Position numbers and translations under genes: made by a program. DNA of 51,694 bases from Blautia sp. (GTDB taxonomy: Bacteria > Bacillota > Clostridia > Lachnospirales > Lachnospiraceae), in NCBI GenBank assembly GCA_029257805.1, contig JARIAR010000017.1, forward strand, positions 1-51,694. Reading direction: 5' to 3'. Shown here one piece after another: positions 1-51,694 of the stretch. The first letter of the stretch is position 1, and every line of letters begins with the position of its first letter. The notes beneath the pieces were generated by a model. That model saw nothing but the letters and a program-made list of their open reading frames with translations, was not told the DNA's origin and made no database searches.

Positions 1-165
1 TTTTAGTAAAATAATATTTACAAAAAATACAGTTTTGTGAAATATCGTGGGCAGGAAGCGTTTGCAGGATGTTTACACGGGATTATGATACCTGCAAATG
101 ACATTACCATCTGAATGCGCTAAATGACCACACGATCGGGAAAAAGTTAAAAATAGACAACCGTA
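1..165. other. Left-edge stretch without a recognisable gene
   Basis: I see no convincing gene here. The longest open stretch on the + strand runs from just after two stop codons at 4-9 to a stop near 110 and would encode about 34 residues with no good start or ribosome site. It may be the 3' untranslated tail of a gene beyond the left edge, because a strong terminator follows immediately. Confidence 0.5.
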
Positions 166-212
166 AGGCTGTTTTAGATTATGATTTATATAATCTGAAG
201 CAGCCTTTTTTT
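166..212 (+). terminator. Rho-independent terminator
   Basis: A stem of about 17 bp (AGGCTG...GATTAT pairing with ATAATC...CAGCCT, with two G-U pairs) and a short loop is followed by seven Ts. It probably ends a + strand transcript entering from outside the window. Confidence 0.85.
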
Positions 213-281
213 GTTTATAAAAAAGTAGTTGTTATAAAAATCGGAATTTATAATTTTTTTGAAAAAAATTTCAGAAAAAAC

Positions 282-310
282 TACTAAATCTTCCATATGT
301 CGTGTATAAT
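282..310 (+). promoter_or_regulatory. Possible sigma-A promoter for the metallo-hydrolase
   Basis: A perfect TATAAT lies at 305-310, about 88 bases before the start codon at 398. The region 17 bases upstream (around 282-287) matches a -35 box poorly, so only the -10 element is well supported. Confidence 0.4.
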
Positions 311-397
311 AAATACATCGAAATAATTTTGTTAGATGAAAGACAAAAGAAAAACGGAGTATGGCTGTTTTCATAAAGTGAAAAGGGGGTTCCGGGC

Positions 398-2014
398 ATG
401 AAGATCATCTTTTTAGGAGCGACGCACGAAGTAACAGGGAGTTGTTATTATCTGGAAGGCGCGGGTAAAAAATTCCTGGTAGACTGCGGCATGGAACAAG
501 GACCGAATTATTACGAGAATGAAGAAATACCAGTTGCGCCGGGAGATTTGGATTTTGTACTTCTCACGCATGCGCATATGGATCATTCCGGAAATCTGCC
601 GGCATTATATGCGAAAGGATTTCAAGGACCTATATACGCAACAGATGCAACATGTAACCTTTGTGATATTATGCTGCGTGACAGTGCCCATATTCAGTTG
701 TTTGAGGCAGAGTGGAGAAATCGAAAAGCACGCCGCCAGGGAAAAGCGGAATTTGTTCCGGCATATACAATGGAAGATGCGCTGGGGGTGCTGAAGAATT
801 TTGTAGAATGTCCTTATGAAAAAGAAATCCATCCGGCAGAAGGGATTCGTGTTCGATTTGTAGATGCAGGTCATCTTCTTGGTTCAAGCAGCATCGAAGT
901 GAAGATTACAGAGGAGGGGGAAGAAAAAACAATCGTCTTTTCCGGCGATATCGGAAATCTTAATCAGCCTCTGATTCGTGATCCCCAATATCTTCACCAT
1001 GCAGATTATGTAGTGATGGAATCCACATATGGTGACAGAAGTCATGGGGAAAGACCGGATTATGTGACGCTTTTGGCAGATGTGATTCAGGAAACCTTTG
1101 ACAGAGGGGGAAATCTTGTAATTCCTTCCTTTGCAGTAGGGCGAACCCAGGAAATGCTGTACTTCATCAGGCAGATTAAGGAAGAAAAACGAATTTACGG
1201 TCATGAAGGATTTAAAGTATATGTAGACAGTCCTCTTGCAAATGAAGCAACAAATATTTTTGCAGAACATACGTATGATTGTTATGATGAAGAAGCATTG
1301 GGACTTATTCATAAAGGAATCAATCCATTATCTTTTCCGGGATTGAAAACGTCTATTACAAGTGATGATTCCAAAGCCATTAATTTTGATGAAGATTGTA
1401 AAGTTATTATTTCTGCAAGTGGAATGTGCGATGCCGGTCGAATTAAACATCATCTGAAGCATAATCTGTGGAATGAGAAAAATACGATTCTTTTTGTAGG
1501 ATATCAGGCAGTTGGAACATTGGGTCGTGCACTTTTGGAAGGGGCAACAGATATTAAACTTTTTGGAGAATCCGTTCATGTTGCTGCACACATTTTGCAG
1601 ATGCCGGGGATTAGCGGACATGCAGATGTAAATGGACTTCTTGACTGGGTTCGGGCGTTTGAAGAAAAGCCCCTAAAAGTTTTTGTAACTCATGGAGAAG
1701 ACAGCGTTACAGAAATATTTGCAAATCGATTAAAGGAAGAACTGGGATATGATGCTATGGCTCCGTTTAGCGGCACAATTTATGATTTGAAGAATGATAT
1801 GTGTCTGTATGAGGCAAAAGGAGTTAAGATTGAACATACTTCTTCTTCTCCAAAGACCACGAAGGCTGCCGAGGCATTCCAGAAACTTCTTTCCCTTGGA
1901 CATCGGCTTATCAGTGTTATTCGAAAAAATGAAGGAAGTCCAAACAAAGATCTGGCTCGATTTTCCAGAGAAATACAGTCTTTGTGTGACAAATGGGATA
2001 GAAACGATATCTAA
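398..2014 (+). CDS. MBL-fold beta-CASP metallo-hydrolase (RNA-processing type)
   Basis: This 538-residue protein belongs to the metallo-beta-lactamase superfamily with a beta-CASP insert, the group that includes RNA endonucleases and exonucleases such as CPSF-73/YSH1-like enzymes. The zinc-binding motif HAHMDHSG is at residues 58-65. Further metal-ligand blocks follow: GHLLGSS, FSGDIG, the beta-CASP signature SASGMCDAGR, ISGHAD, and the last histidine in VFVTHGED. A short C-terminal tail of about 70 residues follows the catalytic fold. The start at 398 has a GGGGG-containing ribosome site just upstream. The gene stands alone, between a possible TATAAT promoter and a terminator at 2025. RNA is the likely substrate by family; the actual target cannot be read from sequence. 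Confidence 0.88.
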   Translation: MKIIFLGATHEVTGSCYYLEGAGKKFLVDCGMEQGPNYYENEEIPVAPGDLDFVLLTHAHMDHSGNLPALYAKGFQGPIYATDATCNLCDIMLRDSAHIQLFEAEWRNRKARRQGKAEFVPAYTMEDALGVLKNFVECPYEKEIHPAEGIRVRFVDAGHLLGSSSIEVKITEEGEEKTIVFSGDIGNLNQPLIRDPQYLHHADYVVMESTYGDRSHGERPDYVTLLADVIQETFDRGGNLVIPSFAVGRTQEMLYFIRQIKEEKRIYGHEGFKVYVDSPLANEATNIFAEHTYDCYDEEALGLIHKGINPLSFPGLKTSITSDDSKAINFDEDCKVIISASGMCDAGRIKHHLKHNLWNEKNTILFVGYQAVGTLGRALLEGATDIKLFGESVHVAAHILQMPGISGHADVNGLLDWVRAFEEKPLKVFVTHGEDSVTEIFANRLKEELGYDAMAPFSGTIYDLKNDMCLYEAKGVKIEHTSSSPKTTKAAEAFQKLLSLGHRLISVIRKNEGSPNKDLARFSREIQSLCDKWDRNDI

Positions 2015-2024
2015 ATTAAATAAT

Positions 2025-2054
2025 AAAAGCTCCGGGGATTTCCGGAGCTTTTAT
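2025..2054 (+). terminator. Rho-independent terminator after the metallo-hydrolase
   Basis: AAAAGCTCCGG and CCGGAGCTTTT form a perfect stem around a 6-base loop, ending in TTTTATT. It lies 11 bases after the stop codon. Confidence 0.85.
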
Positions 2055-2161
2055 TATGGGGGTGTTTTGTGGCGCACGTCGTTAATGGATGAAACTTCCT
2101 AATACACCCTACTAGTGGGAGGTCGGTATATAATCATTATCTACATCCTGCCCGGTTAATA

Positions 2162-2407
2162 TTATTTTGCAGTTACTTCTTTCAGAGCTTTTGCAAGCTG
2201 ATCTGGACATGAAGTAGATTTGCGTCCACACTGAATGCCTTCCAGACGGTGTGTTACTTCTTCTACATCAAGACCCTCTACAAGTGCGGAAATTCCCTGT
2301 GTATTTCCAGAACATCCACCTGTGAATTTTACATTATGTACTTTGTTATTGTCATCTACTTCAAATTCGATCTGCTGTGCACAAACACCTTTTGTTTTGT
2401 ATACCAT
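2162..2407 (-). CDS. Small TSCPD-domain protein (TIGR03905-like)
   Basis: This 81-residue protein has the TSCPD fold found as a free-standing domain in many Firmicutes and at the C terminus of some vitamin B12-dependent ribonucleotide reductases. Conserved cysteines are visible in GVCAQQ, GGCSGN, IQCGRK and the name-giving TSCPDQ motif near residue 65. The cysteine spacing suggests metal or redox chemistry, but the function of the free-standing family is not established. A GGAGGA ribosome site lies 8 bases before the start. It is divergent from mtnN, and the two promoters overlap. No clear terminator is seen between this gene and the metallo-hydrolase terminator at 2054; the roughly 100 bases there look empty. 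Confidence 0.85.
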   Translation of the reverse strand: MVYKTKGVCAQQIEFEVDDNNKVHNVKFTGGCSGNTQGISALVEGLDVEEVTHRLEGIQCGRKSTSCPDQLAKALKEVTAK

Positions 2408-2481
2408 ATTTTTATCCTCCTGTAATTAAGATTGTAGTTTCTTGAATCCGGATATTTCCGGATTTTTTCAAAACTGCATTT

Positions 2482-2510
2482 ATTATAGCAGAGTCGAAAA
2501 AAAGTTTCCA
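2482..2510 (-). promoter_or_regulatory. Sigma-A promoter for the TSCPD gene
   Basis: On the - strand, TGGAAA (2510-2505) and TATAAT (2487-2482) are separated by exactly 17 bases. The -35 box is moderate and the -10 perfect. The -35 region coincides with that of the divergent mtnN promoter. Confidence 0.65.
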
Positions 2511-2534
2511 TATAAATTAATCTTTTGATATAAT
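2505..2534 (+). promoter_or_regulatory. Sigma-A promoter for mtnN
   Basis: TATAAT at 2529-2534 is preceded by a weak TTTCCA at 2505-2510 with an 18-base spacer. Its position shows that an upstream ATG at 2536 cannot be the start of mtnN, because it would sit at or before the transcription start. Confidence 0.6.
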
Positions 2535-2565
2535 AATGATAGAAAAGAAAGAGAGGAACAAATTT

Positions 2566-3264
2566 ATGAAGTGCATTGGAATTATTGGAGCAATGGAAGT
2601 AGAAGTTTCCCGTTTGAAAGAAAAAATGGAAAATGTAAAAATAACAAAAAAAGCATCTATGGATTTTTATGAAGGTGTTCTTTTAGGAAAAAAAGTGATT
2701 GTTGTACGTTCTGGAATTGGTAAAGTGAATGCAGCCGTCTGCACACAGATTCTGGCAGATGTGTTTCATGTAGATGCCATCATTAATACAGGAATTGCAG
2801 GAAGCCTTAATAAAGAGATAAATATAGGAGATATTGTGCTGGCAACGGATGTGGTGCATCATGATATGGATGCGCAGGGATTTGGGTATCCAAAAGGCCA
2901 GATTCCGCAAATGCAGGAATTTTCTTTTCCGGCAGATGCAGAGCTTCGCAGTCTGGCTGAAAAAATCTGTAATGAAGTAAATCCGGATGTACAGGTCTTC
3001 CAGGGAAGAATCGCATCCGGCGACCAGTTTATTTCAGATAAAAAAGTAAAAGATGATATTGTACATAATTTTGGTGGATTTGCAGTAGAAATGGAAGGGG
3101 CTGCGATTGGACAGGCGGCATATCTCAATGGGATTCCGTTTTTGATCATAAGGGCAATTTCTGATAAAGCCGATGGAAGCGCTACCATGGATTACCCGGA
3201 ATTTGAAGCAGCTGCAGCTGCCCATAGTCTTAATCTTACCTTAGAGTTTGTACGCCGCGTTTAA
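2566..3264 (+). CDS. mtnN: 5'-methylthioadenosine/S-adenosylhomocysteine nucleosidase
   Basis: This 232-residue protein hydrolyses the glycosidic bond of methylthioadenosine and S-adenosylhomocysteine to adenine plus the thioribose sugar, clearing inhibitors of SAM-dependent reactions and feeding LuxS or methionine salvage. It has the family's N terminus (MKCIGIIGAMEVEV), the phosphorylase-like SGIGKVNAA block, the purine-binding VEMEGAAI block and the RAISDKADGS block that carries the catalytic aspartate. I chose the ATG at 2566, preceded by GAGAGG, because it gives the usual family length and because the upstream in-frame ATG at 2536 overlaps the promoter. The SAM-dependent methyltransferase two genes downstream makes SAH, so the context is sensible, though co-regulation is only inferred. 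Confidence 0.95.
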   Translation: MKCIGIIGAMEVEVSRLKEKMENVKITKKASMDFYEGVLLGKKVIVVRSGIGKVNAAVCTQILADVFHVDAIINTGIAGSLNKEINIGDIVLATDVVHHDMDAQGFGYPKGQIPQMQEFSFPADAELRSLAEKICNEVNPDVQVFQGRIASGDQFISDKKVKDDIVHNFGGFAVEMEGAAIGQAAYLNGIPFLIIRAISDKADGSATMDYPEFEAAAAAHSLNLTLEFVRRV

Positions 3265-3308
3265 TTGGCTGTCAGAAACGGAGAATTCTGCATATACTGG
3301 AATAGAGG

Positions 3309-3701
3309 ATGAGAAGGGATGCAGAAAGATTTATGTATGATGATAGATTTTATCCATTTTATATGGCATATGCAAACCCTCTGTTATATAGAGGAGAAAA
3401 AATGCACGAGGATGAGTTTGCACTTATGAAATCTTACTACCCGGAAACTGCCCGTAAAATTCAGGAGAAAGTAGAACGGGAATGTGAAATTCAGGATTAT
3501 GAGGGAAGCAGATTGTATGATGAGCATCCGGATAAGTTTATGATCTACTGTATGGCAGGAAAAATCCGAAGAGAAATGGAGGCATCTATGGAAGTACAGG
3601 CAATGCCTGGAAATTTACTGGATGATCTGATCCAGGTGCTTCTTTACCAGGAAATATCAAGGAGAAGATGCAGACGTCATAGATGCAGAGGATATTTCTG
3701 A
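3309..3701 (+). CDS. Conserved hypothetical protein, acidic with a basic tail
   Basis: This protein of about 130 residues is one I do not recognise as a named family, but it is open over its full length and lies in an operon-like run between mtnN and a methyltransferase. It is rich in aromatic and charged residues (DDRFYPFYMAYANPLLY near the N terminus) and ends in an unusual Arg/Cys cluster (RRRCRRHRCRGYF). There is no signal peptide or membrane segment, so it should be cytoplasmic. An ATG at 3333 is an alternative start that would begin the protein at MYDDRF; AGAGGA just before 3309 favours the longer form only weakly. Confidence 0.6.
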   Translation: MRRDAERFMYDDRFYPFYMAYANPLLYRGEKMHEDEFALMKSYYPETARKIQEKVERECEIQDYEGSRLYDEHPDKFMIYCMAGKIRREMEASMEVQAMPGNLLDDLIQVLLYQEISRRRCRRHRCRGYF

Positions 3702-3714
3702 TAGTTGGAATGGA

Positions 3715-4893
3715 ATGAATGAGAGTATGATGAAAACAATAAAAGAATATTTAAATAAACAAATAAATGAACAATTAAAACAGGGGATATTAAGTGGGAG
3801 AAGAAATGGAGAAGGTCCTTCCAAAATTAAAATCCGTCCTGTAGAAATAAAAGGGCAGGTGTTGTTTCAGGCATCTGCCACAGAAGGAACAAAAATTTTC
3901 CACAAAAATTATGAAAGAGAAGATCTGATTTCATTTTTGGAAGAAGAGTTAAAGGAAAACTTTGGCCAGTTTCAGGCACAGGGGCAGATTCTTGATGGAA
4001 CGGTTCTTGTAAGCAAAAAAGGAAAAGTTACAATTAAAGCTAAAGAACATCCGGAGAAAGAAAAAGTAAAAATACAGGCGCATAATCGTGTAAAACGTTA
4101 TATTTTGAAAGAGGGGATTCCGGTTCCTTTTCTTGTGGATCTTGGTGTGATGAACAAGGAGGGGAGAGTCATTACCTCCAGATATGATAAATTTCGTCAG
4201 ATCAACAGATTTTTGGAATTTATAGAAGATATTCTGCCACGGCTGTCCAAAGAAAAAGAAATTACGATTTTAGATTTTGGATGTGGAAAATCTTATCTTA
4301 CATTTGCCATGTATTATTATTTGCGGGAACTGCAGGGGTATGATGTTAATATCATAGGACTGGATCTAAAAAAAGATGTAATTGAAACATGCAGTGCGCT
4401 TGCAAAGAAATACGGATATGAAAAGCTTCATTTTTATCAGGGAGATATTGCAGAATATGAAGGAGTAACTTCTGTGGATATGGTAGTTACCCTTCATGCA
4501 TGTGATACAGCGACAGACTATGCTTTGGCTAAGGCGGTAGAATGGGGAGCAGAAGTGATTCTTTCAGTGCCCTGTTGTCAGCATGAAGTAAACCGGCAGA
4601 TAAAAAATGAAATACTTTCCCCTGTTTTACAATATGGGATTTTGAAAGAGCGGATGTCTGCACTCCTTACAGATGGCATAAGAGGAGAACTTCTGGCATG
4701 TAAAGGATATGATACTCAGATCCTGGAATTTATTGACATGGAGCATACTCCGAAAAATCTTCTGATCCGTGCAGTAAAAACAGGAAAGAAAAAAGACAGG
4801 ACAGAGATTCTGAAAATGATGAAAGAACTTCAGGTCCGTCCTACTCTGGAGAGACTTCTTTTCCAGAAGGAGCATCAGGAGAAAGGGGAATGA
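3715..4893 (+). CDS. Class I SAM-dependent methyltransferase
   Basis: This 392-residue protein has a C-terminal Rossmann methyltransferase domain. The SAM-binding glycine motif I (ILDFGCGKSYLTFA) is near residue 184, an acidic motif II (NIIGLDLKKDVIE) follows, and a motif IV-like block (VDMVVTLHACDTATDYALA) comes next. The following SVPCCQHE block places it with the METTL25/RRNAD1-like group (Pfam Methyltransf_32), which methylates RNA in some members; the substrate here is unknown. The N-terminal 120 residues are lysine-rich and may bind nucleic acid. Its stop overlaps the ribosome site of the next gene, one base before the downstream ATG, so the two are very probably translated together. 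An alternative start at 3727 cannot be excluded. Confidence 0.82.
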   Translation: MNESMMKTIKEYLNKQINEQLKQGILSGRRNGEGPSKIKIRPVEIKGQVLFQASATEGTKIFHKNYEREDLISFLEEELKENFGQFQAQGQILDGTVLVSKKGKVTIKAKEHPEKEKVKIQAHNRVKRYILKEGIPVPFLVDLGVMNKEGRVITSRYDKFRQINRFLEFIEDILPRLSKEKEITILDFGCGKSYLTFAMYYYLRELQGYDVNIIGLDLKKDVIETCSALAKKYGYEKLHFYQGDIAEYEGVTSVDMVVTLHACDTATDYALAKAVEWGAEVILSVPCCQHEVNRQIKNEILSPVLQYGILKERMSALLTDGIRGELLACKGYDTQILEFIDMEHTPKNLLIRAVKTGKKKDRTEILKMMKELQVRPTLERLLFQKEHQEKGE

Positions 4894-4894
4894 T

Positions 4895-7345
4895 ATGAAA
4901 AAATTCTTGAAAAAATTTCTGATCCTCTTTTGTGTATTTGTTTTGGGAGTGGTAGGAACCGTTTTGTTCCAAAACAGTGAGATAACAGACGACCGTTCGG
5001 ATATGAATGATTCTACACTTCCGGAGGTGATGCTTCAGATTGGAGAAAGCATGGCGAACAGGATGTATGGTTATCGCCAGCCTATGCAGGCAGATTTTAC
5101 AAGAGACAGCGTTACGCCTCTTGATACGACAAAGAAGCTGCTGTTTGTCATTGATCCATACGAAACAAAGGTAAACAGTCTTTCTTATGAAGTACGTACT
5201 TCTGACGGAAGCAAGGTTATGGAAAATAAGAAAATAAAGCAGCTGCAAAAGTCAGGGAATTACCTGCAGGCACAAATCCAGATCAACAGCGATCTTCGTA
5301 TGAACCAGGAATATTCTTTGCAGATTTCCCTGGATACAGATAAAGGAAGCGCTTATTATTACACAAGAGTTGTTTCAAGGTCACAGCTAAACGTGGATCA
5401 GTACTTGAAATTTGTAACTGGTTTTTATGAAAAATGTATGGATAAGACAACTGCGGAAAGTCTGGGACCGTATCTGGAAACAAATGCATCGGAAACAGGA
5501 ACGAACTTTGCAGATATAAATATTCAGTCAAGCCTGTCCAATGTAAGCTGGGGAAAGTTGAAACCACAGATTTACAAAAAAGGAATTCCGGTTATCAAGG
5601 ATATTAATGAAACAACAGCAAGTATTTCTCTGGATTATCAGATTTCCGCATCAGATGATGAAGGGAACACAGAGGTTTATGATGTGACAGAATTTTACAG
5701 AATGCGCTATACAGAGTCAAGAATCCGTCTTTTGGATTTTGAACGTTCTGCCCGTCAGGTATTTCATCCTCATACTGCTTCTGTTTCTGATAAAGGACTT
5801 CTTCTTGGTGTACGTGATAAAGATGTACAGTATATGACAAACAAGGGGAACTCGGTTGCCGCTTTTGTACAGCAGGGAGACTTGTGGAGTTATTCTCCTG
5901 TAAATGGGAAAATTGTGCGTATTTTCAGTTTCCGGGAAGATGACGGGGAAGATTTCCGTGATGTAAGACAGGCACATGATATAAAAGTCATCCGTGTGGG
6001 AGATAATGGGGATGTGGATTTTGTGCTTTATGGATATATGAATCGAGGAATCCATGAAGGATATAGCGGCGTTTGTGTATATCATTACAATAATGACCAG
6101 AATGTTGTGGAAGAAAAGGTGTTTATTCCAACGACAGAATCTTATGAATTCCTGAAAAAAGATCTTGGTACATTATCTTATGTTAGTGACGAAAATATGC
6201 TGTTTCTGCTTTTTGCTCAAAAATTATATATGGTAAATATTAATGGCGGAGGATTTAAGATTCTGGATGAAGGAATCCAGACAGGGAATTTTGTAGTTTC
6301 TGATACAAACGCTCATGCTGCCTGGGTTGTAAAGGACGGCGAACATAAGGGGCAGATTAAAGAAATTGCGTTTGATACACTGGAAACACGTTTTCTCACT
6401 CCGGGACAGGGAGAAAAACTAAAAACGCTTGGATTTATGAATGAAGATCTTGTGTATGGAGTGGCAAAAGAAGCAGATATTCTTACAGATAAAAATGGAC
6501 ATGCTACAGAAGGTATGTACGTGCTTCGCATAGAAGGACCGGATGGTACGGTGAAAAAGGAATATCGCCATGACGGACTGTATATTACCAATGTTTCCAT
6601 AGGAAATACACTTATGGAATTTGAACTTTCTTCAAAAAGTGACAGTGGATATGTTGTTGCGAAGAAAGACAATATTATGAATAACAAAAAAAGTACAGCG
6701 AACCAGGTTTCTGTAGAACTGATCTCAACTTCAAGAACAGGAACGATGGTGCGGCTGGCATTTGAAGAACCGCCGGAAACAGAGACTCCTCTTGTTATGT
6801 ATGCGAAAATGAGAAGTGTGAAAGAAAAGTCCATAACACTTGATACGCAGGTACCACAGGAATCCCTTTATTATGTTTATGCAAAGGGAAGCCTTGACGG
6901 GATTTATCGAAATCCTGCTCAGGCTGTAAAGCGGGCTGATGCAAAGACAGGAGTTGTACTTAACCGTACCCAGCAGTATGTATGGGAGAGGGGAAACAAA
7001 AAAACGCAGATACAGTTAAGTATTCAGGATGTACCGGAAGCAATAAGATCAGGAATGTGGGATAAAGGAAAGCTTCAGGAAAGACTGGGGAATTCCGGAA
7101 CGGTCATAGATCTTTCAGGATGTACACTGGACAGTGTGCTTTATGAAGTAAGCGCACAGCGTGCGGTAATTGCAAAGACCGGAAATGACACAAGTGTTGT
7201 GATTGTGGGATACGATGAATACAATACATATTTGTACGATCCCGCAACAGGAGAAACAAAACCATACGGAATGAATGACAGTACTGCTCTGTTTGAAAAT
7301 GCCGGAAATGTTTTTCTCAGTTATGTAGAAAAAGTTAGTTATTAA
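4895..7345 (+). CDS. Large membrane-anchored extracytoplasmic protein of unknown function
   Basis: This 816-residue protein has a single hydrophobic segment at residues 8-25 after a lysine-rich start, so it is probably a signal anchor with the rest outside the cell. The remainder is soluble and looks beta-rich. From about residue 300 there are repeated short strands with turn motifs, for example around GVRDKDVQYM, YSPVNGKIVRIFSF and KLYMVNINGGGFK, which resemble beta-propeller blades. I see no catalytic motif. It follows the methyltransferase with one base between stop and start and has an AAAGGGG ribosome site inside that gene. There is no terminator before galK. Proteins of this sort occur widely in Lachnospiraceae but I cannot name a function. 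Confidence 0.75.
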   Translation: MKKFLKKFLILFCVFVLGVVGTVLFQNSEITDDRSDMNDSTLPEVMLQIGESMANRMYGYRQPMQADFTRDSVTPLDTTKKLLFVIDPYETKVNSLSYEVRTSDGSKVMENKKIKQLQKSGNYLQAQIQINSDLRMNQEYSLQISLDTDKGSAYYYTRVVSRSQLNVDQYLKFVTGFYEKCMDKTTAESLGPYLETNASETGTNFADINIQSSLSNVSWGKLKPQIYKKGIPVIKDINETTASISLDYQISASDDEGNTEVYDVTEFYRMRYTESRIRLLDFERSARQVFHPHTASVSDKGLLLGVRDKDVQYMTNKGNSVAAFVQQGDLWSYSPVNGKIVRIFSFREDDGEDFRDVRQAHDIKVIRVGDNGDVDFVLYGYMNRGIHEGYSGVCVYHYNNDQNVVEEKVFIPTTESYEFLKKDLGTLSYVSDENMLFLLFAQKLYMVNINGGGFKILDEGIQTGNFVVSDTNAHAAWVVKDGEHKGQIKEIAFDTLETRFLTPGQGEKLKTLGFMNEDLVYGVAKEADILTDKNGHATEGMYVLRIEGPDGTVKKEYRHDGLYITNVSIGNTLMEFELSSKSDSGYVVAKKDNIMNNKKSTANQVSVELISTSRTGTMVRLAFEEPPETETPLVMYAKMRSVKEKSITLDTQVPQESLYYVYAKGSLDGIYRNPAQAVKRADAKTGVVLNRTQQYVWERGNKKTQIQLSIQDVPEAIRSGMWDKGKLQERLGNSGTVIDLSGCTLDSVLYEVSAQRAVIAKTGNDTSVVIVGYDEYNTYLYDPATGETKPYGMNDSTALFENAGNVFLSYVEKVSY

Positions 7346-7357
7346 ATTCTATAGTCC

Positions 7358-7388
7358 TTGAAAAAAATCTATATTTACAATTTATAAA
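7358..7388 (+). promoter_or_regulatory. Possible sigma-A promoter for galK-galT
   Basis: TTGAAA at 7358-7363 is followed 17-19 bases later by an AT-rich TTTATAAA stretch that could act as a -10. The -10 match is poor. The position, 60-90 bases before galK and after the preceding stop, fits. Confidence 0.4.
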
Positions 7389-7449
7389 GAATCATTTAAA
7401 GTAAAAAAAGAATGTTTTTTTGGCCCAAAAGGGAGAAGGAGGAACTAAT

Positions 7450-8619
7450 ATGCAGAAGGAATTATTGCAGAAATTTTATGAAATGTATGGTGAAGAAGGA
7501 GATATCCGAAGCTATTTTGCACCTGGACGGGTGAATCTCATTGGAGAACATACAGATTACAACGGCGGACATGTTTTCCCATGTGCGTTGACCATTGGTA
7601 CATACGGAATTGCAAGAAAAAGAGAAGACAGAAAAATTCGCTTTTATTCTGCTAATTTTTCTAAACTTGGAGTCATTGAGACATCTTTGGACGATCTTGT
7701 TCCGTCTGAAAAAGCAGGCTGGACAAACTATCCAAAGGGTGTGATGTGGACATTTGAAAAAAGAGGATATAAGCTGACAAGCGGAGTTGATTTTCTTATT
7801 TGGGGAAATATCCCAAATGGTTCCGGTCTTTCTTCTTCTGCATCTCTTGAGGTGCTTACCGGTGTTATGTTAAGAGATATGTTTGGATTTTCTGAAATTA
7901 CCATGCAGGATCTTGCCTTGATCGGACAGTATTCTGAGAACAATTTTAATGGAATGAATTGTGGTATCATGGATCAGTTTGCAAGTGCGATGGGAAAGAA
8001 AGACTGCGCAATATTCCTGGATACCAGCAATTTGAATTTTGAATATGCTCCTGTAAAACTTCCGGACGCAAAAATTGTGATCACAAACAGTAAAGTAAAA
8101 CACAGCCTTGTTGGCTCTGCATATAATGACAGACGAAACGAATGTGAAAGAGCATTGAAGGATCTTCAGAAGGTTGTAGAGATCCATACACTTGGTGATT
8201 TGACAGAAGAAGCTTTTGAGGCACATAAAGATGCCATTACAGATCCGGTATGCAGACTTCGCGCAAAACATGCAGTGTATGAAAATCAGCGTACCATTCA
8301 GGCTGTAGCTGCTTTGAAAGACAATAAAATCGAAGAATTCGGTCAGCTTATGAACGCATCTCATGTTTCTCTTCGTGATGATTACGAGGTATCCTGTGAA
8401 GAAATAGATATCCTTGTTGATCTTGCCTGGAAGATTCCGGGCGTTATTGGTTCCCGTATTACAGGCGGTGGATTTGGCGGCTGTACAGTCAGCATTGTGA
8501 AAAATGAGGCAGTAGATACTTTCATTGATGTGATTGGCAGAGAGTATAAAGAAAAAGTCGGACATGAGGCAGAATTTTATGTTGTAGAGATTGGCGATGG
8601 AGCCGGAAAACTGGCATAA
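7450..8619 (+). CDS. galK: Galactokinase
   Basis: This 389-residue protein is the first Leloir enzyme, phosphorylating alpha-D-galactose at C1 with ATP. It carries all GHMP-kinase hallmarks: the galactokinase signature GRVNLIGEHTDYNGG near residue 28, the ATP-binding glycine loop PNGSGLSSSASLEV, the MDQFAS block with the catalytic aspartate, and the C-terminal GGGFGGCTVS loop. A GGGAGAAGGAGG ribosome site 7 bases before the ATG at 7450 fixes the start; a longer TTG-initiated reading frame from 7420 would translate through that site. galT follows 20 bases downstream, so the two form an operon. galE is not nearby, so UDP-galactose epimerisation must be encoded elsewhere. Confidence 0.97.
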   Translation: MQKELLQKFYEMYGEEGDIRSYFAPGRVNLIGEHTDYNGGHVFPCALTIGTYGIARKREDRKIRFYSANFSKLGVIETSLDDLVPSEKAGWTNYPKGVMWTFEKRGYKLTSGVDFLIWGNIPNGSGLSSSASLEVLTGVMLRDMFGFSEITMQDLALIGQYSENNFNGMNCGIMDQFASAMGKKDCAIFLDTSNLNFEYAPVKLPDAKIVITNSKVKHSLVGSAYNDRRNECERALKDLQKVVEIHTLGDLTEEAFEAHKDAITDPVCRLRAKHAVYENQRTIQAVAALKDNKIEEFGQLMNASHVSLRDDYEVSCEEIDILVDLAWKIPGVIGSRITGGGFGGCTVSIVKNEAVDTFIDVIGREYKEKVGHEAEFYVVEIGDGAGKLA

Positions 8620-8639
8620 AAATGAAAGGGGACTGAAAA

Positions 8640-10130
8640 ATGCTGAACGAAAGTATACGAAAACTGGTACAGTATGGAATAGAAACAGGGTTGACACCGG
8701 AATGTGAAAAAAATTATACCATAAACCTTCTTCTTGATATTTTTAAGGAAGATGAATATCAGGAGCCTGAGACAGAGTACAAAGATATTGATCTTGAGGA
8801 GGTTCTGAAAGAACTTTTGGATGAAGCGGTAAAAAGAGGGATCATTGAAGACAGCGTGGTGTATCGGGATCTGCTGGATACAAAGATCATGAACTGTCTG
8901 ATGCCGCGTCCGGCTCAGGTACAGAAAGAGTTCTGGGATAAATATGAGAAAGATCCTCAGGAGGCAACGGATTATTTCTATAAACTTAGCCAGGATAGTG
9001 ATTATATTCGCCGTTATCGTGTGAAAAAAGACCAGAAATGGACAGTGGACAGCGAATATGGAACGATTGATATTACCATTAATCTTTCCAAACCGGAAAA
9101 GGATCCAAAAGCTATAGCAGCAGCGAAACTGGCCAAAGCAAGCAGTTATCCGAAATGCCTTCTCTGTCCGGAAAATGAAGGATATGCAGGAAGGGTTAAT
9201 CATCCGGCAAGAGAGAACCATAGAATTATTCCTATCACTATTAATGATACTCAGTGGGGACTTCAGTATTCTCCGTATGTATACTACAACGAACATTGTA
9301 TTGTGTTTAACAGCTGTCATACCCCGATGAAAATAGAGAGAAATACGTTTATAAAGTTATTTGATTTTGTGAAACTGTTCCCTCACTATTTCTTGGGCTC
9401 TAATGCAGATCTTCCTATTGTAGGCGGTTCGATTTTAAGTCATGATCATTTTCAGGGAGGTCACTATACATTTGCAATGGCAAAAGCGCCTATTGAGAAG
9501 TATGTGACAATACCGGGATATGAGGATGTGGAAGCTGGAATTGTAAAATGGCCGTTGTCTGTTCTTCGTATACGTCATCAGGATGAAAAGCGCTTAATTG
9601 ATCTTGCTTCTCATGTGTTGGAAGTATGGAGAGGATATACAGATGAAGCTGCTTTTGTTTTTGCTGAAACAGACGGGGAACCACATAATACGATCACTCC
9701 TATTGCACGTAAAGTAGGGGATATGTTCGAATTAGATTTGACATTGCGTAATAATATTACAACAGAAGAGCATCCTCTGGGTGTTTATCATCCGCACGCT
9801 CCGTATCATAATATTAAAAAGGAAAATATTGGTTTAATAGAGGTTATGGGCCTTGCCGTGCTTCCGGCACGATTAAAAGAAGAATTGTTGCTTTTGGGCG
9901 AATACATCCTGGAAGGAAAAGATATTGCTTCTAATGAAAAAATTGAGAAACATGCTGCATGGGTAAAAGAATTCCTCCCGCAGTATGAAAATCTTAACAA
10001 AGAGAATATTCAGGAAGTTCTTCAGAAAGAAGTTGGAAAAGTATTTATCCATGTACTGGAAGATGCAGGGGTTTATAAGTGTACACCGGAAGGCAGAGAA
10101 GGATTTTTACGTTTTATAGATAAATTGTGA
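8640..10130 (+). CDS. galT: UDP-glucose-hexose-1-phosphate uridylyltransferase, class II
   Basis: This 496-residue enzyme exchanges UMP between UDP-glucose and galactose-1-phosphate, the second Leloir step. Its length and sequence are those of the Firmicute class II GalT, not the roughly 350-residue E. coli type. The active-site region is GGSILSHDHFQGG near residue 265, and PKCLLCPENEGYAGR is a family block around residue 170. An AAAGGGG ribosome site precedes the ATG. It is directly downstream of galK. No clear terminator follows, but a new strong promoter at 10161 starts the next unit. Confidence 0.95.
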   Translation: MLNESIRKLVQYGIETGLTPECEKNYTINLLLDIFKEDEYQEPETEYKDIDLEEVLKELLDEAVKRGIIEDSVVYRDLLDTKIMNCLMPRPAQVQKEFWDKYEKDPQEATDYFYKLSQDSDYIRRYRVKKDQKWTVDSEYGTIDITINLSKPEKDPKAIAAAKLAKASSYPKCLLCPENEGYAGRVNHPARENHRIIPITINDTQWGLQYSPYVYYNEHCIVFNSCHTPMKIERNTFIKLFDFVKLFPHYFLGSNADLPIVGGSILSHDHFQGGHYTFAMAKAPIEKYVTIPGYEDVEAGIVKWPLSVLRIRHQDEKRLIDLASHVLEVWRGYTDEAAFVFAETDGEPHNTITPIARKVGDMFELDLTLRNNITTEEHPLGVYHPHAPYHNIKKENIGLIEVMGLAVLPARLKEELLLLGEYILEGKDIASNEKIEKHAAWVKEFLPQYENLNKENIQEVLQKEVGKVFIHVLEDAGVYKCTPEGREGFLRFIDKL

Positions 10131-10160
10131 AGCAGAAAAGATCAATTGTTATTTACATAG

Positions 10161-10189
10161 TTGAAAGATAGCAGGAAATCGTTTATAAT
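10161..10189 (+). promoter_or_regulatory. Sigma-A promoter for the InlB-repeat/SGNH protein
   Basis: TTGAAA (10161-10166) and TATAAT (10184-10189) are separated by 17 bases, about 67 bases before the start codon. Confidence 0.8.
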
Positions 10190-10255
10190 GAAAAAACGTA
10201 ACATTTTCTTAATAATTAGCTTTAACCGGAATTTTCGGTGAAAGAAGGAGTTTTA

Positions 10256-12445
10256 ATGAAAAGAATAAGAGAAAATAATAAAAAAATGAGAAGAATTTTA
10301 TTCGGTTTTCTGTTTGTGGTATTGATGATGCTGGGTACAGTATCTGTATCAGCGTCATCAGACCATAGCGTTACAGTCCGGTTTCGTGACAGTGCCGGAA
10401 ATCCAATTTCCGGTATACAGGATCAGGTGATTTATGCAAATAATAAAATAAATCTTCCACAAGCGCCTCGTATGACAACCAGTACGGTAGTGGGATCCCC
10501 ATCCTGGAAAACAACCTTTCAGGTAACAGGAGATACACAGTATTTTGAAAGCGGACAAACGTTATCTTATGATGTGGCAAGAGACTGGATCGCAGAACAG
10601 GGCACCGGTGATGTACTGACTCTTTACGGAACAAAGGTCTGTACGTTCCGCTATTATAATAACACCGGTTCAGAGCGGATCGGCGGTGATTTCCGTGCCT
10701 ATGAAGGAACCGATATTACATTTAGAAAATCTCCGGACAGTAAAAATAATCTGTACAGAGGATGGAGTAAATATAAAAAGGGAACCGGTGTCTGGGCTGG
10801 ATTTGGAAAGCCTTATGTAATGGATCAGGACAGAAATCTCTATCTGGTGGAATATGCATGTGTCAGATTCCGTGATGCAAATGGATCTACAGGCAGTGTT
10901 TATCAGAAGATGGAAAAGATTGTAAAGAAAGGAACAAAACTTGTTCTTCCGTCTGTTCCGGAAACATCCAATTACAGAAGTGTGGGATGGTCAACTTCCC
11001 GAAATGCTTCCTCAGCAGTGTATGGCGGGAAAGAAAGCGTAACGGTTCAAAAAAGTATGACTCTGTACGCTGCCAGACAATATCTTCCATATAGTGTTAC
11101 ATTTAATAACAATACAGGAACAAGTAAAGATAAGGCATTTCGTGATTTGTATGTGAGAGCTGCAAAAAATGAATCCATTAAACTGCCGAAAGTTCCTGCT
11201 CAAAAAGGATATACAGCGCTTGGATGGGCTACAAGAACGAAGCGCACAAAAGAAGAGTATAAAGAAGGACAGCAGGTAAGGATTACAAAGAAAACAAAAT
11301 TTTATGCTGTTTACAGAACGACGAAGAAGTATACGGTTAGTTTTGCTATGGGAGATGGTTCTTCCCCGTCCAATTATACTGCTTTGAAGCGTACAGTAGC
11401 AGAAAAGACTACAATTACCCTTCCGGCAGTCCCATCCAGAACAGGCTATATTAATGATGGATGGGTGTTGAAAACAAAGACACAGACAAGGTATTATAAA
11501 GAAGGGGAAAAAGTAAAAATATACGGGAACTGTAAATTTCAGGCAGTTCAGAAGCAGGCTGCATCTGTTGTACTTCATAAAACACGGGGAGCTGCGTATA
11601 AAACCGTTTATCTTCCAAAAGGAAATTCTTATACACTTCCAAGTGCGGAAAATCCGCAGGGATACACATTCATGGGATGGTCCACAAAGCCTAATGTAGT
11701 AGTAACAGGATCAAATCCGGTTAAGGCACAGTATGAAGCAGGCGAAGTACTTCCTTCTGTAAAATCAACCGTACATTTATATCAGGTTATGTATCAGAGA
11801 AGCACTGAAAAAAATATTGTTTCTTCCCAGATGGCAAGACCTGATCTGAATCGATACAGCAGTATTATTATGGTTGGCGATTCCAGAACCGTTCGTATGC
11901 GACAGGCTCTTGAAAGCCAGAACTGTGGTGCGAACATGTCTGGAGCCCGTTTTGTAGCAGCTTCCGGACAGGGGATAAAGTGGTTTGAAGCAGATGGATA
12001 TCAGTTTCTTAAAAATCAGATCAGTCACGTTAATCCTACTTCTTCAAAGCCGGCGGCAATCGTATTTAATCTGGGCATTAATGATATATCCAGGATCTCC
12101 GAGTATATTACATACATGAACCAAATTGCTCCGGAACTGGAAGCGATGAACTGTAAATTATTTTATATGTCCCTGAATCCGATTAACAGTGTAATGATCG
12201 AAAAAACAGGAAGACTTTCCCGGAGAACCGAAGCGGCAACACGGGATTTTAATGCAAGGCTGAAGACAGGTCTTAGCGGAAACTACACATATATTGATAG
12301 TTATTCCTGGCTGATGAAAACAGGATTTGGTACATGCAATGGAAAAAACGGAAAAGACAGTTCTGAAGATGATGGTCTTCATTATACAGTGAAAACATAT
12401 AAAAGAATATATGATTTCTGTCTGCGGTATGTCAATACCCATTGA
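10256..12445 (+). CDS. Secreted InlB-repeat protein with C-terminal SGNH hydrolase domain
   Basis: This protein of about 729 residues starts with a signal peptide (basic N terminus, hydrophobic stretch, cleavage likely after VSVSA near residue 35). The middle holds several Listeria-Bacteroides (InlB B-type) repeats, recognisable from the GYTALGW and TKFYAVYR patterns. The last 180 residues form an SGNH/GDSL hydrolase: MVGDSRT holds the nucleophile serine, FNLGINDIS the block III Gly/Asn region, and DDGLHY the catalytic Asp and His. This suggests an extracellular esterase, perhaps deacetylating a polysaccharide or peptidoglycan, held near the surface by the repeats; I see no sortase motif. GAAGGAG precedes the ATG at 10256; an in-frame GTG at 10238 lies upstream of that site. 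Confidence 0.88.
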   Translation: MKRIRENNKKMRRILFGFLFVVLMMLGTVSVSASSDHSVTVRFRDSAGNPISGIQDQVIYANNKINLPQAPRMTTSTVVGSPSWKTTFQVTGDTQYFESGQTLSYDVARDWIAEQGTGDVLTLYGTKVCTFRYYNNTGSERIGGDFRAYEGTDITFRKSPDSKNNLYRGWSKYKKGTGVWAGFGKPYVMDQDRNLYLVEYACVRFRDANGSTGSVYQKMEKIVKKGTKLVLPSVPETSNYRSVGWSTSRNASSAVYGGKESVTVQKSMTLYAARQYLPYSVTFNNNTGTSKDKAFRDLYVRAAKNESIKLPKVPAQKGYTALGWATRTKRTKEEYKEGQQVRITKKTKFYAVYRTTKKYTVSFAMGDGSSPSNYTALKRTVAEKTTITLPAVPSRTGYINDGWVLKTKTQTRYYKEGEKVKIYGNCKFQAVQKQAASVVLHKTRGAAYKTVYLPKGNSYTLPSAENPQGYTFMGWSTKPNVVVTGSNPVKAQYEAGEVLPSVKSTVHLYQVMYQRSTEKNIVSSQMARPDLNRYSSIIMVGDSRTVRMRQALESQNCGANMSGARFVAASGQGIKWFEADGYQFLKNQISHVNPTSSKPAAIVFNLGINDISRISEYITYMNQIAPELEAMNCKLFYMSLNPINSVMIEKTGRLSRRTEAATRDFNARLKTGLSGNYTYIDSYSWLMKTGFGTCNGKNGKDSSEDDGLHYTVKTYKRIYDFCLRYVNTH

Positions 12446-12458
12446 GAAAACGAAAAAG

Positions 12459-12498
12459 AATTCCCTGTAGTGGTGCAAACGACTACAGGGAATTTTTT
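12459..12498 (+). terminator. Rho-independent terminator
   Basis: AATTCCCTGTAG and CTACAGGGAATT form a perfect 12-bp stem with a 12-base loop, followed by TTTT. Confidence 0.88.
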
Positions 12499-12520
12499 GC
12501 AATGCAATGAAGATTACTCC

Positions 12521-12549
12521 TTGCACGAAGCAGAGTAATAGTCTATACT
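12521..12549 (+). promoter_or_regulatory. Sigma-A promoter for asnS
   Basis: TTGCAC (12521-12526) and TATACT (12544-12549) are 17 bases apart. The leader is only about 35 bases, leaving no room for a T-box, so asnS is not under T-box control here. Confidence 0.75.
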
Positions 12550-12588
12550 ATAGGAAGAAACGAATGTTTGGAGAAAGAGGAAATAGAT

Positions 12589-13980
12589 ATGAAACTGACA
12601 ACAGTAAAAGAGATTTACAGAGAACGGGAGAAATTCCTGGATAAAGAAGTTACAGTAGGCGGTTGGGTACGCAGTGTTCGTGATTCTAAGACATTTGGAT
12701 TTATTGTACTGCATGATGGTTCTTTCTTTGAGACTTTACAGATCGTATACCACGACAGTATGGAGAATTTTGCAGAAATCTCCAAGCTTAATGTAGGAGC
12801 AGCGATTGTAGTAAAAGGTACACTGGTTGCCACCCCTCAGGCAAAACAGCCGTTTGAGATCCAGGCGGAGGAGATCATAGTGGAGGGAACATCCGCGCCG
12901 GATTATCCTCTTCAGAAAAAACGCCATAGTTTGGAATATTTAAGAACCATGACACATTTACGCCCAAGAACAAATACGTTCCAGGCAGTGTTCCGTATTC
13001 GTTCTTTATGTGCCTATGCTATTCATAAATTTTTCCAGGAACAGGGGTTTGTATATGTTCATACGCCTCTGATCACAGGAAGTGACTGTGAGGGCGCAGG
13101 AGAAATGTTCCGTGTAACAACGCTGGATATGCAGAATCTGCCGTTGGGAGAAGAAGGAAAAGTAGATTATTCGAAAGATTTCTTCGGAAAGGAAACAAAC
13201 CTTACAGTAAGCGGCCAGCTTAATGCAGAAACATATGCGCAGGCATTTCGTAATGTATATACATTTGGACCTACTTTCCGTGCAGAAAATTCCAATACAA
13301 CACGCCATGCTGCTGAGTTCTGGATGATTGAGCCGGAATGTGCATTTGCAGATTTAAATGATAATATGGATCTTGCAGAGGCTATGTTAAAATACGTTAT
13401 CCGTTATGTGTTGGAGAATGCACCGGAAGAAATGAACTTTTTAAACTCTTTTGTTGACAAGGGATTGTTAGATCGTCTGAATCATGTCATGAATTCTGAG
13501 TTTGCACATGTTACTTATACAGAAGCTGTAGAGATGCTGGAAAAGAACAATGACAAATTTGATTATAAAGTTTTCTGGGGATGCGATCTGCAGACAGAAC
13601 ATGAACGTTATCTTACAGAGGAGATTTTCAAAAAACCAGTTTTTGTCACAGATTATCCGAAGGAAATCAAAGCTTTCTATATGAAGCAGAATGAAGATGG
13701 AAAGACAGTTGCTGCTATGGATTGTCTTGTACCGGGAATTGGAGAGATTATTGGAGGAAGCCAGAGAGAGGACGATTATGAGAAATTAAAGGCTCGTATG
13801 GATGAACTGGGATTAAAGCCGGAAGAATATAGCTTCTACCTTGATTTACGTAAATATGGCTCCACCCGTCATTCCGGATTTGGACTTGGATTTGAACGCT
13901 GCGTGATGTATCTGACTGGTGTAGGTAATATTCGTGACGTTATTCCGTTCCCAAGAACAGTAGGTAATTGCGATTTATAA
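12589..13980 (+). CDS. asnS: Asparagine-tRNA ligase
   Basis: This 463-residue class II aminoacyl-tRNA synthetase charges tRNA-Asn with asparagine. An N-terminal OB-fold anticodon-binding domain ([19 protein letters not shown]) is followed by the catalytic core, with motif 2 around [21 protein letters not shown] and motif 3 at [15 protein letters not shown] near the C terminus. Family-specific residues favour AsnS over AspS. The start is ATG 12589 behind AGAGG; the ATG at 12568 lies upstream of that site. The stop is 17 bases before the nuclease gene, so asnS and the two repair-like genes are probably one transcript. Confidence 0.95.
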
Positions 13981-13997
13981 TAATGGAGGTATGACCA

Positions 13998-15050
13998 TTG
14001 AGATTTATTCATCTTGCAGATGTGCATCTTGGAGCAATCCCTGATAAGGGATGCCCATGGAGCAGTCAGCGGGAGGAGGAAATCTGGGAAACATTCCGCC
14101 GGGTTATTGCGGGCATCCGTGAAAATCCGGTGGATTTCTTATTTATAGCAGGAGATTTGTTTCACAGAAGACCCCTTCTGCGGGAATTAAAGGAAGTGAA
14201 TTATTTATTTTCTACAATACCCAAAACCAGGGTTTATATGATTGCGGGGAATCATGATTATATAGCGGAAGACTCTGCGGCTGAAACTTTTCAGTGGGAA
14301 GAGAATGTGATTTTTTTCCGGGAAGAGCGCCTTGTCTGTGTAAAAGATAAAAAATTAGATGTTTATGTTTATGGACTGAGTTACCGCCATCAGGAAATTC
14401 CCCAGGCCCTTTTAAGTGGCGCAGAGCCGGGTGAAGGAGAAGGACTTCATATTCTTTTGGCTCATGGGGGTGATGAAATGCACATTCCCATGAATGTAAA
14501 TCTTCTGTCTGCTGTAGGGTTTGATTATATTGCACTGGGGCATATTCATAAACCGGGGATTCTTATAAGAGACAAAGCTGCTTATAGCGGAGCTTTGGAA
14601 CCTATAGACAGAAATGATCTGGGTGTACATGGCTATATAGAAGGATATTTAAAAAATGGAAGACTGCGGACCAGGTTTGTTCCCTTTGCATGTCGTTCTT
14701 ATCAACAGATTCTTTTGACGCTTCGGGAAGATACTACTCAAATATCCTTAGAAGAAGCGCTGAAAGCAGAAATTTATCAAAAAGGCGGTCTCAACATTTA
14801 TCGCGTGATTTTGCGGGGGCGAAGAGCGCCTGAACTGCTTCTTCTTGCAGAAAAATTGAAGTCTCTGGGAAATATTATTGAAGTGCAGGATGAATCAAAA
14901 CCTGCATATGATCTGGAAGAACTGTCACGACAGTATAATGGCACGTTGATCGGGGATTATATTCAGTGTTTTATGAAACGGGACAGAAATATTGTAGAAG
15001 AAAAAGCACTCTATTATGGATTGCAGGCATTGCTTGAAACAAGCAGATGA
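13998..15050 (+). CDS. SbcD/YhaO-like DNA repair exonuclease subunit
   Basis: This 350-residue metallophosphoesterase has all phosphodiesterase motifs of the Mre11/SbcD group: DVHLG (residues 8-12), GDLFHR, GNHDY, LLAHGG and LGHIHKP. The C-terminal third is a capping or partner-binding domain. The start is a TTG at 13998, chosen because the GGAGGT at 13985 is 7 bases upstream and the nearby ATG at 13991 is in another frame with an early stop. The next gene, an SMC-like ATPase, starts 16 bases after the stop. The pair resembles B. subtilis YhaO-YhaN more than classic SbcD-SbcC, because the ATPase is short and has a membrane hairpin. It probably processes DNA ends or hairpins. Confidence 0.88.
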   Translation: MRFIHLADVHLGAIPDKGCPWSSQREEEIWETFRRVIAGIRENPVDFLFIAGDLFHRRPLLRELKEVNYLFSTIPKTRVYMIAGNHDYIAEDSAAETFQWEENVIFFREERLVCVKDKKLDVYVYGLSYRHQEIPQALLSGAEPGEGEGLHILLAHGGDEMHIPMNVNLLSAVGFDYIALGHIHKPGILIRDKAAYSGALEPIDRNDLGVHGYIEGYLKNGRLRTRFVPFACRSYQQILLTLREDTTQISLEEALKAEIYQKGGLNIYRVILRGRRAPELLLLAEKLKSLGNIIEVQDESKPAYDLEELSRQYNGTLIGDYIQCFMKRDRNIVEEKALYYGLQALLETSR

Positions 15051-15066
15051 GGTATGAAAGAAAACT

Positions 15067-16611
15067 ATGATTATCAAAAAGCTGACAATTAAAAACTTTG
15101 GAAAAATTCATAACAGAACTTTAGAGCTGTCTTCTGGAATTAATGTGCTTTATGGAGAAAACGAAAGTGGAAAAACGACCATTCATACCTTCATTAAAAG
15201 TATGTTTTACGGCATCACGCGTCAGAGAGGAAAAGCCGCCAGAAATGATGTATATATCACATATGAACCATGGGAAAATCCGGCAGGTTATGGAGGAATT
15301 TTATGGTTTGAAAGTGGCAAAAAATCTTATCGTCTTACAAGAGGATTTTATAAGGAATCCCCTTTTAGTGAATTACTCTGTGAGAATACCGGAGAACTGA
15401 CAAGTACGGACAAAGGGGCCTTGGAAGAGGTTTTGGGAGGAGTCAGTGAAGCGGTTTATGATAATACCGTATCAGTAGGACAGCTGAAAAGTGTGACGGG
15501 ACAGGATCTTGTGCGGGAATTACAAAATTATATGGCGAGCTATCAGGGTACAGGAGATAGTTCCATTGATTTAGGAAGAGCTGCACAGATGTTAAAGATG
15601 TCAAGAAAGGGCTTCCTTACGCAGTGCGAAAAACGAAAAAAAGAGATTGTAAAAGATCAGGATAAAATCGTTGCCAATATGGAATATCTTAAACAGGAGA
15701 TGGAAGAGCTGACAGAACGGCTTACGGCTGTTTCTGAAAAAGAGAAGCCTTTGCGGTCCGGGGAAGAGAGCGGAGAAACTATTTTGGACGAACAGGTCCA
15801 TACTATAGAAAAACATCGCACATATGCCAGAATCGGTGTAGGTCTTACTCTTATCCTGGGAACAGCAGGAGCTGTGCTGGCGCCGGGAAGAATACTTATG
15901 CTTGTTTTTCTGGCTGCGGGGATTTTACTGAGTCTTGGATGTCTGGGCAGGGATCTGCAGCTTGGAAGAGAGTTAAATAAGAAAAAAAGACTGAAAGAGC
16001 GTCTGATTTCCAGACAGGAAAAATTAAAGTGGAATCGAGAGAGTATAGAAGCTTCTTATCGCGAAAAAGAAATGGCATTTCGTAATCTGGAAGAGGAATA
16101 CAGAGAATGTGAAGAACAATTGTATCTCCCGTTTTCAGAAGAGTTAGAAATCCAGGCTTTGAATCTTGCAATGCGAACCATAGAAGATATATCCGGGAAT
16201 ATTAACCACCAGGTTGGGGGAAGACTCCGCCAGAGAACCTCTCAGATTTTAAGTGAGATCACAGGGGGAAAATACAGCGAAGTTCTTATGGATGAGAATT
16301 TTAAAATGTCTGTAGATACAGGGCAGAGAGTGGTTTCTCTTGAGCGCTTAAGCAGGGGGACGCTGGAACAGATTTATTTTGCCCTTAGAATGGCAGCAGG
16401 GGAACTTTTATGTGGAAAAGAAAGTTTTCCCGTTATTCTGGATGATGTATTTGGAATGTACGACGAGGAACGTCTTGGAGCTGTTTTGAGATGGCTTCAT
16501 AAAGAGCAAAAACAGATTATTATCAGCACATGTCATAAAAGAGAAATGGAGATTTTGGAAAAAGAAGGAATTCCATATCAGAAGCTTCTGCTTTCTTCGG
16601 AAGAAGAATAA
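15067..16611 (+). CDS. Short YhaN-like AAA ATPase with membrane hairpin
   Basis: This 514-residue partner of the preceding nuclease starts with a Rad50/SbcC-type N-terminal half (KLTIKNFGKI) and Walker A GENESGKTT near residue 34. Short coiled-coil arms follow (about 180-230 and 315-365). Between them lie two adjacent hydrophobic stretches at residues 257-294, separated by PGR, which look like a membrane hairpin. The C-terminal half has the ABC signature LSRGTLEQIYFALR and Walker B PVILDDVFGMYD. B. subtilis YhaN is nearly twice this length, so the arms are strongly shortened here. It is predicted to hold the nuclease at the membrane, which is inference. A terminator follows directly. Confidence 0.85.
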   Translation: MIIKKLTIKNFGKIHNRTLELSSGINVLYGENESGKTTIHTFIKSMFYGITRQRGKAARNDVYITYEPWENPAGYGGILWFESGKKSYRLTRGFYKESPFSELLCENTGELTSTDKGALEEVLGGVSEAVYDNTVSVGQLKSVTGQDLVRELQNYMASYQGTGDSSIDLGRAAQMLKMSRKGFLTQCEKRKKEIVKDQDKIVANMEYLKQEMEELTERLTAVSEKEKPLRSGEESGETILDEQVHTIEKHRTYARIGVGLTLILGTAGAVLAPGRILMLVFLAAGILLSLGCLGRDLQLGRELNKKKRLKERLISRQEKLKWNRESIEASYREKEMAFRNLEEEYRECEEQLYLPFSEELEIQALNLAMRTIEDISGNINHQVGGRLRQRTSQILSEITGGKYSEVLMDENFKMSVDTGQRVVSLERLSRGTLEQIYFALRMAAGELLCGKESFPVILDDVFGMYDEERLGAVLRWLHKEQKQIIISTCHKREMEILEKEGIPYQKLLLSSEEE

Positions 16612-16645
16612 AAACTCTGCCCTGAACATTCGGGGCAGAGTTTTT
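16610..16645. terminator. Bidirectional terminator between the YhaN-like gene and prs
   Basis: AAAAACTCTGCCC and GGGCAGAGTTTTT form a 13-bp perfect stem with a 10-base loop. T-runs on both strands let it end the YhaN-like gene (+) and the prs operon (-). Confidence 0.9.
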
Positions 16646-16650
16646 ATTCT

Positions 16651-17832
16651 TTATTTATAGCGTTCCATATAAGTATTTACACATTTCTTGATTCTTTCTA
16701 CAGGATTCAGGAGATGGCTTACAGACATGTCGTGATTCAGGGTATCAATGATAAGAGCAATATATTTACTCATATCGCAATTGATATAGTAATCTTTCTG
16801 AAGAAGTTCAGGTGTCTGGTATACAAGGTTTGTTGTAAGCATCTTATCGAATACGCCCTGTTTGTGTGCTTCATCAAATTTCTGAAGTCCATCTGTGAAG
16901 ATACCGAAAGTAGAGCAGATATAAATGCGGCCTGCTCCTCTTTCTTTCAGAAGAGAAGCGATCTTTAATACAGTATCGCCGGAAGAAATCATATCATCTA
17001 CCAGGATCACATCTTTTCCCTTTAAGTTAGGACCGAGGAATTCATAAGCTGCAATAGGATGACGTCCGTTTACAAACTTGGAATAATCAAGGCGTTTGTA
17101 ATACATACCCATATCTACACCCAGAATATTTGCAAGATAAATAGCACGGCTCATGCTTCCTTCATCAGGACTGATGATCATGAAGTGCTCGTTATCAATG
17201 CGAAGTCCTTCTTCGTTGCGCAGGAGCGCCTTAATAAACTGATAAGAAGGCTGTACGGTTTCAAATCCATGAAGAGGGGTTGCATTCTGGATACGTGCGT
17301 CGTGTGCATCAAAAGTAATGATGTTTTCTACTCCCATATCAATGAGTTCATGAAGAGAAGTAGCACAGTCAAGAGATTCACGGCCAATACGTTTGCTCTG
17401 ACGTCCTTCGTAAAGATACGGCATGATTACGTTTATACGGCGGGCTTTGCCTCCGATTGCGCCGATTACACGTTTCAGATCCTGAAAATGGTCATCCGGG
17501 GACATGAGGTTTTCGAATTTTCCCATGGAATATGTCATGCTGTAATTGCACACATCCAGAAGAATGTAAATATCATCTCCGCGGACGGATTCGGAAATAA
17601 CACATTTTCCCTCACCGGAACCAAAGCGGGGAGTCTGTACACTTATTTTATAAGAGTCTCTCTGATAGCCTTCGAAAGCAAAGGAGTCCATATGGGGGTA
17701 TTCGCGCTCTTTACGCCACTGAACAAGCCAGTCGTTTACCTTCTGTCCCAAATCCTTGCAGCTCTCCAAGGGAACCAGTCCAAGTCTTCCCACTGGAAGA
17801 GTAGCTAAATCTTTTGTTGTTACCTGTGCCAT
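16651..17832 (-). CDS. prs: Ribose-phosphate pyrophosphokinase (long form)
   Basis: This 393-residue enzyme makes PRPP from ribose-5-phosphate and ATP for nucleotide, histidine and NAD synthesis. The PRPP-binding loop VILVDDMISSGDT is near residue 275. The catalytic flexible loop with its Lys-Arg pair is in YEGRQSKRIGRES, and ITFDAHDARIQ corresponds to the metal and ATP site. It is about 75 residues longer than the typical 315-residue Prs, mainly at the N terminus and near the end, so it is a divergent paralogue. TTCCTCCT on the + strand marks a strong ribosome site that overlaps the end of dnaI three bases upstream. It is the last gene of the dnaD-dnaI-prs operon, coupling helicase loading to nucleotide supply. 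Confidence 0.88.
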   Translation of the reverse strand: MAQVTTKDLATLPVGRLGLVPLESCKDLGQKVNDWLVQWRKEREYPHMDSFAFEGYQRDSYKISVQTPRFGSGEGKCVISESVRGDDIYILLDVCNYSMTYSMGKFENLMSPDDHFQDLKRVIGAIGGKARRINVIMPYLYEGRQSKRIGRESLDCATSLHELIDMGVENIITFDAHDARIQNATPLHGFETVQPSYQFIKALLRNEEGLRIDNEHFMIISPDEGSMSRAIYLANILGVDMGMYYKRLDYSKFVNGRHPIAAYEFLGPNLKGKDVILVDDMISSGDTVLKIASLLKERGAGRIYICSTFGIFTDGLQKFDEAHKQGVFDKMLTTNLVYQTPELLQKDYYINCDMSKYIALIIDTLNHDMSVSHLLNPVERIKKCVNTYMERYK

Positions 17833-17835
17833 ATT

Positions 17836-18822
17836 TTATTTTCCTCCTAAAAAAATTTTCTGTATACGGATGTCTTTTCCGATTAGCTTTACCATTTGGT
17901 AATTGCTTGCAATGCGGGAAAACGTTCGTTCAGAATAAGTTTCTGAAAAGTTTTCCAGTTTCAGGTTAGTAGAAATAATAGTAGATTTTCTGCGCATGAT
18001 ACGCTCATTAATGCATAAAAACAACTGGGATGATACAAAGCTGTTTGTAAGCTCTGTTCCCAGATCATCAATAATGAGCAAGTCGCAGTCATAAATAAGG
18101 TCTTCCTCTGTGTGGCTGTCTTTTTTGGAAAAAGTAGTTCCTGCCAGAAGATCAAAAAGATCAAAGGCTGAAAAGTACAGAACACATCGGGCAGATTTTA
18201 GAAGCTCATGAGCAACGCAGTGGGAAAGAAAAGTTTTCCCGACACCTGTGTCGCCGTATAGAAACAGATTTTCAAAAGAATTGTCAAAATCGCGTACAAA
18301 ATTTCTTGCAATATCGTAAGCGCGCCGTGCTGTTTCTCTGGCACTAAGACCAGTGGCTTCATTTTTTATTGTATCAGAATAATAATCAAAAGAAAAGTGG
18401 TCAAAGTTTTCTTTTTTTAGAATTTCTGCAAGATTTGACTGTGTGTAAAGAAGTTCAATCTCTGCTTTTTTGAAACAGGCGCATTTTTTGCTTCCTACGT
18501 ATCCCGTGTCCTGACATATGGGGCAGGTATAAGGAAGTTCCAGATAATCGGGGGCATAGCCATGCTCTGTTAAAATAGCCCGCCTCTCCAGTGCAAGTCC
18601 TGCAATAGCAGTGCGCAGATCATCTGTTCCTGTTTCGTTCCCTGAAAGAAGCGCACGAACCTTCCTGGCACTTAGAGAAGCCACTTCTTCCTCAATCTCT
18701 TTGAGCCGTGGAAATTTGCTATAAGCTTCCTTCTGGTGTTCTTCCAGAATATGCCGGTTTTCATTTTGTCTTCGGCTGTATTCTCTCATAATCGTATCGT
18801 ATTGAAAATTCTGTAAAGGCAC
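17836..18822 (-). CDS. dnaI: DnaI/DnaC-type replicative helicase loader
   Basis: This 328-residue AAA+ ATPase probably loads the replicative helicase. The N-terminal 90 residues are a coiled, helicase-binding region. A zinc-finger-like CPICQDTGYVGSKKCAC block follows near residue 100. The AAA+ core has Walker A GDTGVGKT (about residue 192), Walker B LLIIDDLG, and an arginine-finger region with SERTFSRI. This arrangement matches B. subtilis DnaI. It lies 34 bases downstream of the DnaD-domain gene and 3 bases upstream of prs. I use dnaI for the gene; many annotations call this family dnaC. Confidence 0.88.
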   Translation of the reverse strand: MPLQNFQYDTIMREYSRRQNENRHILEEHQKEAYSKFPRLKEIEEEVASLSARKVRALLSGNETGTDDLRTAIAGLALERRAILTEHGYAPDYLELPYTCPICQDTGYVGSKKCACFKKAEIELLYTQSNLAEILKKENFDHFSFDYYSDTIKNEATGLSARETARRAYDIARNFVRDFDNSFENLFLYGDTGVGKTFLSHCVAHELLKSARCVLYFSAFDLFDLLAGTTFSKKDSHTEEDLIYDCDLLIIDDLGTELTNSFVSSQLFLCINERIMRRKSTIISTNLKLENFSETYSERTFSRIASNYQMVKLIGKDIRIQKIFLGGK

Positions 18823-18856
18823 AACGGGCCTCCTTTTTATATGTTAAAATCGCTGC

Positions 18857-19918
18857 TTATTGGTTTAAAAGACGCTTTTCATATTCTTCAAAATCATATT
18901 CTCTCTGATGGAAATTATTAAAACGATTTTGAGTTTTGGGAGTGTCTGTTTTTTTCTTTGCTGATTTTTCCAGCTTTCTCTTTTTATGTTCTGCATCCAG
19001 ACACCGTACATCGTTAAGAGTATGTACATTTTTAGATTTCCATCCAGCCAGGATTTTGTCGGTATACTGGAAACTTGGCTGCCCTGTCTGCAGGACAGTA
19101 CGGCTGCATGCTTCTAAAATAAGTTCTGTGTCGAAGGCATAGTCTTTTATCCAGGTATCCATGTAAGAAATTTCTGTATCTACCGGATTCCGGTTGCTGA
19201 TTCCCATTGCTTTTAAAATGGTGTAGTATTCCTTGCGGAAACGCGAGGTCGTTTCTTTTGCCATTTCCACAGTGGTAATGCCCTCCTGTGCCCAGGCAAA
19301 CGCAACCGTTTCTATATAGCGCATGCTTTTGTGGTTGCGGCTTACACAATATTCGATCAGATATTCGATCAAATCAGCAGACATTTTCATTTCGTCATAA
19401 AAATAAAGAACCTTCTGCATTTCGGAAGGAGTCAGTGTTTTGCCCAGATACTGTTCGGTGATATATAAAAGCTGAACGATGGTTTCATTTTGCTTTAATT
19501 CCTTTACACGGTCCGGAGTAAGACGACGGGAACCGGCTGGTGTCCTGGAGGACGAAACAGACAGGCCTTTTTCCTGAGCAGGATGCTCTTTTGGAGTTTT
19601 AGTCTGCTGTGTGCCGGAGGTACGGGGTTGATGTAAAGAAATGCATCCCAGTTTGCCGGATGGTGTATAACTCAGAGTCATGAGCTTTTCTTTTTCCCAG
19701 TATTTTAGTGCACGGGAAATATCCTTTTCTGTGCACTGAAGAGTATCTGCCATTTCTTCCGGATTTAAGGAAGCTTCCGATTCTGAAAGAATACGGAGAA
19801 GGTAAATATACACTTTTACAAATTCCCCATTTGCTCTTGGCATATAATGGTCAATAAAATTATTAGAAAGTATTGTAACTTCCGAAGGGGAAGATTTTTG
19901 TAAGATAATGGCGCTCAT
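18857..19918 (-). CDS. DnaD-domain primosome protein
   Basis: This 353-residue protein has an N-terminal winged-helix region (MADTLQCTEKDISRALKYW, about residues 57-80), a proline- and threonine-rich linker near 105-135, and DnaD domains after residue 140. The hallmark C-terminal pattern YxxxIxxxW is visible as YTDKILAGW near residue 290. DnaD/DnaB-type proteins act between DnaA and the helicase loader in Firmicutes, which fits its position directly ahead of the loader gene. It is equally a DnaB(Bs)-like or DnaD-like protein, so I give no symbol. AGGAAGTG precedes the ATG. The upstream region holds a cluster of DnaA boxes. Confidence 0.87.
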   Translation of the reverse strand: MSAIILQKSSPSEVTILSNNFIDHYMPRANGEFVKVYIYLLRILSESEASLNPEEMADTLQCTEKDISRALKYWEKEKLMTLSYTPSGKLGCISLHQPRTSGTQQTKTPKEHPAQEKGLSVSSSRTPAGSRRLTPDRVKELKQNETIVQLLYITEQYLGKTLTPSEMQKVLYFYDEMKMSADLIEYLIEYCVSRNHKSMRYIETVAFAWAQEGITTVEMAKETTSRFRKEYYTILKAMGISNRNPVDTEISYMDTWIKDYAFDTELILEACSRTVLQTGQPSFQYTDKILAGWKSKNVHTLNDVRCLDAEHKKRKLEKSAKKKTDTPKTQNRFNNFHQREYDFEEYEKRLLNQ

Positions 19919-19952
19919 GTACGATTCACTTCCTGTTATAAATAAAATAAAA

Positions 19953-19966
19953 GCCTGTTTTCAGGC
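19953..19966 (-). promoter_or_regulatory. Small leader hairpin before the DnaD-domain gene
   Basis: On the - strand GCCTG-AAAA-CAGGC is followed by TTTTATTTTATTT, between the promoter and the start codon. The 5-bp stem is weak, but the T-rich tail makes a leaky terminator or attenuator possible. Confidence 0.4.
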
Positions 19967-19982
19967 ATTGCTACTCCATAGG

Positions 19983-20011
19983 ATTATAGCACAAGATATT
20001 TTAAAAGAGAA
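19983..20011 (-). promoter_or_regulatory. Probable promoter of the dnaD-dnaI-prs operon
   Basis: A perfect TATAAT is present on the - strand at 19988-19983. The -35 position (20011-20006, TTCTCT) matches only weakly, which is common for activator-dependent or regulated promoters. Confidence 0.5.
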
Positions 20012-20076
20012 TAGGTATTTTGATTCCTGTTATGCAAATTCCTCAGCCTTCCATAAAGAAATGGGGACAGAGTATG

Positions 20077-20115
20077 TGTGGAAAATGTGGATAGTGTGGA
20101 TAACTATATGGATAA
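20077..20115 (+). promoter_or_regulatory. DnaA-box cluster, dnaD-proximal group
   Basis: Three 9-mers are joined head to tail without a gap: TGTGGAAAA (20077), TGTGGATAG (20086) and TGTGGATAA (20095). TATGGATAA follows after 3 bases (20107). The third is a perfect complement of the DnaA box TTATCCACA and the others differ by one or two bases. They lie about 90-130 bases upstream of the likely start of the dnaD-dnaI-prs transcript. Confidence 0.75.
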
Positions 20116-20201
20116 ATAATTATGCGAAACTTCACAAACCTTATATTTATAAGAATAATGTAATATTTACGGAAAATATTTGTCGAATTATGTAAAGTAA
20201 A
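20116..20201. other. AT-rich spacer between DnaA-box groups
   Basis: This stretch of about 86 bases is strongly AT-rich and has no open frame of note. It separates the two DnaA-box groups. The whole gene-free region 19919-20270 thus holds a promoter, a leader hairpin, DnaA boxes and the murC terminator. Confidence 0.5.
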
Positions 20202-20270
20202 TTATACACAAAAAAATCCACATGCTATACGGGAAAAAAATGTGTATAAGCATGTGGATAATGTGGATAA
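20202..20270 (+). promoter_or_regulatory. DnaA-box cluster, murC-proximal group
   Basis: Two perfect boxes stand end to end (TGTGGATAA at 20253-20261 and 20262-20270), directly after the murC stop. Single-mismatch boxes are TGTGTATAA (20241-20249) and TTATACACA (20202-20210, opposite orientation), and a 7/9 match is AAATCCACA (20214-20222). Part of this group also forms the murC terminator stem. Confidence 0.75.
20210..20259 (-). terminator. murC terminator built from DnaA-box sequence
   Basis: On the - strand ATCCACATGC-T-TATAC and GTATAGCATGTGGAT form a 15-bp stem with one bulged T and a 13-base loop, followed by six or more Ts. It starts within 20 bases of the murC stop. Confidence 0.8.
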
Positions 20271-21650
20271 CTATTTGCCGAGAAGATGTTCTCCTATGTT
20301 GACAACATCTCCGGCGCCCATTGTGATCAATAAATCTCCATGTGCGCAGTTTTCCAGAAGGAAATTTTCGATTTCATCAAAAGTAGGGAAATATTCGCAG
20401 GGAGTTCCCAGTTCCTGGATGCTCTTCTGAAGATCTTCAGAAGAAATGCCAATGGTATTCTGTTCGCGTGCTGCATAAATATCTGCCAGGACGACATGAT
20501 CTGCAAGCGTAAGTGCTTTTGCAAATTCCGGAAGGAGTGCTTTTGTACGTGTATATGTATGAGGCTGGAATACACACCAGATTTTCTGATGCGGATAATT
20601 GGATGCAGCATGAAGAGTTGCCTCAATTTCTGTTGGATGATGAGCATAGTCGTCTATGATGGTCACACCGCCCACTTCACCTTTGTACTGAAAACGTCGT
20701 TCTGTTCCGGTGAAACTTCCCAGACCCTTGATAATAACGTCTTCGGAGAGATTAAGAAGATGGCCAAGAGCAATGGTGGCAAGTGCGTTCGATACATTGT
20801 GCATGCCCGGAACTTTTAGATAATAACTGCCGCATTTCTGCCCGTTCTTGTATACAGAGAAAGAAGCGTGTCCATATTTGTCAAATGTAATGTCCTTTGC
20901 CTGATAGTCTGCTTTATGATCAAGTCCGTAGGTAATGATCTGACAGGAAAGATCTCGAGTGATTTCTTCGTATTCCGGAATATCGGCATTGATGATCAAT
21001 GCACCGTCAGAAGGAAGAAGTTCCGCAAAACGGCGGAAAGAATGACGGATATCTTCAAGGTCTTTAAAGAAATCCAGATGATCGGCATCAATATTTAAAA
21101 TGATGCTGATCTTTGGGAAAAAACTTAAAAAACTGTTTGTATACTCACATGCTTCTGTAACAAATGTTTCAGACTGTCCTACACGGATATTTCCACCAAT
21201 TGCAGGGAGTATACCGCCTACACTTATGGTAGGATCGCATTCTCCTGCCAGAAGAACGTGGGAAACCATAGATGTGGTTGTGGTTTTGCCATGTGTTCCG
21301 GAAACAGCAATAGGTGTTTCGTAATTACGCATAATCTGTCCGAGAAGTTCCGCACGTGTAAGCATTGGAAGGCCTTTTTCTTTTGCTCTTGCAAATTCCG
21401 GATTATCGGCGTGGATGGCGGCTGTATATACAACCACTTCTACGTCATCTGTAATATTGGATGCCCGCTGTCCGTAAAAAATTTTCGCACCCTTTTCTTC
21501 CAAAGACCGGGTAAGCGGGCTCTCTTTTGCATCTGAACCGGATATTGGGAAGTTCTCGCCCATAAGAACTTCGGCAAGACCGCTCATGCTTATTCCTCCA
21601 ATCCCAATGAAGTGAATATGAAGCGGTTTCTGAAAGTCTATTTTATACAT
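20271..21650 (-). CDS. murC: UDP-N-acetylmuramate-L-alanine ligase
   Basis: This 459-residue Mur ligase adds L-alanine to UDP-MurNAc, the first step of the peptidoglycan stem peptide, in the cytoplasm. The N-terminal Rossmann domain begins FIGIGGISMSGLAEVL. The ATP-binding P-loop is GTHGKTTTTSM near residue 117, and the central domain has INIDADHLDFF-like and DDYAHHPTEI blocks, all typical of MurC. Its length is standard. An AGGAG ribosome site and TATAAT promoter lie upstream. Other mur genes are not in the window. Confidence 0.96.
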   Translation of the reverse strand: MYKIDFQKPLHIHFIGIGGISMSGLAEVLMGENFPISGSDAKESPLTRSLEEKGAKIFYGQRASNITDDVEVVVYTAAIHADNPEFARAKEKGLPMLTRAELLGQIMRNYETPIAVSGTHGKTTTTSMVSHVLLAGECDPTISVGGILPAIGGNIRVGQSETFVTEACEYTNSFLSFFPKISIILNIDADHLDFFKDLEDIRHSFRRFAELLPSDGALIINADIPEYEEITRDLSCQIITYGLDHKADYQAKDITFDKYGHASFSVYKNGQKCGSYYLKVPGMHNVSNALATIALGHLLNLSEDVIIKGLGSFTGTERRFQYKGEVGGVTIIDDYAHHPTEIEATLHAASNYPHQKIWCVFQPHTYTRTKALLPEFAKALTLADHVVLADIYAAREQNTIGISSEDLQKSIQELGTPCEYFPTFDEIENFLLENCAHGDLLITMGAGDVVNIGEHLLGK

Positions 21651-21688
21651 AATAAAAATCTCCTTAAAATTGGTTATCTTCCTAATTA

Positions 21689-21717
21689 ATTATACTCTGA
21701 AATATAAGAAATGAAAA
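21689..21717 (-). promoter_or_regulatory. Sigma-A promoter for murC
   Basis: On the - strand, TTTTCA (21717-21712) and TATAAT (21694-21689) have a 17-base spacer, about 40 bases before the start codon. Confidence 0.65.
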
Positions 21718-21890
21718 GAGGTACTTTTGTTCTGATAAAAGGACGGAAAAAGATAGAAACCGATAAAAAGGGATATAAAAAAATGTGAGAAATAGACAAA
21801 AACTGTCGATATGACCGTGTACATTGTCGAAAAACATAGTAAATAGCAATAAAAAAATATAAAATATAGGCAAAATAATTGTAAAAAATG

Positions 21891-21919
21891 TTCACTATCA
21901 GGTCAAAGTATGGTATAAT
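21891..21919 (+). promoter_or_regulatory. Sigma-A promoter for glgC-glgD
   Basis: TTCACT (21891-21896) and an extended -10 TGGTATAAT (TATAAT 21914-21919) are 17 bases apart. The rest of the murC-glgC gap is AT-rich with no further feature that I can support. Confidence 0.75.
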
Positions 21920-21949
21920 AGAAAATCATAACGTACAAGAGGTGATTGC

Positions 21950-23227
21950 ATGATAAAAAAAGAAATGATTGCGATGCTCTTAGCAGGTGGACAAGGCAGC
22001 CGACTGGGAGTATTAACTGAAAAAGTTGCGAAACCGGCAGTCTCTTTTGGTGGAAAATATCGTATTATCGATTTTCCACTAAGTAACTGCATTAATTCAG
22101 GGATTGATACCGTAGGTGTTCTTACACAGTATCAGCCTTTGCGCCTGAATACACATATTGGAATTGGAATACCGTGGGATTTGGATAGAAATGAAGGCGG
22201 TGTAACGGTTCTTCCGCCTTATGAGAAAAGTTCTAACAGTGAATGGTATACCGGAACAGCCAATGCTATTTTTCAAAATCTGGATTATATGGAACAGTAT
22301 AACCCGGATTATGTTTTGATCTTATCCGGCGACCATATTTATAAAATGGATTATGAAGTAATGCTGGATTTCCACAAGGCCAATAAGGCGGATATAACCA
22401 TTGCATGTATGCCGGTTCCGATTGAGGAAGCAAGCCGTTTTGGTATCATGGTAACAGATGAGACAAGCCGCATTACAGAGTTTGAGGAAAAACCGGAGCA
22501 TCCAAGCAGCAATCTGGCATCTATGGGAATTTATATCTTTAGCTGGAAGGTATTAAAAGAGGCACTTGTGGCATTAAAAGATCAGAAAAGCTGCGATTTT
22601 GGAAAACATATTCTCCCGTACTGTAAAGAAAAGGATCAGCGACTTTTTGCGTATGAATACAATGGATACTGGAAAGATGTAGGAACACTTGGCTCTTATT
22701 GGGAAGCGAATATGGAGCTGATCGATATTATTCCGGAATTTAATTTATATGAAGAATTTTGGAGAATCTATACAAAGGGAGACATTATTCCGCCTCAGTA
22801 CATTTCCGGTGACGCAGTGGTAGAACGCTGTCTCATTGGAGAAGGTGCAGAGATTTATGGAGAAGTACATAATTCTGTCATTGGTCCCAATGTTATAATT
22901 GGAAAAGGAAGCGTCATACGGGATTCTATTATTATGAGAAACTCCACAATAGGAGAGCATGTAGTAATGGATAAAGCTATTATTGCAGAGGACGTGGTGA
23001 TCGGAAATCATGTTGTCCTTGGATGCGGTGAAGAAGCGCCAAATGTGGTGAAACCGGCTGTTTATTCCTTTGGAATCGCAACGGTAGGAGAACACAGTGT
23101 AATACCGGATGGTGTAAAAGTAGGAAAGAATACAGCGATTTCCGGTGTTACGGTTTTGGAGGATTATCCGGATGGTTTACTGGCAAGCGGACAGGTAATT
23201 GCAGCAAAGGACGGTGACAAAGCATGA
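21950..23227 (+). CDS. glgC: Glucose-1-phosphate adenylyltransferase, catalytic subunit
   Basis: This 425-residue enzyme makes ADP-glucose, the donor for glycogen. The nucleotidyltransferase core starts with [24 protein letters not shown], which holds the ATP-binding glycine loop. [13 protein letters not shown] contains the metal-binding aspartate, and [15 protein letters not shown] is a conserved sugar-phosphate block. The C-terminal third is a left-handed beta-helix ([14 protein letters not shown] repeats) that serves regulation and assembly. The stop overlaps the start of glgD in an ATGA, so the subunits are translationally coupled. The later glycogen enzymes glgA and glgB are not in the window. 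Confidence 0.95.
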
Positions 23228-24342
23228 GAGCAATAGGAATTATTCTGGCAGGCGGTAATAATAACCGTATGAGAGAGTTATCAAATAAAAGGGCAATTGC
23301 GGCAATGCCTATTGGGGGAAGTTATAGAAGCATTGACTTTGCACTGAGCAACATGGCAAATTCTCATATTCAAAAAGTTGCAGTGCTTACACAGTATAAT
23401 GCACGTTCTCTTAACGAACATCTTAGTTCTTCTAAATGGTGGGATTTTGGTCGTAAGCAGGGTGGACTTTATGTATTTACCCCGACCATTACCAAAGAAA
23501 ACAGTCTGTGGTATCAGGGAACAGCAGATGCGATTTATCAGAATCTGAGCTTTTTGAAAAACAGTCATGAACCGTATGTTGTAATCGCATCCGGCGATGG
23601 TATCTATAAACTGGATTATAACAAGGTGCTGGAATATCATATTGCAAAACGTGCGGATATTACCGTGGTATGTACCACATGTCATAATCCGGAAGAAGTA
23701 GAACGCTTTGGTGTGATTCGAATGAATGAAGACTGCAGGATTGAAGAGTTTGAAGAAAAACCAATGGTATCTTCCTATAATACAGTATCCACCGGTATTT
23801 ATGTGATCAGAAGAAGACAGCTGATCGAATTAATTGAAAAAGCTGCTCAGGAAGGTCGTAATGATTTTGTATCAGATATTCTGATTCGTTATAAAAATCT
23901 GAAACGAATTTACGGATATAAGATTGATACCTACTGGAGCAACATTTCCACAGCAGATTCCTATTACAAAACAAATATGGAATTCCTGAATCCTGAGATC
24001 AGAAATTATTTCTTTAAGCAGGAGCCGGCAATTAAGACGAAGATTGATGATCTTCCACCGGCAAAATATAATCCGGGAGCATCTGTTAAAAACAGTTTGA
24101 TCTCCAGCGGATGTATTATAAATGGTACGGTAGAAAATTCTGTGCTGTTTAGAGATGTATTTGTGGGAAATAATTGTGTAATTAAAAATTCTGTAATTCT
24201 TAATGATGTATATTTGGGAGATAACACGCATATTGAAAACTGCATTGTAGAAAGCCGGGATACCATTCGTGCCAATTCTTATTATTGCGGCGAGGGAGAA
24301 GTAAAAATCGTTGTAGAGAAAAATGAGCGTTACGTATTATAG
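23224..24342 (+). CDS. glgD: Glucose-1-phosphate adenylyltransferase, GlgD subunit
   Basis: This 372-residue GlgC homologue is typical of Firmicutes. The fold is intact ([25 protein letters not shown], then the [10 protein letters not shown] region and C-terminal hexapeptide repeats). The glycine loop has changed to GGNNNRM, and the [10 protein letters not shown] block replaces the SGDH of GlgC. Such changes fit the known role of GlgD as a poorly active modulatory partner of GlgC. It overlaps glgC by four bases. Confidence 0.94.
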
Positions 24343-24403
24343 TTATAAGAAAAGCAGCATTTAGCAGACAGATACTTAGGCAAAAGGAAAGGGGCATGCA
24401 AAA

Positions 24404-24676
24404 ATGAACATAACAGATGTAAGAGTGAGAAAAGTTGCAAAAGAAGGAAAGATGAAAGCAGTTGTTTCAATTACGATTGATGAAGAGTTTGTTGTACATG
24501 ACATTAAAGTAATTGAAGGGGAAAAGGGCCTTTTTATTGCAATGCCAAGTCGTAAAGCAACAGATGGTGAATATCGCGATATTGCACATCCTATTAATTC
24601 TGTTACAAGAGATAGAATTCAAAATATTATTCTGGAAAAATACCAGGAAGTTATGGCTGGTGAAACAGAAGAATAA
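24404..24676 (+). CDS. spoVG: Septation/regulatory RNA-binding protein SpoVG
   Basis: This 90-residue protein is SpoVG by its whole-length pattern: [11 protein letters not shown] at the N terminus, [21 protein letters not shown] in the middle, and [15 protein letters not shown] near the end. In Bacillus it affects asymmetric septation, and in several Firmicutes it binds RNA or DNA as a global regulator. AGGAAAGGGG lies upstream of the ATG. No clear sigma-H promoter is seen in the short gap after glgD, so it may also be read from the glg transcript. A strong terminator follows. Confidence 0.96.
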
Positions 24677-24737
24677 TGATACAGAAGAACGCAATCACTT
24701 CTTAATCATGCAGGGGGATAAAAAGTGAATTCTAAAA

Positions 24738-24781
24738 GAGCATCCCACAGGTGAGAAATCATCTGTGGGACGCTTTTTTTT
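24738..24781 (+). terminator. Rho-independent terminator after spoVG
   Basis: AGC-A-TCCCACAG pairs with CTGTGGGA-C-GCT (one mismatch) around a 12-base loop, followed by eight Ts. Confidence 0.88.
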
Positions 24782-24846
24782 GTTGTGGGCAAAAAATGGA
24801 TAGAATGGAAATGTTACGTATTTGTTACAAAAATGAAATAAAAGTA

Positions 24847-24874
24847 TTGATTTCTGTGAAAAATATGTTATACT
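24847..24874 (+). promoter_or_regulatory. Sigma-A promoter for the 3D-domain protein
   Basis: TTGATT (24847-24852) and TATACT (24869-24874) have a 16-base spacer, about 30 bases before the start codon. Confidence 0.7.
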
Positions 24875-24904
24875 TTACCTACATAAAAAGTAAGAGGTGT
24901 ATAT

Positions 24905-26128
24905 ATGAGAAATAAAAAGTTTTTTTCGTTGCTGCTTTCAGGCATAATGATCATGGTTATGGGAACAACATCCTACGTATCGGGAGCAGAAGCGGAAATC
25001 GCAGATATACAGGCAGAGCGTGATGCTGCAGAGACTAATCTTGCTCATGCACAGAGCAGTATCAGCAGTTTGGAGAGCCAGAAACAGAATCTGGAAAATT
25101 ATCTTGTAGAATTAAGTACACAGTACGATGAATTGACAAATAGTATTTCACAGTTAAGCATTGAGGCGGGCAAAAAGGAAGAGGAATTAAAAGTACTTCA
25201 GAGCGATCTGGGAAAAGCAAGAAAAGCATCTAAAAAACAGTATGAGGCAATGAAAATTAGAATTGCCTATATGTATGAAAAGGGTGGAACCTCCACATTG
25301 GAAATGCTGCTTTCTTCTAAAACTTTTGCTGATTTTTTAAATCGTGCTCAGAATGTATCGGAGATCGTTGGCTATGATCGCAATATGTTAAAAAAATATG
25401 AGAATCTGCAAAGTTCTATTGCAGAGCAGGAAGAGAAAGTAGAAAGTGAATCCAATTCCATTAATCAGCTTATGGCAGAAAGATCGGCAAAACAGCAGGA
25501 AGTACAGGAGCTTGTTTCCAGTACAAATGATAACATAGCTTCTTATATGCAGCAGATCCGAGCAACCCAGGAGGAAGCAAATGCGTTAATGACACAGATC
25601 AGTAATGCAGATAACAGCATTGCCCTTCTGATGCAGCAGGTAGAAGCGGAGAGACAGGCCCAAGAAGCAGCACAGGCGGAACAGGATACGATTCAGGAAG
25701 AACAGGAAGAAGATTACGGATATAATCCGGAAGAAGATACAACAGAATCTTCCAGCAGTTCCACCAGCAGTGAGGTAACGGTAGAGGAAGTAGAAGAAGT
25801 GGAAGAACGTGATTCTTCTGCAGGAAATGGAGAATCCGGTTCCTCCGGTCAGGGTACATACCTTGGAAACTTTACTTTGACTGCATATTGTAATTGTGCA
25901 CAGTGCTGTGGTACGGCAGGTAATCTTACTGCAAGCGGTACAGTGCCGGCTTCCGGACATACAGTAGCTATGGCAGGGGTTCCTTTTGGAACACAGTTGC
26001 TGATCAATGGTACTGTTTATACAGTAGAAGATTTAGGAACACCTTACGGTCATGTAGATATTTATTTTGATACACATGAAGAAGCTTTAAGTTTCGGGCT
26101 TCAGTCAGCAGATGTGTATCAGTTATAA
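24905..26128 (+). CDS. Secreted coiled-coil protein with C-terminal 3D domain
   Basis: This 407-residue protein has a signal peptide (RNKKFFSLLLSGIMIMV core, cleavage near residue 28). Long coiled coils at about 30-110 and 160-255 resemble the PcsB/EnvC-type regulatory N terminus of cell-wall hydrolases. An acidic Ser/Glu-rich linker at 255-315 follows, then a 3D domain over the last 90 residues. The three characteristic aspartates are visible in VEDLGTPYGHVDIYFD. 3D domains occur in YabE, YuiC and stationary-phase muralytic proteins and cleave peptidoglycan glycan strands. A CNCAQCC cluster opens the domain. It probably remodels the cell wall during division. It is monocistronic with its own promoter and terminator. 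Confidence 0.9.
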   Translation: MRNKKFFSLLLSGIMIMVMGTTSYVSGAEAEIADIQAERDAAETNLAHAQSSISSLESQKQNLENYLVELSTQYDELTNSISQLSIEAGKKEEELKVLQSDLGKARKASKKQYEAMKIRIAYMYEKGGTSTLEMLLSSKTFADFLNRAQNVSEIVGYDRNMLKKYENLQSSIAEQEEKVESESNSINQLMAERSAKQQEVQELVSSTNDNIASYMQQIRATQEEANALMTQISNADNSIALLMQQVEAERQAQEAAQAEQDTIQEEQEEDYGYNPEEDTTESSSSSTSSEVTVEEVEEVEERDSSAGNGESGSSGQGTYLGNFTLTAYCNCAQCCGTAGNLTASGTVPASGHTVAMAGVPFGTQLLINGTVYTVEDLGTPYGHVDIYFDTHEEALSFGLQSADVYQL

Positions 26129-26147
26129 AGATGGTTTGAAAAGAAGC

Positions 26148-26177
26148 AAGGGGATGTCAATCAGAGACATCCCCTTT
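26148..26177 (+). terminator. Terminator overlapping the end of the ABC ATPase gene
   Basis: AAGGGGATGTC and GACATCCCCTT form an 11-bp perfect stem with a 7-base loop, followed on the + strand by TATAAT. Its T-tract is short. It overlaps the last codons of the convergent ATPase gene and may act for both strands. Confidence 0.7.
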
Positions 26178-26810
26178 ATAATGTTTCAGCTGGCAGTTTT
26201 CTATCTGGTAAACTTCATCGCATAAAATTCGAATATCTTCTTTTGTATGGCTTGCAAGTAAGATTAACTTGTTGGCTTTTTTTAATTCCAAAAGTAGTTT
26301 TCGTATTTCTATAATTCCACTCTGATCCAGTCCGTTCATAGGTTCATCTAAAATTATGATTTCCGGATCTTCCATAATGGCCTGTGCAATTCCAAGGCGT
26401 TGTTTCATTCCCAGAGAATATTTTCCTACTTTCCGATCTGCAGCATAGGAAATCCCTACTCGATCCATGGCCATAAGGACATCTTTTTTGCAAAGGTCAT
26501 GGCGAATTTTAGACAGATACCATAAGTTTTGAAAACCTGTATAAGCCGGGAGAAAACCGGGGGTTTCAATGAGAATTCCTATACTGGGAGGGAAATCCAG
26601 ATCTTTTCCAAGCTTCTTATCATCTAAAAATATTTCCCCCTCAGATGGGCGGATCAACCCTGTAAGCATTTTTAATAAAACTGTTTTACCGGATCCGTTA
26701 GGACCGATCAAGCCATAAATCTTTCCGGGAGTCAGTTCCATATTTATATCTTTTAGAATCTGCATTTTAGAAAAGTGTTTTCCAACATGTGAAAATACAA
26801 TTTTTTTCAT
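26157..26810 (-). CDS. ABC transporter ATP-binding protein
   Basis: This 217-residue ATPase has Walker A GPNGSGKT (about residue 37), the signature YSLGMKQRLG and Walker B IIILDEPMNGLD, followed by a switch histidine in LLASHTKED. The SLGMKQ form of the signature is typical of the drug-exporter/lantibiotic-immunity subfamily (BcrA, NatA, SalX-like). It is last in a - strand operon with two ABC-2-like permeases and a lipoprotein, and is divergent from a BlaI/BlaR1-like pair. Together these suggest an exporter that removes or resists a membrane-active compound. The substrate is not visible. Confidence 0.9.
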   Translation of the reverse strand: MKKIVFSHVGKHFSKMQILKDINMELTPGKIYGLIGPNGSGKTVLLKMLTGLIRPSEGEIFLDDKKLGKDLDFPPSIGILIETPGFLPAYTGFQNLWYLSKIRHDLCKKDVLMAMDRVGISYAADRKVGKYSLGMKQRLGIAQAIMEDPEIIILDEPMNGLDQSGIIEIRKLLLELKKANKLILLASHTKEDIRILCDEVYQIENCQLKHYKGDVSD

Positions 26811-26836
26811 ATTTTTATCCTTTTATTTTTGTTATT

Positions 26837-27655
26837 TTAAAATTCTTTGTCTATTATACAGTAGTCCATCCGTTTTATATACCAGTAGGATAATAAAGTA
26901 AATAATAGTATAAGAAGGAATAATGGAACGAAGGTATTGTTTGTAGCGGGAGAGGCATAATCTTGTAAAGACCACTGGGAATTAAATTCCTTTCTTGTAA
27001 TATATCCGGAGAAATGTAGAAATACAGCCGCCCAGGTGCCTATAGAAAAGCGTGTATTTAAATTCAGTACATATAAGACTTCTCCCAGCATACAAGCATA
27101 TAAAACATTTCCTGTAAAGGTTAACAGACATGCCTGAAATACAGAATGATCCTTCATAAATTCCCAATAAGGAAAAGAGGTATTGAATTGAGAGATCATA
27201 AGGGTGTCCTGTTTGGCTATCTGGGTTATAGGGAGACTCCAGATTTCTCCCCAGTATCCGTATCTGCAAAGGAGAAGCATGGAAAATATTAAGAGAAATA
27301 AATAGTAAAGAACTGCCTGCGAAAAAATATATAACAGACAGCTGCTGTTCCATATTCTCTTTGAAGTCCTTATGGTAATCTGTGAAGTACGTTCGTGAAT
27401 AAAAGGAGCATCTGATAAGAGAAATAAAAAGCCCAGAATAATCAGCATACTTTGCTGAGGATTTAGAGCTACATATAAGAAACCATCCAGTATATTTACA
27501 GGTTCATTTCGAAACTTTGTAAAAGAAAGAAATTTTTCCAGAGGAACTAAAAACAGAGCCAGTCCCATTGTGACTCCCAGCCATACTCGTGTAGTATGGA
27601 GCTCAAATCTCATCTGTTCTATGAAAAGCCGCAGCGTTTTGATTACTGTTTTCAT
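26837..27655 (-). CDS. ABC transporter permease (second)
   Basis: This protein of about 272 residues has six predicted membrane segments, starting at VWLGVTMGLALFLVP and ending at FVPLFLLILLFTLLSYW. I see no named domain, but topology and context fit an ABC-2-type permease. The start at 27655 (AAGGTGATAAA before ATG) overlaps the stop of the upstream permease as ATGA, which implies translational coupling; a longer frame from 27709 would begin inside that gene and lacks this support. The ATPase follows after 26 bases. Confidence 0.78.
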   Translation of the reverse strand: MKTVIKTLRLFIEQMRFELHTTRVWLGVTMGLALFLVPLEKFLSFTKFRNEPVNILDGFLYVALNPQQSMLIILGFLFLLSDAPFIHERTSQITIRTSKRIWNSSCLLYIFSQAVLYYLFLLIFSMLLLCRYGYWGEIWSLPITQIAKQDTLMISQFNTSFPYWEFMKDHSVFQACLLTFTGNVLYACMLGEVLYVLNLNTRFSIGTWAAVFLHFSGYITRKEFNSQWSLQDYASPATNNTFVPLFLLILLFTLLSYWYIKRMDYCIIDKEF

Positions 27656-28407
27656 TTTATCACCTTCCTTCTGAACAGCAGAATAGTAATAAGAGCAGCT
27701 ATTCCGCAATAGAGGATCAGCAATAGTGCAGATAAGCCATAGGAATCCAAATCTTCACCTCGTACAAGAAAAACAGGATTTAATGTTGGATATGGAAGAA
27801 ATAAAATCCAAAAAAACTGATTTAAAATAAAAGGAATCAGAAAAGGCGAATATTTATTTTTTACTAAAAGGGAAGAAAGAAATCCAACGAAAGCCCAAAA
27901 AATCCCGAATAATCCTCCAAGACAGGTTTTAATACATAATACGGTGATAAACCCCTGTTTGACAATAAAATCCCAAACCTGGGAGTCTTGAAATAGAGTC
28001 CCCATTTCCTTTGTACCTATTTGGTAAGAGAAACAAAAGGTTATTCCAAGAGGAACAGCCATAATCAGGAATCCGGAAAGACCTACCGAAAAAAGGCGCA
28101 TGGAAATGTAACGTTTCCAGGACATTCGGCTAAGGATAAAATAGCTGTACTGTGTTTTTTCTTCTTTGTAAAATTGAGCTGCGTATGCCCATGCGGGAAA
28201 AGCAGCAGAAAAAATCGTAAACCCCGACAATGCCATGGGAAGAGAACAGATTTCCATAATCGGTATCGTTCCCGGTGTTTTTCTTAAATGCCATATTGTT
28301 CTCATTAAGAGTATAGTCAGCCCCAATATTCCCATAACAAAGCCGGGATTTAAAATTGCTCTTTTCAGGTCTTCTAAAAATATACTAAAATTTTTTTTAC
28401 ACTGCAT
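27652..28407 (-). CDS. ABC transporter permease (first)
   Basis: This 251-residue protein has six predicted membrane segments: FVMGILGLTILLM, LPMALSGFTIFSAAF, VGLSGFLIMAVPLGITF, a long one near CLGGLFGIFWAFVGF, FLIPFILNQFFWILF and LLLILYCGIAALITILL. It lacks a recognised domain by eye, but sits between a lipoprotein and a second permease in an ABC operon. Its start lies 11 bases inside the lipoprotein gene and its stop overlaps the next permease start. The two permeases probably form a heterodimer with one ATPase type. Confidence 0.78.
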   Translation of the reverse strand: MQCKKNFSIFLEDLKRAILNPGFVMGILGLTILLMRTIWHLRKTPGTIPIMEICSLPMALSGFTIFSAAFPAWAYAAQFYKEEKTQYSYFILSRMSWKRYISMRLFSVGLSGFLIMAVPLGITFCFSYQIGTKEMGTLFQDSQVWDFIVKQGFITVLCIKTCLGGLFGIFWAFVGFLSSLLVKNKYSPFLIPFILNQFFWILFLPYPTLNPVFLVRGEDLDSYGLSALLLILYCGIAALITILLFRRKVIK

Positions 28408-29431
28408 AGGCTACACTTCCATCTAAAGCATTGATGCACAGATTAGACATACTAAGTTTTTCTCTTTCTTCAGGATGTTCATCCAGATACCTATAATATT
28501 CATCCAGGTCAAAGATGAAATTCCATACAGGAATAAGTTGAATTTTTTTTCCTGTATTTTTCAGCAAATACTCCAGTCGAATCTGCACACAGGTTATACC
28601 TTTTGAAAAAACAATTTCATAGTTATCAACCGCTCTTTGTAAAGAAGATTGGATCGTATCCATATCCACAAACGTATCATGCGCTTCACGGTCTACAACC
28701 TGAAACAAATTATATACGTTAAGGGAAAACATATCTTCATTATATATAGAAACCGTTCCGTTTACTTCTATAATTTCGTTTATTCCTGTTGTAGGGAAGC
28801 CCTTTGATACAGGGAGATTTTCATAGAATTGTGTGAAATCATAAGCAGTACCATCCCATTCTTCTCCTTTTGCAACCAGGGGATCAAGGGTTACAGAAAA
28901 TCCCAGATCATTAAAAATTTTACAGATTTTTTCTTTTGACAGGTTAGTGGAATTTTTATCACTCTTTGCAAGCACTCCATTTTTCTCTTCTGTCAGTAAT
29001 GTGTCATTATTATAAATCAGAGAAATTTGAGATTCTTCCATAGGGAAAAATTCTATTACACCATCGTTAGGAATCAGGCCGGCTTTCTGAAATTGTTCTG
29101 TGATTTTTTGCTTTTTTTCTTCCGCCCAAGGTTCCATTTCTACTGTTCCGGTATAAAGTGTAGTCATACCTTCTGGAACGATGACATCTGCATCTATATG
29201 GAGATGATTGTCCTCCTTTTGTAAGTCCCAGGAAAGATGTGTCGGAAAGTCAGCCAATGTTGCGGAATGTTTTTGGGAGCTTTCTTCGGAGAGTGGCGTT
29301 TCCTGCGTGCTTTGGGCCACTTTTACCCCATCGACTTCTGTAGTTCCTGGTTTGTTTGCGCAGCCGGATAAGCAAATGGAGGCAGAGAGAAGGGCGGATA
29401 GAGTAAAAGTTAATTTTTTCGTGTTTTTCAT
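28397..29431 (-). CDS. Lipoprotein of an ABC operon (possibly DUF6034)
   Basis: This 344-residue protein has a lipoprotein signal ending in the lipobox LSGC (cysteine 24), so it should be anchored to the outer face of the membrane. The mature part has a Ser/Glu-rich linker to about residue 65 and then a mixed alpha/beta region with no catalytic motif that I recognise; I tentatively compare it with DUF6034. It is the first gene of the operon lipoprotein-permease-permease-ATPase, with an AGGAGG ribosome site. Its place suggests a substrate-binding or immunity role at the surface, or a modulator of the neighbouring sensor peptidase; both are inference. Confidence 0.78.
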   Translation of the reverse strand: MKNTKKLTFTLSALLSASICLSGCANKPGTTEVDGVKVAQSTQETPLSEESSQKHSATLADFPTHLSWDLQKEDNHLHIDADVIVPEGMTTLYTGTVEMEPWAEEKKQKITEQFQKAGLIPNDGVIEFFPMEESQISLIYNNDTLLTEEKNGVLAKSDKNSTNLSKEKICKIFNDLGFSVTLDPLVAKGEEWDGTAYDFTQFYENLPVSKGFPTTGINEIIEVNGTVSIYNEDMFSLNVYNLFQVVDREAHDTFVDMDTIQSSLQRAVDNYEIVFSKGITCVQIRLEYLLKNTGKKIQLIPVWNFIFDLDEYYRYLDEHPEEREKLSMSNLCINALDGSVAYAV

Positions 29432-29495
29432 TTTTAGAGATCCTCCTGTTTCAAGAAATTGTCTTGTGGGCGGCAGTTATTTTTAAACTGGATTG

Positions 29496-29522
29496 TATTA
29501 CAAAAAGAAGTACTTTGTGATA
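29496..29522. promoter_or_regulatory. Candidate operator dyad at the lipoprotein-ABC promoter
   Basis: TATTACAAA (29496-29504) and TTTGTGATA (29514-29522) form an inverted repeat (8 of 9 pairs) with a 9-base spacer that contains the palindrome AAGTACTT. It lies immediately downstream of the - strand -10 box, where a repressor would block transcription. TACA/TGT half-sites are reminiscent of BlaI/MecI operators, but the spacing differs. Confidence 0.45.
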
Positions 29523-29550
29523 ATCATATCATAGAATTTTTAATATGCAA
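29523..29550 (-). promoter_or_regulatory. Probable promoter of the lipoprotein-ABC operon
   Basis: On the - strand TTGCAT (29550-29545) and TATGAT (29528-29523) have a 16-base spacer. A second overlapping TATGAT at 29533-29528 with TTTTCA 17 bases upstream is an alternative. The leader is about 85 bases. Confidence 0.55.
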
Positions 29551-29611
29551 TGAAAACTATGATGAAAATATTACTGAATTTATGGCGTTTATTTTAGCAC
29601 ATTTTAATATA

Positions 29612-29640
29612 TTGAAGATTTTGAAAGAATCGCCTATAAT
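29612..29640 (+). promoter_or_regulatory. Sigma-A promoter of the blaI-blaR1-like pair
   Basis: TTGAAG (29612-29617) and TATAAT (29635-29640) are separated by 17 bases, 50 bases before the BlaI-like start. Confidence 0.75.
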
Positions 29641-29653
29641 TAAAAATTAAAGG

Positions 29654-29672
29654 TACTACTGTATGAAATACA
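29654..29672. promoter_or_regulatory. Candidate BlaI-type operator
   Basis: TACTACTGTA (29654-29663) matches the BlaI/MecI core TACATATGTA at 7 of 10 positions. It overlaps the perfect dyad TGTAT-GAA-ATACA (29660-29672). It lies just downstream of the -10 box, the usual place for autoregulation by this family. Confidence 0.5.
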
Positions 29673-29689
29673 ATTAAAGAGGTGTTATT

Positions 29690-30061
29690 ATGCGAGAGGA
29701 TGTCAGTCAAACGGAATTATTAATTTTAGAATATTTATGGTCCAGGGATACGCCGGCAAAATTTGCGGAAATTATGCAGTATTGTAATGAAATCAAGAAA
29801 AAAGAATGGAAAAAACAGACAGTGAATACTTTTTTAACACGTTTGGCTCAAAAGAATTTTATTATGGTTGATAAAACGCATTCCAGAGCTCTTTATTCGC
29901 CGGTGATTACAGAAGAGGAATATTATCAGAGACAGGCAGAAGAAATGATAAACGAATCTTATAATGGTTCTCTTAAAAATTTTTTATGTGCATTTACCGG
30001 AAATCGCAAGTTGAGTCGTGAAGAAAAAGATGAACTTTTAGATTATATAGAGAGGTTATAA
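29690..30061 (+). CDS. BlaI/MecI/CopY-family transcriptional repressor
   Basis: This 123-residue winged-helix repressor is recognised from SQTELLILEYLWSRDTPAKFAEI at the N terminus, the recognition-helix region KKQTVNTFLTRLAQKNF and the wing-like VDKTHSRALYSPVIT, as in BlaI and MecI. The C-terminal 45 residues form the dimerisation helices, where BlaR1-type proteases cut their partner. It starts behind AGAGGTG and is followed three bases after its stop by an M56 peptidase, the standard partner. The target is likely to be its own promoter and the divergent ABC operon. Confidence 0.9.
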   Translation: MREDVSQTELLILEYLWSRDTPAKFAEIMQYCNEIKKKEWKKQTVNTFLTRLAQKNFIMVDKTHSRALYSPVITEEEYYQRQAEEMINESYNGSLKNFLCAFTGNRKLSREEKDELLDYIERL

Positions 30062-30064
30062 GAG

Positions 30065-31333
30065 ATGCCGCTACTTTTCTTAATGGATATTGCAGGAACC
30101 GTTCCGCTGGTTATTTGCCTGATGTTATGGATGATACAGAAGAATAGTTTTCAGGGGAAAATAGGGCTTTCTTTATTAAAGCTCAGTATATTTTTTTATT
30201 TAGTACCTGTGCAGCTTATATACTATGTGCTTCCAAATTCTGTGGTAGAATTTTGGAAACCCACTGTATACGTAGAGGGACCGGTTCGGGAATATTATCA
30301 CAATGAATTCATCGTGCCGTATCATCAGCAGTATATGTGGTTTCCGTCTTGGCTTCTTCCTGCAATTGGGATCTGGGGCTGCTGTATTTTGCTCTTTATT
30401 GTGCTGCAAAGAAAAAAGTACCGGAAGCTGGTAAAAACTTTAGATGCCTGTGCTGTTCCGGATAAAAATAGAAAAGCAGTTTATAGGTTGTCTTTAAAAA
30501 ATATCCACAGTCCGTATTCGGTAGGTTTTTTAAAGAACTATATCGTAATGCCGGAAGAAATGGGTGTATTGGACAGCAGTAAAATTTTATATGAACATGA
30601 ATTATGCCACATTAAAAACAAAGATACCTGGTACAAGTTTTTATGTGTGGCAGCTATATGTCTGCATTTTTATGATCCTTTCGTTTATATATTGATATTT
30701 ATGTATAATGAGCTTTGTGAATATGTTTGCGATGCTCATGTTATAAAAAATCTGGATTTAGAAGAAAGAAAAAAATATGCTCAGCTTCTTGTGTATTTTG
30801 CGGGAAATGAAACTGGTACATTCGCTCCCTGGGAAAACAATTTTGCTCTGTCAAAATTAAATATTAAGCGAAGAGTAACCTATGTTATGAGAAAAGAGAA
30901 AAAAGTTGTGGGAGAAAAGTTGTTTCCTTTGTTTTTGGGGATTTTGGGAATGGTTATTTGGACAACGACCATCTGGGCTTATGAGCCGCCTAAAACAACA
31001 TGGTGGAATCCAAAAGAAGAACTTGCAGAAGGTGATTTTATGGAATTTACACCAGAGGGATACGAAAGCGAGTTGATAGAAGAGGTTGATTTTTCCAAGT
31101 CAGATATTGTTTGGCAGGAAAATGGCAAAGAGGCAGAGCCGGTGTATTCTCTTGATGGGAATGCGGATCATTGCATTCATGATTATCGGCAAGGGTTGAT
31201 ATCCTATCATACAAGAAATAATACAGGAGGATGTACGGTAACAAGGTATGAGATGACAAAGTGTAAGAAATGTCAAAATATAAAAAGCAAGGAAATTTAT
31301 AATAGTACTTCATATAAAATTTGTCCGCATTAA
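30065..31333 (+). CDS. BlaR1-like M56 membrane metallopeptidase with Cys/His-rich tail
   Basis: This 422-residue protein has membrane segments near residues 3-22, 35-57, 95-117 and 195-220. The zinc protease motif is HELCH at about residue 180 (EHELCHIKNKDTW), with a second conserved block NELCEYVCDAHV supplying the third ligand. A fifth segment near 285-305 carries the C terminus outside the cell. BlaR1 has a penicillin-binding sensor domain there. This protein instead has about 115 residues ending in a Cys/His-rich module (HCIHDY, SYHTRNN, GGCTVTRYEMTKCKKC, KICPH), probably zinc-binding. It should cleave the BlaI-like repressor on sensing a signal, but beta-lactams are unlikely to be that signal. 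Confidence 0.85.
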   Translation: MPLLFLMDIAGTVPLVICLMLWMIQKNSFQGKIGLSLLKLSIFFYLVPVQLIYYVLPNSVVEFWKPTVYVEGPVREYYHNEFIVPYHQQYMWFPSWLLPAIGIWGCCILLFIVLQRKKYRKLVKTLDACAVPDKNRKAVYRLSLKNIHSPYSVGFLKNYIVMPEEMGVLDSSKILYEHELCHIKNKDTWYKFLCVAAICLHFYDPFVYILIFMYNELCEYVCDAHVIKNLDLEERKKYAQLLVYFAGNETGTFAPWENNFALSKLNIKRRVTYVMRKEKKVVGEKLFPLFLGILGMVIWTTTIWAYEPPKTTWWNPKEELAEGDFMEFTPEGYESELIEEVDFSKSDIVWQENGKEAEPVYSLDGNADHCIHDYRQGLISYHTRNNTGGCTVTRYEMTKCKKCQNIKSKEIYNSTSYKICPH

Positions 31334-31355
31334 TTATATTGGACAGGAGAAAAAT

Positions 31356-31388
31356 AAAGGGGGCCTATCAATCTGATATGCCCTCTTT
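31356..31388. terminator. Bidirectional terminator
   Basis: AAAGGGGGCCTATCA pairs with TGATATGCCCTCTTT (13 of 15 positions) around an ATC loop. On the - strand the stem is followed by TTTATTTTT, so it ends the shell-protein transcript as well as the peptidase transcript. Confidence 0.8.
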
Positions 31389-31402
31389 AAATATAGTCTG
31401 AT

Positions 31403-32116
31403 TTATAAATATGGTGTTCCCGGGATCTCCGGGTATGTTCCCATGGAGATTAAAAGCTCCAGTCCAATTTGGCGCGCTGCCAAAACCGCTTCTTTTACAG
31501 CACTGGCATCTCCGGATAAAGCAAGGATGACTTCGTTAGAGTGGCTTGTGCCGATGGTTGGTGTCATATAGCTGATAATGCGGACAGAAGATGCTTTCAT
31601 TGCAGTGTCTGCCATTACGAGGCCGATTGCGGCAGGTGAGCCGGCCATAAAGCCAAATGCCTGTCCCGGTTCTGCGTGAAATGCTTTGGCAAGAGCAGGA
31701 CCTGCACTTGCAGAATACGCAAATTCCAGATGCCCGGATTGGCTTATGTAGACTTCTCCGGCGTATTTGTTTGTTAATTCCAGTGCGACTTCAATGGCAT
31801 GGCGCACATCTGACAGATCATTGCCTCCAAGTACGATATAATTTCCATGTCCGCCCCAGCCTTTGGTGTCACGTGGTAGTTCGATGGACAAAACTTCTGT
31901 ATTGGTGGCTTTTACAGCGTCATCAATAGCGGTAATCTGTCCGGCTGCACCTGTTCGGGAGCTGAGAAGTCCGAGACAGCGATATCGGGTTCCGATATTC
32001 ATTTCTTTAAGAAGTGTGTCATCAATTCCGGATATGACAAGTCCGATTGTGTCTAAAACTGCGGTTCCTACAAATTCTGTCCGGCTGCAGTGTGTACTAA
32101 TGCTGTGAACGTCCAT
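31403..32116 (-). CDS. pduB: PduB-type tandem-BMC microcompartment shell protein (orphan)
   Basis: This 237-residue protein is a tandem bacterial-microcompartment shell protein of the PduB group. It opens with EFVGTAVLDTIGLVISGID and contains AIDDAVKATNTEVLSIELPR, GGNDLSDVRHAIEVAL, GFMAGSPAAIGLVMADTAMK and TSHSNEVILALSGDASAVK, the hallmark blocks of both BMC repeats. Such proteins form pseudohexameric trimers in the shell of propanediol or related compartments. It starts where the short Salmonella form PduB' starts, so it lacks the N-terminal extension that in PduB links shell to cargo. No other compartment gene lies in the window. It follows a lipoprotein gene by 20 bases. Confidence 0.9.
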   Translation of the reverse strand: MDVHSISTHCSRTEFVGTAVLDTIGLVISGIDDTLLKEMNIGTRYRCLGLLSSRTGAAGQITAIDDAVKATNTEVLSIELPRDTKGWGGHGNYIVLGGNDLSDVRHAIEVALELTNKYAGEVYISQSGHLEFAYSASAGPALAKAFHAEPGQAFGFMAGSPAAIGLVMADTAMKASSVRIISYMTPTIGTSHSNEVILALSGDASAVKEAVLAARQIGLELLISMGTYPEIPGTPYL

Positions 32117-32136
32117 AAAAATCTCCTTTTTCTATA

Positions 32137-32946
32137 TTATGCTGCGTCTTCTGTTGTGGGAACTTCGCCCAGACCAGTCATATCGATTTCCTGATATTCT
32201 GATAAATCGTCCGGGAGGTCTACGGTAACTTCTTTTCCCGGATTCACATATGTATAATTCATATCCATGTTAAGGGTCATTTCCTGTCCTGCAATTTCAA
32301 TGGTAAGTGGGAATGACATGGTACTTTTTTCGAAATAGCCGTCTTTATTTACCGTTGCAGTTCCGGAAACATCTCCGATATCAGCAGATGTATCGATTCC
32401 GGCAGTTAATCCCTGAAGAGATGCCAGAGCAGTGTTTGTGAGACTTGTCATTTTATCACCGTCAATGGTGAAAGTCAGAAATTCTTTTTTATCTTTTTCT
32501 TCTATGGAAATCTCTTTGAAATCTTCCTTTTTTAAATCTGTCTCGATTCCGGAGGATCCAAGTTGTGCCTGTATTTCCTCCAGATCCATGGCATATTTTA
32601 TTTTAGTACCGGCAGTATCTGTATAGTAGTATCCGTCTGTATAATAAACGTTCAATTCATTGCTCTGTCCCAGAGCACTTACGTTCATTTCTGTGTTAAG
32701 CTTCATATCTTTTGTATTGATTCCGCTCATTTTGCTGGTAGAGGAGGTGGTGATATTCATGGATTCCTCATTAACTGCAATATCCATCTTCACATCAAAA
32801 TCCACTTCCATGGATTTTAATTCGGAAGTCTTTTTAGCGGCATCTGTATAAGCTGCATAAGGATCTTTTTTTCCGCATCCGGAAAAGGTGATAAGGCTGG
32901 CACAGGCCAGAAATGCTAATGTGGTTTTAACGTATTTTCTTTTCAT
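32137..32946 (-). CDS. Lipoprotein, LppX/LolA-like fold suspected
   Basis: This protein of about 269 residues has a lipoprotein signal with lipobox FSGC (cysteine 24). The mature part begins DPYAAYTDAAKKTSELKSMEVDFD and continues with alternating strands such as NVYYTDGYYYTDTAGTKIKY and ISIEEKDKKEFLTFTIDGDKM. This pattern resembles Firmicute lipoproteins of the LppX/DUF6612 type that carry lipids or other hydrophobic ligands. The start at 32946 is preferred over the ATG at 32952 because GGAGG is then 6 bases upstream. It probably heads a two-gene unit with the shell-protein gene. The function is unknown. Confidence 0.78.
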   Translation of the reverse strand: MKRKYVKTTLAFLACASLITFSGCGKKDPYAAYTDAAKKTSELKSMEVDFDVKMDIAVNEESMNITTSSTSKMSGINTKDMKLNTEMNVSALGQSNELNVYYTDGYYYTDTAGTKIKYAMDLEEIQAQLGSSGIETDLKKEDFKEISIEEKDKKEFLTFTIDGDKMTSLTNTALASLQGLTAGIDTSADIGDVSGTATVNKDGYFEKSTMSFPLTIEIAGQEMTLNMDMNYTYVNPGKEVTVDLPDDLSEYQEIDMTGLGEVPTTEDAA

Positions 32947-33037
32947 AAGCATCCTCCTTTGGACACAAAATATTTTCTTTAGTTTACCATGTAACAGGGG
33001 ATTTTAAAAGTATTTTCCATAAAAATCAGAAAAATAA

Positions 33038-33069
33038 ATGTAAACCTATAAAAATAAATAAGTTGACAA
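33038..33069 (+). promoter_or_regulatory. BirA operator
   Basis: ATGTAAACC (33038-33046), 14 bases, then AGTTGACAA (33061-33069). This matches the BirA-box consensus TTGTAAACC-N14/15-GGTTTACAA at 8/9 and 7/9 positions. The right half overlaps the -35 box of the bioY promoter, so biotin-bound BirA would block RNA polymerase. Confidence 0.75.
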
Positions 33070-33091
33070 TCAAAGGCTGCTGTGATAGATT
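33063..33091 (+). promoter_or_regulatory. Sigma-A promoter for bioY
   Basis: A perfect TTGACA (33063-33068) is followed 17 bases later by TAGATT (33086-33091). A perfect -35 with a modest -10 fits a repressible promoter. Confidence 0.65.
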
Positions 33092-33141
33092 TACCACAGA
33101 AAGAATTTATAAAAATATGACAGAATATGGAGGAGTATAAA

Positions 33142-33708
33142 ATGAATGCAGTAACGGCATCAAGAGGAAAGACATATGATATGGTATATATTGCAATGTT
33201 TACAGTTTTAATAGCTATATGTTCCTGGATTTCAATTCCGGCAGCAGTTCCCTTTACATTACAGACTTTTGGAGTATTTGTAACGGTGGGGGTTCTTGGC
33301 GGAAGGCGGGGGACCATGGCAGTTCTTTTATATATTATTATGGGGGCCGTTGGATTTCCTGTATTCTCCGGTTTTCGGGGAGGTCTGGGATTCCTGCTGC
33401 AGACTACAGGCGGGTATATTATAGGATTTCTTTGTACAGCCCTTCTTATGTGGGGAATGGAGCGTGCTTTTGGGAAAAAGCCGGCAGTACAGATTATTTC
33501 TATGATATTGGGGCTGATTGCCTGCTATATATTAGGGACTTTGTGGTTTATGGTTGTTTATACAAAGAATACAGGGGCAGTAGGTCTTGCAACTGTTTTG
33601 GGATGGTGTGTGATTCCTTTTATTATCCCGGATCTTGTGAAACTTGGACTGGCTTATGTTGTATCAAGAAAATTGCGCAGTGCGAAAATAGGCGTTATTA
33701 ATAATTAA
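33142..33708 (+). CDS. bioY: Biotin transporter substrate-binding subunit BioY
   Basis: This protein of about 188 residues has five or six membrane segments and is the S component of an energy-coupling-factor biotin transporter. Family blocks include AAVPFTLQTFGVFVTVGVLGG and the glycine-rich GFPVFSGFRGGLGFLLQTTGGYIIGF. The start is ATG 33142 with GGAGG 8 bases upstream, inside a longer open frame from 33127. No ECF ATPase or T-subunit gene is adjacent, so it probably uses a shared ECF module. A BirA-type operator precedes it, which gives direct sequence evidence for biotin control and supports the call. Confidence 0.95.
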   Translation: MNAVTASRGKTYDMVYIAMFTVLIAICSWISIPAAVPFTLQTFGVFVTVGVLGGRRGTMAVLLYIIMGAVGFPVFSGFRGGLGFLLQTTGGYIIGFLCTALLMWGMERAFGKKPAVQIISMILGLIACYILGTLWFMVVYTKNTGAVGLATVLGWCVIPFIIPDLVKLGLAYVVSRKLRSAKIGVINN

Positions 33709-33748
33709 ATTCAGAAAATACAGACTACAACCCGAAAAAAATCTATGG

Positions 33749-33754
33749 TATAAT
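33749..33754 (+). promoter_or_regulatory. Extended -10 promoter for the YARHG protein
   Basis: TATGGTATAAT gives a perfect TATAAT with the TGn extension. No good -35 is seen 17 bases upstream, which is acceptable for an extended -10 promoter. Confidence 0.6.
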
Positions 33755-33795
33755 AAAGAAAAACCCAAAAGAGTTTGAAAAAGGGGGCGGTCTTT

Positions 33796-34788
33796 ATGAA
33801 AACGAGAAGAGATCAGATTCTTCTGGCAGGGATATTAGCAGGAATGATTTTAGGGGGATGTATTCCGGTATCTATTCAGGCTGCTGTGACAGATGGGAAA
33901 ACACTGGTGCAAAATTTGAATAAAGCACCGGATTATTATATTTTTTCAGAATCTCAGATTAGAGAACTTTCCGATCAGGAGGTTCAGAGCCTGGATGCCG
34001 CCGGACGTCAAATGGCAATTAATGAGATTTATGCCAGGAGAGGCAGGAAATTTGTTTTGCCGGAAGTACAGGGGTATTTTGATGGGAAAAACTGGTATAA
34101 GGGAGTTGTAGATTCCGCTTCTTTTAATGAAGAGATATTTAATGAATATGAAGAAAAAAATATTGAGAAATTAATGGGAGTTTCAGATTCTTCTTATCTT
34201 TTGGAAGGGAGTAACAGCCGTTATCTTACGAACGAGGAAGTAAAAGGACTTACACGGGCAGAACTGCAGCTTGGGATCAATGAAATTTATGCTCGCCGCG
34301 GGAGAAAATTTGCCATGAAAGAATATCAGGATTATTTTTCAGGAAAATCGTGGTACAATGGTACAATTGAACCGCAGAATTTTAATGATGGGGTTTTCAA
34401 CGAGTATGAAGTTGCAAATATTCAGAAGCTGACCGCAGCTATGGGGGAAATTGACGCAGGCAGAACGGAAATCATAGAAAATTTTGCAGGCTGTTATGTA
34501 TTAGATAAAGAAGGTTTAGGAGTTGTGTTGGAAATCAGTGTATATGGAGATCAGACCTGCGCTTCGGCACCTGCAGGAAAAGAAGTGGGAAGCGTAATGG
34601 CCTCGGTTCAGATCGGCTCAGGTGGGGTTTCAACAACGCAGGGATATCTTTATAAAGAAGGAGAAAATACCTATAGTGTTTCCGGTGGAGATTTAATGGG
34701 ATCTTATTTACAGGTGTTGTCCAATGGTGTTGTAATTACAGGTCTTGGAGGCCTTGATGGGACATATACCCTTGTAGAACGTTATTAA
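33796..34788 (+). CDS. Secreted protein with two YARHG domains
   Basis: This protein of about 330 residues has a signal sequence (QILLAGILAGMILGG, then SIQA near residue 30). The GGCIP stretch could also act as a lipobox, so it is either secreted or a lipoprotein. Two YARHG domains follow, each with the motif INEIYARRGRKF and the later NWYKG or SWYNG pattern, at about residues 60-125 and 145-212. YARHG is an extracellular domain, common in Clostridia, whose role is not known; cell-wall binding is often assumed. The C-terminal 100 residues are beta-rich and unassigned. GGGGGCGG is an unusually G-rich ribosome site for ATG 33796. Confidence 0.85.
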   Translation: MKTRRDQILLAGILAGMILGGCIPVSIQAAVTDGKTLVQNLNKAPDYYIFSESQIRELSDQEVQSLDAAGRQMAINEIYARRGRKFVLPEVQGYFDGKNWYKGVVDSASFNEEIFNEYEEKNIEKLMGVSDSSYLLEGSNSRYLTNEEVKGLTRAELQLGINEIYARRGRKFAMKEYQDYFSGKSWYNGTIEPQNFNDGVFNEYEVANIQKLTAAMGEIDAGRTEIIENFAGCYVLDKEGLGVVLEISVYGDQTCASAPAGKEVGSVMASVQIGSGGVSTTQGYLYKEGENTYSVSGGDLMGSYLQVLSNGVVITGLGGLDGTYTLVERY

Positions 34789-34818
34789 TAAAAAGATAAA
34801 ATTCCAACTATAAATTAG

Positions 34819-35052
34819 AATAATCCAAAACAAGGATATTTACCACTGTTTCTTTCCGCTTGTTTGGATCTGCCGGATCCTGTTTTGACATTTGACAGAT
34901 TCATGTATCTCATGGATCACCAGACTCCATCATACCGAACCTTTAGATATTTCATCAACGAAGTACTTCAGGATAAGATTGAAAACATTTTTAACGACAT
35001 CAATCAAGCTATCTTCCACGAGGGGTATGTGGATTTAAAAAGAGGGATGTGA
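34819..35052 (+). pseudogene. IS1182-type transposase remnant, internally deleted and truncated
   Basis: The frame reads NNPKQGYLPLFLSACLDLP at the N-terminal side, which has the style of IS1182-family transposase starts, then DPVLTFDRFM. It then jumps to MYLMDHQTPSYRTFRYFINE and IENIFNDINQAIF, blocks that in full-length proteins lie roughly 60 residues further on. The start codon is missing (a stop precedes the first codon shown), an internal segment is gone, and everything after residue 75 (the DDE catalytic part) is lost. The end runs into the terminator at 35039. It is a dead fossil. Confidence 0.75.
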
Positions 35053-35084
35053 AAAAACTCAATGGAGTTTTTCACATCCCTCTT
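35039..35084. terminator. Strong terminator for tRNA-Pro (and + strand remnant)
   Basis: AAAGAGGGATGTGAAAAAACTC and GAGTTTTTCACATCCCTCTTT form a stem of about 21 bp with one bulged A and a 4-base loop. T-rich tracts follow on both strands. It lies 12 bases beyond the tRNA 3' end on the - strand. Confidence 0.85.
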
Positions 35085-35095
35085 TATTTCGTCAG

Positions 35096-35169
35096 TCGAA
35101 GCGACGGGATTCGAACCCACGACCTCTGCGTCCCGAACGCAGCGCTCTACCAAACTGAGCCACGCTTCG
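35096..35169 (-). tRNA. tRNA-Pro(CGG)
   Basis: The - strand folds as a 74-base cloverleaf: acceptor CGAAGCG/CGCTTCG, D arm GCTC...GAGC, anticodon stem CTGCG/CGCAG with loop TTCGGGA (anticodon CGG, reading CCG, proline), T loop TTCGAAT, and discriminator A. The CCA end is not encoded (ACTGAC follows). It has its own promoter and terminator. Confidence 0.95.
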
Positions 35170-35184
35170 TCAACTGCAAAAGCT

Positions 35185-35213
35185 ATTATATCTGTTTTGT
35201 AAAAGATTGTCAA
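35185..35213 (-). promoter_or_regulatory. Consensus promoter of tRNA-Pro
   Basis: A perfect TTGACA (35213-35208) and a perfect TATAAT (35190-35185) with a 17-base spacer on the - strand, 15 bases before the mature tRNA 5' end. Confidence 0.9.
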
Positions 35214-35304
35214 GTGAAATAATAAAAAAATTAAAAAATATCAAAATGAATGAAAAAAATTTTTCGTCATATATTTTACAGATGATAGAAAAGGGGGCGC
35301 TTTT

Positions 35305-36138
35305 TTGGCAGAATACAGACGTTTTGTTGCTTATGTATATGTATATAGAAATGGAAGAAAAGAAGAAAACTGTGGATTTGTAAAGGTGGAAGTAAAGAAA
35401 GAAAAGTGTACAATGGAAATCCATCTGCAATCAGATGAGATTATTTTGGGAACAGAATGCAAAGTTTATGGATTTTTTCGGGAAAATGGAAAAATGAAAG
35501 GTGTAAATCTTGGAAAGCTTTCGGCAGAAACGGGTATGGTGAAAGGAGTTTTGGAAACGCTATCTGAAAAACCGGGTGGATGTGACGTTGCTCTTGAAAG
35601 AATAGGAGGAATGGTGTTTATAACAGAGACAGGAGAATTTTTCGGGACAGAGTGGGATGATCTTCCTATTGTTCCGGATCGTTTTGAGGAATTTCAGCCT
35701 GAAGAAGAAAAAGAGCAGAATGCATGCCCGGAACAAGAAGAGAAGGTTGTGATGGCGGAAGTGAAAGAGGAGGATATTTCAATAGGAGAAGCATACGTAC
35801 CTTTCGAAGATGGGGAGTTTGTACAGTGCCGAAAAATAAAGCTGGGTGATATCATGTGCCTGTCAGGAAAAAACTGTCCCCTCCGTCAAAATCGTTTTCT
35901 GTTATATGGATATTATAACTTCGGACATCTTTTTCTGGGAATTAAGGAAAATGGGCAGAAGGTACTGGGGGTTCCGGGCATTTATGATCAACAGGAATGT
36001 TTTATGGCAGGAATGTTTGGTTTTCCCTTTTTTAAAAAAAGCAGGATGATTAAAGAACCAGAGGGAAAGGGAGGGTATTGGTATCGTTTAATCAATGCCC
36101 CGGATGCCAACGAAAGGAATCGTCTGAAGCAGAATTGA
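35305..36138 (+). CDS. Conserved Lachnospiraceae protein (possibly DUF6128)
   Basis: This 277-residue protein begins with a TTG at 35305 behind AAAGGGGG. It has an N-terminal beta-rich domain starting AEYRRFVAYVYVY to about residue 115, an acidic Glu-rich linker at 130-165, and a C-terminal domain with LLYGYYNFGHLFLG and VPGIYDQQECFMAGMFGFP. It has no signal peptide or membrane segment. I recall this architecture as a lineage-restricted family, perhaps DUF6128, with no known function; I am not sure of the number. Its 3' end overlaps the convergent activase gene by 51 bases. Confidence 0.72.
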   Translation: MAEYRRFVAYVYVYRNGRKEENCGFVKVEVKKEKCTMEIHLQSDEIILGTECKVYGFFRENGKMKGVNLGKLSAETGMVKGVLETLSEKPGGCDVALERIGGMVFITETGEFFGTEWDDLPIVPDRFEEFQPEEEKEQNACPEQEEKVVMAEVKEEDISIGEAYVPFEDGEFVQCRKIKLGDIMCLSGKNCPLRQNRFLLYGYYNFGHLFLGIKENGQKVLGVPGIYDQQECFMAGMFGFPFFKKSRMIKEPEGKGGYWYRLINAPDANERNRLKQN

Positions 36139-36783
36139 ACGAAAATGTTCCAGCTGTTCACGGGAATAACTGCTAAATCCAGGCTGAAGGACTTCCTCTG
36201 AGTCGCGATAAGCCTGGAGATAGTAGGCTTTGGCGCCTTTGAGCCATGTTCCGATCTCGCAGAAATCCTGTTCTGTATGAAGTTCTTTGACGACAGTTGT
36301 ACGAAATTCATAATCAATGGATCCGTTTTTTAACAGCTCTACAGAGTTGTACAGGGAAGAAAGGTCCGGCTGGGAAATTCCTGTAAGAACAGAGTAACGT
36401 GCCGGGCTGGTTTTGATATCCATAGCAATCATATCGACAAGTTTGTCTTTTATAAGATTTTTAAGAAGTGTGGGGTGTGAGCCGTTTGTATCAAGTTTTA
36501 CGGGATATCCCATACTTTTGATTTTTTGGAGAAAATTCCCCAGATCATGGGAAAGGGAAGGCTCTCCTCCTGTGATACAGACACCTTCTAGAATTCCTTT
36601 TCGTTTTTCTAAAAATGAGAAAAATTCTTCCTGACTGTATTCCGGTTGGGTTTCGGGATGCAGAACAAGGCTGCTGTTCTGGCAAAAAGGACAACGGAAA
36701 TTGCAACCGCCAAGAAAGACGGTACAGGCAACTTTTCCGGGATAGTCTAATAAGGTTGTTTTATTAATGCCGCATATTTTCAT
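36088..36783 (-). CDS. nrdG: Anaerobic ribonucleotide reductase-activating protein (radical SAM)
   Basis: This 231-residue radical SAM enzyme has the iron-sulfur motif in GGCNFRCPFCQN (CxxxCxxC, about residues 23-30), the glycine block ITGGEPSL and the MDIKTSPARY segment typical of glycyl-radical activases. The N terminus MKICGINKTTLLDYPGK fits the NrdG2-type subfamily (TIGR02495) that installs the glycyl radical on class III ribonucleotide reductase. The start is at 36783 with AGGAGGT upstream; a longer frame to 36855 has no such site. The reductase nrdD is not in the window, so the partner is inferred from family only. Confidence 0.85.
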   Translation of the reverse strand: MKICGINKTTLLDYPGKVACTVFLGGCNFRCPFCQNSSLVLHPETQPEYSQEEFFSFLEKRKGILEGVCITGGEPSLSHDLGNFLQKIKSMGYPVKLDTNGSHPTLLKNLIKDKLVDMIAMDIKTSPARYSVLTGISQPDLSSLYNSVELLKNGSIDYEFRTTVVKELHTEQDFCEIGTWLKGAKAYYLQAYRDSEEVLQPGFSSYSREQLEHFRSILLQTIPFVGIRGID

Positions 36784-36865
36784 AAGTACCTCCTGTTTAT
36801 CTGATTGGTTGTTATAAGGTGGTTTAAGAATAACGCAGGAAACTTGGGAAATCAAGTGGCGAAAA

Positions 36866-36894
36866 TTGACAGGCGGAAAGGAAATCCGTATAAT
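36866..36894 (+). promoter_or_regulatory. Consensus sigma-A promoter for the MATE gene
   Basis: TTGACA (36866-36871), a 17-base spacer, and TATAAT (36889-36894) are perfect to consensus, 34 bases before the start codon. The longer reading frame from 36805 would start upstream of this promoter and can be dismissed. Confidence 0.9.
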
Positions 36895-36927
36895 TTTGGA
36901 AGAAACATTTTACTTTTGGAGGAAATT

Positions 36928-38334
36928 ATGAAAGGGTGCAATCTTACAGAAGGAAAGATTACCAGAAATTTAATATGTTTTGCGTTGCCTATGATGGCAG
37001 GAAATCTTTTGCAACAATGTTATAATATTGCAGATACCTTGATCGTAAGTCGTTTTCTTGGAGCAGATGCGCTGGCGGCAGTAGGATCTTCTTATACGCT
37101 GATGACATTTCTTACGTCGATTTTGTTAGGAATGTGTATGGGAAGCGGGGCAGCTTTTTCCATATGGTATGGAGAGAAAGACATAAAAAGCTTGAAAGAA
37201 GGAATGGTTCATGCGTTTGGGCTGATTGCGGGAATTACGGTAATCTTAAATGTTGCAGTGTTTGCGGGATTGCCGTTAATCTTGAAGCTTTTGCAGGTAC
37301 CGGAAGAAATTGTCCCTTATATGAGGGAGTATTTAAAAATTATTTTTGTGGGGATAGGGGCAACTTTTTTATATAATTATTTTGCAGCCCTGCTTCGGTC
37401 AATAGGAAATTCAGTCATTCCCCTTATGTTTCTTGGGAGTGCTGCAGTTTTAAATATTGTATTGGACTTCTTTTTTGTTTTTGGCTTAAAAAGAGGCGTT
37501 GGAGGTGCTGCGGAGGCAACGGTTATTTCACAGTTTTTTTCTGGAATCGGCATTGCGTTTTATACTAATAGATGTTTTCCGGAATTACGTATTTCCAAGA
37601 AAGATATTTGTCTGAAATATACTGTTTTAAAAGAAATTTCAGAGTTTTCTTTTTTGACATGTATGCAGCAGTCTATTATGAATTTTGGGATTTTAATGGT
37701 ACAGGGACTTGTGAACAGTTTTGGACCTGCAGTGATGGCAGCGTTTGCGGCAGCTGTAAAAATTGACTCCTTTGCGTATATGCCGGTGCAGGATTTTGGA
37801 AATGCGTTTTCTACCTTTATCGCTCAGAATTACGGAGCCGGAAAATTCAAAAGAATTCAAAAAGGGATGAAGAGTGCAGTTTGTACAGCGTTTTGTTTTT
37901 GTGTGGTTATTAGTAGTGTAGTTTTTGTATTTGCCGGACCTCTTATGCGGATTTTTGTCAGTGAAAAAGAGACAGAAATTGTAAAGATAGGGGCAGAGTA
38001 TCTGAGAATAGAGGGAAGCTTTTATTTTGGGATTGGAATTTTGTTTTTGCTTTATGGTCTGTACAGGGCAGTAAAGCTTCCGGGAATGTCAGTGATCCTT
38101 ACTATTTTATCTCTTGGGACAAGAGTTCTGCTTGCATATGTGTTGTCAGCTGTTCCATTTATAGGGGTAAAAGGGATTTGGGCAGCAGTACCTGTTGGAT
38201 GGATTTTGGCAGATACAGTAGGTGTCCTTTATTATAAAAAACATAAAAAAGAGTTAGAAAGAACTCTTGGAGGAATAAAACAGGAGGAACAGTATGAAAA
38301 CGGAACAGGAGCGTTTTATGAAGGCGGCAATTAG
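36928..38334 (+). CDS. MATE-family multidrug/metabolite efflux transporter
   Basis: This protein of about 468 residues has twelve predicted membrane segments in two pseudo-symmetric halves. It starts LTEGKITRNLICFALPMMAGNLLQQCYNIADTL, the hallmark N terminus of Na+- or H+-coupled MATE exporters in Firmicutes. GMCMGSGAAFSIWYG, PVQDFGNAFSTFIAQNYGA and GVKGIWAAVPVGWILAD are further family blocks. TGGAGG precedes the ATG. Its 3' end overlaps tadA by 41 bases, an unusually long same-strand overlap, so the genes are coupled in expression. The substrate cannot be predicted. Confidence 0.93.
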   Translation: MKGCNLTEGKITRNLICFALPMMAGNLLQQCYNIADTLIVSRFLGADALAAVGSSYTLMTFLTSILLGMCMGSGAAFSIWYGEKDIKSLKEGMVHAFGLIAGITVILNVAVFAGLPLILKLLQVPEEIVPYMREYLKIIFVGIGATFLYNYFAALLRSIGNSVIPLMFLGSAAVLNIVLDFFFVFGLKRGVGGAAEATVISQFFSGIGIAFYTNRCFPELRISKKDICLKYTVLKEISEFSFLTCMQQSIMNFGILMVQGLVNSFGPAVMAAFAAAVKIDSFAYMPVQDFGNAFSTFIAQNYGAGKFKRIQKGMKSAVCTAFCFCVVISSVVFVFAGPLMRIFVSEKETEIVKIGAEYLRIEGSFYFGIGILFLLYGLYRAVKLPGMSVILTILSLGTRVLLAYVLSAVPFIGVKGIWAAVPVGWILADTVGVLYYKKHKKELERTLGGIKQEEQYENGTGAFYEGGN

Positions 38335-38809
38335 CCAGGCAAAAAAAGCAGAAGCTTTAGAAGAAGTTCCCATTGGCTGCGTGATCGTAAAAGATGGAAA
38401 GATTATTGCCAGGGGTTATAATAGAAGAAATACAGATAAAAATACACTTTCCCATGCAGAATTAAATGCGATTCGAAAGGCAAGTAGAAAGCTGGGAGAC
38501 TGGAGACTGGAAGGATGTACTATGTATGTTACTCTGGAACCATGTCAGATGTGTGCCGGTGCTCTTGTACAGTCCAGAATTGATGAGGTTGTGATCGGGA
38601 GTATGAATCCGAAAGCCGGATGCGCCGGTTCTGTTTTGAATCTTTTGGAAATGGAAGGGTTCAATCATCAGGTGCGAGTAGTAAGAGGCATTTTGGAAGA
38701 GGAATGTTCCTCTATGCTATCTTCTTTTTTTAAGACACTTCGGGAGAAGAAAAAAAGAGAAAAAGAAGAGAAGAAAGCGTTAGAACGTAGACTTTTAGAA
38801 AAAAAGTGA
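38294..38809 (+). CDS. tadA: tRNA-specific adenosine deaminase
   Basis: This 171-residue enzyme deaminates the wobble adenosine of tRNA-Arg(ACG) to inosine. The zinc ligands and catalytic glutamate are in SHAELNAI (HAE, about residue 57) and LEPCQMCAGAL (PCxxC), and VPIGCVIVKDGKII and MNPKAGCAGS are family blocks. The last 25 residues are an unusual Lys/Glu-rich tail (EKKKREKEEKKALERR). The ATG is preceded by CAGGAGGAAC, lying inside the end of the MATE gene. In B. subtilis the homologue sits beside the SRP RNA and dnaX, as it nearly does here. Confidence 0.95.
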   Translation: MKTEQERFMKAAISQAKKAEALEEVPIGCVIVKDGKIIARGYNRRNTDKNTLSHAELNAIRKASRKLGDWRLEGCTMYVTLEPCQMCAGALVQSRIDEVVIGSMNPKAGCAGSVLNLLEMEGFNHQVRVVRGILEEECSSMLSSFFKTLREKKKREKEEKKALERRLLEKK

Positions 38810-38846
38810 TATGATAAAAGATAAAGAAAAAGAGGAGGATTAAAAC

Positions 38847-39284
38847 ATGGAATTAGAAGTATTAAGAAAAGACATGGTAGCAGCCATGAAAGCAAAGGAT
38901 AAAATGACAAAAGAGGCAGTCTCTTCTCTGATTGCGGCAGTAAAAAAAGTAGCTATTGATGAGGGCTGCCGTGATAATATTGCGCCGGAACTTGTAGATC
39001 GCGTGATTCTTAAAGAGATGAAAACGGTAAAAGAGCAGATCGATACATGTCCGGAAAGCCGTCAGGATTTACGTGAAGAATATCAGGCTACCTATGATGT
39101 AATCGCAAAATATGCTCCAAAACAAATGGATGAAAAAGAAATAAAGGCTGTTTTGGAAGAAAAGTTTGCAGATGTTCTTGCAACAAAAAACAAAGGGCAG
39201 ATCATGAAAGCAGTTATGGGCGAATTAAAAGGAAAAGCAGACGGAAAAGTGATTAATCAGGTAGTTGCGGAGTATTGTAAGTAA
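38847..39284 (+). CDS. GatB/YqeY-domain protein
   Basis: This 145-residue protein has the YqeY fold, related to the tRNA-binding tail of GatB. Family blocks are LRKDMVAAMKAKDKMTKEAVSSLIAAVK at the N terminus, YDVIAKYAPKQMDEKEI in the middle and KGQIMKAVMGELKGKADGKVINQVV at the end. A role in tRNA-dependent amidation or tRNA binding is suspected from the domain, but not shown. AGAGGAGG precedes the ATG. A bidirectional terminator follows. Confidence 0.92.
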   Translation: MELEVLRKDMVAAMKAKDKMTKEAVSSLIAAVKKVAIDEGCRDNIAPELVDRVILKEMKTVKEQIDTCPESRQDLREEYQATYDVIAKYAPKQMDEKEIKAVLEEKFADVLATKNKGQIMKAVMGELKGKADGKVINQVVAEYCK

Positions 39285-39322
39285 AGAAGTGGAATATGAA
39301 AAAGTAAAAAGGGAACAATAAA

Positions 39323-39358
39323 AAAACCAGAGTCAATCAACAGGATTGCTCTGGTTTT
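39323..39358. terminator. Bidirectional terminator (yqeY / SRP RNA)
   Basis: AAAACCAGAG-T-CAATC and GATTG-CTCTGGTTTT form a stem of about 15 bp with a 5-base loop; Ts follow on both strands. It ends yqeY on + and the SRP RNA on -. Confidence 0.85.
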
Positions 39359-39371
39359 GTAAGTTCTTTAT

Positions 39372-39636
39372 TACGCGCGCCGCACTTCGGAATGCTCCCA
39401 CAGACGTTACCTTTACAGTTAACTCGGCCCAGGCACCCTTACGGCACACAAGAGCTCCTGCTTAGTGCTGCTACATTCCTGTCCTGACACGGTTCACAGG
39501 TTCCTGTTGCGTAAGACCCAAACGTCAACGCCACTTATAAAGGGCAGCTCTGCAAGAAACAAGCCTCGGATTGGCATCACCCCTGCTATAGCGGATTGCA
39601 GGTACAGGGCACCGCTAACTCCCCGGCTGCGCGGAC
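39372..39636 (-). ncRNA. ffs: Signal recognition particle RNA, large bacterial type
   Basis: On the - strand the domain IV apical hairpin is clear: GTGAACCGTGTCAGG, then ACA-GGAA-TGT with the GGAA tetraloop, AGCA, and GCACTAAGC. This is the Ffh-binding site with its asymmetric loop. Upstream, GGGGTGATGCCAATCCGAGGC and the GCCGGGGAGTTAGCGGTGCCCTGTA 5' region fit the Alu-domain-bearing long SRP RNA (about 265-270 bases) of Firmicutes. The 5' end is placed from the promoter, and the 3' end from the closing GC-rich stem near 39372, so both are good to within a few bases. Confidence 0.93.
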
Positions 39637-39640
39637 TTTA

Positions 39641-39669
39641 ATTATAGTTGTTTTTAAGAGATTTGTCAA
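39641..39669 (-). promoter_or_regulatory. Consensus promoter of the SRP RNA
   Basis: A perfect TTGACA (39669-39664) and TATAAT (39646-39641) with a 17-base spacer on the - strand. Confidence 0.9.
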
Positions 39670-39701
39670 TAGTTTCCCGGTTGTGTTTTTACAGAATGCA
39701 G

Positions 39702-39730
39702 TTGTAGAAAAATGTAAATTGTTATATAAT
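39702..39730 (+). promoter_or_regulatory. Sigma-A promoter for the phosphofructokinase
   Basis: TTGTAG (39702-39707) and TATAAT (39725-39730) are separated by 17 bases. It is divergent from the SRP RNA promoter, 32 bases away. Confidence 0.75.
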
Positions 39731-39783
39731 AACCAATAAGAATTGCTTATTGTGCAGACAGGAAGCACGGAATGGAGGTTACT

Positions 39784-40866
39784 ATGATTAAAAGAATCGG
39801 TATGCTGACAAGCGGCGGTGACTGCCAGGCATTAAATGCCACAATGCGTGGTGTTGTAAAAGGTTTATCCAATTATTTTGATGAGTTGGAAGTTTATGGA
39901 TTTGATGATGGGTATAAAGGGCTTATTTATGGAAAATACCGTATGCTCACGTCAAAAGATTTTTCAGGTATCCTTACTCAGGGGGGAACAATTCTGGGTA
40001 CTTCCCGGCAGCCGTTTAAATTAATGCGTGTTCCGGATGAAAAGGGACTTGATAAAGTAGAAGCAATGAAGCAAACTTATTATAAGCTTTGTCTGGACTG
40101 TCTTGTGATCCTGGGAGGAAATGGTACACAGAAAACAGCGAACCTCCTTCGGGAAGAGGGACTTAATATCATTCATCTTCCAAAAACCATAGATAATGAC
40201 ATTTACGGAACAGATATGACTTTTGGTTTTCAAAGTGCTGTAAATATAGCTACAAGTGCAATTGATTGCATTCATACAACGGCTGCTTCTCATGGACGTG
40301 TTTTTATTGTGGAAATAATGGGACACAAAGTGGGAAGTCTGACCCTTCATGCAGGGATTGCAGGAGGAGCAGATATTATTTTGATTCCGGAAATTCCATA
40401 TGATATTAAGAAAGTGGTAGAGGCAATCCAGAGAAGGGCAAAAGCAGGAAAGCGTTTTACGATTCTGGCAGTTGCAGAAGGGGCTATTTCAAAAGAGGAT
40501 GCACAGCTTCCTAAGAAGAAATATAAAGAAAAACTGGAAGCACGAGCAAAGAAGTATCCATCTGTTTCTTACGAGATTGCAGATCGGATTTTTAAAGAAA
40601 CAGGAAGCGAAGTACGTATTACGGTTCCTGGACATACCCAGAGAGGCGGCGAACCATGTGCATATGACAGAGTACTTTCTACAAGAATCGGAGCAGGTGC
40701 AGCCGAGGCGATCATAGATGAAGAATATGGCATTATGATCGGTATTGTAAATGGAAAAATAAAACGTGTACCATTAGAGGAATGTGCAGGAAAACTGAAA
40801 ATGGTAAATCCAAAAGACCAGACAGTGAAAGCGGCGAAACAGATTGGTATTAGTTTTGGAGACTGA
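39784..40866 (+). CDS. 6-phosphofructokinase, atypical active site
   Basis: This 360-residue protein of the PfkA superfamily probably phosphorylates fructose-6-phosphate. It has GGDCQALNATMRG near residue 11, the phosphoryl-donor loop GGNGTQKTA (111-119), PKTIDND (133-139), MGHKVGS, AVAEGA and PGHTQRGG. Compared with E. coli PfkA, the donor-loop Gly104 is kept and Gly124 is Lys. The Mg-binding Asp103 is Asn and the substrate-binding Arg162 (MGR) is His. Gly/Lys at 104/124 is typical of ATP-using group III enzymes, so ATP is the likelier donor. The start is ATG 39784 after GGAGGT; the upstream ATG at 39772 overlaps that site. Confidence 0.85.
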   Translation: MIKRIGMLTSGGDCQALNATMRGVVKGLSNYFDELEVYGFDDGYKGLIYGKYRMLTSKDFSGILTQGGTILGTSRQPFKLMRVPDEKGLDKVEAMKQTYYKLCLDCLVILGGNGTQKTANLLREEGLNIIHLPKTIDNDIYGTDMTFGFQSAVNIATSAIDCIHTTAASHGRVFIVEIMGHKVGSLTLHAGIAGGADIILIPEIPYDIKKVVEAIQRRAKAGKRFTILAVAEGAISKEDAQLPKKKYKEKLEARAKKYPSVSYEIADRIFKETGSEVRITVPGHTQRGGEPCAYDRVLSTRIGAGAAEAIIDEEYGIMIGIVNGKIKRVPLEECAGKLKMVNPKDQTVKAAKQIGISFGD

Positions 40867-40882
40867 GAGACACAATCTGTAC

Positions 40883-40912
40883 TTGACGGAACAAGGTGCT
40901 TTCCCTTATTAT
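40883..40912 (+). promoter_or_regulatory. Probable promoter for dnaX-ybaB-recR
   Basis: TTGACG (40883-40888) and TATTAT (40907-40912) have an 18-base spacer. The predicted transcript starts just before a strong leader hairpin. Confidence 0.6.
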
Positions 40913-40929
40913 TAGATAATGTAAAAAGA

Positions 40930-40959
40930 GACTGCCGCGGGAAAATTTTTCCGCGGCGG
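40930..40959 (+). promoter_or_regulatory. Strong GC-capped hairpin in the dnaX leader
   Basis: CCGCGGGAAAA and TTTTTCCGCGG form an 11-bp near-perfect palindrome with almost no loop, extended by G-C and T-G pairs outward. No T-tract follows the stem, so it is not a standard terminator. It ends about 12 bases before the ribosome site of dnaX and could be a residual terminator of the upstream gene or an mRNA structure element. Confidence 0.5.
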
Positions 40960-40984
40960 CTGTGCGAATGAGAGGAGTGTGTTC

Positions 40985-42586
40985 ATGAGCTACACGGCCC
41001 TTTACAGAAAGTTCCGCCCGGATAATTTCGAGGATGTGAAAGGTCAGGAACATATTGTAAAAACGCTGACAAATCAGATAAAGGCAAACCGTATCGGACA
41101 TGCTTATCTTTTTTGTGGAACACGTGGTACTGGTAAAACCACAGTAGCTAAGATTCTTGCAAAAGCTGTAAATTGCCAGCACCCGGTAAATGGAAGTCCC
41201 TGCAATGAGTGCGAGATGTGTAAAGCAATTCAGGCGGGTACCTCTATGAATGTAATTGAAATTGATGCCGCTTCCAATAACGGTGTAGATAATATTCGTG
41301 AAATCCGTGAAGAGGTAGCGTATCGGCCAACAGAAGGAAAGTACAAAGTGTATATCATCGATGAGGTGCATATGCTTTCTACAGGGGCTTTTAATGCTCT
41401 GTTGAAAACGTTGGAAGAGCCGCCGTCTTATGTGATTTTTATATTGGCAACAACAGAGGCGCATAAGATACCGATCACGATTCTGTCCAGATGTCAGAGA
41501 TACGATTTTCATAGGATTACCATCGATACCATCGCTGCAAGACTGCAGGAACTTTTAGATGTGGAAGGGATACAGGCAGAAGAAAAAGCGGTCCGTTATA
41601 TTGCGAAAGCAGGAGATGGATCCATGCGAGATGCCCTGAGCCTTCTTGATCAGTGCATAGCATTTTATCTGGGAGAAACGCTTACGTACGACAAGGTTCT
41701 GGAAGTTTTAGGGGCTGTTGATACGGAAGTTTTCAGCCGGCTTTTAAGAAAAGTGTTAAGCGGAGATGTGACAGGAAGCATCCATATTTTAGAAGATATG
41801 ATCGTAGGAGGAAGAGAGTTAAGTCAGTTTGTAGGAGATTTTACCTGGTACATGCGTAATCTTCTTCTTGTAAAAACTTCGGAAAATCCGGAGGAAGCAA
41901 TTGATGTATCTTCTGAAAATCTACGCTTTCTGAAAGAGGAGAGTGAAATGACGGATGTGGAAACATTGATGCGATACATTCGTGTTTTCTCAGATTTGTC
42001 AAGTCAGCTTCGGTTTGCTACGCAGAAGCGGGTTCTTGTGGAGATTGCTCTGATTAAACTTTGCAGACCGGCAATGGAAACGAATCTGGATTCTGTGCTC
42101 GATCGTATCCGTGTATTGGAACAGCGTATGGAAGAAGCTCCGGTGCAGCAGGTTATTGTACAAAATTCCGGTCCGGCAGTGCAGGTGGAGAAGAATTCTG
42201 AGACAAAGGAAGTGAAGCCTGTGAAGGCAGCGCCGGAAGATCTCCAAAAGATAGTTGCAGGATGGAAGACGATTGTTGCGCAAACAGGAGGCATATTTAA
42301 ACAGATGCTTCAAAAGGCCATCCCCAAGTATAATGGGGAAACAGGAGATCCTATTTTGTTTGTGGAATTCCAGGATTTTCTTGGGCAGTCTTATGTGGAT
42401 AATCCGGAGGCAAAGCAGGAGCTGCAGGAGATCATTCTGAGACAAACGGGAAAGACGGTAGAAATTCAAATGCTTGTGGCAAATCAGCATCAGCATACAA
42501 ATCTGTCGCGGATTACAGTAGATGAAGCTATAAGAGAAAATATCCATATGGATGTCGTGATAGAAGAAGAGCCGGGAGCTGAATAA
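40985..42586 (+). CDS. dnaX: DNA polymerase III subunit gamma/tau
   Basis: This 533-residue clamp-loader ATPase starts SYTALYRKFRPDNFEDVKGQ. It has Walker A GTRGTGKTT (about residue 45), a four-cysteine zinc module (CQHPVNGSPCNECEMC), Walker B in YIIDEVHML and the arginine-finger SRC motif in LSRCQRYDF. Domains I-III extend to about residue 370; the rest is the variable tau-like tail that binds polymerase and helicase. No obvious A-run slippery site for making gamma by frameshift was seen. The start is ATG 40985 behind GAGGAG; a GTG six bases upstream is an alternative. It forms the conserved dnaX-ybaB-recR operon. Confidence 0.95.
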   Translation: MSYTALYRKFRPDNFEDVKGQEHIVKTLTNQIKANRIGHAYLFCGTRGTGKTTVAKILAKAVNCQHPVNGSPCNECEMCKAIQAGTSMNVIEIDAASNNGVDNIREIREEVAYRPTEGKYKVYIIDEVHMLSTGAFNALLKTLEEPPSYVIFILATTEAHKIPITILSRCQRYDFHRITIDTIAARLQELLDVEGIQAEEKAVRYIAKAGDGSMRDALSLLDQCIAFYLGETLTYDKVLEVLGAVDTEVFSRLLRKVLSGDVTGSIHILEDMIVGGRELSQFVGDFTWYMRNLLLVKTSENPEEAIDVSSENLRFLKEESEMTDVETLMRYIRVFSDLSSQLRFATQKRVLVEIALIKLCRPAMETNLDSVLDRIRVLEQRMEEAPVQQVIVQNSGPAVQVEKNSETKEVKPVKAAPEDLQKIVAGWKTIVAQTGGIFKQMLQKAIPKYNGETGDPILFVEFQDFLGQSYVDNPEAKQELQEIILRQTGKTVEIQMLVANQHQHTNLSRITVDEAIRENIHMDVVIEEEPGAE

Positions 42587-42626
42587 GCAGAAATATAAAA
42601 AGGAAATAAAAGAGGAGGATGTAGTT

Positions 42627-42974
42627 ATGGCAAAACGTGGAGGTTTTCCAGGAATGGGTATGCCTGGAAATATGAACAATCTAATGAAGCAGGCGCAGAA
42701 AATGCAGCGTCAGATGGAAGAAAACCAGAAAGCACTTGAGGAAAAAGAATTTACTGCAACTGCCGGTGGCGGAGCAGTAGAAGTTAGCATTTCCGGAAAA
42801 AGGGAAGTAACAAAAGTGAAACTTGCAGAGGACGTAGTGGATCCGGATGATATTGAAATGCTGGAAGATCTGATTGTGGCAGCAACAAATGAGGCGCTGA
42901 GAAAAGTAGAAGAAGAGTCTTCTTCCGTAATGTCCAAGCTGACCGGCGGTCTGGGCGGAGGTTTTCCGTTCTGA
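42627..42974 (+). CDS. YbaB/EbfC-family nucleoid-associated protein
   Basis: This 115-residue DNA-binding protein is found between dnaX and recR across bacteria. The N terminus is Gly/Met/Asn-rich ([21 protein letters not shown]). The core has [23 protein letters not shown] and the [20 protein letters not shown] helix. AGAGGAGG precedes the ATG. Its stop shares one base with the recR start, which is the usual coupling. Confidence 0.95.
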
Positions 42975-43570
42975 TGGAATACTATAGCGCGCATATTACA
43001 AAGCTTATAGAGCAGCTTTCTCATCTTCCGGGGATTGGAGCTAAATCTGCCCAGAGACTGGCTTTTCACATTATGAATATGCCTAAGGATCAGGTAGAAC
43101 AGCTTACATCAGCTATTTTGGGAGCAAGAGAAAATGTGCAATACTGTAAAAGCTGTTATACATTAACAGATCAGGAGCTTTGTCCTATATGTAGTAATCC
43201 GCGGCGGGATCATAGTACGATCATGGTTGTGGAGAATACAAGAGATTTGGCAGCGTATGAAAAAACCGGAAAATTTGAAGGGGTGTATCATGTGCTTCAC
43301 GGCGCTATTTCTCCCATGCTTGGAATCGGACCGGATGATATTAAATTAAAAGAATTGATGCGCCGTCTTCAGGAAGATATCAGAGAAGTGATCATTGCTA
43401 CAAACTCCAGTTTGGAAGGAGAAACTACGGCGATGTATATTAGTAAACTGATTAAACCAACAGGAATTAAAGTGAGCAGGATTGCAAGTGGTGTTCCGGT
43501 AGGCGGAGATTTGGAATATATTGACGAAGTAACACTGCTGCGAGCTCTTGAGGGCAGAGTAGAACTTTAA
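42974..43570 (+). CDS. recR: Recombination mediator RecR
   Basis: This 198-residue protein of the RecFOR pathway has the helix-hairpin-helix [15 protein letters not shown], the four-cysteine zinc finger [16 protein letters not shown], and a Toprim domain ([15 protein letters not shown], then [12 protein letters not shown]). It ends RALEGRVEL, as usual. RecR helps load RecA at single-strand gaps. It starts on the last base of the ybaB stop, so it is coupled to ybaB. Confidence 0.97.
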
Positions 43571-43595
43571 GATCCCTGGAAGGAGTGTGGATTCT

Positions 43596-44699
43596 TTGAC
43601 AAGAAAAAGGGCAACCTCCAATGATGTTGCAGTTAAGGCCGGAGTTTCTCAGGCCACGGTTTCCATGGTGTTGAATCAAAAATATAATGTTTCGTTTTCG
43701 AGAGAGACGGTGCAGCGGGTGGAGCAGGCGGCAAAGGAACTCGGCTATGAACTTCCGCGTCGAAGAAATCGCAGAGAGGGCAAAAAGGAAAAGCTGATTG
43801 TGGTTTTTTGTCCTACACTTACGAGTCCATATTATGTACTTTTACTTCAGGGAATCGAGTCGGTTGCAAATGAACAGGGGTATGGTGTTTTTATTTGCAA
43901 TACGCAACGAGATCCGAAACTGGAAGAAAAGTATCTTCGAATGATGAGAGCAGTGAGACCGAAAGGAATTATTTACACTTCCAATCCCAGTCCTGATTTT
44001 CAGAAACAAGTAGAAGAAATGGCAAAAGAAATTCCTCTTGTTATTATAAATAATAAAGAAAAGCATACAACGGTAGATGCGATTAACCAGGATAACACAA
44101 TAGTGGGAAAAATGATGGCCCGTCATCTGCTGGATCTGGGTCATAGAGATGTGGTATTTATTACTCCGCCTCTTACAAAGCGTCAGTGGCAGCGTTCCAG
44201 GCGTATAGATGGATTTGTAAGGGAATTTGAGGAGGCCGGGTTAAAAGATCATGTGCTTATTAAAGCGGCAGATGAGGAAATGGACAGAAAAAATCCCAGG
44301 ATGGATTCTGAATATCTCATGGGTTTCCAGCTTACAACAGAACTTCTGGAACAGGGAAAAAAATTTACGGCAGTGGCAGGTCAAAATGACATGATGGCTA
44401 TAGGGGCGATTGATGCATTGCGGGAAGCACGTTTGCATATTCCAAGAGATGTTTCTGTTATTGGCTGTGACAATATATTTTATTCCGGGATAGAGCGGAT
44501 ATCTCTTACGACTATTGATCATTTTGTCGCTTTAAAAGGGCGGGATGCCTGTGACATCATTATTCGGAAGATTGATACGATCGATCGCTTTTATATGGAT
44601 ATGCAGCCTACCAGCATTTATAATATTGAATACAAACCAAAGGTAATTGTCCGGCGTACAACCGGATATGCAAAAACGGAAGACTGGAAAATTAAATAA
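43596..44699 (+). CDS. LacI-family transcriptional regulator
   Basis: This protein of about 367 residues has an N-terminal helix-turn-helix (TSNDVAVKAGVSQATVSMVLN) and hinge, and a sugar-binding-like core with HLLDLGHRDVVFITP and VSVIGCDNI blocks and ISLTTIDHF near the end. The start is ambiguous. GTG 43587 is very close to AAGGAG, while TTG 43596 has a 10-base spacing and is my choice. The next genes are transaldolase and split transketolase, so a pentose-phosphate or sugar signal is plausible but unproven. Confidence 0.87.
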   Translation: MTRKRATSNDVAVKAGVSQATVSMVLNQKYNVSFSRETVQRVEQAAKELGYELPRRRNRREGKKEKLIVVFCPTLTSPYYVLLLQGIESVANEQGYGVFICNTQRDPKLEEKYLRMMRAVRPKGIIYTSNPSPDFQKQVEEMAKEIPLVIINNKEKHTTVDAINQDNTIVGKMMARHLLDLGHRDVVFITPPLTKRQWQRSRRIDGFVREFEEAGLKDHVLIKAADEEMDRKNPRMDSEYLMGFQLTTELLEQGKKFTAVAGQNDMMAIGAIDALREARLHIPRDVSVIGCDNIFYSGIERISLTTIDHFVALKGRDACDIIIRKIDTIDRFYMDMQPTSIYNIEYKPKVIVRRTTGYAKTEDWKIK

Positions 44700-44776
44700 A
44701 CAACACAGTGAAAAAATATTAATAATAATATTTGGATGAAATATAAAAAACGGAAGTTTTAATTAATAAAAGCCAC

Positions 44777-44803
44777 ATTATTAATCAGGTATTTATTAAT
44801 AAA
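44777..44803. promoter_or_regulatory. AT-rich operator-like repeats upstream of transaldolase
   Basis: TTATTAAT occurs at 44778 and 44793, 15 bases apart. The second copy belongs to the perfect 12-bp palindrome TTTATTAATAAA (44792-44803). A related TTAATTAATAAA is at 44759, and a separate A/T-only dyad AAATATTA-ATAA-TAATATTT is at 44714-44733. Together they fill the gap before the promoter. Confidence 0.35.
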
Positions 44804-44816
44804 ACAGAGTGGTATC

Positions 44817-44844
44817 TTGCACTTCATGAAGAGTTTGCTATAAT
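44817..44844 (+). promoter_or_regulatory. Sigma-A promoter for transaldolase-transketolase
   Basis: TTGCAC (44817-44822) and TATAAT (44839-44844) have a 16-base spacer, about 55 bases before the ATG. Confidence 0.75.
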
Positions 44845-44897
44845 GAGTTTATTAGGAAAAAGAACGAAAAACTAAGCAAATTGAGGAGGAAAAGAAC

Positions 44898-45554
44898 ATG
44901 AGATTTTTTATTGACACAGCGAAAGTAGAAGACATTAAAGCGGCAAATGATATGGGGATCATTTGTGGTGTTACTACAAATCCGTCTTTGATCGCCAAAG
45001 AAGGAAGAGATTTTAAAGAAGTCATTAAAGAAATCGCTTCTATTGTCGACGGACCTGTCAGTGGAGAAGTAAAAGCAACAACCACAGATGCGCAGAGTAT
45101 GGTAGAAGAAGGACGGGAAATTGCGGGAATTCATCCAAATATGGTTGTGAAAATTCCGATGACGGGAGAAGGCCTTAAGGCAGTAAAAATTTTGGCAGCA
45201 GAAGGAATCAAAACAAATGTAACATTGATCTTTACTGCAAATCAGGCACTTCTTGCAGCCAGAGCAGGAGCTACATACGTATCTCCGTTTTTGGGAAGAC
45301 TGGATGATATTTCTACAGATGGAATTGGCCTGATCCGTGAGATCGCTGAGATGTTTGCAGTTGCGGATATTCCTACAGAGATTATCGCCGCAAGTGTCCG
45401 CCATCCTGTTCATGTAACAGAATGTGCGTTGGCTGGGGCAGACATCGCAACCGTTCCGTTTAAAGTTCTGGAACAAATGATTCATCATCCTCTGACCGAT
45501 GCCGGAATTAAGAAATTTCAAGAAGATTACAAAGCTGTTTTTGGAGAAAAATAA
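44898..45554 (+). CDS. Transaldolase (TalC/FSA-size subfamily)
   Basis: This 218-residue class I aldolase belongs to the small transaldolase group that also includes fructose-6-phosphate aldolase. The Schiff-base lysine is Lys85 in [11 protein letters not shown]. Two residues separate the activities. FSA has Gln59 and Tyr131, while transaldolases have Glu and Phe; here Glu57 (SGEVKA) and Phe131 (YVSPFLGR) both point to transaldolase. It would link glycolysis with the non-oxidative pentose-phosphate pathway, as the two downstream transketolase subunits support. AGGAGGAAAAG precedes the ATG. Confidence 0.93.
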
Positions 45555-45572
45555 ACAACAAAGGAGAGTATC

Positions 45573-46412
45573 ATGGAGAAATTAGAACTTCAGAAAATTG
45601 CAAACGAAGTCCGTAAAGACATCGTGACAGCAGTTCATGCAGCAAAGGCCGGTCACCCGGGCGGATCCCTTTCTGCGGCAGATTTATTTACTTATCTGTA
45701 TTTCGAAGAAATGAACATTGACCCGAAAGACCCGAAAAAGGCAGACAGAGACCGTTTTGTGTTGTCTAAAGGTCATACAGCACCGGGCCTCTATTCTGTA
45801 CTGGCAGAGAGAGGGTATTTTCCGAAAGAAGATTTAAAAACTCTTCGTCATTTGGGTTCTTACTTACAGGGACATCCTGATATGAAACATATTCCGGGAG
45901 TAGATATGTCAAGCGGCTCTCTTGGACAGGGTATTTCTGCAGCAGTAGGAATGGCATTATCTGCAAGATTAAGCGGAGATTCTTATCGTGTATATACACT
46001 TCTTGGAGACGGTGAGATCCAGGAAGGACAGGTATGGGAAGCTGCGATGTTTGCAGGACACAGAAAACTGGATAATCTGGTTGTGATCGTAGATAATAAT
46101 GGTTTACAGATTGATGGAAATGTTGACGATGTGTGTTCTCCGTATCCAATTGATAAGAAATTTGAAGCATTCAATTTCCATGTGATCAATGTAGCAGATG
46201 GAAACGATATGGATCAGTTAAAAGCTGCATTAGAGGAAGCAAGAGAAACAAAAGGAATGCCTACTGCTATCATTATGAAAACCCTGAAAGGAAAAGGTGT
46301 TTCCTTTATGGAGAATCAGGTAGGATGGCATGGAAAGGCTCCAAATGATGAGGAGTATATGCAGGCAATGGCAGAATTAGAAAAGGCAGGTGAAGCATTA
46401 TGTCAGAAGTAA
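45573..46412 (+). CDS. Transketolase, N-terminal subunit
   Basis: This 279-residue subunit binds the diphosphate of thiamine pyrophosphate through GDGEIQEGQVWEAAMFAG and VVIVDNNGLQIDG, and starts with AAKAGHPGGSLSAADLF and SKGHTAPGLY, both family blocks. Split transketolases of this kind are common in Clostridia and archaea and work as complexes of N and C subunits. It lies 18 bases after the transaldolase stop and overlaps the C-subunit gene by 13 bases. Confidence 0.95.
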   Translation: MEKLELQKIANEVRKDIVTAVHAAKAGHPGGSLSAADLFTYLYFEEMNIDPKDPKKADRDRFVLSKGHTAPGLYSVLAERGYFPKEDLKTLRHLGSYLQGHPDMKHIPGVDMSSGSLGQGISAAVGMALSARLSGDSYRVYTLLGDGEIQEGQVWEAAMFAGHRKLDNLVVIVDNNGLQIDGNVDDVCSPYPIDKKFEAFNFHVINVADGNDMDQLKAALEEARETKGMPTAIIMKTLKGKGVSFMENQVGWHGKAPNDEEYMQAMAELEKAGEALCQK

Positions 46413-47338
46413 AGAAAATTGCTACAAGAGCAAGCTACGGCAATGCCCTTGTTGAATTAGGAAAAAAACATGAAGATCTTGTTGTTTTAGATGCGGACCT
46501 TGCAGCTGCTACACAGACTTGCGTTTTTAAAAAGGAATTTCCGGAACGTCATATTGACTGTGGAATTGCAGAATGTAATATGGTAGGAATTGGTGCTGGT
46601 CTTGCGGCAACAGGAAAAGTTCCTTTTGTAAGTACATTTGCTATGTTTGCAGCAGGACGTGCTTTTGAACAGATACGTAATTCTGTGGCATATCCAAAAT
46701 TAAACGTAAAAATCGGGGCTACTCATGGCGGTATTTCCGTAGGAGAAGATGGCGCAACCCATCAGTGTTGTGAAGACTTTGCAGTTATGCGTGTTGTTCC
46801 GGGAATGGTGGTGGCAAGTCCGGCTGACGACATTGAGGCAAAAGCAATGGTGGAAGCTGCATATGAACATGTTGGTCCTGTTTACATGCGTTTTGGCCGT
46901 TTGGCAGTACCGGTAATTAATGATAATCCGGATTACAAATTTGAACTGGGAAAAGGAATTGTTCTTCGAGAGGGTAAAGATCTGACTATTATTGCAAATG
47001 GACTTTGTGTTGCTTCATCTTTGGAAGCAGCAGAAAAACTGGCAGCAGAAGGAATAGATGCCAGAGTTATTAACATGCATACGATTAAGCCTCTTGATGA
47101 GGAACTTGTTGTGGCAGCAGCAAAAGAAACAGGAAAAATAGTTACAGTAGAAGAACACTCTGTAATCGGCGGTCTTGGCAGTGCGGTATGTGAATGCCTG
47201 TCAGAAAAAGCACCTGTTCCGGTAAAGCGTATCGGTATTCAGGATGTGTTCGGAGAATCCGGACCGGCCGTTGCTCTTCTTGAAAAATATGGTTTGGACG
47301 GAGAAGGAATCTACAAACAGATTAAAGAGTTTGTGTAA
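46400..47338 (+). CDS. Transketolase, C-terminal subunit
   Basis: This 312-residue subunit carries the pyrimidine-binding and C-terminal domains: IDCGIAECNMVGIGAGLAATG holds the catalytic glutamate for the cofactor, VGEDGATHQ is a substrate block, and RVINMHTIKPLDEELV and VTVEEHSVIGGLGSAV are C-domain blocks. It completes transketolase with the preceding gene. Its last 17 bases overlap the convergent yyaC end, and no terminator is visible between them. Confidence 0.95.
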   Translation: MSEVKKIATRASYGNALVELGKKHEDLVVLDADLAAATQTCVFKKEFPERHIDCGIAECNMVGIGAGLAATGKVPFVSTFAMFAAGRAFEQIRNSVAYPKLNVKIGATHGGISVGEDGATHQCCEDFAVMRVVPGMVVASPADDIEAKAMVEAAYEHVGPVYMRFGRLAVPVINDNPDYKFELGKGIVLREGKDLTIIANGLCVASSLEAAEKLAAEGIDARVINMHTIKPLDEELVVAAAKETGKIVTVEEHSVIGGLGSAVCECLSEKAPVPVKRIGIQDVFGESGPAVALLEKYGLDGEGIYKQIKEFV

Positions 47339-47876
47339 AGGATTCCCATGGAATTATGTTCATAATTCCTTTTGTGATGGTATCTCCAAGAAAAATAACA
47401 GTAGACAGACGCGTACTTTGCAGTGTTAGCTGATCTACAAAGCCGCTTATGTTTACGATTCCTGTAATATGAATATCCCCAACAGGGGGAAGTTCTTTTT
47501 GCACACCTGCACCTGGGTAAAGTGCACCATTTCCGATGGTCACATATCCCAGGTGCTTTTTTGTGCCAAGAGAAGCATCAATTGCAATCACAAGAGCCGA
47601 TGGGTGGGCTGATTTTATAAAATTATGGGCTTCTTGTATATTTAAAGCATGAATTGGGTGAGCAAGTGTGCCATATACAAATACTCCCGGGATATGAACC
47701 TGTCTCAGGGAATGTCCGATATAAGGACCGAGGCAGTCGCCGGTTATCCGATCGCTTCCGATGCACAAAAAAACAAGTTCTGACCATTTGGAAGGATGGT
47801 GGAGAATGCATTTTTTTAAAAGATAAGAAATTTCTTTGGAAGAATTTTGTTTTTTTGAATCAATATAAAAAGCCAT
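47322..47876 (-). CDS. yyaC: YyaC-family spore protein (DUF1256)
   Basis: This 184-residue protein has the DUF1256 pattern: FLCIGSDRITGDCLGPYIG near residue 37, YGTLAHPIHALN, AIDASLGTKKHLG and the late VIFLGDTITKG. YyaC is structurally related to germination protease-type enzymes and is expressed in sporulating cells; its exact task is not settled. AAAGGATA precedes the ATG. The promoter upstream looks like sigma-F or sigma-G, which agrees with forespore expression in Bacillus. Confidence 0.92.
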   Translation of the reverse strand: MAFYIDSKKQNSSKEISYLLKKCILHHPSKWSELVFLCIGSDRITGDCLGPYIGHSLRQVHIPGVFVYGTLAHPIHALNIQEAHNFIKSAHPSALVIAIDASLGTKKHLGYVTIGNGALYPGAGVQKELPPVGDIHITGIVNISGFVDQLTLQSTRLSTVIFLGDTITKGIMNIIPWESFTQTL

Positions 47877-47909
47877 GGGATATCCTTTCTGAAATTCATT
47901 TGCTTTTTT

Positions 47910-47938
47910 ATCATATCCAAAAAAGAAAGAAAATATGC
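47910..47938 (-). promoter_or_regulatory. Sigma-F/sigma-G-like promoter of yyaC
   Basis: On the - strand GCATA (47938-47934), a 15-base T-rich spacer, and GGATATGAT (47918-47910) match the forespore consensus GYWTA-N15-GGNRANANTW with two mismatches. The start codon is 34 bases downstream. Confidence 0.6.
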
Positions 47939-48040
47939 AGAATGCAAAATCTGTCGCTAAATTATGAAGGAAGGGTATTATAATTTGATAAAATCCGCAT
48001 TTTCTCTGTGCTATGCTGATACCCGAAGGGGTGATGTGAG

Positions 48041-49270
48041 ATGATAGAGGTCATTTATAAAGAGGAAAAACAGGAAACGGAAGAGAACGAAGAATTATTT
48101 ATCATACCGAGAAACATCCGGCAGATTGGATTTGTAAATGGGGGCTGCCGAATTTACATTGAAGATTATGTATATACGTTTTTGGGAAGAACAGCTTCAT
48201 CGGAAAAAGTACTGGGGAGTAAAAAGGGATGCGTGGCTGTGTTTACGGGAGAAATAAAATATCAGGATGGAATTACCTATGTTTTTATCCGGGGGGCAAT
48301 TTTGGCCGAAAATATGGAAGCTGCCAGAGAACACGTTGATTTTTCGGAAGATATATGGACGGATATACATCAGGAGCAGGAAAAATATTTTCCGGAACAG
48401 GAAATTGTAGGTTGGTTTTTTGCCCAGCCGGAAGTACCGGTTGTTGGAACGGAAGTTTTTTCCAGAGCGCATATGAAAAATTTTGGGGCAGAAAAAGTTT
48501 TGATGATCCTGAACCCTGTAGAACGGGAGGATGGATTTTTTTGTTATGAAAACGGGGAGCTGGTAAGACAGAAAGGATACTATATTTATTATGAAAAAAA
48601 CCCGCTGATGCAAGCGTATATGATTGAGAAAAATCCAGATGCACAACCAGAAAAACCAGAAGAAACCGGAGAAGAAGCGGTAAAAAATATTCGTAAGATC
48701 ATAAAAGAAAAAAAGAAACAGGAACCAGAAGAAAGGGCATCGTTTTTTTCCTATGCAGCAACCGTATGTCTTGCTGCGGCAGTTTTGGCAGTTGGTGTGA
48801 ATTTTTATCAGGATTATCAAAATGCAGAAAAAAGGAAAGAAGAGATAACACAGGTTTCAGCTGTAACAAAAAGTGAAAAAAAAGAAACAAACATAACGCC
48901 CACGCCAAGTGTGATTCCAAGTCCTGCAGTAACCCCCACTCCGGATGCTTTGTCTGAAAAACAAAAGGACACGGAAAATGAACATATCTATAAAGAAGAG
49001 GCAGATGTAAGGAAAGCCTGGAGAAGAAAGAAAATGGAAGAAAAAAAGAAAGAATCTTATGTAGAGAACAGAGGAGAACACAAAAAACAAGAAGCAGAAG
49101 AAACAGTAGGGAATGTACATGAATCTTATGTTATACGCCCGGGTGATACTTTGTATCAGATTAGTGTCGCACGCTATGGGAGTACAGATGCAATTAAGGA
49201 AATCTGTCGTTTAAACGGGATTACAGAGCAGGAAATTATTTATCCGGGACAGGTAATTGTATTACCATAG
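48041..49270 (+). CDS. Membrane LysM protein with degenerate MPN/JAMM-like domain
   Basis: This 409-residue protein has three parts. Residues 1-195 look like an MPN/JAMM (JAB1) fold: a loop like FLGRTAS, a helical segment IWTDIHQEQEKYFPEQEIVGWFFAQPEVP aligned with the canonical GW(Y/F)HSHP block, then HMKNFGAEKVLMILNP. The two zinc histidines are replaced (GWFFAQP), so it is probably catalytically dead. Next comes a membrane segment at 235-256, a charged Thr/Pro-rich linker, and a C-terminal LysM domain (about 364-409, PGDTLYQISVARYG...YPGQVIVLP) that binds peptidoglycan. The N part is in the cytoplasm and LysM outside. The RBS is weak (GGTGATGTGAG). Confidence 0.78.
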   Translation: MIEVIYKEEKQETEENEELFIIPRNIRQIGFVNGGCRIYIEDYVYTFLGRTASSEKVLGSKKGCVAVFTGEIKYQDGITYVFIRGAILAENMEAAREHVDFSEDIWTDIHQEQEKYFPEQEIVGWFFAQPEVPVVGTEVFSRAHMKNFGAEKVLMILNPVEREDGFFCYENGELVRQKGYYIYYEKNPLMQAYMIEKNPDAQPEKPEETGEEAVKNIRKIIKEKKKQEPEERASFFSYAATVCLAAAVLAVGVNFYQDYQNAEKRKEEITQVSAVTKSEKKETNITPTPSVIPSPAVTPTPDALSEKQKDTENEHIYKEEADVRKAWRRKKMEEKKKESYVENRGEHKKQEAEETVGNVHESYVIRPGDTLYQISVARYGSTDAIKEICRLNGITEQEIIYPGQVIVLP

Positions 49271-49286
49271 AAAAATGTGATATAAT
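49257..49286 (+). promoter_or_regulatory. Promoter inside the end of the LysM gene
   Basis: TTGTAT (49257-49262), an 18-base spacer and an extended TGATATAAT (-10 at 49281-49286). The -35 lies in the last LysM codons. It would drive the DUF5711 gene and cvpA. Confidence 0.6.
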
Positions 49287-49324
49287 GGCCGTACGTAAAG
49301 AAGAGAAGTAAGGTAAGGGTAGAT

Positions 49325-50581
49325 ATGGCAAATACATTTAGAAATATGAAGAAAAAATACAAAAAAAGAAAGCTGAAAGCACAAAGGGCCAGACTTTTAA
49401 GAGAACAGCAGGAAAGTGCCCGTTCCGGAAGAACAGAGGCGGTAGATCCCAGAGCGCGCTTATCTGCATATCGTCATTCTAAGATAAAAAAAACGGCGAT
49501 TACAGCTGCGGTTATTGCCGGAGTGATTTTAGCATCTGTGCTTTATGTAGAGAAAAGAAGTTACCATAATTATAAAGTGTTGCAAACAAGTGAACAGGAA
49601 GATATTGTTTCTACAAAATATGAAAAAATGGGAAATAAAATTTTTCGATACAGTCCGGATGGAGCTTCTCTTGTTTCTGGGAAAATGGAAACCGTATGGA
49701 GCGAGACATATTCCATGCAGAATCCGGAAGCAGATGTGAAAGAAGATAAAGCGGTAGTGGCAGACAGAGAAGGAAATATGATTGCGATTTTTGATAAGGA
49801 AGGCCTCACCGGAACGATTACAACTTCGTATACAATTGTAAAGGCCCGGATTTCTTCCAGCGGACTTGTGGCTGCAATTTTAGATGGCGGAAGTGATACA
49901 TGGATTAATTTCTATGGTGCAGATGGAAGCCTTATTGCAGAGAACCAGACAAAAATGGAAGATCCGGGATATCCTCTTGATGTAGCTATTTCTGATGATG
50001 GGACTATAATGATGGTTACCTATCAATTTGTAGATGGAGGAGAGACAACGAGCTATGTGGCATTTTACAATTTTGGAGATGTAGGTCAAAATGAAGATGA
50101 CAGGATTGTAAGCGGGTATACGTATGAAGGGGTAGTGATACCACAGGTGCAGTATTTGGGAAAAGTGCAGTCAGTTGCGCTTCGTGATGATGGATTTACT
50201 TTATATAAAGGAAGGCAGATTCCAAAAGAAGCCAAATCAGTAAAAGTGGAGAAAGAGATTGTAAGTACATTTTATGATGAAGATATGATCGGACTTGTTT
50301 TTAAAAATGACAGCAAAGATAAAATGTATACAATGGAGGTATATACAACATCCGGAAAATTGAAATTTAAAAAAGATTTTAATATTCCGTATACGACAAT
50401 AGAGGTGAGTGACGGGAATATTTTAATGCATAATAGTTCTCAGATGTGCGTGATGAACAGCCGTGGGGTTATAAAGTATTCCGGGACCGTAGACGGGACT
50501 ATTCGTGATTTCTTTAAGGTTGGATGGAACCGCTATCTTCTTGTGCTGGAAAATGGAATCAATATGATAAAACTCTCTTAA
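49325..50581 (+). CDS. DUF5711 membrane-anchored protein
   Basis: This 418-residue protein starts with a strongly basic stretch (MKKKYKKRKLKAQRARLLREQ). One membrane segment follows at about residues 57-78 (TAITAAVIAGVILASVLYV), then a long extracytoplasmic part with repeated short strands (for example DREGNMIAIFDKEG and AISDDGTIMMVTYQFVDG) that suggests a beta-propeller. This is the layout of DUF5711 in Lachnospiraceae; the function is unknown. The order LysM protein, DUF5711, CvpA points to the cell envelope. Confidence 0.8.
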   Translation: MANTFRNMKKKYKKRKLKAQRARLLREQQESARSGRTEAVDPRARLSAYRHSKIKKTAITAAVIAGVILASVLYVEKRSYHNYKVLQTSEQEDIVSTKYEKMGNKIFRYSPDGASLVSGKMETVWSETYSMQNPEADVKEDKAVVADREGNMIAIFDKEGLTGTITTSYTIVKARISSSGLVAAILDGGSDTWINFYGADGSLIAENQTKMEDPGYPLDVAISDDGTIMMVTYQFVDGGETTSYVAFYNFGDVGQNEDDRIVSGYTYEGVVIPQVQYLGKVQSVALRDDGFTLYKGRQIPKEAKSVKVEKEIVSTFYDEDMIGLVFKNDSKDKMYTMEVYTTSGKLKFKKDFNIPYTTIEVSDGNILMHNSSQMCVMNSRGVIKYSGTVDGTIRDFFKVGWNRYLLVLENGINMIKLS

Positions 50582-50598
50582 AGAGCAGGAGGAACATT

Positions 50599-51306
50599 AT
50601 GACTTTGACATGGCTTGGCATTTTAACGGTTGTTTTTCTGATGCTTTCCTGTGTGAGAGGGTTTCGCAGAGGATTTATACGAGAAGCGGTTTCCACGGTT
50701 TTTGTGCTTTTATCCATTGTAATGGTTTGGTTTATCAATCCATACGTGAATACATTTCTTTTGGAGAATACATCAATATATGAAAAAGTACAGGATGGAA
50801 TTGAAAACCTGGCAGGAGAACAGCTGCGACAAGAGCAAGAGACTGGAGAAAGAGAACGGGAGAATATTCTTGAGGAAATAGGGCTACCGGGAATTGTTGC
50901 AAAGAGTATTCTGGAAGACGGCAGTCCGGAAGTGTATCAATATCTCGGGGTTGATTCTTTTGGTGAGTATGTTTCCGAGTATCTTGCGAGAATGGCAGTG
51001 AATAGTTTGTCGTTTTTGTTGTCTTTTTTTCTTGCTACGATATTAATCCGTATAGTGACATACGCATTAAATATATTGGCACAAATTCCGGTTATAAAAG
51101 GTGTAAATAAACTTGGAGGTGCTATTCTTGGCGGGGGAAAGGCCATATTATTTGTATGGATTGCTATGCTTATATTGACGATTTTGTGTAAAACTCCTGT
51201 TGGAAAAAGCTGTTTGGATATGGTGGAGAAAGATCCTGTTTTGTGTCAGTTATATGAATGGAATTTTCTGGCTAAAATGTTTACCGGGATTTTTTATGGG
51301 AATTAA
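50599..51306 (+). CDS. cvpA: CvpA-family membrane protein
   Basis: This protein of about 235 residues has four predicted membrane segments: LGILTVVFLMLSCVRGF followed by RRGFIREAVSTVFVLLSIVMVWF near the N terminus, and FLLSFFLATILIRIVTYALN and GGAILGGGKAILFVWIAMLIL in the second half. The RGFRRGFIREA and NKLGGAILG blocks mark the CvpA/colicin V production family, whose role in Firmicutes is unclear (envelope homeostasis is suspected). The start is ATG 50599 with AGGAGG upstream; a frame from 50524 would start inside the preceding gene. Confidence 0.9.
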   Translation: MTLTWLGILTVVFLMLSCVRGFRRGFIREAVSTVFVLLSIVMVWFINPYVNTFLLENTSIYEKVQDGIENLAGEQLRQEQETGERERENILEEIGLPGIVAKSILEDGSPEVYQYLGVDSFGEYVSEYLARMAVNSLSFLLSFFLATILIRIVTYALNILAQIPVIKGVNKLGGAILGGGKAILFVWIAMLILTILCKTPVGKSCLDMVEKDPVLCQLYEWNFLAKMFTGIFYGN

Positions 51307-51351
51307 AAGTCTTTGGAATGCCTTTTGAAGGGATTCCAAAGACTTTTTTTT
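51305..51351 (+). terminator. Rho-independent terminator before the rRNA promoters
   Basis: AAAAGTCTTTGGAAT and ATTCCAAAGACTTTT form a 15-bp stem with a 13-base loop region that itself can pair (GCC/GGG side), followed by eight Ts. It insulates the rRNA promoters from upstream transcription. Confidence 0.9.
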
Positions 51352-51377
51352 AAAACAGAAAAAAATCAAAAAAACAG

Positions 51378-51406
51378 TTGACATATGAAGTTAGCTATGG
51401 TAATCT
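51378..51406 (+). promoter_or_regulatory. rRNA operon promoter P1
   Basis: TTGACA (51378-51383) and TAATCT (51401-51406) have a 17-base spacer, with TGG before the -10. It is followed by the initial sequence GAGCTGTCGA (51411-51420), repeated after P3. Confidence 0.65.
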
Positions 51407-51428
51407 AATTGAGCTGTCGAAATAAATG

Positions 51429-51465
51429 TTTCTGAAATACAGAAAAATCAAAAAGATTTCAGAAA
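51429..51465. repeat. Inverted repeat between P1 and P2
   Basis: TTTCTGAAAT (51429-51438) and ATTTCAGAAA (51456-51465) are perfect inverted 10-mers with 17 bases between. They lie just upstream of the P2 -35 box and may be an activator site or an RNA hairpin in the P1 transcript. Confidence 0.6.
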
Positions 51466-51478
51466 ATAAAAAAAGTAG

Positions 51479-51507
51479 TTGACAAATGACTGGATACATG
51501 ATATAGT
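51479..51507 (+). promoter_or_regulatory. rRNA operon promoter P2
   Basis: A perfect TTGACA (51479-51484) and TATAGT (51502-51507) with a 17-base spacer. Confidence 0.8.
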
Positions 51508-51577
51508 AAACAAGTCGTCAACAAAGAAACGACAACAACGCATCGAAAAAAACTTCAAAAAAACTTGAAAAAAGTTC

Positions 51578-51606
51578 TTGACAAGATGAAAACGATGTGA
51601 TAAAAT
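51578..51606 (+). promoter_or_regulatory. rRNA operon promoter P3
   Basis: A perfect TTGACA (51578-51583) and TAAAAT (51601-51606) with a 17-base spacer and a TGA extension. GAGCTGTCGA follows at 51611. Confidence 0.8.
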
Positions 51607-51694
51607 AAATGAGCTGTCGAAAACGACAGAAACCTTGATAACTAAACAGTGAAACACATACGATTCTCGAAAATTCTTTACATTTCAAAAGAGA
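51607..51694 (+). other. Leader of an rRNA operon (16S beyond the right edge)
   Basis: After P3 the sequence reads like the pre-16S leader of Lachnospiraceae: ACCTTGATAACTAAACAGTG, then an ATTCTTTACA stretch at 51672-51681 that resembles the boxA antitermination element. The window ends before the 16S gene body, so the rRNA itself is inferred. The region 51307-51694 contains no protein gene. Confidence 0.7.

Follow-up and report, generated by a model that had tools for sequence, protein, structure and literature searches.

Results

Genes and candidate DnaA boxes at the murC–dnaD junction

The window (the whole stretch of DNA analyzed, 51,694 nt, contig C12 of a draft Blautia sp. genome of 68 contigs) contains murC and, downstream on the same strand, dnaD, a gene for a helicase loader and a prs-like gene, with candidate DnaA boxes and a promoter between murC and dnaD (Table 1). 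An operon of a DnaD-domain protein, a helicase loader and a PRPP synthase had been proposed here in an earlier, sequence-only reading, and Pfam and NCBIfam models support dnaD, a DnaI/DnaC-like loader and a prs-like gene, the DnaC and DnaI models matching the loader below their cut-offs. The nearest named matches of DnaD are from MAGs labelled Eubacteriales/Clostridiales bacterium (best identity 75%) and from Blautia, and many others are from Lachnospiraceae. The gene order is stable in the named relatives (L205–L284): dnaI follows dnaD in 78/78 loci with enough DNA, prs is next in 72/72, and murC is located ahead of dnaD in 73/75. The three genes dnaD-dnaI-prs are presumably transcribed as one unit.

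Inside positions 20077–20270 (194 bp, between murC and dnaD) we identified eight 9-mers that match TTATCCACA either perfectly (three, starting at 20095, 20253, and 20262) or with a single mismatch (five, at 20077, 20086, 20107, 20202, and 20241). As approximately 0.06 sites are expected in 194 bp (Poisson P ~3e-15), the box cluster is beyond chance. In the whole 51.7-kb window there are 21 such sites compared to 15.5 expected in shuffled sequences, a number attained by 10 of 100 shuffles; enrichment in boxes is thus a property of the cluster, not of the entire window. Together with a ninth, inverted site with two mismatches, this agrees with the earlier count of about nine boxes, three of them perfect, and the distance of about 86 bases given for the two groups is reproduced exactly (20116–20201, 86 bases). 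The former description of the boxes as joined end to end applies to 20253/20262 and 20077/20086/20095 only, the others being spaced by at least 3 bp. Below, the murC-proximal boxes are referred to as group 1, and the promoter-proximal ones, as group 2.

Table 1. Genes, candidate DnaA boxes and transcription signals in the murC–dnaD region of the window.
Feature	Position	Strand	Evidence or remark
murC	20271..21650	-	TIGR01082
DnaA box 1, TTATCCACA	20262..20270	-	Motif scan; directly after murC stop codon
DnaA box 2, TTATCCACA	20253..20261	-	Abuts box 1; also within 5' arm of predicted terminator stem
DnaA box 3, TTATACACA	20241..20249	-	Motif scan; 3 bp from box 2
Likely intrinsic terminator of murC	20210..20259	-	Box 2 and inverted box; arms within 20259–20216, T run 20216–20210
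Inverted degenerate box, AAATCCACA	20214..20222	+	Ninth site, 2 mismatches; in 3' arm of predicted terminator stem
Inverted DnaA box, TTATACACA	20202..20210	+	Motif scan
Spacer element, TTTACATAA	20188..20196	-	After inverted box at near-fixed place; 37/135 intergenics, 0.97 in shuffles
TTCGACA, between box groups	20181..20187	-	19/135 intergenics, 2.8 in shuffles (maximum 7)
DnaA box, TTATCCATA	20107..20115	-	Motif scan
DnaA box of promoter-proximal run, TTATCCACA	20095..20103	-	Motif scan
DnaA box, CTATCCACA	20086..20094	-	Motif scan; abutting
DnaA box, TTTTCCACA	20077..20085	-	Abutting; end is 85 bp before extended -10
Weak -35 hexamer of dnaD promoter, TTCTCT	20006..20011	-	17-bp spacer
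Extended -10 element of dnaD promoter, TGCTATAAT	19983..19991	-	GCTATA[AC]T motif
Small terminator-like hairpin with T-rich tail, dnaD leader	19953..19966	-	Between promoter and start codon
dnaD (DnaD-domain primosome protein)	18857..19918	-	PF07261, TIGR01446
Helicase loader, DnaI/DnaC-like AAA+	17836..18822	-	NF005304 (named only 'ATP-binding protein'), over cut-off
prs-like phosphoribosylpyrophosphate synthetase	16651..17832	-	NF005299

Head-on orientation to replication is, in our view, unusual for essential genes. The dnaD-dnaI-prs genes (16651–19918) seem to be head-on, as GC skew is positive and the genes are on the minus strand, and the same orientation was counted by hand, with the origin taken at dnaA and along the shorter arc, in nine of the 11 genomes whose dnaA and dnaD share a contig (the exceptions are G046 and G149). 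The window also contains the gene of the bacterial large SRP RNA (39373–39634) and a tRNA gene (35096–35169), both on the minus strand.

Conservation of the array

In the family set (Lachnospiraceae, one genome per genus) DnaD was found in 148/150 genomes. The upstream regions were read for 145 of these 148 (G044, G073, and G089 were left out), with murC upstream in 142, and motif statistics were collected for 135 murC–dnaD intergenics of at least 80 bp. At least three boxes are present in 119/142 junctions; at most one box is present in 13/142, so some junctions are without the array. A perfect forward box is found in 117/135 intergenics, compared to 0.5 in shuffles. In the usual layout, counted from the murC stop, a pair of boxes is positioned at +0/+9, often followed by a third site at about +21; further on come an inverted site near +47 to +60 and a second box run, typically near +87 to +106 or +155 to +185. 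In close relatives (e.g., L206, L209, L211, L214, L217, and L228) an inverted box-like site (TCATCCACA, other strand) is also seen just after the group 2 boxes.

Abutting pairs with at most one mismatch occur somewhere in 125/150 family genomes, compared to 5/150 for the backward control. Exact abutting pairs are found in 89/150 genomes (control 0/150), and exact pairs spaced by 1–4, in 35/150. There are at least 150 abutting-pair places, and among the 150 listed, 82 are on the contig of dnaD (assigned by contig, not by distance).

The order and class searches covered the best-scoring loci only (29 in addition to that of the window for the order, 26 for the class). In the order set, with three of the 29 loci coming from the same family, boxes were counted over the murC–dnaD interval, or over 700 bp in loci with no murC found nearby; at least three boxes are present in 22/29 of these best-scoring loci, including 19/26 from other families, and in 11/16 families. 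In the class set, one locus (L199) is from the same order; murC is found within the upstream stretch in none of the 26 best-scoring loci, 22 of them have no box and four have one box, and the array was not seen ahead of dnaD in the 25 best-scoring loci from other orders. The comparison of box counts in these two sets ties the array to the murC–dnaD junction of the order, as far as read. Where the two genes are separated, single exceptions point both ways: in L150 approximately 1.3 kb separate the end of murC from dnaD, and the boxes are found no farther than 270 bp from dnaD, while in L161 and L163 it is dnaD that is distant and the boxes remain next to murC. Absence of the array from close relatives had been named beforehand as evidence against the proposed regulation; we find it kept ahead of dnaD in the family and at the majority of the order-level loci read.

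Comparison with replication origins

A secondary origin was also considered possible in the sequence-only reading, and the box clusters around an AT-rich stretch are indeed in line with it, resembling the bipartite oriC of B. subtilis and Clostridioides difficile, described in the part of the source consulted as two box clusters with AT-rich DNA (PMC7561715). These oriC regions, however, flank dnaA. The only DnaA over the cut-off in the window's genome, with a normal DNA-binding domain, is encoded on another contig (C42), which places the array away from dnaA/oriC, and the dnaA upstream region has a box cluster of its own; dnaA-dnaN is not adjacent to the array. All 25 2-kb bins of the window have a positive GC skew, with no sign switch. 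The spacing of boxes differs as well: at 11 dnaA loci, close same-strand pairs are 10–12 bp apart in 12 of 14 cases and 9 bp apart in none, while 200 of 281 close pairs in the 135 murC–dnaD intergenics are exactly 9 bp apart. Finally, the distance between dnaD and dnaA varies from approximately 45 kb to 1.26 Mb (11/16 genomes with both genes on one contig; worked out by hand, one value assuming a circular contig). We therefore reject the secondary origin, which is extremely improbable given dnaA and its boxes elsewhere, no skew flip and spacing unlike that of oriC.

Group 1 boxes as a likely terminator of murC transcription

The murC-side box group likely doubles as the transcription terminator of murC, as predicted from RNA folding. 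In the fold predicted for the window (-23.2 kcal/mol for the first 75 nt), box 2 forms a stem with the inverted box, and a run of seven T comes next. In 94/135 loci, forward TCCACA is followed by inverted TGTGGA within 14–60 nt, the next 9 nt contain on average 6.6 T compared to the background of 3.0, and the stem extends past the box core by a mean of 4.07 pairs, compared to 1.16 ± 0.12 when 3' flanks are dealt among loci. The mean folding z of -6.2 is in part inflated by construction, because the loci were chosen for the inverted core. A terminator scan with the loop limit of 8 did not list the murC-side hairpin. One sequence thus appears to serve both as putative protein-binding DNA and as an RNA terminator stem.

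This raises the question of whether only the terminator is under selection, the box-like sequence of group 1 being a by-product of the hairpin. The stem, its matched extension and the T tract in 94/135 loci would be explained, and in the window's predicted fold box 1 is paired too, the other inverted box being its partner in an outer helix. Yet box 1 is outside the main stem and is better conserved than box 2, being perfect at offset 0–3 from the murC stop in 77 of the 135 intergenics, compared to 53 of 135 at offset 9–12 for box 2. Moreover, a terminator stem is free to be any sequence, yet TCCACA is kept, and the group 2 boxes have an inverted core within 60 nt in just 10/99 loci and no T tract (a mean of 2.9 T in the next 9 nt). 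Selection for the terminator only is, hence, very improbable.

The dnaD promoter and its helical phasing with the box run

The extended -10 promoter downstream of group 2 is strongly conserved in aligned close relatives, and is present in L218 though the array there is absent. The GCTATA[AC]T motif is found in 71/135 intergenics compared to 0.8 in shuffles, and in the reverse orientation in 0/135. For the hairpin in the dnaD leader, no counterpart was seen in aligned close relatives.

Measured between the last forward box and the TG of the -10 element, the distances cluster at about 46, 56, 66, 76, and 86 bp (85 bp in the window); a further pile at 49–51 bp vanishes once the abutting run is taken as the anchor. 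Out of 129 loci with the promoter motif, 116 also have an abutting run, and in 105 the distance does not exceed 150 bp. For these 105 family loci, the Rayleigh scan of distances from the run to the -10 element yields the best period of 10.3 bp with R 0.65, and smoothed nulls reach the observed R in 0 of 20000 cases. Control distances demonstrate no such periodicity, R at 10.3 bp being 0.09 and 0.11 for the murC stop to the -10 element and to the last box, respectively, and 0.18 from the -10 element to dnaD (n = 48). Eighteen variants of the motif and anchor give periods of 10.2–10.7 bp, and the named loci, overlapping in part with the 105-locus set, give 10.4 bp (R 0.77, n = 61 of 80).

Common descent was addressed in two ways. 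The intervening DNA of loci with equal distances has the mean identity of 40%. Further, 104 of the 105 loci were placed in the MurC tree and 52 path-disjoint pairs were formed; the absolute difference in distance is 0–2 bp in 21 pairs, 3–6 bp in none, 7–13 bp in 21, 14–19 bp in none, and at least 20 bp in ten. The pair test again yields the best period of 10.3 bp (P 1e-4 by jitter, 30 pairs with differences of 3–60), a value to be read with kinship handled by one tree and one pairing only. Gain and loss of 9-bp boxes was rejected as the cause of the period, since R at 9 is only 0.35–0.43. Within the family, the box run is thus in helical phase with the dnaD promoter; steps of 10.3 bp correspond to one helical turn, as would be expected if DnaA touches RNA polymerase.

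With just 11 usable distances, same-family loci included, the order-level set does not establish phasing (best period 13.2, R at 10.3 only 0.44). The phase between group 1 and group 2 is not convincing (best period 11.1, R 0.51, two length classes) and was discarded. Twenty-four loci keep only the murC-side boxes; in the 18 of them with a measured distance, the pair is 63–65 bp from the -10 element in 12, 52–53 bp in two, 43 bp in two, and 88 and 98 bp in one each. We also considered the weak -35 box as a proof of activator dependence. The -35 hexamer averages 3.71 of 6 in array-less loci (n = 7) compared to 3.25 in the others (n = 113); the array-less loci are too few and display no clear difference, so activator dependence is not demonstrated in this way.

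Discussion

Probable regulation of the dnaD operon by DnaA

The array is real and strongly conserved, and is distinguished by an unusually clear geometric signature and a predicted double-use terminator. Judging by sequence, DnaA probably controls the promoter region of dnaD-dnaI-prs, in either direction, repression included. That DnaA may regulate its own helicase-loading partners, as suggested in the sequence-only reading, is the best explanation of an array conserved ahead of dnaD and, in the family, phased with its promoter; the promoter downstream of the boxes and the likely role of group 1 in termination of murC had been overlooked there.

Activation seems the more likely outcome, because the box run is located upstream of a weak -35 box combined with an extended -10 element. 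According to this model, DnaA would fill the abutting boxes, and with the promoter-proximal run at whole helical turns from the extended -10 element it would meet RNA polymerase on one face of DNA, this contact raising transcription of dnaD-dnaI-prs. Both the occupancy of the array by DnaA and the contact with polymerase are presumed here. The level or activity of DnaA would then set the supply of helicase-loading proteins, yielding a feedback on initiation, while the murC-side boxes, folded into a stem in the RNA, would stop murC transcription and insulate the two units.

DnaA could instead repress the operon from the phased sites, e.g., by holding polymerase or by looping between the groups. 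Phasing fits a repression complex equally well, two groups flanking an AT-rich spacer are reminiscent of a loop, and in E. coli DnaA is described as both an activator and a repressor (PMC11317965, in the part consulted). On the other hand, the forward box runs are upstream of the promoter, mostly 43–98 bp away, rather than over the -35 and -10 elements, and the -35 box is weak. Moreover, in 12 of the 18 murC-side-only loci the pair alone is kept at approximately 64 bp from the -10 element, hence two groups are not needed. We consider repression unlikely.

Another role to be weighed is that of a DnaA titration site without an effect on the neighboring operon. Six DnaA-box clusters are reported for B. 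subtilis, their joint removal leading to early initiation (PMC5295017, PMC11019786, excerpts), and other abutting-box clusters exist in the genomes considered here. Titration, however, requires neither a fixed promoter nor a helical phase, and the array stays at the murC–dnaD junction in most order-level loci read. As the sole function it is thus quite unlikely; titration in addition to promoter control could take place.

Returning to activation, a broader interpretation can be proposed only tentatively: over much of the order, DnaA may act as a helically phased activator of its own loader operon, via a code of abutting boxes with a 9-bp pitch absent from the oriC regions read, and with the letters of the boxes reread as an RNA terminator stem. 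To our knowledge, little is known about how bacteria match the supply of the helicase loader to the initiator. If true, the proposed regulation would close a feedback loop from the initiator to the loader, because DnaD is reported to counter cooperative binding of DnaA in B. subtilis (PMC4447404, PMC5295017, both in excerpt). The natural set of promoters with boxes approximately 46, 56, 66, 76, and 86 bp from the -10 element would also constitute a ready-made spacing experiment, phasing predicting that 10-bp insertions are tolerated and 5-bp insertions are not.

Relation to known DnaA-binding loci

The DnaA-box clusters of B. subtilis (ywlC, yqeG/sda, gcp-ydiF, ywcI-vpr, yydA, and others) are, like the array, located outside oriC and mostly intergenic; they are reported to be bound by DnaA (PMC4447404, excerpt), as the boxes described here are predicted to be. 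The top-ranked DnaA-bound regions named in the consulted parts of three papers do not include dnaD, dnaB, or dnaI as neighbors (PMC4447404, PMC5295017, PMC11019786), unlike the present array, which accompanies the same operon across much of the order and, in the family, is phased to its promoter.

DnaA-regulated promoters of E. coli (nrdA, dnaA, and others) share with the array the use of box pairs as regulator sites, predicted in our case; pairs spaced by 2–3 bp are preferred there, whereas here the spacing is 0 bp and the target is the helicase-loader operon. The same source, as far as consulted, calls DnaA-dependent activation poorly understood (PMC11317965). The datA and DARS loci of E. 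coli are also DnaA-box loci outside the origin, but they are described as altering the nucleotide state of DnaA or titrating it, with IHF/Fis (PMC5295017, excerpt), in contrast to the predicted phased promoter here. Related literature includes a 2025 study of titration in E. coli (PMC12371093, excerpt) and a 2026 review (PMC13220808, excerpt). Among the titles listed in the literature searched, which covers few subscription papers, none describes a DnaA array ahead of dnaD.

Spacer elements and other box clusters

Two short elements are located between the box groups (Table 1). For a looser version of the TTTACATAA motif, 35/48 occurrences start 60–79 bp from the murC stop. This element was considered as a -35 box and rejected, as column counts show no -10 element at the right distance. 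The second element, TTCGACA, is what we take to be the reverse complement of the Spo0A-box-like TGTCGAA. Spo0A is present over the cut-off in 16 of 19 genomes with TTCGACA and in 72 of 116 without it, which is a weak link (Fisher P 0.07). With a minority of loci and such a link, TTGACATAATTCGACA was rejected both as a -35 box and as a general tandem Spo0A site. Spo0A is also more frequent in genomes with TTTACATAA (31/37 vs 57/98, P 0.005) and in those with at least three boxes (82/119 vs 9/23, P 0.009), related genomes being counted as independent in both comparisons, from which nothing is concluded. TTTCGACA is also present in the oriC region of the window's genome (L033).

Among 20 other tandem-box places examined, 11 are located upstream of hpf, encoding the ribosome hibernation factor, and constitute a second cluster of abutting boxes outside oriC (L305–L309, L311, L315, L316, L320, L322, and L323), mostly far from an extended -10 element. 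In nine of these 11 loci secA is found in the same stretch; Pfam confirms hpf in L305 and secA in L307. Speaking against a general rule, the hpf-linked boxes are 162–270 bp from the extended -10 element in 10/11 loci, two of these ten also having a box at 54 or 65 bp, so that close phased placement is not demonstrated for such clusters in general. Further clusters (L324, L310, L314, L317, L318, L319, and L321) are located near genes of NlpC/P60 cell-wall hydrolases, a trxB-like pyridine-nucleotide-disulphide oxidoreductase gene, and mecA; one of them (L324, G000:C67:3000-7200, cluster at about 1996–2085) is within the window's own genome.
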